From Labilibaculum manganireducens (GTDB lineage Bacteria; Bacteroidota; Bacteroidia; Bacteroidales; Marinifilaceae), in NCBI RefSeq assembly GCF_002843385.1, contig NZ_MVDE01000040.1, forward strand, positions 1-47,053: 47,053 nucleotides of DNA, written 5' to 3'. Shown piece by piece: positions 1 through 47,053 of this stretch. The stretch's first letter is position 1. Every line of letters starts with the position of its first letter. Position numbers and translations under genes: made by a program. The notes beneath the pieces are model-generated. The model did not search any database and was not told the origin of the DNA. It worked only from the letters and a program-made list of their open reading frames with translations.

Positions 1-167
1 AAAAAATAAAAACGTGTCGTTGCCGTGAAATTAAAAATCATAGTACATCCTTTTTATGTGAATTTTAAGAATGTAAAAATCTAAAATCTTATCGAAAATC
101 CATATGCGCTATTGTGGAGACGGATACGCAGTAACATGATCGCATATTTGAAAAAAGGAAAATCCAG

Positions 168-219
168 CCTGCAAAAGCAGGAGTGTGTGGCTGTAAAACA
201 TCCATTTGCAGCCACACAC
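168..219 (-). terminator. Two adjacent hairpins downstream of the metal operon
   Basis: CCTGC-AAAA-GCAGG lies at 168-181. An 11-bp perfect stem GTGTGTGGCTG / CAGCCACACAC lies at 183-193 and 209-219. On the minus strand the inner hairpin is followed by a T-rich run, which would end transcription of the operon that finishes at 249. The remaining bases of 1-248 hold no gene that I can support. Confidence 0.5.
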
Positions 220-248
220 ATTACTTTTTGCCAATATACACACCCTGA

Positions 249-740
249 TTAACGATGTAGCATTTTGATACTTAGTCCTTTTTGTTCTGACCATCCTTCT
301 TTGTCGGTAAGACTTATAAAAAAATGATAATCACCATCGTCAAATATTCCATTTTCATTACTCAATGGAATATTTATTTCTAAGTTGGTTTCATATTGTT
401 TTAAGCCTGTTGGAATATCATAATCATTAATAAATAAAAATGGAGTAACCGGACTTTTGATTGGGTCAAGATTGCATTCCGTAACTTCGGTGCTATGCGA
501 ATGGTGGTCGAAATTGTTATGTATGTCAATACTGAATGAACCCAATTCAACATTATCGGAGAATAAAGCTTTCAGCTCAAACGATTCTCCAAAATAGATG
601 GTATCACAACTTAACGGAAATGCATCCTGAATTGTCAAATTAATTGTTGGTTTTTCTTTGTCTATTTCTTCATCTTTCTCACAAGAGTTAAAAATCATGA
701 GCAGAAAAAGAGGGATAAATATAGTTGTTAAATTTTTCAT
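249..740 (-). CDS. DUF4625-type lipoprotein, short form
   Basis: The start at 740 is chosen because it gives a clean lipoprotein signal (MKNLTTIFIPLFLLMIFNSC), with Cys as the predicted lipidated residue; an upstream in-frame Met would lie inside the adjacent repeat. The mature part of about 145 residues has a DN-ELGS segment, a His cluster (HNNFDHHSHS), and a C-terminal DGDYHFFISLTDKEGW segment, as in Bacteroidota DUF4625 lipoproteins. The His cluster suggests metal binding, and the protein is probably exposed in the periplasm or on the outer membrane. It is the last gene of the minus-strand operon with the TonB receptor, separated from the longer paralogue by a palindromic repeat. A direct substrate has not been shown for this family. 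Confidence 0.8.
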   Translation of the reverse strand: MKNLTTIFIPLFLLMIFNSCEKDEEIDKEKPTINLTIQDAFPLSCDTIYFGESFELKALFSDNVELGSFSIDIHNNFDHHSHSTEVTECNLDPIKSPVTPFLFINDYDIPTGLKQYETNLEINIPLSNENGIFDDGDYHFFISLTDKEGWSEQKGLSIKMLHR

Positions 741-757
741 GCCGGATTTATAGTAAA

Positions 758-888
758 GAGGGTGTCCAAAAAGGAATAATTTGTATTGGATTGTCATATT
801 GCGCGAAGTCGAAACATCCGTTTTTCAAAGTGTAAGATTCTTCGACAAGCTCAGAATGACAATAGAATGATACTTTTTGGACACCCTC
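758..888. repeat. MITE-like palindromic element, copy 1
   Basis: A 131-bp element is bounded by a perfect 16-bp terminal inverted repeat, GAGGGTGTCCAAAAAG and its complement. The inner arms (ATTGTCAT ... ATGACAAT, and AGTCGAA ... TTCGAC) continue the dyad, so the whole unit can fold into one long hairpin. A second copy lies at 8808-8944. It sits between two DUF4625 genes and ends 8 bp before the stop codon of the upstream one. It has no coding capacity, so any transposition would need a transposase supplied from elsewhere. I could not define a clear target-site duplication. Confidence 0.8.
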
Positions 889-896
889 TAATGATT

Positions 897-1718
897 TTAA
901 AGATTTATTACTATTGGATAATGATTTGAAAATGCCCAGTTTCCCATTGCATCTTTGCTTTTTACAAGGATATAGTAGTTGCCGGATTTCCATGCATTAT
1001 CTCCCTGAATGGCAACAGGAGTCATATTGTTGTCGTTTACGGCACCCACTTTGATAATGGCTGAGAAATCAGTTTCATCAGGATCTTCAAAATCATGGGT
1101 ATGAAGCATTACAATTGCCTTAGTATTGGTGATGCCTGAAACATCAGTATCAGCAATATTGTCTGTTTCATAAACCAAAGCTACTACCAAACCAGCCAAT
1201 GAAATATTATCGGTAATTGAACCTGAAATGGAAATTGTTTCACCATTAGCAAAGTTCTTTCCATTTTCCGGTGATGATGAAATGGTTATTACCGGAGCTT
1301 TATCATCAACCATTGCCTCAATTGATACTTCTTCTTCTACCGTTGTCGAGTTGCCATCCATGTCGGTTACAGTAATGTGGCAATGGTATGTGCCGGCAAC
1401 CGTTGTGGCAGGAATATCAACATGCTTATGAAACGTAGTGTTTTTGAGCCCGGCAAACTCATCATATCCAACTACAATTTCATCGGTGCTGCCTTCCTCC
1501 TGATGAATTTCGACAGTTATTTTGTCTATTTTCCCTTCAGCAACAATTTCTGCTTCAATATGTAAATCAGCGCCAATGTATGCTACATGGCTGTTACCGA
1601 TACCTAATTCTAAATTATTGATAATAGGTTTTGGAGCTACATCATCATCTTTTTCACATGAGGTAAAAAATAAACCTGCCGCGAAAGCAATTACAATCAA
1701 AAATACTCTTGTGTTCAT
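897..1718 (-). CDS. DUF4625-type lipoprotein, long form
   Basis: The start at 1718 gives a type II signal peptide (MNTRVFLIVIAFAAGLFFTSC). The mature protein has a DUF4625-like half with conserved His (HKHVDIP, THYHCHITVTD-type motif around AGTYHCHITVTDMDGN), followed by an Ig-like half carrying HTHDFED. Total length is about 273 residues, longer than the 164-residue paralogue downstream. It lies 29 bp after the TonB-dependent receptor in the same direction and is surely co-transcribed with it. The repeated His pairs suggest that it binds a divalent metal and hands it to the receptor; this is inference from sequence and context. The family assignment is moderately firm, the ligand is unknown. 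Confidence 0.8.
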   Translation of the reverse strand: MNTRVFLIVIAFAAGLFFTSCEKDDDVAPKPIINNLELGIGNSHVAYIGADLHIEAEIVAEGKIDKITVEIHQEEGSTDEIVVGYDEFAGLKNTTFHKHVDIPATTVAGTYHCHITVTDMDGNSTTVEEEVSIEAMVDDKAPVITISSSPENGKNFANGETISISGSITDNISLAGLVVALVYETDNIADTDVSGITNTKAIVMLHTHDFEDPDETDFSAIIKVGAVNDNNMTPVAIQGDNAWKSGNYYILVKSKDAMGNWAFSNHYPIVINL

Positions 1719-1747
1719 AATTCTAAATTTAAATGTGTTTAACATAT

Positions 1748-4165
1748 CTATTTGTTTTTTATTTTTCCTGAAAAGGGAATGGAAATATTCGCAATAAAAT
1801 TTCTTCCTGGTTCAGGCACATTTATCAGCCGATAATAGCTGGTGTGATTAAAATACTTAGTGTTTAATAAGTTTTGAATCTGTAATGAAATAGTTACTTT
1901 TTGTTTTTTTATTGCAATATCTCCCCCAAATCCAATATTAACTACCTGATACCCATCGGTAGTTTTTTCTGGTGGCACAATATTATTTTGAGCCGCTGTA
2001 ATCCTGTAATCAATGGATAAATAGGCTTGTTCAACAAACTTTATTTTATCCCTGTGATATTTGATATTGAAAATACCAGAAGGAGGTGGTGAAAAAGGCA
2101 GGGTAAAGCCTTTTTTTTCACCTGAAAGCTGCTCTGAATAAACATATTCGCCGATAATGCCGAATTGCAGGGATTTAAATAATTCGTAGTGTGCATGTAT
2201 TTCGGCACCATATCTAAAAACCTTAGCTTGGGTGTAAAAATAAATCTGGTTTCCGTTGCCGTAAAGTCTGTCGTGTTCCGAACTAGGGTTCAAATAAATG
2301 TAATTGGAAAAATAATTTAGAAAAGGTGTGGTTTCAACTGCAAATTTCTCTGAACTATATTCTATGCCTGCATCAAGTTGATATGATATTTCAGGAGATA
2401 AATCAGCCTTACCCACCTCGTAACTAAAATGATGGTAATTGACACCATTTGCAGCCAATTCTTTAGCAATTGGCATGCGGAAACTTTTACCAATATTGGT
2501 TTTATATGACCACTTCCCGGAATTGTAATTATACCCAACAGACCATGTTAGATTTGAAAAACTACGGTGAATATTTCCTGCTCTTTGCAAATACGGCATG
2601 CTCGTACTACCACTTTCAACAACCGGGGATGGAAACCAATCAAAATATTCGTCGGTAATTATATGACCATGGTCATAACGAATACCCAATTGAACCATAC
2701 TTTTGTCTGAAATTGAATGTTTTGCAAAAACAAAACCACCTATTTGCATCAGCTGATAAGCCGGAATTATAAAACCACGGCTATCAATACGGTTGTCCTG
2801 ATGTTCACTGTTTATTCCAAAATTAAATTGCGTTTTATCACTCCATTGATAGGATAACTTTAGATTCCCCGAATACACATATTTTTCAAATTGTCGTTCA
2901 AGGTCGGGATTAAAATTTAATGTGTCAGGGAAAATTGGTGGCATATAACCATGATTAACGTATTGACTCCATTCCTTCCTGAAATTACGCTGAAAACCCA
3001 AATCCAGATCAAATTTCAATTGTTTCCACTGGAAATTACTTGAATTCGTGACCTTTAAATGATTTACTGTCTGATATGGGTAATGAATATCCCTGTTTGA
3101 CTTATCATGCAATTCGGCATCTACATTGCGGGGTTCCAAACCATGTGCGTTGGCAAAAAATCCATTTTTACTATTTACACTGCTTACATAAAATTTGCTT
3201 CGATACCTTTTTTGCAGAATCCCAAAAGATAAATGGATGTCTTTTTCATTACCAGCTGTATTTCGCAAATGGTTTTTATACAATGCTGCCCGATATGAAT
3301 AAATATCCACACTGTCAGCAGGAACTTTATAATCACCGTAATCAAGTATGGTTGCACGCACATCTGCATAGAACCATTTTTTTCTGCCATATAATGAAAT
3401 GGATGTTCCCAGAAAATCATTATTCGCTTTGCCTGACAAATCAATTGTTCCGCCAAAGGAATTATTAACAGGTATTTTTCTGTTTTTCATGTCTATAACA
3501 CCACCAATAGCATCAGAGCCATACATAAGGGAAGCAGGGCCTTTTATCACCTCAATATTATCAACAGCATATTGGTCAATTTCAAGCCCATGGTCTGCGC
3601 CCCATTGCTGAGCTTCATGCTTGATATTGTTTTCAACCACCACAACACGGTTAAACCCAAGCCCGCGAATTACAGGCTTCGATTGTCCTGAACCAATATC
3701 AATGCTTGTTATACCCGGCAACCTTTTAAGCGAGTTCATAAGACTACCGCCAAGGTTTTGTTTCAGATAATCGTCATTTACAATTTCAATATTGAGGGAT
3801 TCTTCTTTTTTACGTGTTTCGGGATAATTATTGGTTATGACGACCTCTTGCAGGCTAAGTGCAGAAACATTTAATTGTACATTGTATGTTTTATTTCCTG
3901 TTAGTGAAATAGTATCAACAAGAGTTTTGTAACCAACAAATGAGATTTCCAGTTCATATTTACCTTTTGATAAATTATCAATGGTAAAATTACCTTTAGC
4001 ATCAGTTACCGTACCTTTTTTTATAGGAAATAGAAACAAAGAAGCACCTGTTAATGGTTCATTGTTTTCATCAACAACGATACCTTTAAGTTCAAAAAAT
4101 GTTTGCCCATACAAAAAACTACATAACATGCTCATGCTCAAAAAAAGCATGAAAAATTTGCTCAT
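1748..4165 (-). CDS. TonB-dependent outer-membrane receptor, probable metal uptake
   Basis: This is an 805-residue outer-membrane transporter. Signal peptide at about 1-20 (ends SFLYGQ), a carboxypeptidase-regulatory-like domain at about 24-110 (GIVVDENNEPL ... GYKTLVDTISL), a plug domain at about 120-230 with EVIKGPASLMYGSDAIGG, and a beta-barrel to the C terminus. The plug segment WGADHGLEIDQYAVDNIEVIKGPA resembles ZnuD-like and related metal receptors rather than SusC proteins, and no SusD partner is present. Upstream are a Fur-family regulator and a His/Cys-rich small protein, and downstream are two His-rich lipoproteins. Zinc is my best guess for the substrate, copper or another metal is possible. 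Expression is probably repressed by the Fur-type protein encoded first in the operon. Confidence 0.9.
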   Translation of the reverse strand: MSKFFMLFLSMSMLCSFLYGQTFFELKGIVVDENNEPLTGASLFLFPIKKGTVTDAKGNFTIDNLSKGKYELEISFVGYKTLVDTISLTGNKTYNVQLNVSALSLQEVVITNNYPETRKKEESLNIEIVNDDYLKQNLGGSLMNSLKRLPGITSIDIGSGQSKPVIRGLGFNRVVVVENNIKHEAQQWGADHGLEIDQYAVDNIEVIKGPASLMYGSDAIGGVIDMKNRKIPVNNSFGGTIDLSGKANNDFLGTSISLYGRKKWFYADVRATILDYGDYKVPADSVDIYSYRAALYKNHLRNTAGNEKDIHLSFGILQKRYRSKFYVSSVNSKNGFFANAHGLEPRNVDAELHDKSNRDIHYPYQTVNHLKVTNSSNFQWKQLKFDLDLGFQRNFRKEWSQYVNHGYMPPIFPDTLNFNPDLERQFEKYVYSGNLKLSYQWSDKTQFNFGINSEHQDNRIDSRGFIIPAYQLMQIGGFVFAKHSISDKSMVQLGIRYDHGHIITDEYFDWFPSPVVESGSTSMPYLQRAGNIHRSFSNLTWSVGYNYNSGKWSYKTNIGKSFRMPIAKELAANGVNYHHFSYEVGKADLSPEISYQLDAGIEYSSEKFAVETTPFLNYFSNYIYLNPSSEHDRLYGNGNQIYFYTQAKVFRYGAEIHAHYELFKSLQFGIIGEYVYSEQLSGEKKGFTLPFSPPPSGIFNIKYHRDKIKFVEQAYLSIDYRITAAQNNIVPPEKTTDGYQVVNIGFGGDIAIKKQKVTISLQIQNLLNTKYFNHTSYYRLINVPEPGRNFIANISIPFSGKIKNK

Positions 4166-4214
4166 ATAAAATTTATTGAGAGTTTAACCACCTGAAAATT
4201 AGAAGAAAATTATT

Positions 4215-4577
4215 CTATGAGACAAGAATGGGTGGTGCTCTTGGAGTTTTATTGGAGAATACTTGTACGTATTGCTGTACTGCAGCTACTTGATTGTAAG
4301 AGTAGGCCAATACAGGAATTTCTGATTTTATAACGGAAAGTTCAGGTAAATTATTTATTGAAAATTGATATTCACATATTGGACATGCGTTTTCTTTTTC
4401 CGATAAATTTTCAGTACTCGTATGGGAATTCTTATCAGATGATTCTGCATGACAAAGGTGATGTTCGCATTTATAACCATGCGCATGATGCCATACGATA
4501 TGAACCGATTGAAATGTAATTGGAAAAAAGAAAATTACAAACAATATGAAAGCAATATGTTTTCTAAGCTTTATCAA
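4215..4577 (-). CDS. Small His/Cys-rich exported or membrane-anchored protein
   Basis: This 120-residue protein begins with a hydrophobic segment at about 9-28, followed by clustered metal-type ligands (HIVWHHAHGYKCEHHLCH) and a CPIC pair near the middle. It ends with a TPRAPPIL motif. Small proteins with a histidine/cysteine cluster, a second Cys pair and a C-terminal Pro-Pro (the HYC_CC_PP type) are known next to TonB receptors in Bacteroidota; assignment here is from pattern only. Its start overlaps the stop of the upstream fur-like gene by 4 bp, showing translational coupling. A role as metal chaperone or sensor for the receptor is inferred. Confidence 0.75.
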   Translation of the reverse strand: MIKLRKHIAFILFVIFFFPITFQSVHIVWHHAHGYKCEHHLCHAESSDKNSHTSTENLSEKENACPICEYQFSINNLPELSVIKSEIPVLAYSYNQVAAVQQYVQVFSNKTPRAPPILVS

Positions 4578-4987
4578 TTGTTTTTTTGATTTTTACAATT
4601 TGAACAAATCCCTTTTATTAAAACCTCTGTTTCAACATCAGAATAACCATCTGGTAATTGATATTTTTGTACAGGAACATCATTCATACATTTTACAGTA
4701 TTACATTCATTGCAATAAAAATGGGCATGTTCATCTTTTTGTGTTACAGTATTATCCAGAGCATACTTGACCAATTGATTATCTACAATAATTTTATGGA
4801 TTATTTTATACTCTTCAAGTGTTTTGAAAGAGCGGTAAAAAGTAGTTCGGTCGTAATTACCAACCAATTGTTCTCTGATTTCATTTTCAGACAGAGCTTG
4901 GTTAGCTGCTGTTATTACATCAATAATTCCCTCTCGGCAACTTGTTCGTTTTAGATTATACCTGTTTAGTATATCAACAGCTTTCAT
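4574..4987 (-). CDS. Fur-family (Zur-like) transcriptional repressor
   Basis: A 137-residue Fur-superfamily regulator. The N-terminal winged helix covers about 1-80 (ENEIREQLVGNYDRTTFYRSFKTLEEYKII), and the C-terminal dimerisation and metal part carries HAHFYCNECNTVKC plus a final CSNC pair, which form the structural zinc site expected in Fur/Zur/PerR proteins. It is the first gene of the metal-uptake operon. A dyad that overlaps its -7 element points to autoregulation together with the receptor. Zur-like zinc sensing fits the neighbours best, but Fur-type iron sensing cannot be excluded from sequence alone. Confidence 0.88.
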   Translation of the reverse strand: MKAVDILNRYNLKRTSCREGIIDVITAANQALSENEIREQLVGNYDRTTFYRSFKTLEEYKIIHKIIVDNQLVKYALDNTVTQKDEHAHFYCNECNTVKCMNDVPVQKYQLPDGYSDVETEVLIKGICSNCKNQKNN

Positions 4988-5006
4988 AAATGCAGATGTG
5001 TTTTAA

Positions 5007-5028
5007 TTGCAACAATGATGCAAATGTA
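5007..5028 (-). promoter_or_regulatory. Fur/Zur-type operator overlapping a -7 box
   Basis: The dyad TTGCAACAATGATGCAA occupies 5007-5023, with arms TTGCA and TGCAA and further symmetric positions inside. Read on the minus strand, TACATTTG at 5028-5021 matches the Bacteroidota -7 consensus TAnnTTTG and overlaps the dyad. The site lies about 20 bp before the fur-like start codon, where a bound repressor would block transcription. No convincing -33 element was found. Confidence 0.6.
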
Positions 5029-5040
5029 AAAAGAAATATT

Positions 5041-5671
5041 GAAAAAACGATAAGAAAAAATATTAATTTTAGCACATTATCCCTTCGCATCTAGGCACAT
5101 GCTGTAAACGCTCTATACCAGCACGCAAACCACATTTTTGGAAAGAGCCTTTAGTTCGTTGCGTTCCAAGACAGGAAAGAATGATGAGACTGCAAAATAA
5201 AATTTATAATTGATGGATTGATAAACGGCCAGTATACAATCGTAGGTTGCACTAAGCTATTAGTTTAGTAGAAAATTTCTCACACCAGACACTTCACAAG
5301 ATTTACATAGGCTATGTGGGTTTGTATATAAATAATTTTTAACATCAGGTATTTTTGAAGGCTTCCCCTACATATACAGTCCCGAATGATCGGGATTAGG
5401 TTGTGAGAAGATTCGATTAACATTTTCGACAGCAAAAATCGGTTACCAATTACCGGCTATCACTTTTCTGATTGTTATCAACTAGGGTTTCAGACTATGA
5501 ATTGAAACAAATTTGTTTTATCCCCGCTACCTCACTCTTGTACCGTATGATAAGTAAAATAGTAAATGCGGGTACGAGCCGTAATTATAAATTTTGCAAT
5601 CCGAGAGATATTTCACAGGCTTTGATATAATCGTGTGGTTGAGGTGTATTAGGACAGCTTACCGATACGGT
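5041..5671. other. Gene-free stretch between metal operon and Gfo/Idh gene
   Basis: No frame on either strand gives a recognisable protein here. A small hairpin TCCCGAATGATCGGGA lies near 5381-5396, the same TCCCGA/TCGGGA arm type that is inserted in the second MITE-like copy. Base composition is slightly richer in G and C than the flanking leader, so it may be a decayed gene, but I cannot name one. Confidence 0.4.
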
Positions 5672-6658
5672 TTACAAATTACCAAGTATTTTATCCATAA
5701 CCCAACTGGTATGGGCTGCAGTTTCTCCGGTAGATGGGTGTTTGCTGTAGCCTAAAAGATCTTCTTTCATATTTTCAACATGATAAATCTGAATGTTTTC
5801 CGGATTTTCGATGAATAGTTCCTTTGTGCCATTTTCGTTTGTCAGCAAGAGTGGGGCATCGTCGAAAATAGAAAATTCAATTTTACCTCTGCTGCCAAAT
5901 ATTTCCACTCGATCTTCTCTTTGGCTGCAGCCAAAATTCCAGCTTCCTGTTCCGGTAATGCCATTTTCGTGCAGCCAACAAGCCGTTGCAGCATCTTTTG
6001 CATCATACAGGCCTTGCTGGTTTGTACTGAGGCCAGCTACTGTTTTTATATTTCCCAGCAAATAAATAAACAAGTCGATTCCATGGCTGGCTAAATCGTC
6101 GAAGTAGCCACCTGGTGCTATTTTCGAATCAGTTCGCCAATTGTATTTGCCAGACAAATCCATTTCGTTTGCCGGTTTACTCAAATGCCATCGGATATGT
6201 CTTACTTCTCCAATTGAATCATTTTCAAGCCATGTTTTTACTTGCTGAAAACGAGGCAGGGAACGGCGGTAGTAAGCTGCAAATAAGGGGAGACTTTTTA
6301 TTTTAAATGCTTCACAGATTTCCAGACAGTCCTGATGACTTGGAGCCAGTGGTTTTTCTATGCAGCAAATTTTCCCTGCTTCAGCAATTTTTAGAGCGTA
6401 ATATTTGTGCGAATCAGGAGGTGTAGCAATATATATAGCATCAATTTCATTGTCATTAATTAATTCGTCAGCATTGATATAGAACTTAGTAATATGATGT
6501 CTTTTTGCATAATCCTGCACTTTGTCTGCATCGCGGCGCATAACAGCCTTAATTTCGAATCCGTCTGTTTTTTGATAAGCCGGGCCACTTTTAACTTCGG
6601 TTACATTACCGCAACCCAATATTCCCCAACGTATTATTTTAGTATCTGAATTCTTCAT
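5672..6658 (-). CDS. Gfo/Idh/MocA-family NAD(P)-dependent oxidoreductase
   Basis: This 328-residue protein has the N-terminal Rossmann motif WGILGCGNVT at 11-20 and the family signature EKP at 101-103 (IEKPLAPS). The C-terminal substrate domain contains GGYFDDLASHGIDLF, which supplies the usual catalytic Asp/His region. Such enzymes oxidise or reduce hydroxyls of sugars, inositols and related compounds using bound NAD(P). The gene is transcribed divergently from a fucose-isomerase-like gene, so a role in carbohydrate conversion is plausible. Length is normal for the family and there is no signal peptide, so the protein should be cytoplasmic. The exact substrate cannot be told. Confidence 0.9.
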   Translation of the reverse strand: MKNSDTKIIRWGILGCGNVTEVKSGPAYQKTDGFEIKAVMRRDADKVQDYAKRHHITKFYINADELINDNEIDAIYIATPPDSHKYYALKIAEAGKICCIEKPLAPSHQDCLEICEAFKIKSLPLFAAYYRRSLPRFQQVKTWLENDSIGEVRHIRWHLSKPANEMDLSGKYNWRTDSKIAPGGYFDDLASHGIDLFIYLLGNIKTVAGLSTNQQGLYDAKDAATACWLHENGITGTGSWNFGCSQREDRVEIFGSRGKIEFSIFDDAPLLLTNENGTKELFIENPENIQIYHVENMKEDLLGYSKHPSTGETAAHTSWVMDKILGNL

Positions 6659-6808
6659 TTTGTCTGGTTTGATATGTGCATTTCAATGCTAATTAGCTAC
6701 GCAAGATAGGGATTTTTTGTCTTTTGGAACAGAAGCCCTTCCATGTTTTTATTTTGAGTTTTAAGTCCCTGAAATTTGTATGGCGGAACTATTTTAGAAT
6801 GCGGAATC

Positions 6809-6838
6809 TTTGAGAATATCATATATTTTGTATTTTTG
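6809..6838 (+). promoter_or_regulatory. Bacteroidota-type promoter
   Basis: TTTG at 6809-6812 is followed after 18 bp by TATTTTTG at 6831-6838, close to the TTTG-N19-TAnnTTTG consensus. The start codon of the next gene is at 6887, giving a leader of roughly 40 nt. Confidence 0.6.
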
Positions 6839-6886
6839 AATGCCATTCAAGTCCGTTGAAACAAATCAAAACTTTAAACAATTCTA

Positions 6887-8056
6887 ATGATTCAATTACG
6901 AGTAAAAATTATGGCCTTTAAGGAGGCTGAGGCCAAATACATTGAACTGGGTAAGAAAAGATTTTCGGACATGCTTCCCGATCTTGAAGCAAATATTCAA
7001 TTTGTTAAAGATGATGCGGATATTTTATTTATTTTGAGTGGCGGGAGCGAACAAGCCGCTAAATTATTGGCAGAAAAAAACAGATTTTATATTATTCTGT
7101 CGAATGAATTGGATAATTCGAATGCAGCGGCTCTGGAAATTAAGGCGTGGATGAATCGCGAAGGGATAAGTTCTGTATTGCTTTCGAATCCGGAGGAAAT
7201 GAAAGCGTATATGTCAAAGTACATAGAAGTAACTTCGGCTATTGAAGCTCTAAAGGGAAAGCAGCTGGGTTTAATTGGCAATGTTTCCGATTGGCTGATT
7301 GCTTCAAGTGTTGAGAAGAATGTCTTGATGAGTAAGTTGGGAATCAATTTGAAACAAATTGATTGGAAAAGCCTTTGCAGCTTCGAGGATGCTGAAATTA
7401 ACAATGATTTTTTAAGCAAATTTGAATATACAGATCATCAGGAGAAACTGAATGCTTCGAAAATTTACAATATCCTGAAAGATTGCGTTGAAAATGAGAA
7501 ATTGGATGCCTTAACCGTTGAGTGTTTTCCTTTGGTCCGTCAGAAATCGGTAACTGCCTGTCTGGCGTTGTCTCTTTTTAACGATCAACAAATACCTGCG
7601 GGCTGCGAAGGCGATTTGACCAGTATTGTGGGAATGATGTTTGCCAAAGAAATTTCCGGATCAATTCCATGGATGGCAAACGTTGCCAAAATATCTGAAG
7701 AAGCTGCTTTATTCGCTCACTGTACAATCGGCACCAATTTATTGTCGGATTATAAAGTAACGACCCATTTTGAAACAGGTTTGGGAACTGCGATTCAGGG
7801 AATGTACCGTTACAATGACATTACTGTTTTTCGTTTCAACAGCGAATTAAACAAGGCTTTTATCACCACAGGTGAAGTTTTGGATCGTCCGGGATATGCA
7901 ACAGCATGCCGCACGCAAATTGAGGTGAAATTACCTCTGTCTGCAATTACTAAATTAAAGGAAAATCCTTTAGGAAATCATCATCTGATTTTACAGGGGA
8001 ACCAGCTTGAGAAACTGCAATTGGCCTGTGGTTTATTGGGAATTGAATTGATCTAG
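6887..8056 (+). CDS. L-fucose/arabinose isomerase-like protein
   Basis: A 389-residue protein that looks like the fucose/arabinose isomerase superfamily. The visible family features are VECFPLVRQKSVTACLALSLFND, then IPAGCEGDLTSIVGMM and IPWMAN, and HCTIGTN near residue 287. The Glu and His residues in these segments are those expected to hold the metal and open-chain sugar. It is shorter than the classical about 590-residue FucI and resembles the compact, mostly uncharacterised isomerase-like group, so enzyme activity on a particular sugar is not proved. The gene faces away from a Gfo/Idh/MocA oxidoreductase and ends in a strong terminator, so it is probably a single-gene transcript. Confidence 0.8.
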   Translation: MIQLRVKIMAFKEAEAKYIELGKKRFSDMLPDLEANIQFVKDDADILFILSGGSEQAAKLLAEKNRFYIILSNELDNSNAAALEIKAWMNREGISSVLLSNPEEMKAYMSKYIEVTSAIEALKGKQLGLIGNVSDWLIASSVEKNVLMSKLGINLKQIDWKSLCSFEDAEINNDFLSKFEYTDHQEKLNASKIYNILKDCVENEKLDALTVECFPLVRQKSVTACLALSLFNDQQIPAGCEGDLTSIVGMMFAKEISGSIPWMANVAKISEEAALFAHCTIGTNLLSDYKVTTHFETGLGTAIQGMYRYNDITVFRFNSELNKAFITTGEVLDRPGYATACRTQIEVKLPLSAITKLKENPLGNHHLILQGNQLEKLQLACGLLGIELI

Positions 8057-8071
8057 ATAATTCAAAATACG

Positions 8072-8103
8072 AAAAAGGAACACCATTGTGATGTTCCTTT
8101 TTT
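8072..8103 (+). terminator. Rho-independent terminator
   Basis: An 11-bp stem AAAAAGGAACA / TGTTCCTTTTT with a 9-nt loop ends in a T run 15 bp after the isomerase-like stop codon. The A-rich 5' arm lets it also work on the opposite strand for the PAS gene that ends at 8150. Confidence 0.85.
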
Positions 8104-8149
8104 CAATTGAAATTAGTCTGTGTTTATTTGGTAGGAGTAGTTTTTACTT

Positions 8150-8656
8150 TTATGCATGATTTTCTGTGAGATGATTTATCTCTTCTTTGATACAAACTAA
8201 TTCTGTTATGTCTTCCAGAATCATAATGATGTATTTTTCTTTTTGATAGGGAAACAGGCGTGTTGAAAACTGTAAATGTTTGTCAACCTTTACACCTTCA
8301 AAATTAAAAAACGGTTTCGTAATTTTTTCGTTGAAAACAGCCTCATTACTTGCATAAGATTTAAGTGCCGAGATTCGTAATTCACAGGCTCTGCACATGC
8401 TCGTATTACCACATAGTTCCTGTTCGTCTATTTGATATGCACAGCCTATTACTTCACCACATTTTCGATATAGTAAATTTTCATTTTTTTTATTGGAAAA
8501 TATGCTTAGCAATGGATCGTTATAAGCCCGTAATTTAAGATCCTTATCCAATAGCATAATACACGAACTAATGTTATTTAGAATCAGATTTAAAAATTCA
8601 CTCGATTTGCTCAGTTCGCTAAACCGCTCATTTGTATGTGTGATGTCTGTTTTCAT
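8150..8656 (-). CDS. Stand-alone PAS-domain protein with a Cys-rich insert
   Basis: A 168-residue protein with one PAS-like sensory fold at about 20-155 (NISSCIMLLDKDLKLRAYNDPLL ... YIIMILEDITELV) and no kinase, cyclase or DNA-binding output domain. Five cysteines sit at 66, 72, 82, 88 and 91 in the arrangement CGEVIGC ... CGNTSMCRACELR. A similar Cys pattern is seen in PAS modules of many bacterial and archaeal sensors and is thought to bind a metal or react to redox state; this is recalled knowledge, not shown here. It probably signals through a partner protein, but the immediate neighbours give no clear candidate. Confidence 0.75.
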   Translation of the reverse strand: MKTDITHTNERFSELSKSSEFLNLILNNISSCIMLLDKDLKLRAYNDPLLSIFSNKKNENLLYRKCGEVIGCAYQIDEQELCGNTSMCRACELRISALKSYASNEAVFNEKITKPFFNFEGVKVDKHLQFSTRLFPYQKEKYIIMILEDITELVCIKEEINHLTENHA

Positions 8657-8807
8657 AGCAATTTTTTTATCATCAAAATCATCGTATTTAAACCCAATTC
8701 GGATAGTTCCATCTAAATTACGAAATTTTATGATAATTTCAAAATGTCAGAAAACAATATTGTATGTTGTGATTTATTTCAGATAAGCTGACATTAATAA
8801 ATTAAAA

Positions 8808-8944
8808 GAGAGTGTCCAAAAAGGAATATTTTGTAATGGATTGTCATGTTGAAGTCGAAACATCTGTTTTTCTAAGTGAAAGATTCTTCGTCCCGATTCA
8901 TCGGGATCAGAATGACAATGGAACTATGCTTTTTGGACACCCTC
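8808..8944. repeat. MITE-like palindromic element, copy 2, with nested hairpin
   Basis: A 137-bp copy of the element at 758-888, with ends GAGAGTGTCCAAAAAG and CTTTTTGGACACCCTC, so one terminal base differs. The inner part matches copy 1 except that TCCCGATTCATCGGGA replaces the tip of the right arm, adding a secondary hairpin. The rest of 8657-9080 contains no supported gene. Both copies lie between minus-strand genes. Confidence 0.78.
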
Positions 8945-9080
8945 ATGATAAATTAGGAGACAGCACTAAAAATCTTTAACAGGATGCTTCCTATTATTTT
9001 ACATTCATTACTTGTACTTGTCTCTTTGGAAAAATTAGAGATTAGTGTTTGTTCAGAATTTGATTTATTGAGCTGAATAA

Positions 9081-10010
9081 CTAAACATGAGTTAGTAGTA
9101 AATACAGCGATGTTGTTCCAATGAAAATCCAAAGTAGAATTCCCATGATAAAAGTATTGCTGCCGGTTTCCCTGATTTCAGAAACAGAAATACTTGAACC
9201 GATAAATAGTAGGGCGATGATCATTCCTTTTTTGCCCAGCCAATTTAAGATTGCAAAACCATCCTGCCATTGTGGAACTAAGTGAGCTGTAATAATTGCC
9301 AATACAAATACGCCGATGAACCAAGGTATTTTTATTTTACCGGATTCTGTGTTTTTGTTGAAAATTGCAAATACAATTGAAACAGGAATGATCCAAAGGG
9401 CTCGGGTTAGTTTAACCGTAGTCGCAATTTCCAAAGCTTTTTCACCATATGCAGATGAAGCACCCACTACAGAACTGGTATCGTGAATCGCGATTGCCGA
9501 CCAAAAACCAAATGTTTCCTGACTCATTTCAAAATAATGTCCGATGATAGGAAATAAGATCAATGCGACAGAGTTTAGCACAAAAACAACAGCCATTGCA
9601 AACAAAACCTGCTTGTTTTTTGCATTAATAACCGGTGCAACAGCAGCAATGGCACTGCCTCCGCAAATAGCAGTTCCTGCAGCAATTAATATGCTTGTGA
9701 CTTTTTCCACCTTAAAAAGTTTACCGAGTAACAAACCAATACTGATGGTTGATATTACCGACATGGCCGTAAAACCAAAACCTGATTTAGAAGCTTCTAT
9801 TACCAGAGTCAGATTCATGCCAAAACCCATTAGAATGATGGATGCCTGTAAAACAGAAGATGTGTATTTGGTAAACCGGGCGGTTTTAATCCCAAACATA
9901 GAAAAGAAGAGTCCGGTGATTAGAGCAGTAGCTGGTGAAAAGCCGGGCATAAAGCAAAGTGCAATGCCGATGAAAAATAAGTAGCTGGTTTTTTTAGAGA
10001 ATTGATACAT
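9081..10010 (-). CDS. YeiH-family (UPF0324) putative anion/sulfate exporter
   Basis: A 309-residue polytopic inner-membrane protein with about 9-10 hydrophobic segments. Diagnostic stretches are GTAICGGSAIAAVAPVINAKNKQ, the NSVALILFPIIGHYF segment and WSAIAIHDTSSVVGAS, all typical of the YeiH/UPF0324 family. Family members are annotated as putative sulfate exporters, based mainly on links to sulfonate metabolism; the transported ion here is not proved. The gene follows a LysR regulator in the same direction, and a symmetric site at the end of that regulator gene, with a -7 element, suggests that the LysR protein controls it. Confidence 0.88.
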   Translation of the reverse strand: MYQFSKKTSYLFFIGIALCFMPGFSPATALITGLFFSMFGIKTARFTKYTSSVLQASIILMGFGMNLTLVIEASKSGFGFTAMSVISTISIGLLLGKLFKVEKVTSILIAAGTAICGGSAIAAVAPVINAKNKQVLFAMAVVFVLNSVALILFPIIGHYFEMSQETFGFWSAIAIHDTSSVVGASSAYGEKALEIATTVKLTRALWIIPVSIVFAIFNKNTESGKIKIPWFIGVFVLAIITAHLVPQWQDGFAILNWLGKKGMIIALLFIGSSISVSEIRETGSNTFIMGILLWIFIGTTSLYLLLTHV

Positions 10011-10036
10011 TTGTTTTTGTTCTTTGATTTCAGGAA

Positions 10037-10102
10037 CAAAAATACGATGTGTAAATAGCTTATGGAAATTGTAAATTATTATTATATATAACTAAAAGTT
10101 AT
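10037..10102 (-). promoter_or_regulatory. LysR-type operator and promoter of the YeiH gene
   Basis: The perfect 15-bp inverted repeat ATAACTAAAAGTTAT at 10088-10102 contains the LysR T-N11-A signature. It overlaps the last codons of the lysR gene. A -7 element TATTTTTG lies on the minus strand at 10044-10037, so the centre of the dyad would be at about -63 to -65 from transcription start, the usual place for a LysR recognition site. Confidence 0.6.
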
Positions 10103-10979
10103 AATGGTAAAGTAGGTCTATAAATAAACCGGGGATTTTTAACTCAGAGCCCTGACGCGATGCCAGTCTTAGTTTCCTATGAATATTTAATTCACTTACA
10201 TTTAGTTTGCAAAGACTTTTCAGTTGCATTTCCTTCTTAACAGACTTTTCGGATATCAGGGCAATACCATCAAAATCACAAAGAAAATTTTTAATTGCTT
10301 CGGTACTTCCCAGATGAATCAGAATGTTTAGTTTTTCCAGATCTATATTTTGCTTAGCGAGTGTTTTCTGAATAACCTGCAATGTTCCGGAACCTTTTTC
10401 CCGCAGCACCAATGGTATTTCCAGAATGTCGGTTAGTTTAATGTTTTTGCGTTTTGCATATACACTTTGTGTTCCTGTAACGGCAATAATTTCATCATCC
10501 AGAAAATCCATGTATTTGATGTTGGAATTGGACGCTTCATTTTCTACCAGAGCCAAATCTATTTCATTATCGAGCAGTTTTTGCTCCATTTCAAAAGAAT
10601 TGCCGTTGAATAAATCGAGTTTGATTTTGGGATATCGTTTATGAAAGGATGCAATTACCGATGGAATAAGGTATTGGGAAATGGTAGAACTGGCACCAAT
10701 TCGCAAAGAACCATTAAAAGCCTCATTTAATCTGCCCAATTCATATTCCAAATCACGATACTGCTGTTTGATTTGTTTAAGACTGCGATACACCAATTTA
10801 CCGGACTTGGTTAAATAAACTTTGTTTCCTTTTCGTTCGAAAAGCGCGGTATTTAATTTACTTTCCAATTCTTTAATGTGTTTGGTAACTGCAGGCTGGC
10901 TGATGAACAGTTCTTCGGCGGCTTTCGAGAAATTTAGGTTTTCTGCCACAGCAATAAATACTTCGTCCCGATAATCCAT
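10092..10979 (-). CDS. LysR-family transcriptional regulator (YeiE/CysB-like position)
   Basis: A 295-residue LysR-type regulator. The winged helix-turn-helix occupies about 1-60 (MDYRDEVFIAVAENLNFSKAAEELFISQPAVTKHIKELESKLNT), and the effector domain of periplasmic-binding type covers about 88-295. Its gene begins 3 bp after the stop of the methyltransferase-like gene and ends 81 bp before the YeiH gene. In many bacteria a LysR regulator sits beside yeiH, and here the symmetric site between them supports direct control. The co-inducer is unknown. Confidence 0.92.
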   Translation of the reverse strand: MDYRDEVFIAVAENLNFSKAAEELFISQPAVTKHIKELESKLNTALFERKGNKVYLTKSGKLVYRSLKQIKQQYRDLEYELGRLNEAFNGSLRIGASSTISQYLIPSVIASFHKRYPKIKLDLFNGNSFEMEQKLLDNEIDLALVENEASNSNIKYMDFLDDEIIAVTGTQSVYAKRKNIKLTDILEIPLVLREKGSGTLQVIQKTLAKQNIDLEKLNILIHLGSTEAIKNFLCDFDGIALISEKSVKKEMQLKSLCKLNVSELNIHRKLRLASRQGSELKIPGLFIDLLYHYNF

Positions 10980-10982
10980 GTC

Positions 10983-11639
10983 TTATCCTTTTAGTTTTGT
11001 TTTCAACCATTTCCATGGGAACAGTATTGATACATTTTTTTGATAAATCCGGTACTGCTCACCGTATTCTAAAACTAGTTTTTTTTCTTCTAAAAGACAG
11101 CCAATAACCAAATAAATACTAAGAATTACATTCACGATCAATGAGCTGGTATTTAAATTTCCTGCCCATATAAATAAGAAAGTTGCAGTATACCAAGGAT
11201 GGCGGATTACACCAAGAATTCCGGAAGTATTTATATTTCCATCATCAGATATGGTTTTGTGATGTTCTTTTTGCTGAATCTGGCGAAAGCCTAAAAAGGA
11301 CGATAGATCGTATGTACGGGAACCGGCAAAAAACAAGTAAAAGCTGAATAGGAGAATCAAAACACGCACAATCATAAAATTACCGGGCCAGATAAAAATC
11401 ACCTCGCTTTTTATTGAATTGGAATACCAAATCAGTGGTAAGAATGTAATTAGCGAAAATAGATTGTAGAGAATCCGGTAGGTTCTGAATTGTCTGCCAA
11501 GTTTAGGTTTTATATAGCTGATGAACTGATTCGAAATTAAACTGCTGTGAAAAAAGCACCATAACAATAGAAATATACAAAGCAGAATATGTTGTGTTGA
11601 GATCATTGCGTAAAAGTAGGAAATAGATTTCGCTTTCAT
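10983..11639 (-). CDS. Isoprenylcysteine methyltransferase/NnrU-like membrane protein
   Basis: A 218-residue integral membrane protein with five to six hydrophobic segments. The C-terminal region has the ICMT/PEMT-type motif GVIRHPWYTATFLFIWAGN followed by CLLEEKKLVLEYGEQYRIYQKNVSILFP, where RHP-Y, the paired Glu residues and the GEQY-Y segment bind S-adenosylmethionine in related enzymes. It may methylate a lipid or other membrane substrate, but this group includes many proteins of unknown function. An internal Met at residue 12 (start 11606) is also possible. It precedes the LysR gene by 3 bp and likely forms one transcript with it. Confidence 0.75.
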   Translation of the reverse strand: MKAKSISYFYAMISTQHILLCIFLLLWCFFHSSLISNQFISYIKPKLGRQFRTYRILYNLFSLITFLPLIWYSNSIKSEVIFIWPGNFMIVRVLILLFSFYLFFAGSRTYDLSSFLGFRQIQQKEHHKTISDDGNINTSGILGVIRHPWYTATFLFIWAGNLNTSSLIVNVILSIYLVIGCLLEEKKLVLEYGEQYRIYQKNVSILFPWKWLKTKLKG

Positions 11640-11934
11640 CTATTTCCTGCACTTTGAGAGAGGAGATTCTGTCTTGCTATACCAGTTATTTTATTCAACG
11701 GATTAGTTGAATGATCCTTTAATGAATGCCTTAGCTGTATTTTTCAGATCTAAAATCTCAGAGAATCTTTTTGATTCACTTCCAGTTTTTATTTTTTCTC
11801 ATCAATTTTAGTCGCAGGTATAAAAAATAAAAAGTACAAGAATACCTTTGTTTTATCCATTTATGAATGAGTTTTGCTTTCCTAGCTTTGTTGAATAAGA
11901 AATAGTAAATGTGTTGAATTAATAGTAAAAAGAT

Positions 11935-12570
11935 ATGAGTAAGAAATTTTTATATGTTAGCGCAAACCCAAAAGAAGAAAAGGATTCATATAGCTTAAAG
12001 GTAGGGAGAGCTTTTATTGAGCAATACAAAAAGCAAAATCCCAATCACCAGGTTACAGAACTTAATTTGTTTAAAACAGATGTTCCCTATTTAAATGCTC
12101 TGGTTTTTGATGGTTTTTCGAAGTTGCAGAATGGTGGCAGTTTAAACGATTTGGATCAAGAGCAGATGAAGCAGATTGAAAATCTAAATCAACTTTTGGA
12201 ACAATTTATGGAAGCTGATGCCTATGCGTTTGTTAACCCGATGTGGAATTTTTCTATTCCTCCCGTACTTAAAGCCTATATTGATGTCATATTGCAGGCA
12301 GGAAAAACATTTCATTATACTGAAAATGGTCCGGAAGGATTGATGAAAGGAAAGAAGGCTGTTCACATTCAAGCATCAGGAGGAGTTTATTCAAATGGGG
12401 CGGGAAGTGAAATGGATTTTTCGCATCGTTATTTAAAATCAGTTTTGGGATTTATTGGAATATCAGAATTGAAATTTGTTCCTGTTGAAGGAATTGCAAT
12501 GGGACTGGATATTCCTGAGATTGAAAAATTGGCAAAAGAAAAGGCGATTGAATTCGTGTCTGAATTCTAA
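11935..12570 (+). CDS. azoR: FMN-dependent NADH-azoreductase
   Basis: A 211-residue flavodoxin-fold quinone/azo reductase of normal family length. The N terminus FLYVSANPKEEKDSYSLKVGRAFIEQY is the phosphate-binding loop region of AzoR proteins, and FVNPMWNFSIPPVLKAYIDVILQAGKTFHYTENGPEG is the central FMN-binding and substrate motif. Such enzymes reduce quinones and azo compounds by two electrons using NADH and protect against quinone stress. The protein is cytoplasmic. The gene stands alone, with TAGCTTTG at 11883-11890 as a possible -7 element and a hairpin after the stop codon. Confidence 0.92.
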   Translation: MSKKFLYVSANPKEEKDSYSLKVGRAFIEQYKKQNPNHQVTELNLFKTDVPYLNALVFDGFSKLQNGGSLNDLDQEQMKQIENLNQLLEQFMEADAYAFVNPMWNFSIPPVLKAYIDVILQAGKTFHYTENGPEGLMKGKKAVHIQASGGVYSNGAGSEMDFSHRYLKSVLGFIGISELKFVPVEGIAMGLDIPEIEKLAKEKAIEFVSEF

Positions 12571-12617
12571 TTGTATCATTGAAAAAATAGAATTTCAAGA
12601 AATTTTACTTGAATTGT

Positions 12618-12655
12618 GTGCGGGTTGATCATCCTTTGGGAATGTCTTCCCGCAC
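12618..12655 (+). terminator. Probable terminator after azoR
   Basis: GTGCGGG at 12618-12624 pairs with CCCGCAC at 12649-12655 across a long loop, followed by a short TTTC run. The GC-rich stem is clear; the weak T tract lowers confidence. Confidence 0.45.
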
Positions 12656-12788
12656 TTTCGTATCGTAAATCGGATAATTTTGTTAAAATTCCTTTAATTG
12701 TCAGCTATCTGGCACGCTTTAATTTTTATGTAGATTTAAAAACAACTACTTTAGTAGTTCTTAACAGTACACGGCTAAAAACAAATAT

Positions 12789-15158
12789 ATGAAGTTGGAT
12801 CAGTTGAAATTAAATATAGATCATATTCCATTCAAAAAATCATTGAGTTTTCTTCCTTTAATTAATAAATTAAAGAGTGAACAAAGAAATGGAGCCGGAA
12901 ATGATTCACTTGCAGAAATTATTTTGGATGTAGTTAAAAGGAATCCTGATTTAGCAAAAACCGATTTTAATATTGAGGATGTCAGTAAGTATGAGGATGA
13001 GATTCATACAATAATGTCGTATTTTTTCACACCATCTCAATACAAAAAAGATATAGCTGTTGCAGCAAGTCCGTTCGACGATCAGAATTTTTATTTCACT
13101 CCAAATTATTTAAAAATTTATAATGATCAGAATATTGAAATTGAACATGTTGAGCAGAAGAATCAGGATGATTGTTATCAGACTTTTACGAAGTTAATAT
13201 ATGCATATCTAATGATTCTTCCCAAATTCTATAATTTTCAATTGGATATGGATTATCTGTTTTTGTATCGTATGACAGATAAATTGAATGGTTTGGTGAA
13301 GTATTATAAATTGGAGTATGATGAGTCATGTATAGAAGTTACTTCTAATGGGAAGCCGCCGGAAGCCTCGGAGGAGGACATTAGAGAAATGATTAACGAT
13401 CCAATGAATATGGATTTTTGGATGAAGACGATTCCTTTGGATAATTTTACTTTTTGTGGATTTATGTCATTCAAATATGTAGATGTTACTCAGATTGAAG
13501 TAATCTCATCATTAAAGTCTCAATTGCTGGAAAAATCTTCAATAATTAACCGGAATAATTTTAATGCTCTCGAACAGAATATTCGCTCATTATTAGCATT
13601 GCCAAATTTGAATTTAGGTGTACTTGCTTTGAGCATGATTAAGGGAAATGTTGAAAATCCTTCTAATTTTTGGCATGGATTCATCGATCCTAATAAATAC
13701 AAGTGCGATGCATATCAGGGAACAATATATCAAGAGGCGGGGTTATCCGGTTATCCTGTTTTGATTAATGACCTTACGAGAATAGAGAATTTAAAACCTG
13801 TGGAACAAGAGTTGTTAAATCAGGGTATTAAGAATATTAGTATCATTCCTCTTTATTACGAAGGGGAGTTGGTGGGGATGATGGAATTGGGTTCAACAAA
13901 GGCTTTTGATATCAATTTCACAAAACTGCGTGTGATAAAAGACATCATTCCAGTATTTTCTATTGCAGTTCAGCGGACGAGCGAGGAATTAAAAAATAGA
14001 ATAGAGGCTACAATTAAAGAAGAATGTACAGCAATACATCCAAGTGTGGAGTGGAGGTTTCAGCAGGCGGCCAGCAATTTGTTAGCCAAAAGAGATTTGG
14101 ATGATCAGGTGCAAATGGAAGAAATCGTTTTTCGGGAAGTATATCCATTGTACGGAGCGATTGATATTCGTCATTCTTCGGTGATTCGAAACCGGACAAT
14201 TCAAGATGATTTGGTAGAGCAATTGCAATTGGCACGAGAGGTTTTGAGAGAGGCATTTTTGGATTGTAAAATGCCAGTATACGATCAGTTAATATACAAA
14301 ATTGATTATTTTATTGACGCAATTGAGAAAGGACTTTCTTCGGGTGATGAAATGAACGTTCTTCGTTTTATCCGCCATGATGTAGAATCCCTTTTTCCAC
14401 ATTTTAAAGAGAATGGATCTGCTATAAATGCTGCGATTGCAGAATACAATAAAAATATTGATCCAGACTTAAATATCGTTTACAAGCAGAGAAAAGATTT
14501 TGAGGATAGTTTAGCGATGATTAATGATTGCGTTATCTCTTATCTTGAAAAAGAGGAAGAAAAAGCGCAGAAGATGTTCCCTCATTATTTTGAAAAATAC
14601 CGTACAGATGGCGTAGAGCATAATATTTATATCGGACAAAGTATTTCAGCACAAAAAACATTTGATCGAATCTATTTAAAGAATCTCCGCTTGTGGCAGT
14701 TAATTGTAAGTGCTGAATTAGCCCGGAAAACAGGTGCTTTAAAAAGTTCATTGCCAATTGAACTGGAAACCACAGGTTTAGTTTTAGTACATAGCCAACC
14801 TTTGGCAATAAGGTTCAGACAAGATGAGAAAAAATTTGATGTAGACGGGGCTTACAATATTCGTTATGAGATTGTTAAAAAAAGGATTGATAAGGCAGTA
14901 ATAAAAGGAACCAGTGAGCGCCTTACTCAGCCTGAAAAATTAGCCGTAATATTTAGTCAGGAATCAGAAATGGCAGAGTATCAGAGGTATTTGGAGTATT
15001 TGGCAGCGAAGGGCTACTTCGAGAACAATATTGAACATTTGGAGTTGGAAGATTTACAAGGAGTGTATGGCTTAAGAGCGCTAAGAGTTCAAATTAAGAA
15101 TGGTGAAGAACAGAATGAAGTGCTTACTGTTGCTAAGGAATTGAAGCTGAATGAATAG
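12789..15158 (+). CDS. Large GAF-domain protein of unknown function
   Basis: A 789-residue soluble protein with no signal peptide or membrane segment. A GAF-like sensory region can be seen at about 310-405 (YPVLINDLTRIENLKPVEQELLNQGIKNISIIPLYYEGELVGMMELGS). The flanking regions are mainly helical and charged, and I recognise no kinase, cyclase or DNA-binding output. Proteins of this size with a single central GAF module occur in Bacteroidota without known function. The gene is 56 bp upstream of the patatin/surface-antigen gene and runs the same way, so they may share a transcript; no terminator is visible between them. A regulatory or ligand-sensing role is only inference. Confidence 0.75.
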   Translation: MKLDQLKLNIDHIPFKKSLSFLPLINKLKSEQRNGAGNDSLAEIILDVVKRNPDLAKTDFNIEDVSKYEDEIHTIMSYFFTPSQYKKDIAVAASPFDDQNFYFTPNYLKIYNDQNIEIEHVEQKNQDDCYQTFTKLIYAYLMILPKFYNFQLDMDYLFLYRMTDKLNGLVKYYKLEYDESCIEVTSNGKPPEASEEDIREMINDPMNMDFWMKTIPLDNFTFCGFMSFKYVDVTQIEVISSLKSQLLEKSSIINRNNFNALEQNIRSLLALPNLNLGVLALSMIKGNVENPSNFWHGFIDPNKYKCDAYQGTIYQEAGLSGYPVLINDLTRIENLKPVEQELLNQGIKNISIIPLYYEGELVGMMELGSTKAFDINFTKLRVIKDIIPVFSIAVQRTSEELKNRIEATIKEECTAIHPSVEWRFQQAASNLLAKRDLDDQVQMEEIVFREVYPLYGAIDIRHSSVIRNRTIQDDLVEQLQLAREVLREAFLDCKMPVYDQLIYKIDYFIDAIEKGLSSGDEMNVLRFIRHDVESLFPHFKENGSAINAAIAEYNKNIDPDLNIVYKQRKDFEDSLAMINDCVISYLEKEEEKAQKMFPHYFEKYRTDGVEHNIYIGQSISAQKTFDRIYLKNLRLWQLIVSAELARKTGALKSSLPIELETTGLVLVHSQPLAIRFRQDEKKFDVDGAYNIRYEIVKKRIDKAVIKGTSERLTQPEKLAVIFSQESEMAEYQRYLEYLAAKGYFENNIEHLELEDLQGVYGLRALRVQIKNGEEQNEVLTVAKELKLNE

Positions 15159-15214
15159 TTTATGTTGCCAATAATCTTAAAAAAATTAAAATAGAATACA
15201 AGTAGAATAAATTT

Positions 15215-17425
15215 ATGCAATTTAAATCTTTATGTCTTAGTCTGGTTTTATCCACAATAAGTTTCTTGAATTTTGCTCAATTGGCAACAGATAGTTTGCC
15301 CGATAAGGCTCGTCCAAAAATAGGGCTTGTTTTAAGCGGTGGTGGTGCAAAAGGATTTGCTCATGTTGGTGTTCTTAAGGTTATTGACGAATTGGGTATT
15401 CCGATTGACTATATCGCGGGTACTAGTATGGGAGGCCTTATAGGTGGTTTTTATGCAATTGGATATTCCGCTGTTGATATTGAGAAAATGATCTTGAGTC
15501 AGAATTGGGAAAATCTCCTCTCAGATAATGTTTCACGAAAATTTGTACCTATTTATGAGAAAAAGGATTTTGAAAGATATATCCTGTCATTTCCGATTAA
15601 ACCGAAAGGAATTCAATTGCCTAGTGGTATTGTTGGGGGACAAAACGTGATCAATTTATTTGAACGGTTAACGATAGAATATCATGACCAGACGGATTTT
15701 AATAAATTACCCATTCCTTTCCTATGTATTGCTACTGATTTGGAAACAGGGAAGGCTGTAGTTCTGGATAAAGGTTATCTGCCTCTGGCTATGCGAGCCA
15801 GTATGGCTATTCCAACCTTTTTCTCTCCGGTAGAGATAGATGGCAAATTATTAGCTGATGGGGGAATGATTAATAATTTTCCGGTAAAGGAATTAATTAA
15901 TATGGGCGCCGATATTATTATTGGAGTAGATGTACAGTCTGGTGTTAAGTCCAAAAAAGAATTAAAGTCTATTTTGGATATAATGAATCAGACGGTTTCA
16001 TTAATGGCATTGAATAATTTTAAAGACAATCTGAAATACTGCGATATCTATATTAAACCTAAAATAGATGAATACACAGTTGGGAGTTTTCAGGATGCGG
16101 ATTCATTAATTCATAGAGGAGAAGCAATTGCACAAACATTTATTCCAACTTTACTCGATTTAAAGAAGAAATATAATCTGGAAAAGAAAAAATTGAAAGC
16201 ATATGTGCCTCCATGTGATTCATCCACTTATTTCATTAAAGATGTGGAGGTTAATGGGTTAAATGAAGTGAGTTATTCGTTGTTGTATGGTAAGCTGAAT
16301 TTGGAGATGAACAGTAATGTTAGTTTATACAAATTACAGGATGGGATTAATCGTGTGTATGGCAGCCGGTACTTCGATCGTGTAGATTTTCAAATGAAAG
16401 GAGAGGAAGAAAAGACTCTTATTGTAAATGTGAAGGAGCGAACCACCAAGAGATTTAATGTCGGACTTCATTACGACAGCGATAATAATGCTGCCGTATT
16501 ACTAAATACTACATTTCGGAATAAACTAAAAAGTGGATCCCGTTTATCGTTTGATTTAAAACTAGCAGAAAATCCGAGATTTAAAACGACTTATACTGTT
16601 GATAATGGTTTGAAGCCGGGCTTGAATGTGGAAGCTGAATTTAATGATTCTCAGGTAGATGCTTTTGAGGATGGTAAAAAACTTGCAAGTTATGACTTTA
16701 ATTATCTAAAATTTGATGTAAATACACATTCTATATTTCGGGAATCATATTCTTTTGGTTTAGGAGGGAAGATTGAATATTACAACATTAATTCAGAATT
16801 CACGACTCTTGATTTACTGGATTCCAGAGATGAAGATTATTACTTTACTTATTATGCATTTCTAAATCTGGATTCCCATGATAAGGCTTATTATCCAAAG
16901 ACCGGAATGAGTCTTTATGGAGAGTATAAGTTAGTGACAAATAATGGATTTAAACTTGATGGTATGAACCGACCGGCGTCGGTGGCTTATCTTAAATTTC
17001 AAAAGGCAATTAGTGTAAGTTCTGCATTTACGGTTTATCCAAAATTTTATGGCAGGGTAGTATGGGGTAAAAATATACCTAATTTTTATATGTCATATAC
17101 GGGAGGAATCGATCAAACAGATTATTTTGATATTCAAATGCCTTTTGTTGGTTTGGAACGTATGGAGTTGGCGTCAATAAATTCTTTTGTTTTCCGGGCC
17201 GATTTTCAATATGAATTATTTCGGAATAATTATTTAATTCTTAAAACCAATGCGGGTAAATTGGTTGAAGATGTCAATGATGCATTAACCCAAGGAGAAT
17301 GGATTAGAGGAATAGGATTAACATATTCGTACAATAGTTTAATTGGCCCGATAGAATTTTCGTTGATGTATTCTGATAAGAAAAATGGTATTTCAAACTA
17401 TGTGAATTTAGGCTTTTGGTTTTAA
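15215..17425 (+). CDS. Patatin-like phospholipase fused to POTRA and outer-membrane barrel
   Basis: A 736-residue protein with a signal peptide at about 1-22. The patatin domain (about 35-320) has the oxyanion loop GGGAKG at 42-47, the nucleophile Ser71 in GTSMG, and the catalytic Asp215 in DGG, so it should be an active serine acyl hydrolase. A POTRA-like segment (about 335-415, FIKDVEVNGLNEVSYSLLYGKLN) and a BamA/surface-antigen type barrel to the C terminus follow. The order is that of type Vd (PlpD-like) proteins, in which the barrel exports or anchors the lipase. In Bacteroidota it may act on membrane phospholipids. It is followed closely by another barrel-type gene. Confidence 0.92.
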   Translation: MQFKSLCLSLVLSTISFLNFAQLATDSLPDKARPKIGLVLSGGGAKGFAHVGVLKVIDELGIPIDYIAGTSMGGLIGGFYAIGYSAVDIEKMILSQNWENLLSDNVSRKFVPIYEKKDFERYILSFPIKPKGIQLPSGIVGGQNVINLFERLTIEYHDQTDFNKLPIPFLCIATDLETGKAVVLDKGYLPLAMRASMAIPTFFSPVEIDGKLLADGGMINNFPVKELINMGADIIIGVDVQSGVKSKKELKSILDIMNQTVSLMALNNFKDNLKYCDIYIKPKIDEYTVGSFQDADSLIHRGEAIAQTFIPTLLDLKKKYNLEKKKLKAYVPPCDSSTYFIKDVEVNGLNEVSYSLLYGKLNLEMNSNVSLYKLQDGINRVYGSRYFDRVDFQMKGEEEKTLIVNVKERTTKRFNVGLHYDSDNNAAVLLNTTFRNKLKSGSRLSFDLKLAENPRFKTTYTVDNGLKPGLNVEAEFNDSQVDAFEDGKKLASYDFNYLKFDVNTHSIFRESYSFGLGGKIEYYNINSEFTTLDLLDSRDEDYYFTYYAFLNLDSHDKAYYPKTGMSLYGEYKLVTNNGFKLDGMNRPASVAYLKFQKAISVSSAFTVYPKFYGRVVWGKNIPNFYMSYTGGIDQTDYFDIQMPFVGLERMELASINSFVFRADFQYELFRNNYLILKTNAGKLVEDVNDALTQGEWIRGIGLTYSYNSLIGPIEFSLMYSDKKNGISNYVNLGFWF

Positions 17426-17498
17426 TCGATCATCAGCCTTAATTTTAAGGTTTTATAAGTTCAATCTTATTACTTTCCTGATTGGTAAACCTGATTTT

Positions 17499-18557
17499 AT
17501 GAATAAAAGTATTTTGTTTTTAGCGGTTCTTTTTTGCAGTACTTCAATTGAAGTGTTTGGTCAGAATATGGGTGATACTTTAAAGTGTGGCTGGAATCCT
17601 GGAATAATAGGAGCGGGTCCGGTTCGTGGTCTGGAAATGTCTTATCATGCAAATACAAATTATAACATCCGATCGTCTTCAGATGTATATGGAAACGGGA
17701 AATCTGAAATTGATTACAATCGTGTTTTCACAGCAAAGTTACGCTTTCCGATATTTCTTAATCAGAAATTGAAAATTGCCGGTAGTATAGAGTATAGTGA
17801 TGAAGAATTCCATTTTGATGATATTTCTAATAATGATTACCCTTTGTATAAAAGTCTGAATGATAAAAATCTCAAGAGTGTCGGAGGCAGTCTTTATCTT
17901 ACTGCACAATTAAAAAGGAATATGTTTTTCATGTTTCGTTTCAATGCCAGATTAAAAGGTGATTACTGGAAAGAACACATTGGTGATGTGAGTAAGTATA
18001 CTTTTCTGAAAATGGAAATGTCGCCTATAATTGGGTGGAAAGTGAATTCTAAAAAATCATGGGGTGTTGGTTTGGCTTATTCCTATACTTTTGGCGATCC
18101 ATTGCTGTTTCCTGTTTTTGTTTACAATCATTCTTTTGCTGATAAATGGGGTGTTGAAGCTTTACTTCCTGCCAGAATAAAATTGCGGTATCAACCATCA
18201 AAACTTTGTTTTATCAATGCAAAAGCAAGATTGCAGGGTGGTAGTTACAGCATTCATTTTAACGATCCTGAATTGAATGATTTTAAGACATTGGAATTAA
18301 GAAGAGCTGATTTGAACTTTTCACTGGAAATAGAAAAGGGAATTGCAGACTGGTTGTGGACTTCTTTTGAATGTGGTTACCGAACCAATATTAATTTTGA
18401 TGTTACCAATAGTAATCATGGATTTAGTCTGTCTGGAAGCAAATTGACCAATAAGAACAGTATCATAGATTCATCCGTTGGAGGAGGAGTTTTTTACAAT
18501 TTCTCAGTATTTATCGTGCCCTCAAAAACACTTCTGAAACGTTTTGGTTTAAAATAA
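17499..18557 (+). CDS. Outer-membrane beta-barrel protein (DUF6268-like)
   Basis: A 352-residue protein with a signal peptide at about 1-21 (ends SIEVFGQ). The mature part is rich in alternating aromatic and polar strands, and GAGPVRGLEMSYHANTNYNIR near the N terminus resembles the opening of DUF6268 barrel proteins of Bacteroidota. No plug, SusD or enzyme motif is present. It lies 73 bp after the patatin/barrel gene and may be co-transcribed. I infer an outer-membrane location; function is unknown, and the family name is a pattern-based guess. Confidence 0.7.
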   Translation: MNKSILFLAVLFCSTSIEVFGQNMGDTLKCGWNPGIIGAGPVRGLEMSYHANTNYNIRSSSDVYGNGKSEIDYNRVFTAKLRFPIFLNQKLKIAGSIEYSDEEFHFDDISNNDYPLYKSLNDKNLKSVGGSLYLTAQLKRNMFFMFRFNARLKGDYWKEHIGDVSKYTFLKMEMSPIIGWKVNSKKSWGVGLAYSYTFGDPLLFPVFVYNHSFADKWGVEALLPARIKLRYQPSKLCFINAKARLQGGSYSIHFNDPELNDFKTLELRRADLNFSLEIEKGIADWLWTSFECGYRTNINFDVTNSNHGFSLSGSKLTNKNSIIDSSVGGGVFYNFSVFIVPSKTLLKRFGLK

Positions 18558-18575
18558 GGGAATATAGAAAACTAA

Positions 18576-18624
18576 AGGGCGGCATTCTTTCTGCCTGGTC
18601 TAAAATTAGTAAAAATACCGCCCT
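18576..18624. terminator. Bidirectional terminator between converging genes
   Basis: AGGGCGGCATT at 18576-18586 pairs with AATACCGCCCT at 18614-18624 with one mismatch. It lies between the barrel gene (plus, ending 18557) and lysA (minus, ending 18631), so it can serve both. Confidence 0.6.
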
Positions 18625-18630
18625 CATCGT

Positions 18631-19788
18631 TTAGTTTAGTTCATTCGAAAATATCGATGGTGCGATATCTCTTAAATTATATCTGGATGCCATTGCTTCT
18701 CCATAAGCACCGGTGGTGCGAATTGCAATTAAATCGTTTCTTTTTGTAGCCGGCAAGCTGACTAATTTACCAAAGCAATCGGATGATTCACAAATAGGTC
18801 CAACCACATCATAATTTTCAGTTTCACCATTCGAACTTAAGTTTTCGATTTTGTGATAAGCCTGATAAAGAGCCGGGCGAAGCAATTCAGTCATACCGGC
18901 ATCTAAAATTGCAAATTTGGTTTTCACACCATTTTTAACGTATAAAACTTTGGAAATTAAGCTGCCGCATTGAGCTACCATTGATCTTCCCAATTCAAAA
19001 TGAAGTTCCTGATTTGCTTCCAGATCTAGAAACTCATCGAAAATGCCGAAAAAGGCAACAAAATCAGGTATCGGATTCTCATCAGGATGCTTGTAATCTA
19101 CACCAAAACCACCTCCCACATTGATGTGTTCTACAAAAATTTGTCGGTCCGAAAACCACTGCTTAATTTCATTGATACGAAGACATAAGCCTTTGAATAC
19201 ACTCAAATCGGTAATTTGAGATCCAATGTGAAAGTGCAGGCCAATTAACTCTATGTTTTTATAGGATGCCAAACCTTCCAGAACACTGTCAAATTCCCAT
19301 CGGCTGATACCAAATTTATTCTCTTCAACCCCTGTTGTGATGTAATGATGCGTATTTGCATTAACATTTGGGTTGATACGAATTGCAATTTTTGCAATTT
19401 TATTGGCTTTTGCAGCCATTTCATTAATCAATTCCATTTCGGGAATCGATTCGCAGTTAAAACAGAAAATATTGGAATCTAATGCGGTTTGAATTTCCTG
19501 ATCGGATTTACCAACACCGGCATATACAATTTTATTCTGTGGATATCCTGATTCCAAAGATCTCTTTATTTCATTTCCACTTACGCAATCGGCACCAAAT
19601 CCATACGACTGAATTTTGGTCATAATTTTCGGATTAGCATTCGCTTTTACTGCATAATGAACATGATATCCATATTTGGATGACTCTCTTTTAACAATCT
19701 CCAAAGTGTTTTGAAGAATCTCCATATCGTAATAGTAGAACGGAGTAGGTATGTTTGAGAATTCGTTGATTCTTGAGCTGTTAAACAT
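18631..19788 (-). CDS. lysA: Diaminopimelate decarboxylase
   Basis: A 385-residue PLP enzyme of fold type III that makes lysine from meso-diaminopimelate, the last step of lysine synthesis. The PLP lysine is Lys48 in YAVKANANP. HFHIGSQ, the GGGFGVDY glycine loop and the C-terminal GPICESSDCF with the catalytic Cys are all present, as is YGEAMASRYN near the end. The protein is cytoplasmic and slightly shorter than the Escherichia coli enzyme, as is usual in Bacteroidota. The gene follows aspartate kinase by 25 bp in the same direction, forming a lysine-pathway operon that may be governed by the upstream attenuator. Confidence 0.96.
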   Translation of the reverse strand: MFNSSRINEFSNIPTPFYYYDMEILQNTLEIVKRESSKYGYHVHYAVKANANPKIMTKIQSYGFGADCVSGNEIKRSLESGYPQNKIVYAGVGKSDQEIQTALDSNIFCFNCESIPEMELINEMAAKANKIAKIAIRINPNVNANTHHYITTGVEENKFGISRWEFDSVLEGLASYKNIELIGLHFHIGSQITDLSVFKGLCLRINEIKQWFSDRQIFVEHINVGGGFGVDYKHPDENPIPDFVAFFGIFDEFLDLEANQELHFELGRSMVAQCGSLISKVLYVKNGVKTKFAILDAGMTELLRPALYQAYHKIENLSSNGETENYDVVGPICESSDCFGKLVSLPATKRNDLIAIRTTGAYGEAMASRYNLRDIAPSIFSNELN

Positions 19789-19813
19789 GATAAAAAAATT
19801 GTGGAAACAACAA

Positions 19814-21124
19814 CTAAAATAAATGATTACTTAATGCCTGAAGGGCTGCTACTTTATTCTTTTGATCTACCAAAACGGAAATATTGTGTTTGCTGCCTCC
19901 GTAGGAAATCATTCGCAATGGGATAGACTCAAGTGCTTCCAGTACTTTTTTAGCACTGCCTGCCGATTCGGATATAAAATCACCAACAATACAAATTATC
20001 GATTGATCCTGATCTATCTCTACAATACCAAACTTCAATAATTCCGATTCTATTTCAGAGAGATGAGTATCATCATCTATTGTGAGCGAAATGGCTACCT
20101 CCGAGGTTGTAATCATGTCAATTGGAGTCTTGTATATCTCGAATATCTCGAACACTTTACGCAAAAATCCATAAGCTAAAAGCATCCTTCCCGATTTAAT
20201 TTTTACTGCCGTAATCCCATCTTTTGCAGCAATTGCCTTAATTCCTTTTCCAACCAAATCGTCGGTAATTAGAGTTCCTTCGTCCGATGGACTCAGTGTG
20301 TTTTTTAAACGAACAGGAATACTAAATTGTTTGCATGGCATGATGCTTGAAGGGTGCATAATTTTAGCCCCAAAATAAGCAAGCTCGGCAGCTTCGTCAA
20401 AAGACAATTGTTTAAGAGCTCTGGTATTTTCAACAAAGCGGGGATCGTTATTGTGAAAACCATCTATATCGGTCCATATTTGAACCTCTTCCGATTGCAG
20501 GGCAGCACCAATTAAAGAGGCAGAATAATCACTTCCTCCACGCTTTAAATTATCAACTTCGCCATACGTATTTCTACAGATAAAGCCTTGAGTAATAAAA
20601 AGTTTTTGATTGGGATATTGAGCGAGTTCACGTTCCAGATTTTCTTTGATATAGTATGAATCAGGTTCTCCGTCCTTATCAATCCGCATGAAATTAAGTG
20701 CAGGAAGAAATACTGAATTAACACCAATTTCAGTTAAATAGTAATGAAAAAATGCGGTTGAAATTAATTCACCTTGTGCAAGAATTGCTTTTTCCTGAAG
20801 TGCCGTAAAACTGCGGTAAACAAAGTTGCGAATGTAATTAAAATGAGATGTGATTAGCTCATTTCCCTTGTCTTTTCCATTTTTGCTTGTGAATAGTTCC
20901 TCAATTCGCACTCTGTATTTTGCTTCCAGCTCCGTGATTTTTTCATCAGCCTGTTCCATCTCCCGTTTATACAAAAGATCGGCTATCTCAACCAGAGAAT
21001 TTGTTGTTCCGGCCATGGCTGACAGAACTATGATTCTGGATTCATCACTTTGAACCAGTTGCGCAAGATTTTTAATTCTTTCGGGCGATCCTACCGAGGT
21101 ACCACCAAATTTTAAAACTTTCAT
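19814..21124 (-). CDS. lysC: Aspartate kinase
   Basis: A 436-residue monofunctional aspartate kinase, which phosphorylates aspartate at the entry to lysine, threonine and methionine synthesis. The N-terminal KFGGTSVGSPERI (5-17) and the RGGSDYSASLIGAAL segment build the ATP and aspartate sites. Two ACT-type regulatory domains follow (about 300-436), so feedback inhibition by an end product is expected. No homoserine dehydrogenase domain is attached. It is the first gene of the lysC-lysA unit. The 230-nt leader in front contains a small lysine-rich reading frame and a strong terminator, which suggests control by lysine supply. Confidence 0.96.
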   Translation of the reverse strand: MKVLKFGGTSVGSPERIKNLAQLVQSDESRIIVLSAMAGTTNSLVEIADLLYKREMEQADEKITELEAKYRVRIEELFTSKNGKDKGNELITSHFNYIRNFVYRSFTALQEKAILAQGELISTAFFHYYLTEIGVNSVFLPALNFMRIDKDGEPDSYYIKENLERELAQYPNQKLFITQGFICRNTYGEVDNLKRGGSDYSASLIGAALQSEEVQIWTDIDGFHNNDPRFVENTRALKQLSFDEAAELAYFGAKIMHPSSIMPCKQFSIPVRLKNTLSPSDEGTLITDDLVGKGIKAIAAKDGITAVKIKSGRMLLAYGFLRKVFEIFEIYKTPIDMITTSEVAISLTIDDDTHLSEIESELLKFGIVEIDQDQSIICIVGDFISESAGSAKKVLEALESIPLRMISYGGSKHNISVLVDQKNKVAALQALSNHLF

Positions 21125-21218
21125 TGATTAATAATTTTAGTTTTGCCATTTCTTTCGGAAATGGATGATGTTTAAGCTAAAGACAATACTTTCAGCTTGT
21201 GGTTCTTTTATTTTTCTC

Positions 21219-21248
21219 AAAAAAAGCCTGCAGAATTTCTGCAGGCTT
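21219..21248 (-). terminator. Terminator (attenuator) in the lysC leader
   Basis: Read on the minus strand, AAGCCTGCAG and CTGCAGGCTT form a perfect 10-bp stem with a 5-nt loop, followed directly by seven T. It lies 94 bp before the lysC start, after the short lysine-rich frame, which is the position of an attenuator. No other gene ends just upstream on this strand, so ordinary gene-end termination is unlikely. Confidence 0.8.
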
Positions 21249-21293
21249 ATATCTCTTATCCGATAGCTTTACATCAATTCACATCATACAACG

Positions 21294-21350
21294 TCAAAAA
21301 CGTTTATTGCGTTTATAATGCTTCTTGTATTTTAATGCAATTGCCATCAT
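21294..21350 (-). CDS. Putative lysine-rich leader peptide of lysC-lysA
   Basis: An 18-codon frame reads MMAIALKYKKHYKRNKRF and stops with TGA. Five of its 18 codons are lysine, all in the second half. It follows an A-rich leader, as Bacteroidota start sites often do. Its stop is 46 nt before the terminator. A hairpin can form from the CATTATA-AACG segment inside the frame with CGTT-G-TATGATG just after it, which a ribosome stalled on lysine codons would disturb. These are features of amino-acid attenuators. I did not find a convincing anti-terminator, and Lys codons are common in AT-rich DNA, so the call is an inference. Confidence 0.5.
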   Translation of the reverse strand: MMAIALKYKKHYKRNKRF

Positions 21351-21454
21351 TTATTTTTTTTTATTTGACGGGGTAAAGTTGTGTAAAATTATTTATTAAT
21401 CCAATTGAAATTATTCAATTTGTTAAAATATTAACTAATAAAGAAATAATTACA

Positions 21455-21799
21455 CTAAAACAAGATCCCATTCCAGCCCCAGAAACCTCTGGGAACATCC
21501 ATAAATTCAATATAAACCCGGTCTTTTGCTATCTCTAACTTTTCGGCAGCCAAACAAGCAAACTTATTGGATAGATCTTTTGTTTTAGTATCCGGCAAAC
21601 CAATACTTTTTAATTGCAGAAACAGAGAAGGTTCTTCACTTCCGCCAAGAGTCATTTCAACTTTTGGAGCAAATGCAGTCATTACATATTTCTCAGGTTT
21701 ACTTAATTCCATCGATATTAAAGTTGAGCATTCTTTTAGGAAAATTTGTTGTTTTTTGCTTGAAAAGCTCTTGTTTGTCTGAACTTTTAAATAAGGCAT
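21455..21799 (-). CDS. MIF/phenylpyruvate tautomerase-family protein
   Basis: A 114-residue protein with the size and features of the macrophage migration inhibitory factor family. Pro2 follows the initiator Met (MPYLKVQTN) and would be the catalytic base once Met is removed. The C terminus DRVYIEFMDVPRGFWGWNG matches the usual KVYIEF-D end with its aromatic pocket residues. Such proteins are trimeric keto-enol tautomerases; the physiological substrate in bacteria is unclear. The gene stands apart between lysC and an ArsC/Spx-like gene, with about 130 bp on the latter side. Confidence 0.85.
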   Translation of the reverse strand: MPYLKVQTNKSFSSKKQQIFLKECSTLISMELSKPEKYVMTAFAPKVEMTLGGSEEPSLFLQLKSIGLPDTKTKDLSNKFACLAAEKLEIAKDRVYIEFMDVPRGFWGWNGILF

Positions 21800-21932
21800 A
21801 GCTAAAAGTTTTAAGATTAAAATTACTCGTGAATAATAACTGATGAGTATTAATTTATCAAGAAAAAAAACTTGGTTGGGACGCTTAAGTTATTATTAAA
21901 TAAGAGAATTACAAAATTAGGGAAATGCTTTT

Positions 21933-22289
21933 CTATTTTTTTTGCAGCTCTTTTTCAGCACTTTCTACTACTTTTTTAGAGTTTCCTACAAAAATTTTCT
22001 TTCCAATAATTAGAACTGGTCTTTTTAAAAATGTGTACTCGTTCAATATATAATTTTTGTATTCTTTTTCGCTTAGATTCTTCTCTTTTAAATTGAGTTC
22101 TTTGTATTTAATTGCCCTGCGACTGAACAAGCTTTCGTAACTGCCGGATAATTCGGCCATCAGATTTAGCTGTTCTTCAGTTATTTTTTCTGTTTTTATA
22201 TCCTGTAGTATAAAACCGGCATCCGGATTTAGTTCTTTAATGATTCTCTTACAAGTTGAACAACTTGATAGATGGTATATTTTTCTCAT
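21933..22289 (-). CDS. ArsC/Spx-family thioredoxin-fold protein
   Basis: A 118-residue protein with an N-terminal CSTC motif (MRKIYHLSSCSTCKRIIKEL) and the family segments RRAIKYKEL and FLKRPVLIIGKKIFVGNSK. These match the ArsC/Spx/YffB family. A true glutaredoxin-linked arsenate reductase is possible, but many CxxC members are of unknown role, and the arsenic operon 3 kb away has its own, different arsenate reductase. It begins 17 bp after the LysR gene in the same direction, so they may be co-transcribed. Confidence 0.82.
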   Translation of the reverse strand: MRKIYHLSSCSTCKRIIKELNPDAGFILQDIKTEKITEEQLNLMAELSGSYESLFSRRAIKYKELNLKEKNLSEKEYKNYILNEYTFLKRPVLIIGKKIFVGNSKKVVESAEKELQKK

Positions 22290-22306
22290 AGTCTTAGTTT
22301 ATATTG

Positions 22307-23206
22307 TTACTGATTTGTGTTATTGGTAATAATCTGAATTATTTCTTCTGCCTGCTTTAGGTTTTTACTTTGCATTTGTAAGGCAAAGTATTTTGTGGAA
22401 TAAGTCGTTTTTACTCCCTGCCACACTTCTTTAATTTCTTTTTTCTCAATTAAATCTTTACACATACTAAAAGGCAGTAAACACAATCCATTGTTGTGTT
22501 GAATGGCATCGAGAATGGCATTCAAATTAGGGATTACGTATCTTGGTCTGAAATAAGGATGCTTCTTAAAATTATCAGCCCAAAATGATTTTATGGTTTC
22601 CATTTTGTGAGAATAAGAATACCAATCTTGCTCGGAGAGCCACTTTTCGGCTTCATCCATCTTTCTTTCATATACGAATTGATTAAAAGGAATGGTATCT
22701 AAATTTTTACTGCTGATAAGAAGTAATTCTTCTTTGCAGAATGGAGCGTATCTTATATCCTTATAATTACTTTGATCTGTAGTGATGAGTAAATCAAGTT
22801 GTTTTCGAAACAATTTATCCTGCAATTCTTCTGTTTCACCAAAAAGAAATTCTACATCCATTTCAAGTTGGTTTAAAATTGGGGCAAAGGCATAGTGGAA
22901 TACTTCCAAGTACATTCCAATCTTTATTTTAGGTCTGTTTAACAGGGTTTTTCGCTTAAAATTCTCTTCGGTTTTTTCAAGTTGAATAATTGCCTCTTCA
23001 ATCTGATTATACAATTGAATTCCATTGGGGGTAGGAAGCATTCTTCGTGGTTTTCGCTCAAACAGCTTAACTCCCATATAAGCTTCCAGCGAAGAAAGTT
23101 GCTGACTAACACCTGGTTGGGTAATCAGCAAACTTTCTGCGGCGCCGGTTAAGGTGCCGCGTTCATAGATTGCTTTAAAGGTTCGGTACCATTCCAGATT
23201 CAACAT
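22307..23206 (-). CDS. LysR-family transcriptional regulator
   Basis: A 299-residue regulator with an N-terminal winged helix (TFKAIYERGTLTGAAESLLITQPGVSQQLSSLEAYMGVKLF) and a C-terminal effector-binding domain. It is divergent from the DJ-1/PfpI gene at 23300, with a 93-bp shared control region that contains a symmetric LysR-type site. It therefore probably regulates itself and the DJ-1/alcohol dehydrogenase pair, perhaps in response to reactive aldehydes; the inducer is not known. Confidence 0.92.
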   Translation of the reverse strand: MLNLEWYRTFKAIYERGTLTGAAESLLITQPGVSQQLSSLEAYMGVKLFERKPRRMLPTPNGIQLYNQIEEAIIQLEKTEENFKRKTLLNRPKIKIGMYLEVFHYAFAPILNQLEMDVEFLFGETEELQDKLFRKQLDLLITTDQSNYKDIRYAPFCKEELLLISSKNLDTIPFNQFVYERKMDEAEKWLSEQDWYSYSHKMETIKSFWADNFKKHPYFRPRYVIPNLNAILDAIQHNNGLCLLPFSMCKDLIEKKEIKEVWQGVKTTYSTKYFALQMQSKNLKQAEEIIQIITNNTNQ

Positions 23207-23210
23207 ATGA

Positions 23211-23278
23211 TATAAATTATTTTATATAAATGTATAAAAAGAATAACTTTTTTTATAGAAGAACAGACTTTAACTTTG
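23211..23278 (+). promoter_or_regulatory. LysR operator and promoter in the divergent region
   Basis: TATAAATTATTTTATA at 23211-23226 is a perfect inverted repeat with a 4-bp centre. TTTT at 23248-23251 and TAACTTTG at 23271-23278 are spaced by 19 bp as -33 and -7 elements for the DJ-1 gene. The dyad would be centred near -65 from transcription start. Confidence 0.55.
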
Positions 23279-23299
23279 TCTAAATAATAAATAAGAACC

Positions 23300-23977
23300 A
23301 TGAGTAGAGTTTTATTCGCAGTAACCAGCCATTTTAAAGATGCTTCCGGTTGGGAATCCGGTTGCTATGTATTGGAAGTTGCAGTTCCGTATTTTTATTT
23401 GCTGAAAAATGGAGTGGAAATTGATTTTGTTTCTCCTAAAGGAGGAGTTGTTCCTGCAAAGCAATGCGATTTGGATGCCGCTAAAGTGAAATCTTTTTTT
23501 GCAGATAAAACAGCAAGCGAAAAATTTTACTCTTCAAAAGTTCCTGAGGAAATTGACTCAAATGACTATGATGCGATTTATTTTCCGGGAGGACATGGCG
23601 TTGCTTTTGATTTACCAAATTGCGAAACAATTGCAAAAATAGCCGGAGAAATCTACGATAAAGGCGGGGTTGTCTGTGCGGTTTGTCATGGTGGAGCAGG
23701 ATTACTCAATGTAAAGTTAGCCGATGGTTCTTTTTTGATTGATGGTAAAAACCTGACTGCTTTTAGCAATAAAGAAGAGGAAGCAATAGGAACGGATCAA
23801 AAAGTGCCTTTTCTATTAGAGACAGCCTTGGTTGAAAAGGGCGCTAATTATTCTTGTGCTGCAAATTGGCAGCAATATGTGGTGGTTGACGGCAGATTAA
23901 TCACAGGACAAAACCCTGCTTCGGACTTAGAAATGGCGAAAGAACTGGTGAAATTATTAAAGAAAAAAATAGATTAA
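23300..23977 (+). CDS. DJ-1/PfpI-family protein, Hsp31/glyoxalase III-like
   Basis: A 225-residue protein of the DJ-1/PfpI superfamily in the Hsp31-like branch. The nucleophile elbow is AVCHGG with Cys129 and His130, and the Glu of the LEVAVPY segment (Glu26) is the likely third residue. FPGGHGVAFD and the C-terminal GQNPASD segment also match. Close relatives act as glutathione-independent glyoxalases or protein deglycases that remove methylglyoxal. It is divergent from a LysR regulator and is followed 42 bp later by an iron-containing alcohol dehydrogenase, which fits aldehyde detoxification. Confidence 0.88.
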   Translation: MSRVLFAVTSHFKDASGWESGCYVLEVAVPYFYLLKNGVEIDFVSPKGGVVPAKQCDLDAAKVKSFFADKTASEKFYSSKVPEEIDSNDYDAIYFPGGHGVAFDLPNCETIAKIAGEIYDKGGVVCAVCHGGAGLLNVKLADGSFLIDGKNLTAFSNKEEEAIGTDQKVPFLLETALVEKGANYSCAANWQQYVVVDGRLITGQNPASDLEMAKELVKLLKKKID

Positions 23978-24005
23978 CTAATAAAGAAAAAAATAGATTA
24001 ACTAA
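23957..24005 (+). repeat. Short tandem duplication at the end of the DJ-1 gene
   Basis: The unit TAAAGAAAAAAATAGATTAA occurs twice with a 24-bp period. The first copy contains the last codons and stop of the DJ-1 gene, and the second repeats them as non-coding DNA before the alcohol dehydrogenase. It appears to be a recent slippage event. Confidence 0.85.
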
Positions 24006-24019
24006 TACAACAAAATAAG

Positions 24020-25171
24020 ATGGAAAATTTTGATTTTTACAATCCGGTAAACATCCTTTTTGGAAAAGGAAAAATTGCAGAAATAAACAAGCACATTTCT
24101 AAAGGTGCTAAGATTTTAATGACTTATGGTGGTGGCAGCATTAAGAAAAATGGTGTTTACGATCAGGTTGTGAACGCCTTAAAAGGGTATGAGATTATCG
24201 AATTTGGAGGGATTGAACCTAATCCTCATTTCGAGACTTTAATGAAAGCTGTTGAAATCGTAAAATCTGAAAAGATAGATTTTCTTCTTGCCGTTGGTGG
24301 CGGATCTGTTTTGGATGGAACAAAATTTATTGCGGCTGCGACCTACTTTGAAGGCGATGCCTGGGATATTTTGGCTAAGCGGGCACCAATTGCCAAGGCT
24401 GTTGAGTTAGGTGCAGTTTTAACATTGGCAGCAACAGGTTCTGAGATGAATAATGGTGGTGTTGTTACAAAGGCAGCAACAAAGGAAAAAAAGGCATTTG
24501 GAAATACATTACTGTTTCCAAAATTTTCAGTTTTAGACCCTGAAACAACTTATTCATTGCCGAAGAGACAAGTCACTAATGGTATTGTAGATGCCTATGT
24601 TCATGTAATGGAGCAATATCTCACTTATCCGGTAAATTCTCCTGTTCAGGATCGCTTTGCAGAGGGAATACTTCTCACTTTGTTGGAAGAAGGACCAAAA
24701 GCATTGGCCTCGGATACTCCTGATTATGAGAATAGAGCTAATTTAATGTGGGCTGCTACTATGGCTTTAAATGGTTTGATTGGAATGGGTGTGAAAAGCG
24801 ATTGGGCAACTCATATGATTGGTCATGAGCTGACCGCTTTCCATGGTATTGATCATGCCGTGACTTTGGCTATTGTTTTGCCGGGATTACTGACTCAATT
24901 AAAAGAAAAGCGAAGTGAAAAATTGCTTCAGTATGCCGAAAGGGTTTGGAACATTACCGAAGGTTCTGATGAGGAGAAAAAGACTCTGGCAATTGATAAA
25001 ACAGAGGCATTCTTCAATCAGGTTGGAATTAAAACCCGTTTGAGCGAACACAATGTGGGACAGGATAGTATTGATGTTATTGCCAACCGTTTCGAAGAAA
25101 GAGGTTTTGTTGGCATGCTTCCTGATGTTGAGGTAAAGGATGTTGCTGAAATTCTTGAGGCTCGTTTGTAA
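24020..25171 (+). CDS. Iron-containing alcohol dehydrogenase, YqhD-like
   Basis: A 383-residue family III alcohol dehydrogenase. N-terminal FDFYNPVNILFGKGKI, the dinucleotide loop VGGGSVLDGTKFIAA, and the metal-binding DAYVHVMEQYL and HMIGHELTAFHGIDHAVTLAIVLPG segments are all present. Length and motifs match YqhD/BDH-type NADPH-dependent aldehyde reductases. It is preceded by a DJ-1-type glyoxalase-like gene and is very likely part of the same LysR-controlled operon, so reduction of short-chain aldehydes formed in stress is the probable role. A strong terminator follows. Confidence 0.92.
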   Translation: MENFDFYNPVNILFGKGKIAEINKHISKGAKILMTYGGGSIKKNGVYDQVVNALKGYEIIEFGGIEPNPHFETLMKAVEIVKSEKIDFLLAVGGGSVLDGTKFIAAATYFEGDAWDILAKRAPIAKAVELGAVLTLAATGSEMNNGGVVTKAATKEKKAFGNTLLFPKFSVLDPETTYSLPKRQVTNGIVDAYVHVMEQYLTYPVNSPVQDRFAEGILLTLLEEGPKALASDTPDYENRANLMWAATMALNGLIGMGVKSDWATHMIGHELTAFHGIDHAVTLAIVLPGLLTQLKEKRSEKLLQYAERVWNITEGSDEEKKTLAIDKTEAFFNQVGIKTRLSEHNVGQDSIDVIANRFEERGFVGMLPDVEVKDVAEILEARL

Positions 25172-25189
25172 GTCTTATTCAATAAATAT

Positions 25190-25222
25190 AAAGGCTGTAT
25201 CTTAATTGGTACAGCCTTTTTT
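25190..25222 (+). terminator. Rho-independent terminator
   Basis: AAAGGCTGTA and TACAGCCTTT form a perfect 10-bp stem around a 10-nt loop and end in T residues, 19 bp after the alcohol dehydrogenase. Confidence 0.85.
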
Positions 25223-25255
25223 AGTGTTAAGAAATTGTGAAATCCATCAGGTTGA

Positions 25256-25287
25256 TTTGTGATAATGAAATTCATGTCGTATGTTTG
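25256..25287 (+). promoter_or_regulatory. Promoter of the arsenic operon
   Basis: TTTG at 25256-25259, a 20-bp spacer and TATGTTTG at 25280-25287 match the Bacteroidota consensus. The arsR start codon is 40 bp downstream. ArsR probably binds here, but I could not define its operator. Confidence 0.6.
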
Positions 25288-25326
25288 CGTCATTAGAAAT
25301 AAGAGAGATTGATATTTGTTGAAACT

Positions 25327-25656
25327 ATGAGGAAATTAGATTTATTCGAAAAAGGCCAGCAAGAAATAGCTGCAATTGCAAAAGTAATGTCACATCCGGC
25401 ACGAATTGCAATTCTGCAGTTTTTAGCTGCAACACCAACTTGTATCTCAGGTGATATTTCTGACTTTCTACCGCTGAGCAGAACTACTGTTTCTCAGCAT
25501 TTAAAAGACTTAAAACATGCCGGTTTAATAAAGGGAGAAGTTGAAGGTTTAAAAATCAAGTATTGTTTGAACAAAAAAGGGATTGAAAAAATGAAGCAAT
25601 TATTTGGTGATCTTTTGGAGGAAATAACTCCTGAAGAAGAAAATAATTGTTTATAA
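25327..25656 (+). CDS. arsR: ArsR-family transcriptional repressor
   Basis: A 109-residue winged-helix repressor. The start at 25327 (MRKLDLFEKGQQ) is preferred over an upstream TTG because it lies a normal distance from the promoter. The recognition region LSRTTVSQHLKDLKHAGLIKGEVEGLKIKYCLN is typical of ArsR/SmtB proteins. Cysteines are found at PTCISGD, KYCLN and the C-terminal NNCL, rather than the E. coli-type CVC pair, so the metalloid site may differ. It heads a unit with arsC and an ACR3 efflux protein, which supports arsenite sensing. Confidence 0.88.
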   Translation: MRKLDLFEKGQQEIAAIAKVMSHPARIAILQFLAATPTCISGDISDFLPLSRTTVSQHLKDLKHAGLIKGEVEGLKIKYCLNKKGIEKMKQLFGDLLEEITPEEENNCL

Positions 25657-25749
25657 ATAAGTAATATAAATCAGAATGTGAAAAGAGCAGGTGGAGTGCT
25701 GCAATGTGCCCATAACTAAGTCTTCGCATTTCATATTTAAAGAAGAAAA

Positions 25750-25948
25750 ATGAAACGACCTTATGTAAGAGTTGCACACAGGAGAGTGAGTGTAATTTGG
25801 GAGTTCCATATGGTAAAAACTTAAAATAATAAGCATATGAAACGTCCATGTATAAAGCTTTCTACACACAGGGAGATGATTATATGGTAAGTTCTCCCGA
25901 AACAAGTTCGGGACAGGCTATATGACAAAAACTTAAAATAATAAGCAT
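25750..25948 (+). repeat. Two tandem start-codon leader repeats before arsC
   Basis: Unit 1 (25750-25836) and unit 2 (25837-25948) each begin with ATGAAACG(A/T)CC, continue with a core that includes ACACAGG, and end with AAAAACTTAAAATAATAAGC followed by AT. The next start codon then follows at once: unit 2 for unit 1, arsC itself for unit 2. The shared end of about 28 nt is identical in both. Short frames open at each ATG (24 codons, then MKRPCIKLSTHREMIIW). Unit 2 contains the hairpin CCCGAA/TTCGGG. Related units in the reverse direction lie at 43725-43924. The 90 bp between arsR and unit 1 hold nothing I recognise. Confidence 0.75.
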
Positions 25949-26371
25949 ATGAAAGTATTGGTTTTGTGTACCGGAAATTCGTGCAGAAGTCAAATGGGTG
26001 AAGCAATTTTACGTGAAATTAACCCTGAATTGGAAGTTGTTTCGGCAGGTACTAAAATTGCAGATCGGGTACATCCTTTGGCAGTGAAAGCTATGGCTGA
26101 AATTGGAGTTGATATTAGCTCATTTCGCCCAAAAATGGTCGATGAATTCTTGAAAGATGGAGTTGATTTTTTAATCTCAGTGTGTGGTGGAGCAAAAGAT
26201 GCTTGTCCTGCATTTACTGGACCAGTTGGAACCCGGTTACACATTGGATTCGACGATCCGGCTTATGCAGAGGGAACTGAAGAAGAAATTTTCAATGTAT
26301 TTAGAAGAGTGCGTGATGAAATCCGCAGGGATTTCGCAAAATTTAATGAGGAATACATCCTAAAAAAATAA
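25949..26371 (+). CDS. arsC: Arsenate reductase, thioredoxin-coupled type
   Basis: A 140-residue low-molecular-weight phosphatase-fold arsenate reductase. The P-loop is CTGNSCR with Cys7 as nucleophile, and Cys79 and Cys86 in SVCGGAKDACP form the redox relay, matching Cys10/82/89 of the Staphylococcus aureus enzyme. It reduces arsenate to arsenite with electrons from thioredoxin. The gene lies between arsR and the ACR3 arsenite exporter, with only 3 bp to the latter. It is unusual in being separated from arsR by tandem leader repeats that contain extra start codons, which could alter its translation. Confidence 0.95.
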   Translation: MKVLVLCTGNSCRSQMGEAILREINPELEVVSAGTKIADRVHPLAVKAMAEIGVDISSFRPKMVDEFLKDGVDFLISVCGGAKDACPAFTGPVGTRLHIGFDDPAYAEGTEEEIFNVFRRVRDEIRRDFAKFNEEYILKK

Positions 26372-26374
26372 AAC

Positions 26375-27448
26375 ATGGGAGCTTTAAATAAGAAATTATC
26401 GTTTTTAGACAGATATCTTACCGTATGGATATTTGCGGCGATGGCAATTGGTGTTGGAATGGGGTATTTTTTTCCTGCCATGTCTGGATTTTGGAACAAA
26501 TTATCGGTTGGAACCACAAATGTTCCAATTGCCATCGGATTGGTGATCATGATGTATCCACCACTTGCAAAAGTAAAATATGAAGAACTAAAGGATGTTT
26601 TCAAAAACCGGAAGATATTGATTCTCTCTTTAGTACAGAATTGGATCTTGGGACCAACTTTGATGTTTGCTTTGGCTATTATTTTTCTTCAGGATTATCC
26701 GGAATACATGACAGGATTGATATTGATAGGTTTGGCCAGATGTATTGCGATGGTAATTGTCTGGAATGATTTGGCAAAAGGAGACCCTGAATATGCCGCC
26801 GGTTTAGTCGCCTTTAACAGCATCTTTCAGGTATTGTTTTTCTCTGTTTATGCCTATGTGTTCATTACTGTATTGCCTGAATATTTTGGTCTGGAAGGTT
26901 CTGTTGTTGATGTTTCCATGGGAGATATTGCGGAAAGCGTAATGATTTATCTGGGAATTCCATTTTTCGCCGGAATGATTACCCGATACTTTGGAATTAA
27001 AGCAAAAGGCAAGGATTGGTATCAGAAGAAATTTATACCTAAAATAAGTCCTCTTACCTTATTTGCCTTGCTGTTTACCATTTTTGTGATGTTCTCGTTA
27101 AAAGGAGAATACATTGTTCAGCTGCCGTTTGATGTGGTTCGGATTGCAATTCCGCTGGTGATTTATTTTGTGATCATGTTTGTAATTTCCTTTTTTATGG
27201 GAAAGAAATTTAAAGCAGGATATGCCAAAACAGCTAGTTTATCGTTTACAGCAGCCAGTAACAATTTTGAATTGGCCATCGCAGTAGCTATTGCCGTTTT
27301 TGGGATAGATTCGGGTGTTGCATTTGCCGCAGTTATTGGGCCACTGGTTGAGGTGCCGGTATTAATCGCCTTGGTAAATGTTTCGCTGAGATTAAAAGAT
27401 AAGTACTATAAAGGGAAAATAGATGTTGTTAAGTGTGCTGATAATTAA
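26375..27448 (+). CDS. arsB: ACR3-family arsenite efflux transporter
   Basis: A 357-residue inner-membrane carrier with about ten hydrophobic segments. [27 protein letters not shown] at the start, the conserved Cys in [19 protein letters not shown], and [20 protein letters not shown] are hallmark ACR3 sequences. ACR3 expels arsenite, driven by the proton gradient, and completes the detoxification begun by ArsC. The symbol arsB is used loosely for ACR3 genes; acr3 is the stricter name. Translation is probably coupled to arsC. Confidence 0.95.
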
Positions 27449-27463
27449 CAAAATCTTATCAAT

Positions 27464-27503
27464 AAAAAAAAGTCACGGCTCGTATGGAACCGTGACTTTT
27501 TTT
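27464..27503 (+). terminator. Strong terminator after the arsenic operon
   Basis: GTCACGG and CCGTGAC pair across an 11-nt loop, extended by facing A and T runs, to give a stem of about 14 bp with seven T at the end. The A run on the 5' side would also allow termination on the minus strand. Confidence 0.9.
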
Positions 27504-27516
27504 ATGCTTTGATCAT

Positions 27517-27549
27517 ATTGAATACAATGAGTAATATTCCTTATATTTG
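27517..27549 (+). promoter_or_regulatory. Promoter of the histidine kinase gene
   Basis: TATATTTG at 27542-27549 matches TAnnTTTG. ATTG at 27517-27520 may act as a weak -33 element with a 21-bp spacer. The start codon is at 27569. Confidence 0.5.
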
Positions 27550-27568
27550 AAATACAAAAAACAATTAT

Positions 27569-29113
27569 ATGATTAAACCTGGATTGAAAATCGGCATACT
27601 CCTTACCCTTATATTGGTTTTGCCTTCCTTGTTTTTCTCTGCATACGAGATCAGTAACATCAATCAAAATGAGGCAGTTATTGATTCTGTTTATTCCAGT
27701 CAGTTAGAGTCCATTCTGTTTTCTGTCAATCAGTATTCCGACGATGTTATCAGTGGTTGGGCCAATCAGCTCGATAAAGGAAAATATGGTGTCGAAACAG
27801 AAATAAAATTATTAGTGTCTAAAAATTATTCGATAGATGCTTTTTTTCTGATCGATTCTTTAAAACATCAACTCTTCGCGAAAGAAAAAATTCCTGAAGA
27901 CAGCATCACGATTCTCAAAAGGAATCTGGAAAATGCTTTTACCAATAATGCGGGCAATATTGAAAGATTACAAGAATACATTAAAAGCGGTTATCAGAAA
28001 ATAGAGGTTCTGGACTTTAACAGGAAAGGGAAAAGTCTGTTTGCATTTGCACGAACTGTTGATTCTTTATCCGTGGAAACGGTTCTACTGCTTATAGATA
28101 CCAAGAAGTTTATTAAAGAAAATTTGGGCCCGAAAATTCAGGGAATTGCACAAGATCAGTTTTTTATTTCGGTGATTGATAAAAAGTTAAATGCTGAAAT
28201 TTATTCCAATGTTGTTTTCGATGAAGGCGAAAAGAATATTCAGCAACGCAGACAGATTTGGCTGTTCCCTGCTTACGATTTAGGTATTCAGATGAAAGGA
28301 AATACCATTGAGGATTTGGTGCGGGAAAGAACAAATACCAATATAATTATGCTGATTGTGATGGATCTGATTCTTTTGTTGGGCGCATGGTTTGTTTATC
28401 GGAACATCCGACAACAAATGAAGCTGACCCAATTAAAATCGGATTTCATATCGAATGTATCGCACGAAATAAGAACGCCGTTGGCACTGATAAATATGTA
28501 TTCGGAGACCTTGGAAATGGGACGCCTGCCATCCGAAGAAAAAAAGAAGGAATATTATAAGGTGATTAACACCGAAGCCAACCGTTTGTCGAACATGGTG
28601 AATAATATCCTTAATTTCAGTAAAATTGAAAGCGGTAAACGGGAATACCATTTTAAGGAAGCGGATATTAATGCCGAAATAGAAACAATTCTCGAAAATT
28701 ACGGACAGCACCTTCATAAAAAGGGCTTTGAAATTAAATTTGAAGCTTTTGATGAGTTGCCAAAGCTAATTATTGACAAAGAAGCTGTTTCCGAAGCAAT
28801 TATCAACATGATTGATAATGCCGTGAAATACAGTGGGGAGACCAGGAGGATTGAGATTGCATGCAATACCGACTTGGAGTTTGCCAACATCAATGTGATC
28901 GATTTTGGAATAGGGATTTCTAAAAAAGATCAGCCCTTGATTTTCGATAAATTCTATAGAGTAAGCTCGGGTGATTTAGCAAACAAAGTAAAAGGTTCGG
29001 GAATTGGTTTGAGCATTGTAAGGCACATTATGGATGCGCACAATGGAAGGATAACTGTTCAAAGCTCAAAAGAGAACGGAACTTGTTTTACGCTAAGTTT
29101 TCCTCTGAAATAG
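27569..29113 (+). CDS. Membrane sensor histidine kinase
   Basis: A 514-residue kinase with membrane segments at about 7-27 and 257-279 that bound a periplasmic sensor of some 230 residues without a domain I recognise. The HisKA domain follows with the phosphorylated His299 (SNVSHEIRTPLALI), then a complete HATPase_c: N box INMIDNAVKYSGE, G1 DFGIGIS and G2 KGSGIGLSI. No HAMP domain is obvious. The response-regulator gene starts 30 bp downstream, so they form one two-component system. It follows the arsenic operon but has its own promoter, so a link with arsenic is not implied. The signal is unknown. Confidence 0.93.
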   Translation: MIKPGLKIGILLTLILVLPSLFFSAYEISNINQNEAVIDSVYSSQLESILFSVNQYSDDVISGWANQLDKGKYGVETEIKLLVSKNYSIDAFFLIDSLKHQLFAKEKIPEDSITILKRNLENAFTNNAGNIERLQEYIKSGYQKIEVLDFNRKGKSLFAFARTVDSLSVETVLLLIDTKKFIKENLGPKIQGIAQDQFFISVIDKKLNAEIYSNVVFDEGEKNIQQRRQIWLFPAYDLGIQMKGNTIEDLVRERTNTNIIMLIVMDLILLLGAWFVYRNIRQQMKLTQLKSDFISNVSHEIRTPLALINMYSETLEMGRLPSEEKKKEYYKVINTEANRLSNMVNNILNFSKIESGKREYHFKEADINAEIETILENYGQHLHKKGFEIKFEAFDELPKLIIDKEAVSEAIINMIDNAVKYSGETRRIEIACNTDLEFANINVIDFGIGISKKDQPLIFDKFYRVSSGDLANKVKGSGIGLSIVRHIMDAHNGRITVQSSKENGTCFTLSFPLK

Positions 29114-29143
29114 AAAAACAAAAGAGATATAAAATTATAAAAG

Positions 29144-29830
29144 ATGAAACCAATACTAATTGTGGAAGACGAGCCCGGCATGTTAATGGGACTAAAAGAT
29201 AATCTGGAGTTTGAGGGATATCAGGTGGATGTTGCAGAGGATGGCGAAATTGGACTGGATAAAATCTTGGGAAATGGATATTCTCTGGTACTCTTGGATG
29301 TAATGCTTCCGAAAATTTCTGGATTTGATATTTGTAAGCAAGCTCGCAAAAAGGGAATCTCTACTCCAATAATTTTGCTGACGGCAAGAGGCGAGGAGAT
29401 CGATAAAGTATTGGGATTGGAGTTTGGCGCTGATGATTACATAACCAAACCATTTAGCTTGCGCGAATTATTAGCCCGAATACGTGCAGTGTTAAGGCGT
29501 ACAGAAAACAGGACAGAAGGCAAAGCCGATACTTCAGTTGAGATCGGAAATTTGTCTATCAATTTTTCTTCTTTCGAAGGATTTGTCGATCAGCAGGAAG
29601 TGAAAATGTCGCACAAAGAGGTTGAAATATTGAATTATCTGTGGAACAACAAGAATACGATTGTTAGTCGCGATGATCTTTTGGATCATATCTGGGGAAC
29701 GGAATATCAGCCAACATCCCGAACAATAGATAATTTTATTTTGAAGCTAAGACACAAGATTGAGCAGGATCCAAATCATGCAAAAATAATATTAACCGTG
29801 CATGGTGTTGGCTATCGCTTGGTGGTATAG
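29144..29830 (+). CDS. OmpR/PhoB-family response regulator
   Basis: A 228-residue regulator with a receiver domain (acidic pair at 8-9, phosphoacceptor Asp52 in LLDVMLP, the T-A pair in LLTARGEE, and Lys in YITKPF) and a C-terminal winged helix (about 130-228, ending TVHGVGYRLVV). It is the partner of the kinase encoded just upstream. Target genes are unknown; the long tandem repeat follows immediately, so no downstream gene is close. Confidence 0.95.
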   Translation: MKPILIVEDEPGMLMGLKDNLEFEGYQVDVAEDGEIGLDKILGNGYSLVLLDVMLPKISGFDICKQARKKGISTPIILLTARGEEIDKVLGLEFGADDYITKPFSLRELLARIRAVLRRTENRTEGKADTSVEIGNLSINFSSFEGFVDQQEVKMSHKEVEILNYLWNNKNTIVSRDDLLDHIWGTEYQPTSRTIDNFILKLRHKIEQDPNHAKIILTVHGVGYRLVV

Positions 29831-30480
29831 AAAGTCTGGAAGGGTCTGGAAAGGTCTTGAAAGGTCGAAAGGTCTGGAAAGGTCAAAAAGCTGAAAGTCG
29901 AAAGTCGAAAGGAACAAGTACAAAGTATCAAGAATCAAGTGAAAATATTTATTGCCCCGTGCTTTAGCTCGGGGATTTTAAAGTCAAGTATCATGTTTTA
30001 AGTACAAAGTAACAAGTATAAATTCTCCCTTTTCAGGGGAGATGCCGACAGGCAGAGGGGTGTGCAAAGCAAGAAGTAACAAATACAAAGTATCAAGAAT
30101 CAAGTGAAAATATTTATTGCCCCGTGCTTTAGCTCGGGGATTTTAAAGCCAAGGATCATGTTTCAAGTACAAAGTAACAAGTATAAAATTCTCCCTTTTC
30201 AGGGGAGATGCCGACAGGCAGAGGGGTGTGCAAAGCAAGAAGTAACAAATACAAAGTATCAAGAATCAAGTGAAAATATTTATTGCCCCGTGCTTTAGCT
30301 CGGGGATTTTAAAGCCAAGGATCATGTTTTAAGTACAAAGTAACAAGTATAAAATTCTCCCTTTTCAGGGGAGATGCCGACAGGCAGAGGGGTGTGCAAA
30401 GCAAGAAGTGACAAGTACAAAGTAACAAGAATCAAGTATCAAGTGAAAAAATTCATTGCCTGTGCTTTAGCTCGGGGTTT
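29831..30480. repeat. Tandem repeat of about 165 bp, three full copies plus edges
   Basis: Copies start at about 29941, 30106 and 30272 (at GAAAATATTTATTGCCCCGT), with a partial fourth at 30444, so the period is 165-172 bp. Each unit holds the hairpin CCCCGTGCTTTAGCTCGGGG, a TTCTCCCTTTTCAGGGGAGA hairpin and AAGTA/AACAAGTA-type tracts. The 5' edge (29831-29940) is made of short GGTCTGGAAA and GAAAGTC repeats. Copies differ at only a few positions. Between 30481 and 30768 I see no gene. Confidence 0.9.
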
Positions 30481-30768
30481 AGTTTAAGATTTCCCATTTT
30501 TATGGATTCCGGTAGATTTCTCGGATTCGACAGGGAAAGGGTGTTTGAGAAGTTACTATTGATTTAATCATCAAAACCTTTATCCTTAGTATTTTGAGCT
30601 TTTTACTTAGGTAGGTGACAATTGATGACATCTTATAACCTGGGGGTGACACAAATGATTTTTCAGTAGCCTAATTTTACCAATAGAAAGTTAAGATAGA
30701 TTGAATGGTGGGCGTACGACTCCATTCTCTTTTAAAAACTTAAAATTGATTGGTAACTTAAAATTAGG

Positions 30769-31140
30769 ATGATGAAAACAATAAGAACAGCATTTTTCGC
30801 ATTGGTATGTTTACTGTTAGCTGCAAATTTGGGAATGGCAACAACTCCCGATCAACAAAAAATAGAGAAAGAGAAAAATATTTTACTGGATAAAATCCAC
30901 AAATCAGTATCGCAAACAAATTTTGCAGATATTATTGATCTTGGAGAATCTGAACTAATAGTTTTGCGTTGTACAATAAATGAAAATAACCGGGTTGTGG
31001 TAAGTAAAGTAATTGGTTTTAATGAAGAACTGAAAAAAGCCGTTCGCAAAACAATGGAGGATGCAAAAATTAAGGCGATTCCCGGTCTGGTTGGTGAAGA
31101 ATTAGCCCTTAAGGTTAAATTTAAAATGCTGAGATGGTAG
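30769..31140 (+). CDS. Small secreted protein of unknown function
   Basis: A 123-residue protein with a signal peptide at about 1-25 (ends NLGMA). The mature part of about 98 residues has IVLRCTINENNRVVVSKVIGFNEELKKAVRKTMEDAKIKA followed by ALKVKFKM, which resembles the alpha/beta pattern of TonB C-terminal-like domains, though it lacks an N-terminal anchor and Pro-rich linker. I infer a periplasmic protein. It lies 36 bp before the pair of sugar-binding-domain genes and may be co-transcribed with them. The start might be the second Met. Confidence 0.7.
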   Translation: MMKTIRTAFFALVCLLLAANLGMATTPDQQKIEKEKNILLDKIHKSVSQTNFADIIDLGESELIVLRCTINENNRVVVSKVIGFNEELKKAVRKTMEDAKIKAIPGLVGEELALKVKFKMLRW

Positions 31141-31176
31141 ACCGGAAGTGTTTGTATAAATTAGAGGAGATAAGAA

Positions 31177-32253
31177 ATGAATAGAGTGATCTGTAAAAAC
31201 CAAACTTGGAAGGTAAGTATTCTACTTTTGTTCTTGATTTTTCAGGTGGGTAAGATACAATCTGAGAATCTGAAAAGTTTGGTGAATCTGGAAGGAAACT
31301 GGAAATTTTCAATTGGGGATGACCCTGCAAGAGCCATCCCTGATTATGATGATTCCGATTGGCAAAATGTATTTGTTCCTAACAGTTGGGAGGATAATGG
31401 CTATGAAGATTACAATGGTTTTGCCTGGTATCGTAAAAGTTTTCAAATAAGGGAGGCTTTTAACCGAGAGTACCTTTATTTATACATGGGTTATATCGAT
31501 GATGTGGATGAGGTGTACCTGAACGGGAAACTAATAGGCGCATCGGGTAATTTTCCGCCAAGAATGAGAACAGCATACGATATTCCAAGAATGTATCCTG
31601 TGCCAGCAAATTTGCTTCGTAAAGGAGACGCTAACGTAATTGCAGTGAGAGTCTATGATGGAATTCAAAATGGAGGAATTACACAAGGATCAGTAGGTAT
31701 TTTTATTGATAAAGATCAGGAGAGAATGGATATAGACCTAACGGGCTATTGGGATTTTGAATGCGGAAACTCTGTTGATCAAGGAAATTTAAAGTGTGTA
31801 ACTTATCGAAAAGGAAAAATATTTGTTCCCGGATTTTGGGAAGCCCGGGGTTATAATGATTTAGACGGAAAAGCCAAATATACCAAAGAATTCAACTATC
31901 CGTCGGATTTGAACACTTCAGGAAAAGCTTTAATTCTTGGAGTGATTGATGATGAGGACGAGGTGTATTTAAATGGAGAGAGAATCATATGGATGGGGTA
32001 CAAAAGAGGTAGTAATTGGTATGAGAATGCGTATCATTTGACTTTTAGGGCCTACGAAATTCCAAAGGGCTTACTGAAAAGTAGTGGTGTAAATGTAATA
32101 GAGGTGATGGTTAAAGATTATACCGGGCCAGGTGGAATTTATCGGGGGCCAATCGGCATTGCCGATATCGAACTGGCTGAGGAAATGGTGAAAAGAGAGT
32201 ACAAGGACAACCGTTCGGGTTTTGAAAAGTTTATTGATTATTGGTTTGATTAG
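31177..32253 (+). CDS. Secreted protein with two GH2-like sugar-binding modules, paralogue A
   Basis: A 358-residue protein with a signal peptide at about 1-30. Two consecutive jelly-roll modules follow (about 35-185 and 190-345). Each has the pattern L-G-W-F ... VPG/S-W ... YRKSF ... DDVDEVYLNGKLIG, the signature of the N-terminal sugar-binding domain of family 2 glycoside hydrolases. No catalytic TIM barrel is attached, so this is a binding protein rather than an enzyme. It is followed 101 bp later by a paralogue of the same layout, indicating gene duplication. Surface or periplasmic glycan binding is inferred. Confidence 0.85.
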   Translation: MNRVICKNQTWKVSILLLFLIFQVGKIQSENLKSLVNLEGNWKFSIGDDPARAIPDYDDSDWQNVFVPNSWEDNGYEDYNGFAWYRKSFQIREAFNREYLYLYMGYIDDVDEVYLNGKLIGASGNFPPRMRTAYDIPRMYPVPANLLRKGDANVIAVRVYDGIQNGGITQGSVGIFIDKDQERMDIDLTGYWDFECGNSVDQGNLKCVTYRKGKIFVPGFWEARGYNDLDGKAKYTKEFNYPSDLNTSGKALILGVIDDEDEVYLNGERIIWMGYKRGSNWYENAYHLTFRAYEIPKGLLKSSGVNVIEVMVKDYTGPGGIYRGPIGIADIELAEEMVKREYKDNRSGFEKFIDYWFD

Positions 32254-32353
32254 TTACCGCAATAATTCCTGGGCTGTACTTACAGCCCTAACTGTTTTGT
32301 AAATGTGCAATATAGAAGATATGATAAGAATGGGTGAGCATATAATTCAATGG

Positions 32354-33349
32354 ATGAAGTTTCTTTTTGTAATGCTGTGTGTTTGTGTATTTGGCAGTGA
32401 AATTTCAGCGCAGGATTATCAAAAAGTGGTTGACTTAAACGGTCGTTGGGAATTCTCAATTGGAGACAATTCGAAATGGGCCGATCCTAATTATGATGAC
32501 TCCAACTGGGAACGGGTTGATGTTCCCTCGGCATGGGAGAATCAGGGATTTCATGGTTACGATGGATTTGCATGGTACAGAACCAGTTTTAGCTATTCGG
32601 CTTCGCTAAAAGGTCAGAGTCTGTTTTTGAAGTTGGGAAATATTGATGATGCGGATGAAGTTTTTGTGAATGGAATACGAATCGGACAATCGGGCAGTTT
32701 TCCTCCCCATTATTCTACAGCTTACAATTCGAACCGGGTGTACAATATTCCTTCGGCCTACCTGCGCGAAAAGAATGTGGTAGCCGTTCGTGTTTACGAT
32801 GATTTGGGAGAAGGAGGCATTATCCGTGGTGATATTTCAGTAGTTATCGACCGTAGTGCAATACCTGTTGATATTGATTTACAAGGCAAATGGAAGTTTA
32901 AAACGGGGCGTTATGCGCATGAAGATCTGCAAAATGCATCCAATTGGGATGATATTATTGTTCCCGGATTTTGGGAGAATCAGGGTTATAAAAATTACGA
33001 TGGATATGCCTGTTACGTTCTCGATTTTAATGCCAATGATAAGTTTTTGGCAGAGAGAATGGTTCTTGTTTTGGGCAAAATTGATGATCTCGATCAAGTA
33101 ATTGTAAACGGAGTGTTGGTTGGCCAATCCGGTGAATTTGATCCTTCAACGGTGCAGCATTATTCAAATACTTATCAGCAGCTAAGAGGTTATTATCTGC
33201 CTGTAAATCTGATTAAAAAAGGAGCAAACAGAATTGTTGTGCGTGTTTACGACGCCACACAGGGAGGCGGAATCTATACCGGTTCCATTGGCTTAATTTC
33301 ACAAGATCATTACATCAACTACTGGAACAGTAGAAGAAGACGAAACTAA
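32354..33349 (+). CDS. Secreted protein with two GH2-like sugar-binding modules, paralogue B
   Basis: The start at 32354 (MKFLFVMLCVCVFGSEISAQ) gives a clean signal peptide; an upstream frame start at 32303 would bury it. The 331-residue protein has the same two modules as its neighbour: VDLNGRWEFSIGDNSKWADPNYDDSNWERVDVP ... GNIDDADEVFVNGIRIG and a second set with VPGFWENQGYKNYDG ... GKIDDLDQVIVNGVLVG. The two genes are clearly paralogous but well diverged. No catalytic domain is present. A serine hydrolase gene follows after 137 bp. Confidence 0.85.
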   Translation: MKFLFVMLCVCVFGSEISAQDYQKVVDLNGRWEFSIGDNSKWADPNYDDSNWERVDVPSAWENQGFHGYDGFAWYRTSFSYSASLKGQSLFLKLGNIDDADEVFVNGIRIGQSGSFPPHYSTAYNSNRVYNIPSAYLREKNVVAVRVYDDLGEGGIIRGDISVVIDRSAIPVDIDLQGKWKFKTGRYAHEDLQNASNWDDIIVPGFWENQGYKNYDGYACYVLDFNANDKFLAERMVLVLGKIDDLDQVIVNGVLVGQSGEFDPSTVQHYSNTYQQLRGYYLPVNLIKKGANRIVVRVYDATQGGGIYTGSIGLISQDHYINYWNSRRRRN

Positions 33350-33486
33350 TTATCACCTTTAATTAGAATTTACGTTTGAAGAAGTGAAAGATCTCATGTA
33401 AAAATCAAAAGTCATTTATGTGGAATTAGTAACGAATAACAACAGATAAATGATATGAAGAGCATCGTTCTGAAAAATATGATATT

Positions 33487-34527
33487 ATGACGAAGAAACA
33501 AATAAAAAGAATACTCAGAATTGCATTTATTCTTGCAAGCATATCCTCTTTGTGGTTCGTACCATGGATTTTGGTAAAGGCTTGGATTTTGCCACTGCCT
33601 GACACGGTTCAGGAACAAGTAAATGAAGCCATTGATCATGGATTTGATGGAATGATTGTTTATGTAGATCAAGCCGGGAAGCCACCTGAATTTTATGCCG
33701 CAGGCTGGCATGACCGAAAAAACAAAATTCCTGCCTACCCGCAGGCATTATTCAAGATTGCCAGCATTACCAAACTATATGTCGCAGTTGCTGTTGCTAA
33801 ATTAGTTAAAGCAGGACGTTTGTCCTTGGATAAAACACTCGCTGATTACTTTCCGGAACTTGCGGGAAGAATTGAAAATGCTGATAAAATTACCTTGAGA
33901 ATGATGGTGCAGCATCGAAGTGGCATTCCCAATTTTGTAGACCATCCTGATTATTGGAAAAAACCGCCCAAAAACAGACAGGAAACACTTGAATACGCAC
34001 TGGATTTACCCGCAGACTTTGAACCGGGTGAAGATTATGGTTATTCAAATACCAACTATATGTTGATTGAGGATCTTATTGATAAAGTGCTTGGTTATAG
34101 TCATCAGCAATATATCAAGGAAGAAATTTTGATTCCTCTCAAACTTAACAATACCTTCGGTTCGCTTCATGATGTGGATATAGACGATGTGATGAGTGGC
34201 TATTATGTTGGAGTTGAAGAGGATCTAAAAACAGAATATACAGGTTTAATGCTGGCAACTGCAGAGGATGTGGGTAAATTTTTAAGAGCTTTAAATGATG
34301 GTTCAGTGTTTAATGAAGGGGAACAGGAAATCTATTCCTCCATTTACGTGTACGAACATACAGGTCTGCTTGTTGGCTATCAGAGTATTGCCAAATACTA
34401 CAAAGACATTGATACAGTTGTCATTCAGTTTAATAATACAACCAACTTTGATGGATACGACTGGAATTTAGCGGAAATTGTATACAATCGTATTGTAAAA
34501 ATAGTGAAAAGTAAAAAAAGCTCGTAA
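33487..34527 (+). CDS. Serine hydrolase, class C beta-lactamase/penicillin-binding fold
   Basis: A 346-residue protein with an N-terminal membrane segment or uncleaved signal at about 10-33. The active-site motifs of the beta-lactamase/transpeptidase-like fold are visible: SITK with Ser93 and Lys96, YSN at 186-188, and HTG in EHTGLLVGYQ. This family includes DD-peptidases, esterases and beta-lactamases; the low similarity to AmpC makes an esterase or DD-peptidase role more likely than antibiotic resistance. It should act outside the cytoplasmic membrane. No operon partner is evident. Confidence 0.85.
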   Translation: MTKKQIKRILRIAFILASISSLWFVPWILVKAWILPLPDTVQEQVNEAIDHGFDGMIVYVDQAGKPPEFYAAGWHDRKNKIPAYPQALFKIASITKLYVAVAVAKLVKAGRLSLDKTLADYFPELAGRIENADKITLRMMVQHRSGIPNFVDHPDYWKKPPKNRQETLEYALDLPADFEPGEDYGYSNTNYMLIEDLIDKVLGYSHQQYIKEEILIPLKLNNTFGSLHDVDIDDVMSGYYVGVEEDLKTEYTGLMLATAEDVGKFLRALNDGSVFNEGEQEIYSSIYVYEHTGLLVGYQSIAKYYKDIDTVVIQFNNTTNFDGYDWNLAEIVYNRIVKIVKSKKSS

Positions 34528-34677
34528 TCTATATATCGAAACAATAATCGAAATAGCTGTAAATTCAACGGTAGCAGTCGGCTTTGTTTTTCGTAACATG
34601 AAAGGAAAGTGCCATGCAATCCGCAACGCAGCACTCAATTTACCGTTAGGCAAAATTTTAGCAGATACGAACAATTA

Positions 34678-35259
34678 ATGGAATATTTAATCAGACATAT
34701 TGAAGATTACGCCAAGTTAAGCGAGTATGAAAAAGAAAACATGCTGCTTTTCGTAAAAAAGAGACATTTTGAGAAAAACGAAATAATTTTTACCGAAGGA
34801 AAAATAGCAAATGAAATATACTTTGTAACCAAAGGCTGTGTTCGTTTATTTTATAATGTTGATGGGAAAGACCGGACTGCTTTCTTTTACACCGATGGTC
34901 AATTTATTTGTGCAGGAGAGAGTTATACATACAATGTTCCGGCAAGAGAAAATTATCAGGCAATAGAAAAAACTGAGATTTATGTTTTCGATAAAGCCAA
35001 TATTAAAAAATTATTGGAAGTATCTTCAAAATTTGAGTTAATTGCCCGAATTGCCACTGAAAATGAATTGATAGTCTGTCAACGGATTATTGCATCATTT
35101 GTTACAAAATCGGCCGAAGAAAGGTATATTGAACTTTTGGAGACCAATGGGGAATTATTTCAACGTGTTCCGCAGCAATACATCGCTTCTTTTTTGGGTG
35201 TTTCACCTGAAACGTTAAGCAGGATAAAAAAAAGAGTACTATCTAAAGGAAATTCTTGA
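34678..35259 (+). CDS. Crp/Fnr-family transcriptional regulator
   Basis: A 193-residue regulator; the start at 34678 (MEYLIRHIEDYAKL) is favoured because the upstream extension is low-complexity and unlike the family. The cyclic-nucleotide-binding-like beta-roll covers about 1-120 and the helix-turn-helix about 145-190 (PQQYIASFLGVSPETLSRIKKRV). The recognition helix carries E-T-L-S-R, the E-x-x-S-R pattern that contacts TTGA half-sites in FNR. It has only three Cys and no FNR iron-sulfur motif, so the signal is different. An FNR-like box overlaps its stop codon and precedes the NmrA-like gene, its likely target. Confidence 0.9.
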   Translation: MEYLIRHIEDYAKLSEYEKENMLLFVKKRHFEKNEIIFTEGKIANEIYFVTKGCVRLFYNVDGKDRTAFFYTDGQFICAGESYTYNVPARENYQAIEKTEIYVFDKANIKKLLEVSSKFELIARIATENELIVCQRIIASFVTKSAEERYIELLETNGELFQRVPQQYIASFLGVSPETLSRIKKRVLSKGNS

Positions 35260-35299
35260 CGAATGTCAAGAGCAAAAAAATGCTCATTCTATATTTTTG
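35255..35299 (+). promoter_or_regulatory. FNR-like box and promoter before the NmrA-like gene
   Basis: CTTGACGAATGTCAAG at 35255-35270 is a perfect inverted repeat of TTGAC-N4-GTCAA type. TATTTTTG at 35292-35299 is a good -7 element. The box centre would be near -42 from transcription start, the position of a class II activator site. It overlaps the stop codon of the regulator gene. Confidence 0.6.
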
Positions 35300-35312
35300 A
35301 AAAAAATAAATT

Positions 35313-36176
35313 ATGGAAAAGCAAAGAATATTATTAGCTGGAGCAACAGGCTATCTGGGGCAATACATAACCAAAAAATTAGTATCAGATGGATATGATA
35401 CAAGCATTATTGTTCGCGATAAGACAAAGATTCAATTGGAGCATGATAATTTGAAAATAGTTGAGGCCCAAATAACTAATTCTGAAACATTAAAAGGTAT
35501 TTGTAACGACATAGATATTGTAATTAGTGCTGTTGGAATTACCCGTCAAAAAGATGGCCTTACCTATATGGATGTCGATTACCAGGCAAATGCAAACTTA
35601 ATTGATGAAGCCAAAAAAAGCGGAGTGAAAAAATTCATTTATATATCGGTTTTAAACGGAGAAAAGCTTAGGAACTTAAAAATTTGTGAAGCCAAAGAAA
35701 AATTAGGCGATTATTTGAAATCTTCGGGATTGGATTTTTGCATCATCAGACCAAACGGATTTTTCTCTGATATGGGGGATTTTTTAAAAATGGCAAAAGG
35801 AGGAAAGGTTTATCTCTTTGGCAATGGGAAACTAAAACTAAATCCGATTCACGGTGAGGATTTAGCAAAAATAGTGGTGGGTGCAATAAGTCAGACAACA
35901 AAAGAAATTAATGTTGGAGGTCCCGATATACTTTCACAAAATGAAATTGCAGAATTGGCGCTGAAAGCTTATTCGAAGCCGGTAAAAATCGTCCATCTTT
36001 CAGATTGGATAAGAAAATTTGCTCTTTGTACTGTTCGAGCAGTTACTAACTCAAAAACATACGGGCCTATTGAATTTTTTATGACAGTAATGGGAATGGA
36101 TATGCAGGCACCACAATACGGTAAACACAAATTAAAAGACTTTTTTAACGAACAGGTAAATAAAAACTTAGCCTGA
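35313..36176 (+). CDS. NmrA-like/atypical SDR NAD(P)-binding protein
   Basis: A 287-residue protein with a Rossmann fold. GATGYLG (10-16) is the dinucleotide loop, and YISVLNGEKL and the CIIRPNGFFSDMG segment are typical of atypical short-chain dehydrogenases of the NmrA/UOS type. The usual Tyr-Lys catalytic pair is not clear, so it may be a sensor or a non-classical reductase. Similar proteins in Bacteroidota are annotated SDR-family oxidoreductases. It sits 53 bp after a Crp/Fnr regulator and behind an FNR-like box, so it is likely activated by that protein. Confidence 0.85.
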   Translation: MEKQRILLAGATGYLGQYITKKLVSDGYDTSIIVRDKTKIQLEHDNLKIVEAQITNSETLKGICNDIDIVISAVGITRQKDGLTYMDVDYQANANLIDEAKKSGVKKFIYISVLNGEKLRNLKICEAKEKLGDYLKSSGLDFCIIRPNGFFSDMGDFLKMAKGGKVYLFGNGKLKLNPIHGEDLAKIVVGAISQTTKEINVGGPDILSQNEIAELALKAYSKPVKIVHLSDWIRKFALCTVRAVTNSKTYGPIEFFMTVMGMDMQAPQYGKHKLKDFFNEQVNKNLA

Positions 36177-36322
36177 CATTTTGTGTAAGGAATGGTGTGA
36201 AAAGTGCTGAATGTCGATCTTTGCAGTTCGTTCAGGTTTCATTGCAGATGGAAGGAAAACGAATGTGCAATCTGCCGTTGTCCGGCCCATTAACCAGACA
36301 ATGGTATGATGCTAAACTGAAA

Positions 36323-36381
36323 TTTTAAGCTGATTTTAAGTTTTGCTTAAGCCAATTTAAAAGAGGAAGTACTAATATTTG
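36323..36381 (+). promoter_or_regulatory. Predicted response-regulator site and promoter, DUF2231 gene
   Basis: TTTTAAGCTGATTTTAAG at 36323-36340 is a direct repeat of TTTTAAG with an 11-bp period. ATATTTG at 36375-36381 begins 35 bp after its end. The same 18 nt and the same spacing occur before the rubrerythrin gene (39000-39058). A weaker third TTAAG half-site follows. The -33 region is poor, as in activated promoters. Confidence 0.65.
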
Positions 36382-36405
36382 TATAAACTTTTAAAAACTG
36401 AAACG

Positions 36406-36885
36406 ATGTTTACAGCGACACATTTACATGCAATGATTGTTCATTTCCCGGTTGCCTTGGTATTGGTGGCATTTGTATCGGAACTAATTGGACTTATATT
36501 TAAGAAACAATTTTATCTTCAGGTTTCGTTTTATATTATAGTATTGGCAGGTTTAGGGGCCGTTGCAGCCTATCTTACAGGCGATGCTGCCGGCGATGGT
36601 ATGGATGGAGGCTCTTTACAACGGGCACTGGAGGCTCATGAAGAATCTGCAGCCTTTACTCTATGGTTAACCATGGCCGCGGCGGGAGTAAAAATTGTTC
36701 TCTATTATATTAAAAATGAAATGCGTTGGCTAAAAATTCTGGCTTTTACTTTATTGTTCGCAGCAGCCGGTAGTGTTGCCCGTACAGGTTATCTGGGCGG
36801 TCAGTTGGTGTTTAAACATGCAGCAGGTGTCGAATTAGGTATTGGTAATTTTGATACCTTACAGAACGATGAGGAGGATGATTAG
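36406..36885 (+). CDS. DUF2231-family membrane protein
   Basis: A 159-residue integral membrane protein with about four hydrophobic segments. The start at 36406 (MFTATHLHAMIVHFPVALVLVAF) gives the classic DUF2231 opening HxHAMIVHFPVAL, with conserved His residues that could hold a metal or heme. GDAAGDG and ARTGYLGGQLVFKHAAGV also match. Function is unknown; relatives are often near cytochrome or metal-stress genes. Here it lies 62 bp before a two-component system and shares an upstream 18-nt element with the rubrerythrin gene, so it probably belongs to that regulon. Confidence 0.85.
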   Translation: MFTATHLHAMIVHFPVALVLVAFVSELIGLIFKKQFYLQVSFYIIVLAGLGAVAAYLTGDAAGDGMDGGSLQRALEAHEESAAFTLWLTMAAAGVKIVLYYIKNEMRWLKILAFTLLFAAAGSVARTGYLGGQLVFKHAAGVELGIGNFDTLQNDEEDD

Positions 36886-36947
36886 TCCATTTTGGTAGAA
36901 CGGCTTGATGAAAATGAAGAATAATGTGTAATACTTAAACAAAACAT

Positions 36948-37625
36948 ATGCGAATTTTATTAGTCGAAGACGAAACCTCCATTTCCAATTTCCTTAAAGA
37001 TGGGCTGGAAGAGGAGGGTTTTGCTGTTGATGTGGCCGATAATGGAAAAACAGGTCTGCAGTTAGCTCTGGATAATCTGGAAGAATATGATACCATAATT
37101 CTTGATTGGATGCTGCCAGGCATGAGCGGAATAGAAATATGCCGGAATATTCGTAAAGAGAGTCATGTGGTACCGGTTATTTTCCTTACTGCGCGTGATA
37201 CCACCGACGATGCTGTTTTTGGACTTGAATCCGGAGCCAACGATTACATTCGGAAGCCTTTTGCCTTTGACGAATTACTGGCGCGGATTCGGGTACTGAT
37301 GCGCGGAAAAAGCGGAGAAAATTCGGTCTTTCGATACAAGGAGATCATTCTCGATGTAGATTCGCACCGTGTAAGTAAAGCCGATGAAAATGTGGAACTG
37401 ACTCAAAAGGAATTTGCCCTGCTTGAGTTTTTACTGCGCAACAAGGGGAAAGTAAGTCGGCGCACCCGCATCATCGAGAAAGTGTGGGATATACATTTCG
37501 ATTATGATACCTCGGTAATTGATGTGTACATCAATGCACTCCGCAAAAAACTCGATGATAAAAACAGCGAATCGTTTATTGAAACCATTCGGGGAGTTGG
37601 ATACCGGATAAATGAAGAAGCATGA
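36948..37625 (+). CDS. OmpR-family response regulator (CusR-like)
   Basis: A 225-residue regulator. Receiver domain: Glu/Asp pair at 8-9, phosphoacceptor Asp53 (ILDWMLPGMSG), FLTARD, and Lys in YIRKPFAFDELLAR. The C-terminal winged helix ends IRGVGYRINEE. The WMLPG and C-terminal wing sequence resemble the CusR/heavy-metal group. It overlaps the kinase gene by 4 bp, so translation is coupled. The likely binding site is the TTTTAAG direct repeat present upstream of the DUF2231 and rubrerythrin genes. Confidence 0.94.
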   Translation: MRILLVEDETSISNFLKDGLEEEGFAVDVADNGKTGLQLALDNLEEYDTIILDWMLPGMSGIEICRNIRKESHVVPVIFLTARDTTDDAVFGLESGANDYIRKPFAFDELLARIRVLMRGKSGENSVFRYKEIILDVDSHRVSKADENVELTQKEFALLEFLLRNKGKVSRRTRIIEKVWDIHFDYDTSVIDVYINALRKKLDDKNSESFIETIRGVGYRINEEA

Positions 37626-38998
37626 ACCTGCATTTTAAAAACCGCATAGCCCTTTTTAATACCGTTGCTGCAGCCATTACCATGTTGGTGGTATTCGCTG
37701 CGGTGTATGCCGTGGTTTACATCACTACGTACCGGCACCTCGATAGCAATATCCTGGAAGAAAGGGCGGAATTGTTTTCGCAGATAAGCACTGTTGGTGA
37801 TTCTCTGGTGTTTAGTCTGAATGCCGAGTGGGAAGAGATGGAACACAATAGAGCAGAAGTGGATCCCATTTTTTTACAGATGGTGGATGACCGGGGAACT
37901 GTGATCTTTCATTCGCGGAATTTAGAGAACGATAAGTTGCAGTTTGCCGATTCCCTGACTGAGGAGCTGTTTTTTAATGTAGAGTTTAACGGGAAAAAGA
38001 TCCGGCAGGGACAATTTCCCATCAAAACTGAAGGTGGTAAAATAATCGGACAACTCGATATTGGAATTTCCCAGGTCGATTCCATATTAATTCTTACCAA
38101 TCTGCGGAATACCTTTTTTGCAGCGTTTCCGCTGATGTTATTGTTTTTTTACGGGGTAACATCGTTGGTGGCATCTCGAAGTATAGCTCCTGTTAAGCAG
38201 TTGATTGCTTACGCTGAAAAAATGAATTACAACAATATTGATCCACGTTTACCTTTGCCGGTTCATCACGACGAAATTTACCATCTTACGACTACTATTA
38301 ATGCCCTGTTGGAACGAATTGAAACCGGACGCAGCCGTGAGAAACAGATTACAGCAGATATTTCGCACGAACTGCGCACGCCGCTTACCAGTATTAAAGG
38401 AACTCTGGAAGTACTTATCCGCAAAATCCGGGAACCGCAGCAATACGAGGAAAAAGTGAGGCAGGTAATTCACGAAGTTGATTCGATAAATCATATTATT
38501 AATCAGTTGCTTTATTTAGCCCGGTTGGATTCGGGAAATCTTTCAATTGTTAAAAAGCCTGTTAATCTGTATGATATGCTGCTTGCCGTTAAAAACAGAT
38601 GGCGCCTGCAGATGAACAGCAAGCAGATGATTCTGAAATTGGATATTCCGGAGGATACAGTGGTTCAAGCCGATTTTGGATTGCTTGAAATGATTATGGA
38701 GAATCTGGTTAGCAATGCTGTTAAATACGGATACAAACAGGGGCAGTTAGTTTGTAACTGGCAGGCCGATACCGGAATTTTATCGATTAGCGACAACGGA
38801 CCTGGCATTCCGCAGGAACATTTGCCTCATATTTTTAATCGTTTTTACCGGGTAGACGTTCCCGGAAGTACTTTGGTGCAAAGTACCGGATTGGGATTGT
38901 ACATTGTTAAAATGCTTGCCGGTATTCAGGGAATACAAATACAGGCAGACAGTCAGATAAACCGGGGAACTCAATTTCATCTCCATTTTAATGGATAA
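37622..38998 (+). CDS. Membrane sensor histidine kinase (CusS-like)
   Basis: A 458-residue kinase with membrane segments at about 10-33 and 155-178, a small periplasmic loop of about 120 residues, a HAMP domain (SRSIAPVKQLIAYAEKMNYNNIDPRLPL), HisKA with His249 (ADISHELRTPLTSI), and HATPase_c (NLVSNAVKYGY, DNGPGIP, TGLGLYIV). The layout and size match the heavy-metal/CusS family. It pairs with the response regulator just upstream. A rubrerythrin-type lipoprotein follows. The signal may be metal or oxidant stress, by inference from the flanking genes. Confidence 0.93.
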   Translation: MNLHFKNRIALFNTVAAAITMLVVFAAVYAVVYITTYRHLDSNILEERAELFSQISTVGDSLVFSLNAEWEEMEHNRAEVDPIFLQMVDDRGTVIFHSRNLENDKLQFADSLTEELFFNVEFNGKKIRQGQFPIKTEGGKIIGQLDIGISQVDSILILTNLRNTFFAAFPLMLLFFYGVTSLVASRSIAPVKQLIAYAEKMNYNNIDPRLPLPVHHDEIYHLTTTINALLERIETGRSREKQITADISHELRTPLTSIKGTLEVLIRKIREPQQYEEKVRQVIHEVDSINHIINQLLYLARLDSGNLSIVKKPVNLYDMLLAVKNRWRLQMNSKQMILKLDIPEDTVVQADFGLLEMIMENLVSNAVKYGYKQGQLVCNWQADTGILSISDNGPGIPQEHLPHIFNRFYRVDVPGSTLVQSTGLGLYIVKMLAGIQGIQIQADSQINRGTQFHLHFNG

Positions 38999-38999
38999 T

Positions 39000-39058
39000 T
39001 TTTAAGCTGATTTTAAGAAAGGCTAAAGGAAGCTTTAATGGTATGCGTGCCATATTTG
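39000..39058 (+). promoter_or_regulatory. Predicted response-regulator site and promoter, rubrerythrin gene
   Basis: TTTTAAGCTGATTTTAAG at 39000-39017 is identical to the element at 36323. ATATTTG at 39052-39058 is at the same 35-bp distance. The start codon at 39098 is about 40 bp downstream of the -7 box. Confidence 0.65.
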
Positions 39059-39097
39059 CATTGTATATTATTAATTAAAACAAAAAAGAGAATAAAA

Positions 39098-39793
39098 ATG
39101 AAAAAGCTTTTATCCTTATCAGCATTAGCCGTAGTGATCGGCATCCTCAGTTCATGTAACACAGGAAACAAAAAAGAGACAAAATTACAAAACCCCGTAG
39201 CTGCCGAAAGTAAAGAAAAGCAGATAGCACCTAACGAAGCCAAGGCAAAAACAATGGCAGATCTGCAGGATGCATTTAAAGGGGAAACCACGGCATCAGC
39301 CAAATATGCAGCTTATTCTAAAAAAGCGGAGCAGGAGGGAAATCATAACATCGCTTTGCTGTTTGCAGCCGCATCGAAGGCCGAAAAGGTACATGCCAAT
39401 AATCATAAATCTGTTATCGTGGAATTAGGAGGAGCAGTTCCAAACATCACTCCTGAATTTACGGTAAAAACAACCGGCGAGAATCTGCAGGATGCCATTG
39501 AGGGGGAATCGTATGAAGTGACTACCATGTATCCTGATTTTTTGCAGGATGCGGCCAACTCGAAAACCCAATTGGCACAAATAAGTTTTAATTACGCCTT
39601 CGAGGTAGAGAAAAAGCATCAGACAATGTACAGGAATGCTTTGCTCGCACTTAATAACAACACCGTGAACGAATTGCCCAATGTTTACTATATATGTCCT
39701 ACCTGCGGAAACACCTACGACCAAACACCTTCTGAACGTTGCGGTATTTCAATGACCGGTTCCGAAAAATTCATTAAAATAAACAGTTTATAA
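39098..39793 (+). CDS. Lipoprotein rubrerythrin with altered rubredoxin-like tail
   Basis: A 231-residue protein; the start at 39098 gives a type II signal peptide (MKKLLSLSALAVVIGILSSC). The ferritin-like four-helix domain has paired iron ligands: Glu in FKGETTASAKYAAY, E-x-x-H in AEKVHANNH, Glu in IEGESYEV, and E-x-x-H in EVEKKHQ. The C-terminal domain begins CPTCGNTY as in rubrerythrin, but the second metal knuckle reads RCGIS where CxxC is expected, so one of four Cys ligands is Ser. Rubrerythrins reduce peroxide. Export as a lipoprotein implies a periplasmic or outer-membrane role, with an unknown electron donor. Confidence 0.88.
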   Translation: MKKLLSLSALAVVIGILSSCNTGNKKETKLQNPVAAESKEKQIAPNEAKAKTMADLQDAFKGETTASAKYAAYSKKAEQEGNHNIALLFAAASKAEKVHANNHKSVIVELGGAVPNITPEFTVKTTGENLQDAIEGESYEVTTMYPDFLQDAANSKTQLAQISFNYAFEVEKKHQTMYRNALLALNNNTVNELPNVYYICPTCGNTYDQTPSERCGISMTGSEKFIKINSL

Positions 39794-39817
39794 TTTATAC
39801 AGCAACACACAAACAAG

Positions 39818-39858
39818 GTCCGGCAGAATGAACCAATGTATTCTGCCGGACTTAATTG
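39818..39858 (+). terminator. Terminator after the rubrerythrin gene
   Basis: GTCCGGCAGAAT (39818-39829) and ATTCTGCCGGAC (39840-39851) form a perfect 12-bp stem with a 10-nt loop, followed by a T-rich run. The stretch 39859-40078 holds no supported gene. Confidence 0.85.
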
Positions 39859-40078
39859 TATTTCTATACCAAATTAACATCAAAACATGCCTTATAAAAA
39901 GTTTCTTTTCAGCTATATCTTCGTTAAAAAAGATGCATCGTAACATGGCTGTGCTTTACTTTTTTGCCTCGATGCAGCTAAAAATTAATTCATTTCCCAT
40001 GATCCAAATTCAACAACTCCCTGAAAAAATTTAAGAATTCAGATTTGTTTGTAAAATGGGATCATATCTACAATAAAA

Positions 40079-40113
40079 AAAATCCTGACGAGCATTTACG
40101 TCGTCAGGATTTT
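40079..40113. terminator. Terminator downstream of the AsmA-family gene
   Basis: AAAATCCTGACGA (40079-40091) and TCGTCAGGATTTT (40101-40113) form a perfect 13-bp stem with a 9-nt loop. A and T runs on both sides allow function in both directions; on the minus strand it lies about 130 bp past the AsmA-like stop. Confidence 0.85.
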
Positions 40114-40246
40114 ACTATTCCGCTTGGGGAAAATCCCCGGTTTTTCATTGTGCAATCAACAAAATCAACGAATTGATCACAGCTGGCTGTTTGCTGGTTT
40201 TCTTGTTCTTTGTTCCTTTCTCCTTTTTACTTGAAACTTGTTCACT

Positions 40247-43200
40247 CTATTTAATCTCCTTAACATTCTCCTTAAGCGATTCCGAAATCAGCTTTTTCAA
40301 ACGTAAAGTTTGCTCCTCCAGTGCTCCTTGTTTTTTAGGATCGTACAAGTGTTTGTACTTGCATTCCACAAGGTCGTATTTCAGGTTATCCATTGTTCCG
40401 GTTACATTCAGTCCCAATCGAACAGGTAGTGGAGTATCTGTTACCGATATGTGATAGTTAAAGCTGTTATCCATATTATGACGTCCCGAAATAACAGCTT
40501 TGTACTTGTCCATTACAATAAGGAAAGGATACAAATCAATTTCGTCTTTAAACAGAGTCATTTCAACACTAAGGCTGTCTATCACATTTGCTGTTTTTTT
40601 CTTAAACAGTAGTTTTTTGGCAATCATGTCGAAAGTTTCGGTATCCATAAGGGTTAGTTCCTGTCCCTGAAAAGCCGCCGCACCACGAATTGTAGATTGT
40701 TTCAAAGAATAATCGCTCTTAAGATAGGTTTCTCCGGCCAAATGAAATTCACCTTTCCCTTTGAATGATTTCAGCATAGGAATCATTGTGTCAACAGAAG
40801 GAATCAGAGCAATTAATTCAGCAATATCAATATCTAAAAGGTGAAAGTCGATGCCGCTAAAGAGGTGGTTTTTTCTGTCGGAACGGTACATGGCCGTTAA
40901 CTGCATGTTGGCAGCCCGGCTGGTGAATCCCATCTGATCGAGAATAAGGGTACCATCTTTTACAGTCAGTCCTCCTTTAATGTTTTCGATTACATTATTG
41001 TTTACTAAAGTTTTCGCAATTGTTGTGTTCAACCGAATTTCGACACCTTTTGGCACCATAAACGGATCGTCTTCGGGGGCAGTATCTTTATTGCCGGCAA
41101 GAGTTGAATCCTGACTGCCCATGCCGTTAAAAATGTCCATCAGCTGATATACATCGGTATTTTTAGAAGCCAAATTAAAGTTTCCTTTCAGCAATGCCTG
41201 ATCGTTTAAATAGTTGGAGATGTCGGTAAGCTGACCCGTAAGGCTAAAGTCGGAATTGCCCAAAGTTAAAGCCGCTTTTTGAATCTCCATCGTGTCTTGA
41301 TTAAGTGTAAATGAGATGTTGGGAATTTTACCCCTTAGCTGTTCACTCAAATCATAAATTGCATCGGAGAAACTGATTGCTGCTTCGGGCTGCCATTTAA
41401 GAATGATATTATTCTGCGAGTCGTCGTATTTCAAATTCGTTTTTGCATATAGGTTTTTAGCATCAAACAAAATAGAGTCTTTGCCGGCTACTGCAATTTC
41501 ATCACTGTTAATTGTAGAATTAATCAACGCAATCTCTTGTTTTCCGTTACGGCCTGGAACGTATTCGAATCGTCCGTTTGCATTGTTTGCGCTAACCGAT
41601 AAAGTATCCGACACAGCAGTAAGGCTGCCCAATTTAAAAATACACGATGTTATGGGTGCCGGGGCTCCTTTTGCCGGATGATTGATGGACACAGAAAGCT
41701 CAAGATTTTCAGTCACTGCACTTACAGCAGGAGATAGGTGCATTGTAAAGTTTGGTGCATCCATTTTGATGTTTGCAAACAGAAGGTTTTTGTCTGCTCT
41801 GGCTTGGCTCGGTAAAGTAAGCTTAATTTTTGCCGAAGGGAGATTTACCTTTGTAGTGTCGTTATAAACGGCATCAAAATCCCGGGTGTTGAGATCGCCG
41901 GTTAAATAAATGCGGTGATATGCCTCCTGATCCAAATCAGACTGAGAAAACCGGGTATGCAGATTTCCATTTACCCAACCCCGAACAATTACATTCTGAT
42001 CTTTAGGTACAAACGACTGAAAATCGGACAGGTTAACATCACCCTTCGAATAGATGTCGTAGCGGGGCGTTTCCAATATGTCCGATATATTTCCTGCAAC
42101 AGAAACACTGCTGTTTCGTATTTTGGCAAAACTGCTGTTTACAGTGATATCCGAAGTCTGGTTTTTATTTACATCCACCTTTGCCGACATCGATAATTTG
42201 ATATCCTTCACTTTTGGATAGGCTGCATAGTTAATTTCGCCCTTATTGTACTCTATGTTTGTGTTTACAAGAGGGTAACTTGTGTCAGAATACAGGCCAG
42301 TTACCGATCCGGATAATTGTGCATAACCCTTGGCAATCAGATCTTTTAGCGGAGCCGAATAGGCTTTGGGAACAAGAGCCATAATTTTTTCGACATTCAA
42401 TTCGTTGGTCGCGTAGTTTATGTTGGTGGCAATCGAATTATCGGACTGTATTTTTACAATCCCGCTGCATACAACTTCCTGCTCATTGTTCACAATCAGT
42501 TTTGCCTCTTTTAAATCAAAACTGTTTTCGGCGATGTTTACAGCACATGGCAGATGTGTGTCCAATTTCATGTTTGTTAAAATTGTATCGCCAGCCATAG
42601 CAAGAGACAATTCCTTACAAACAAGCTTTGCATCGGAATTGAATCGGTTTTTGTCCGCAGCCTTCAAAGTCATTTTCAGATCACAGTTTTTGGCATCAAT
42701 ACGAAGAGCCATCGAGTCGGATGTTGTAAACAGCAATCGGCTGACTTGCAGATCCAAATCAAAAGACTGTTTCCCCTTGGTATATACAAACCCGAGCGCA
42801 GCATTTCCGTTGATAACAGCAGCCTTTCTAAATGTAGTCTCATCTGCATAATTGGCATTAAAATTTGTAAATTCTACATTGCTGATGTCGATATCACCCA
42901 ACGAAGAGGCTTCAGAATCAGCTTCTGCAGCATCGGAACTGCTTTTAAAAATATCGAAATTAGACTGTCCGGATGAGTCTGTTTTGAAATTCAAATACCC
43001 ATTTTCAACCAAAAACGGGTTAAGCTTTATATCGCCGTGGAATAAATACGACTTAACATTTAGCGAGGCAAAGCATTTTTTAGCATACAACAGGGTATCT
43101 GTTTTTACAGAATTGTTATTTCCGGTTAAACAGAGATTTGTCAGCTCTATGCCAAAAAACGGATAGGTACTAAAAAAAGTGGGTTCAACTTTTTCGATGA

Positions 43201-43354
43201 CCGTATTGCAGGCTAAATAATTTTTTGCCTGTTTATTAACTATTGGTGTTAATTTTTCTGGCGTAAGAACATACCACAAGGCTATTGCTGCAGTTATTAT
43301 TCCTACAAAAACCAGTACCAGTAAAGCTATTCCTACTTTTTTTACTATCCGCAT
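40247..43354 (-). CDS. AsmA-family protein
   Basis: A 1035-residue protein with one N-terminal membrane anchor at about 7-29 and a long beta-rich periplasmic part. TPEKLTPIVNKQAKNYLACNTVIEKVEPTFFSTYPFFGIELTNL at the start is the AsmA N-terminal signature, and GVEIRLNTTIAKTLVNNNVIENIKGGLTVKDGTLILDQMGF and the KGKGEFHLAG-type stretch near the end match the C-terminal AsmA repeats. AsmA-like proteins are now viewed as bridges that move phospholipids between the inner and outer membranes; that role is inferred here. The gene follows a small lipoprotein gene by 4 bp. Confidence 0.9.
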   Translation of the reverse strand: MRIVKKVGIALLVLVFVGIITAAIALWYVLTPEKLTPIVNKQAKNYLACNTVIEKVEPTFFSTYPFFGIELTNLCLTGNNNSVKTDTLLYAKKCFASLNVKSYLFHGDIKLNPFLVENGYLNFKTDSSGQSNFDIFKSSSDAAEADSEASSLGDIDISNVEFTNFNANYADETTFRKAAVINGNAALGFVYTKGKQSFDLDLQVSRLLFTTSDSMALRIDAKNCDLKMTLKAADKNRFNSDAKLVCKELSLAMAGDTILTNMKLDTHLPCAVNIAENSFDLKEAKLIVNNEQEVVCSGIVKIQSDNSIATNINYATNELNVEKIMALVPKAYSAPLKDLIAKGYAQLSGSVTGLYSDTSYPLVNTNIEYNKGEINYAAYPKVKDIKLSMSAKVDVNKNQTSDITVNSSFAKIRNSSVSVAGNISDILETPRYDIYSKGDVNLSDFQSFVPKDQNVIVRGWVNGNLHTRFSQSDLDQEAYHRIYLTGDLNTRDFDAVYNDTTKVNLPSAKIKLTLPSQARADKNLLFANIKMDAPNFTMHLSPAVSAVTENLELSVSINHPAKGAPAPITSCIFKLGSLTAVSDTLSVSANNANGRFEYVPGRNGKQEIALINSTINSDEIAVAGKDSILFDAKNLYAKTNLKYDDSQNNIILKWQPEAAISFSDAIYDLSEQLRGKIPNISFTLNQDTMEIQKAALTLGNSDFSLTGQLTDISNYLNDQALLKGNFNLASKNTDVYQLMDIFNGMGSQDSTLAGNKDTAPEDDPFMVPKGVEIRLNTTIAKTLVNNNVIENIKGGLTVKDGTLILDQMGFTSRAANMQLTAMYRSDRKNHLFSGIDFHLLDIDIAELIALIPSVDTMIPMLKSFKGKGEFHLAGETYLKSDYSLKQSTIRGAAAFQGQELTLMDTETFDMIAKKLLFKKKTANVIDSLSVEMTLFKDEIDLYPFLIVMDKYKAVISGRHNMDNSFNYHISVTDTPLPVRLGLNVTGTMDNLKYDLVECKYKHLYDPKKQGALEEQTLRLKKLISESLKENVKEIK

Positions 43355-43358
43355 TTTA

Positions 43359-43724
43359 CTATTGTTTGCTAAATGATTTTGTTTTTCCGTAAGCGTCTTC
43401 GTACTCTAATGATGATGCCGTTAAATTTGTAATGGTGTATACTTTAGGAACGTTACCGCCATTTTCGATAATGTGGATCTGCTCCAGCTGATCTTTTGTT
43501 ATTGTCCAGGTAAATTTCTGAGCTTCTGATTCCTTAACATCATCGGCAGTATCCCAGGTAGCACCTGATTTGTCAGAGTCGTATCTTTCGAACAAAGTCC
43601 CGCTTTTCCATTTGCCGATAATTAATGACTCATCAAAACTGGGGTGAGTTTCTTCTTCAGAACAAGAGGTTGAGAAAAGTGCTGCTGCAGCAATGCATAA
43701 AAAAAATAATGTGATCCGTTTCAT
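43359..43724 (-). CDS. Small lipocalin-like lipoprotein
   Basis: A 121-residue protein with a type II signal peptide (MKRITLFFLCIAAAALFSTSC). The mature part of about 100 residues has IIGKWKSGTLFERYD, FTWTITKDQLEQIHII and KVYTITNLTASSLEYEDAYGK, a pattern like that of short lipocalin-like lipoproteins of Bacteroidota. Ligand unknown. It is the first gene of a two-gene unit with the AsmA-family protein. Its leader is replaced by two tandem start-codon repeats, and its own first codons ATGAAACG match the head of each repeat unit. Confidence 0.75.
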   Translation of the reverse strand: MKRITLFFLCIAAAALFSTSCSEEETHPSFDESLIIGKWKSGTLFERYDSDKSGATWDTADDVKESEAQKFTWTITKDQLEQIHIIENGGNVPKVYTITNLTASSLEYEDAYGKTKSFSKQ

Positions 43725-43924
43725 ATGTTTATAATTTGTTTTTTAGTTGCCATATGGAACTCCCAAATTACACTCATTCTCCTGTGTGTAACACTTTTCG
43801 TCGGGTCGTTTCATATGTTTATAATTTGTTTTTTAGTTGTTATATGGCTTGTCCTGAATTTTTCAGGAGAACTTACCATGATCAATAATCATGCCCTTGT
43901 GTGTAACACTTTTTACAGGGGCAT
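43725..43924 (-). repeat. Two tandem start-codon leader repeats before the lipoprotein gene
   Basis: On the minus strand, unit A (43924-43815, 110 bp) precedes unit B (43814-43725, 90 bp), and the lipoprotein ATG follows directly. The 29 bases at 43721-43749 recur exactly at 43811-43839. Unit B starts ATGAAACGACC and opens a 23-codon frame. Its core ACACAGGAGA-TGAGTGTAATTTGG matches unit 1 at 25750, and unit A matches unit 2 there, including ATGGTAAGTTCTCC. The A hairpin is CCTGAA/TTCAGG, a compensated change from CCCGAA/TTCGGG in the arsC copy. Confidence 0.75.
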
Positions 43925-43935
43925 TACACCTGTTT

Positions 43936-44573
43936 AATGAAAATACACTTGTTTGTTACTTAAAATAAACTTCAAAAATAATACTTTATTGTCGCAAAAT
44001 GCACGAAACAGAATTAGTTAATTATGAAATATTATTTTTCATAGTTGCAGTATTTGTTTTCGAACTACTAAAGCATTAAATATAAATGATTGAAGAAATG
44101 AAAATGATGCTAAAGCAAGAGATTGGAACATATTAAATTCAGTTGGCTAAAGCCGAACTGCAATAGATAAAAAACACAAAGTAGTTACTGATGAAAGGAA
44201 CAAAGCAAAGAATTTATTGCTTTGTTTTTAAACAACAGATAACATGAAATTAGAATGATTGAAGAAATAAAATGATACTTAGCAAAACATCTATTGCAGT
44301 TTGGCTTTAGCCACATAAAATATAATGGGAGTAATATGAAAACTAAGTTTTGGACTACTCTGCCAATTGCTTAGCTAACCAATACAAATTCCTTCCTGCT
44401 TTAAAAGACAACATTATCCTTTATTTATCCATAATGCCCTGTAAAATATAACTAAGAATGCTTTGTATGGAGAGTATTGTTTAGTAGATTCGGGGCGAAA
44501 ACAACATGAATGCACCATGTATATGTAAAGAGCATTGATGTAATATAACGCTAGTCAGAACAAAACCAAGGAC
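43936..44573. repeat. Gene-free region with direct and inverted repeats
   Basis: TGGCTAAAGCCGAACTGCAA is part of a 25-bp arm at 44144-44168 that is inverted at 44289-44313 with one mismatch. AATGATTGAAGAAAT occurs at 44085-44099 and 44254-44268. A perfect 10-bp hairpin AACAAAGCAA/TTGCTTTGTT lies at 44199-44226 with T residues after it. No reading frame of note is present. The serpin gene starts at the right edge. Confidence 0.6.
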
Positions 44574-45776
44574 ATGAGACATTATACATTCCTGATCATA
44601 TTACTCTTAACAACTTTCTCAACTTATTCACAGGTTGATAGATTAACAAAGTCTTTAAATGCTTATTCGTTTGATTTGTACGGTCAGATTAAGGCTGATA
44701 ATGAAAATCTATTCGTTTCTCCATTAAGTACTTATTATGCTTTGTTGGTTGCGTATGAAGGAGCAAAACATGAGACAAAGGCGGAATTTGAGAAAGTGCT
44801 GCATATTGATAATTCTGAGAGCCTTACAAATTTTAAAAACTTTTCTGAGAATTTAATCTCTTGGAAAGACAGTTCAAACTATTTGAATATTTCTAATGCC
44901 ATTTGGATACAAAAAGATTTTTCAGTGATAGAGGATTATAAAAATCAAATCATTGAAAAATATTCTTCCGATTTAAAAACGGTTGATTTTAAGCAAAAGA
45001 TTAGTGCTTCAAACGAAATAAATAATTGGGTAACAAATAAAACAAATGGACTGATCAAAGACATTTGCCCTAAAGATATAAATACCGATACTCGGTTAAT
45101 CATCTTAAATACAATATGCTTTATTGGGAAATGGGGGGATGAATTCAACAAGGGATTGACCAACTCTGATTATTTTTATTCAATAAATAAAGAAAAATCA
45201 GACGTTGATTTCATGAATAAAACGGAATACTTACAGTATTATGAGAACAAGTACTTTCAGTTTATTTCAAAGCCATACGAAGGCAATGATAAATCATTCT
45301 GTATTCTTCTTCCCAAAAGCAGATACGGATTGATTGACATAGAGAATATCTTTACCAATTCAACATTAGATACTATAATGCACAATACGGATTATTTGGA
45401 CGTAAAGCTATCCATTCCAAAATTTAAATTAGAAACAACTTATTCACTCAAGGAGCCGTTAATAAAACTCGGACTTGAAAAAGCTTTCACTCGTTATGCA
45501 GATTTTTCCGGCATCACAAGTGAAGTACCTTTACTGATAAATAAAGTAAATCATAAAGCTTATATCGAGATTAACGAAGAAAAAACAGAGGCGGGCGCAG
45601 CAACAATTGTTGAGATGATGGATGGTTCAACTGGAGTCCCAATGCCCAAACCTAAGATATTTAAAGCTGACCATCCATTTACTTTTATGATTATTGACAA
45701 TAAGACGAAAGGGATTATTTTTATTGGTAGATATGTACAGGCAGAAGAACCTTTTATTGCCGAAGAATACAAATAG
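44574..45776 (+). CDS. Secreted serpin (serine protease inhibitor)
   Basis: A 400-residue serpin with a signal peptide at about 1-20 (ends TFSTYSQ). NLFVSPLSTYYALLVAYEGAKHETKAEF is the helix B/C region, TRLIILNTICFIGKWGDEF strand 3A, and FKADHPFTFMIIDNKTKGIIFIGR the C-terminal signature. The reactive-centre hinge reads EEKTEAGAATIVEMM, close to the inhibitory pattern EEGTEAAAAT but with Lys at the usual P15 Gly. It is probably still inhibitory, with the scissile bond near MMDGS. It should trap host, predator or self proteases outside the cytoplasm. Bacterial serpins are uncommon and often acquired by transfer. Repeats flank both sides. Confidence 0.93.
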   Translation: MRHYTFLIILLLTTFSTYSQVDRLTKSLNAYSFDLYGQIKADNENLFVSPLSTYYALLVAYEGAKHETKAEFEKVLHIDNSESLTNFKNFSENLISWKDSSNYLNISNAIWIQKDFSVIEDYKNQIIEKYSSDLKTVDFKQKISASNEINNWVTNKTNGLIKDICPKDINTDTRLIILNTICFIGKWGDEFNKGLTNSDYFYSINKEKSDVDFMNKTEYLQYYENKYFQFISKPYEGNDKSFCILLPKSRYGLIDIENIFTNSTLDTIMHNTDYLDVKLSIPKFKLETTYSLKEPLIKLGLEKAFTRYADFSGITSEVPLLINKVNHKAYIEINEEKTEAGAATIVEMMDGSTGVPMPKPKIFKADHPFTFMIIDNKTKGIIFIGRYVQAEEPFIAEEYK

Positions 45777-45796
45777 CCTGGCTTCAGGTTAACTAT

Positions 45797-45830
45797 AAAA
45801 GTGAGAGAAGAGATTCTTTCACTTTTTTTT
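45797..45830 (+). terminator. Terminator after the serpin gene
   Basis: AAAAGTGAGAG and CTTTCACTTTT form an 11-bp stem with one G-T pair and end in a run of T, 20 bp after the stop. Confidence 0.8.
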
Positions 45831-45938
45831 ATCGCTTGTGCTTGAAGAGAAACAGGGAGGGATGATACAAATTATGAACCATCCTTTAGCTAATTAAATG
45901 TACAGAGTACCAATTTACATGTTTAGCCATTAAAAAAG

Positions 45939-46148
45939 GTGCCTCAGCCACCAAATTTAGTACCTCGGGTATGTTCTTTGGTGCCTCAGCCACCAAATTT
46001 AGTGCCTCGGGTATGTTCTTTGGTGCTTCACCCATCAAATTTGGTGTCGTGTCCACCAAATTTAGTGCCTCGGGTATGTTTTTTGGTGCCTCGCCCATCA
46101 AATTTGATGTCGTGCCCACCTAATTTAGTGCCTCACTTACCAAATTAT
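45939..46148. repeat. Array of ten 21-bp repeats
   Basis: Ten units lie head to tail with an exact period of 21 bp. The main forms are GTGCCTCAGCCACCAAATTT plus A or G, and GTGCCTCGGGTATGTTCTTT plus G, partly alternating, with variants such as GTGTCGTGTCCACCAAATTT. As 21 is a multiple of 3 and no unit has a stop in some frames, both strands stay open, but no start signal, promoter or homologue supports a gene. 21 bp equals two helical turns, so protein binding on one face is possible. Confidence 0.9.
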
Positions 46149-46495
46149 ACTATATTATGGAATTGGCTGTACCATATGTACTTTATACTTGGCTGTAAAG
46201 CGAAATGGCATAATGCCGATGTATATTGAGTTGGGGTGTAGATGAGCTTGCTCATCCCTCTGCTGTTTTAAAACAGGATGTAATCCTGGTAAATAATTGA
46301 TTTGACTCTTAAGGATCTGTTCATACAGCCTATCGATTTTACATTCAATTTTTATCTTTCCTTAAAGTGCTTATCTTTAAAATTCAATTGAGTATTTTAA
46401 TCCGTTTTTAGCCCGACTGACTTAACCTTCCATTTGAAAATAATATTTTTACATCTCAAAAAAATGATTTCGTAGGCTGCGAAATTTATTTATAG
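46149..46495. other. Gene-free stretch right of the 21-bp array
   Basis: No coding frame can be supported. The only structure seen is the palindrome GATGAGCTTGCTCATC near 46231-46246. Confidence 0.4.
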
Positions 46496-46498
46496 TGA

Positions 46499-46674
46499 AA
46501 AAATATTTGTTGCTGTAACAATATTGATGTAGAACAGATTAAAAAAGAGGTAATTGAAAATGGCTTGACTAACTTGGGAACAAGTTGTTTCAAAATATCG
46601 TTCAAAACCTATTGAGAAATGTGAGATTCAACAGGTTATTGTTGCAGCGAAAATTTTGATAATGTGGTAAAACA
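46499..46674 (+). pseudogene. Decayed BFD-like [2Fe-2S] domain
   Basis: From 46499 one frame reads KNICCCNNIDVEQIKKEVIE and continues NGLTNLGTSC. This resembles the BFD-like [2Fe-2S] domain (C-x-C-N, then I--I--G-T and G-T-x-C). After a frame change near 46590 the text continues EKCEIQQVIVAAKI, like the C-x-x-x-I--I end of the domain. Two stops precede the first codon and no start is present, so it is a remnant. The match is by eye to a short motif and is uncertain. The bases 46675-46923 hold nothing recognisable. Confidence 0.38.
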
Positions 46675-46923
46675 AATAAAAAAGGAAGAAAAATAACAAC
46701 TTGCTAATTAAAACATTCTTAAACCCGGCGTAGTTTGCACCATTTGAACGTTCAAAAAAAGCAACTCCCAAAAACTGAAATGAATCCCTAAAGTTGGACA
46801 CAACATCTAAAGTTCACTTCAGAATGTAGATGAGAGTTTCTTAATTACATATCCAAATGAAAAAGACAATACTTATAGATAGTATTATGTGTATAATGGA
46901 AATTTATTGTTATAAACATTTAT

Positions 46924-47053
46924 CTAATATGCCTCCTTCTCTTCATTTGGAAAATCACTTCCTTTAACATCAGCAATATATTTTTGCGTGGCTTCTTTTA
47001 TAGCGCTATGTAAGTCTGCATAACGACGCAAGAATTTTGGAGAAAAGCCTTTA
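46924..47053 (-). CDS. panB: 3-methyl-2-oxobutanoate hydroxymethyltransferase, C-terminal end (partial)
   Basis: The last 42 codons of a gene that enters from the right edge. The peptide contains KGFSPKFLRRYADL, then KEATQKYIADVK and GSDFPNEEKEAY before a TAG stop. This is the usual PanB ending (KFVKRYADL ... I--Y--DVK-G-FP-E). PanB makes ketopantoate in pantothenate and coenzyme A synthesis. The catalytic part lies outside the window. Confidence 0.82.
   Translation of the reverse strand, partial: KGFSPKFLRRYADLHSAIKEATQKYIADVKGSDFPNEEKEAY

Follow-up and report, generated by a model that had tools for sequence, protein, structure and literature searches.

A candidate ribosome-mediated attenuator with lysine specificity in the lysC-lysA leader of Labilibaculum manganireducens and other Bacteroidales

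The lysC-lysA leader and its parts

The window analyzed here is the whole 47,053-nucleotide stretch of Labilibaculum manganireducens DNA given above. Its lysine genes are read from the minus strand, and in the direction of transcription the parts of the locus are as follows:

21369..21404, minus strand: promoter-like element TTGG-n19-CAACTTTAC, kept 5' of the leader frame in relatives (by eye); putative promoter
21294..21350, minus strand: leader ORF MMAIALKYKKHYKRNKRF, 18 codons with five Lys codons (from the sequence and the KxxKxxK core of its relatives)
21332..21345, minus strand: region 1, the 5' part of the ORF, which can pair with the box in a protector helix (shuffle and swap tests)
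21262..21280, minus strand: region 2, the conserved box GAATTGATGTAAAGCTATC between the ORF stop and the terminator, kept in 25 aligned sequences
21233..21253, minus strand: proposed 3' strand of the antiterminator, namely the terminator 5' arm and loop (fold of the transcript cut before the 3' arm)
21219..21248, minus strand: intrinsic terminator with an 11-bp stem, a 3-nt loop and seven T (terminator scan, genome pattern search and alignment)
19814..21124, minus strand: lysC, aspartate kinase, the first gene 3' of the terminator
18631..19788, minus strand: lysA, diaminopimelate decarboxylase, after lysC

An earlier sequence-only reading had described an 18-residue frame with five Lys codons and a terminator in front of these two genes. 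The frame is present at 21350-21294 of the minus strand, the coordinates given for it were correct, and both genes follow the terminator. Its codons are ATG ATG GCA ATT GCA TTA AAA TAC AAG AAG CAT TAT AAA CGC AAT AAA CGT TTT TGA, and a 13-nt gap separates it from the box, whose consensus over the 25 aligned sequences is approximately GAATnATGTnAnGCT. The terminator is AAGCCTGCAGA-AAT-TCTGCAGGCTT at 21248-21224 with its T run continuing to 21219; the seven T of the earlier description are confirmed, but its 10-bp stem is 11 bp long by terminator scan. Four terminator-like sites were found in 1.5 kb where shuffles predict 1.0 (two of the four are the lysC hairpin, counted once per strand), and the pattern GCCTGCAG-N5-CTGCAGGCTTTT, with up to 2 mismatches allowed, has no second copy in the 5.3-Mb genome. 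About 100 nt lie between the terminator and lysC, which is 98% identical to lysC of Labilibaculum euxinus and Labilibaculum sp. K2S. A small hairpin, CCATTTC-CGAAA-GAAATGG, lies at 21164-21146 just 5' of the lysC start, and hairpins of differing sequence apparently occupy the equivalent place in several relatives (by eye).

We take the upstream element to be of the Bacteroidota -33/-7 type. Since it is conserved 5' of the frame (by eye) and a simple sigma-70-type scan of the window finds no minus-strand promoter between the terminator and lysC, a transcription start downstream of the terminator is not indicated. Lysine synthesis is a textbook case of riboswitch control. No Rfam family reaches its gathering score in the window, so there is no lysine riboswitch or T-box match, and tRNAs were the only matches in an Rfam scan of 20 related loci. 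Run under strict filters over 393 genomes of the order, the lysine riboswitch model (L-box, RF00168) had no match; it was recovered in 4 of 14 control genomes. These results agree with the earlier impression that no long structured leader of the L-box kind is present here.

Conservation in the family and lysine codons across the order

A frame with at least five Lys codons 5' of a terminator arises in dinucleotide shuffles of the window with p=0.095, so the frame by itself is not significant; the significance comes from its conservation in relatives. Fifty-six genomes of the GTDB family were searched and 30 lysC loci fetched (22 further family lysC genes were left out, except L156). Frame and terminator are both present in 22/22 fetched family loci whose lysC is at least 76% identical, a set composed of the window and L087-L107 in which many sequences repeat those of other lysC loci analyzed. 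The eight loci of the same family with 62-64% identical lysC genes (L108-L115) all lack a Lys leader, two of them (L110 and L112) having a terminator-like hairpin without one, and L156 has no such terminator upstream. The KxxKxxK core is found in 26 of 27 compared leaders, the exception being L022. The N-termini of the leader peptides differ among relatives (MMAIAL, MTHFF, MRFTF, MNIKFT), and the only invariant charged residues in the family leaders are the three Lys of KxxKxxK. The pN/pS of the core is 0.55 in the frame, versus 2.08 and 0.69 in two other frames, and this argues with moderate strength that the core is coding. The earlier reading had proposed alignment as a check for a constant Lys-rich frame and terminator in an otherwise variable leader, and such a pattern is seen: frame, box and terminator are kept in the family, and the spacer that leads from the terminator to lysC shows little conservation.

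Are such leaders found before lysC elsewhere in the order? A scan of 238 lysC upstream regions found a terminator-like hairpin in 103, counts that include 14 of 27 regions (L146-L172) cut at the wrong place, as does the enrichment below, and that come from sets partly picked by similarity to the window lysC and containing its close relatives. In 73 distinct upstream regions whose terminator lies no more than about 165 nt from lysC, the best ATG frames contain 229 Lys, versus 77.0 +/- 11.2 in shuffles (z 13.6), and Lys is the most enriched of 19 residues (Met left out), followed by R (6.2), Q (6.0), Y (5.7), F (5.5) and H (5.3). The suggestion that the Arg and His codons may also matter thus holds to the extent that both residues are enriched in lysC leaders, but they are far below Lys and are not invariant in the family. 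In 14 of these 73 regions no ATG frame contains a Lys codon. Examples of the leaders are L054 MNKQIKKLLRCIKHLSLRP..., L052 MFKQIKKFLWLIMHPEYGSA..., L053 MLIKKHMILNKHPYHRSA, L145 MPSAGMTTKGMYNSKKRTKICRLG and L179 MKGLKNIVKIKQVKRIKPVYKRM. The lysC leaders L250, L256 and L262 are Met-rich as well as Lys-rich (MKQM...), and may respond to a pair of aspartate-pathway products.

An even sample of the order, in which 131 of 147 lysC places were examined and 16 left out, has a terminator within 165 nt of lysC in 21/131 cases and none within that distance in the other 110. Of these 21 terminators, 12 are accompanied by a frame that has no fewer than three Lys, one of these frames (in L110) being the last part of a gene that lies upstream; the reverse complements of the same 131 regions gave 4 terminators and 0 Lys frames. 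Beyond the family, then, other Bacteroidales have the same leader plan in different sequences (11-12 of the 131 lysC upstreams), and outside the order a convincing Lys leader was found in 2 of 26 lysC upstreams (L281 and L283). The device is patchy within the Bacteroidales and rarer outside the order. When L152 (two Lys, of the type of the distant clade L026-L081) is substituted for L110, the hexamer CCTGCA occurs exactly in 5 of 12 Lys-leader terminators and with one base changed in 3 more, versus 0 of 9 other terminators (by eye). This recurrence of a CCTGCA-like core in the lysC terminators of distant clades hints at common descent. One may go further and suppose an old Bacteroidales lysine attenuator, a single ancestral Lys-tRNA sensor that took the place of the L-box, of which the Lys codons, the CCTGCA-like core and, in some, a KQIK-like stretch shared by the lysC leaders of distant families would be remnants, and to whose stalling the peptide itself might add; we hold this only tentatively and think it somewhat doubtful.

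Alternative pairings of the leader RNA

Folding of the full-length window leader gives the protector helix plus the terminator. The protector, a duplex between the 5' part of the ORF and the box, was equaled by 0 of 300 shuffles in the window. Counting the window, 8 of the 18 leaders tested surpass their shuffles at p<=0.014, so that the control-codon region is able to pair with the antiterminator strand both in the window and in the family. Column-wise counts of covariation gave no double compensatory change in either the family or the distant clade, and swap tests were used in their place. Family protector strands pair better with their own partners (-12.7 kcal/mol) than with those of others (-10.5 kcal/mol; p 3e-4, n=17, uncorrected for phylogeny or base composition).

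When the transcript is cut before the 3' arm of the terminator, the same nested antiterminator appears in 16 of 18 family leaders (not L015 or L016), and its helices in the window are GAAUU:AAUUC, UGUA:UGCA and GCU:AGC. The shuffle p of the window's box-terminator pairing is 0.01 in one set-up and 0.32 in another. In the first set-up 4 of 18 leaders reach 0.05 (the window, L009, L096 and L022), that is, 3 of 16 family leaders plus L022 of the two others; in the second, 0 of 7 family leaders do so. The family swap test gave -9.7 vs -9.2 (p 0.018, again uncorrected for phylogeny or base composition), and the seven antiterminator pairs are 98.8% kept in 24 distinct family rows, with no double changes. 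The antiterminator is therefore weak in the window's own sequence and in its family.

It is well supported in the distant clade (L026-L081), where an AGGTC strand near the end of the ORF pairs with GACCT of the terminator and 93% of cells are paired. There the antiterminator beats shuffles at 0.05 in 16 of 26 leaders, and the inner helix favors its own partner at -7.2 vs -5.1 (p 5e-5, n=25, likewise uncorrected for phylogeny or base composition). Many ORFs encode RSA across the AGGTC strand, but the strand of L076 (AGGTCTGCA) lies just past the stop codon and that of L068 (AGGTCCGCA) overlaps the stop (by eye), so it looks to be conserved as RNA. Perfect complements of the terminator 5' arm, 8 or 9 bases long, also lie inside the Lys ORFs of L145 (CTGCAGGC) and L022 (TGCAAACCT), 3' of most of the Lys codons (by eye), and among 14 further leaders the antiterminator reaches 0.05 in 8. 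A competing antiterminator, which the sequence-only reading had proposed looking for, is well supported in the distant clade and in L145 and L022, but weak in the window and its family.

Leaders were also folded with 31 nt blocked around a stalled ribosome. With the ribosome stalled at the first or a middle Lys codon, 8 of 10 leaders formed the antiterminator, and with no ribosome the protector helix replaced it in 5 of 10. L011 and L097 showed a full switch, in which only early stalling yields the antiterminator, and L016 and L096 nearly did so; L009 switches but retains the antiterminator at the stop state, and L020 and L106 have the full antiterminator in no simulated state. The antiterminator forms in every simulated state of the window and L008 (and in all but the stop state of L018), so the switch is not reproduced in the window sequence. 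The terminator fold far exceeds the antiterminator fold in stability, so read-through would have to be kinetic.

A probable lysine attenuator, its alternatives and its relation to known systems

The leader has an ORF rich in codons for the end product and an intrinsic terminator between this ORF and the first structural gene. We consider it very probable that it is a ribosome-mediated (classical) transcription attenuator with lysine specificity, the promoter, translation, stalling and lysine response being predicted from sequence. The conserved Lys frame and terminator and the absence of a known riboswitch support the original proposal of a ribosome-stalling control, for which the response to lysine is a prediction. 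Transcription would begin 5' of the leader ORF with a ribosome trailing the polymerase. With Lys-tRNA in short supply the ribosome would stall on the early Lys codons and mask region 1, the box would then be free to pair with the 5' arm and loop of the terminator, and lysC-lysA would be transcribed. With ample lysine the ribosome would reach the stop codon, whereupon region 1 would pair with the box, or the ribosome itself would mask the box, and the terminator would form. Lysine would thus probably be made only when ribosomes run short of it.

Could the peptide instead stall its own ribosome? A basic nascent chain (KxxKxxK with Arg, His or Asn between) might arrest through the exit tunnel and sense free lysine or another signal rather than slow Lys decoding. 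The positions between the Lys show a fair degree of conservation (KRNK, KHNK), and there is little variation in AAACGCAATAAAC across 25 sequences, but these same positions do vary (R/H/P; HY/QN/LY/QI/QV), and the peptides of other clades differ and have mainly their richness in Lys in common. Arrest by free lysine acting on this antiterminator would, moreover, be expected to raise rather than lower expression of the biosynthetic genes, and we regard this reading as improbable.

The leader might also be a gene in its own right, for a small protein or an sRNA, that ends at the terminator, lysC having a separate promoter downstream. Frame, terminator and promoter-like element would make a complete unit, and the gap before lysC, about 100 nt here and about 245 nt in L017, would leave space for such a promoter. 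No conserved promoter-like element is found between terminator and lysC (partly by eye), however, and in the other order-sample Lys leaders (L110 excluded) 24-41 nt lie between the end of the terminator and lysC, a short space for a promoter. The linkage to lysC also recurs across clades, and we find this explanation very improbable. A lysine-binding riboswitch of an unknown class could account for a conserved box outside the ORF, but the box is explained by its pairing partners, no Rfam model matches, and the leader is short and AT-rich with no conserved multi-helix core seen; we judge it extremely improbable.

The his, thr and trp leaders of enterobacteria (His_leader RF00514, Thr_leader RF00506, Trp_leader RF00513) are leader-peptide attenuators. 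Like them, the lysC leader precedes the first biosynthetic gene and has a short ORF in which the end product's codons are frequent, with a protector helix and a terminator to which an antiterminator is the proposed alternative. It differs in its amino acid, in having Lys codons that are spaced (KxxKxxK) rather than in one run, and in matching no Rfam model at gathering score. In other phyla the lysine riboswitch likewise uses premature termination to control lysine genes, lysC among them, but it is a long structured RNA that binds its ligand directly, and under strict filters it was not found here or in the 393 genomes of the order.

Closer to home, hisG of the same genome is preceded by a His leader, MKFTAIHHHHHYTYQPVS, and then a GC-rich terminator (L273, contig C3), and there is a leader, MNMLGTSMGMSMSETSICTIPTIITTTTTTL (...PTIITTTTTTL, translated by eye), with Thr, Ile and Met codons before a fused, thrA-like aspartate kinase (L002 1190-1285, contig C37), so leader-peptide attenuators look usual in this genome. 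Other genomes of the order likewise have His-rich leaders with lysC-like terminators upstream of hisG-like genes (L118, L121, L125 and L138), and the leader of L118 carries GTAGAATTATGTAAA, which resembles the lysC box. All these share with the lysC leader an ORF with cognate codons and, in the His cases, a terminator after it, but they serve another amino acid and another downstream gene, and homology to the lysC leader is unsupported. Since the four His leaders were found with a lysC leader/terminator model, the resemblance of their terminators to those of lysC is partly due to selection. That covariance model (R1, terminator structure only) was rejected: it matched 59 of 393 genomes, and most of the 27 matches read had no recognizable amino-acid leader (gene ends, generic terminators), the exceptions being the four His leaders and one lysC leader (L145).

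Published passages report strong clues that in Flavobacterium psychrophilum amino-acid operons are subject to leader-peptide attenuation (PMC9723704) and a model of attenuation (PMC1183508), lysine being mentioned in neither, and they note short ORFs reminiscent of leader peptides in long 5' UTRs of B. thetaiotaomicron (PMC7366714). Other passages assign the L-box to Firmicutes, gamma-proteobacteria and Thermotogales (PMC3766115), list a lysine riboswitch 5' of Shewanella lysC (PMC2659441), report no conserved RNA structures upstream of actinobacterial lysine operons (PMC1262725) and describe a histidyl-tRNA-dependent leader upstream of Lactococcus lactis lysQ (PMC4833913). Among the matches listed in a search of the open-access PMC literature, a scope outside which older subscription work on attenuators falls, no lysine leader peptide is described. 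The mechanism of attenuation is known; its specificity for lysine appears to be new.

The coupling of ribosome and polymerase in Bacteroidota has, to our knowledge, been little studied, and Marinifilum, Labilibaculum and other Bacteroidales offer ready test sites for attenuation in this phylum. A Lys leader that recurs in the Bacteroidales would point to a way of regulating lysC in bacteria where no L-box is detectable, and would show that ribosome stalling, too, can run lysine genes.
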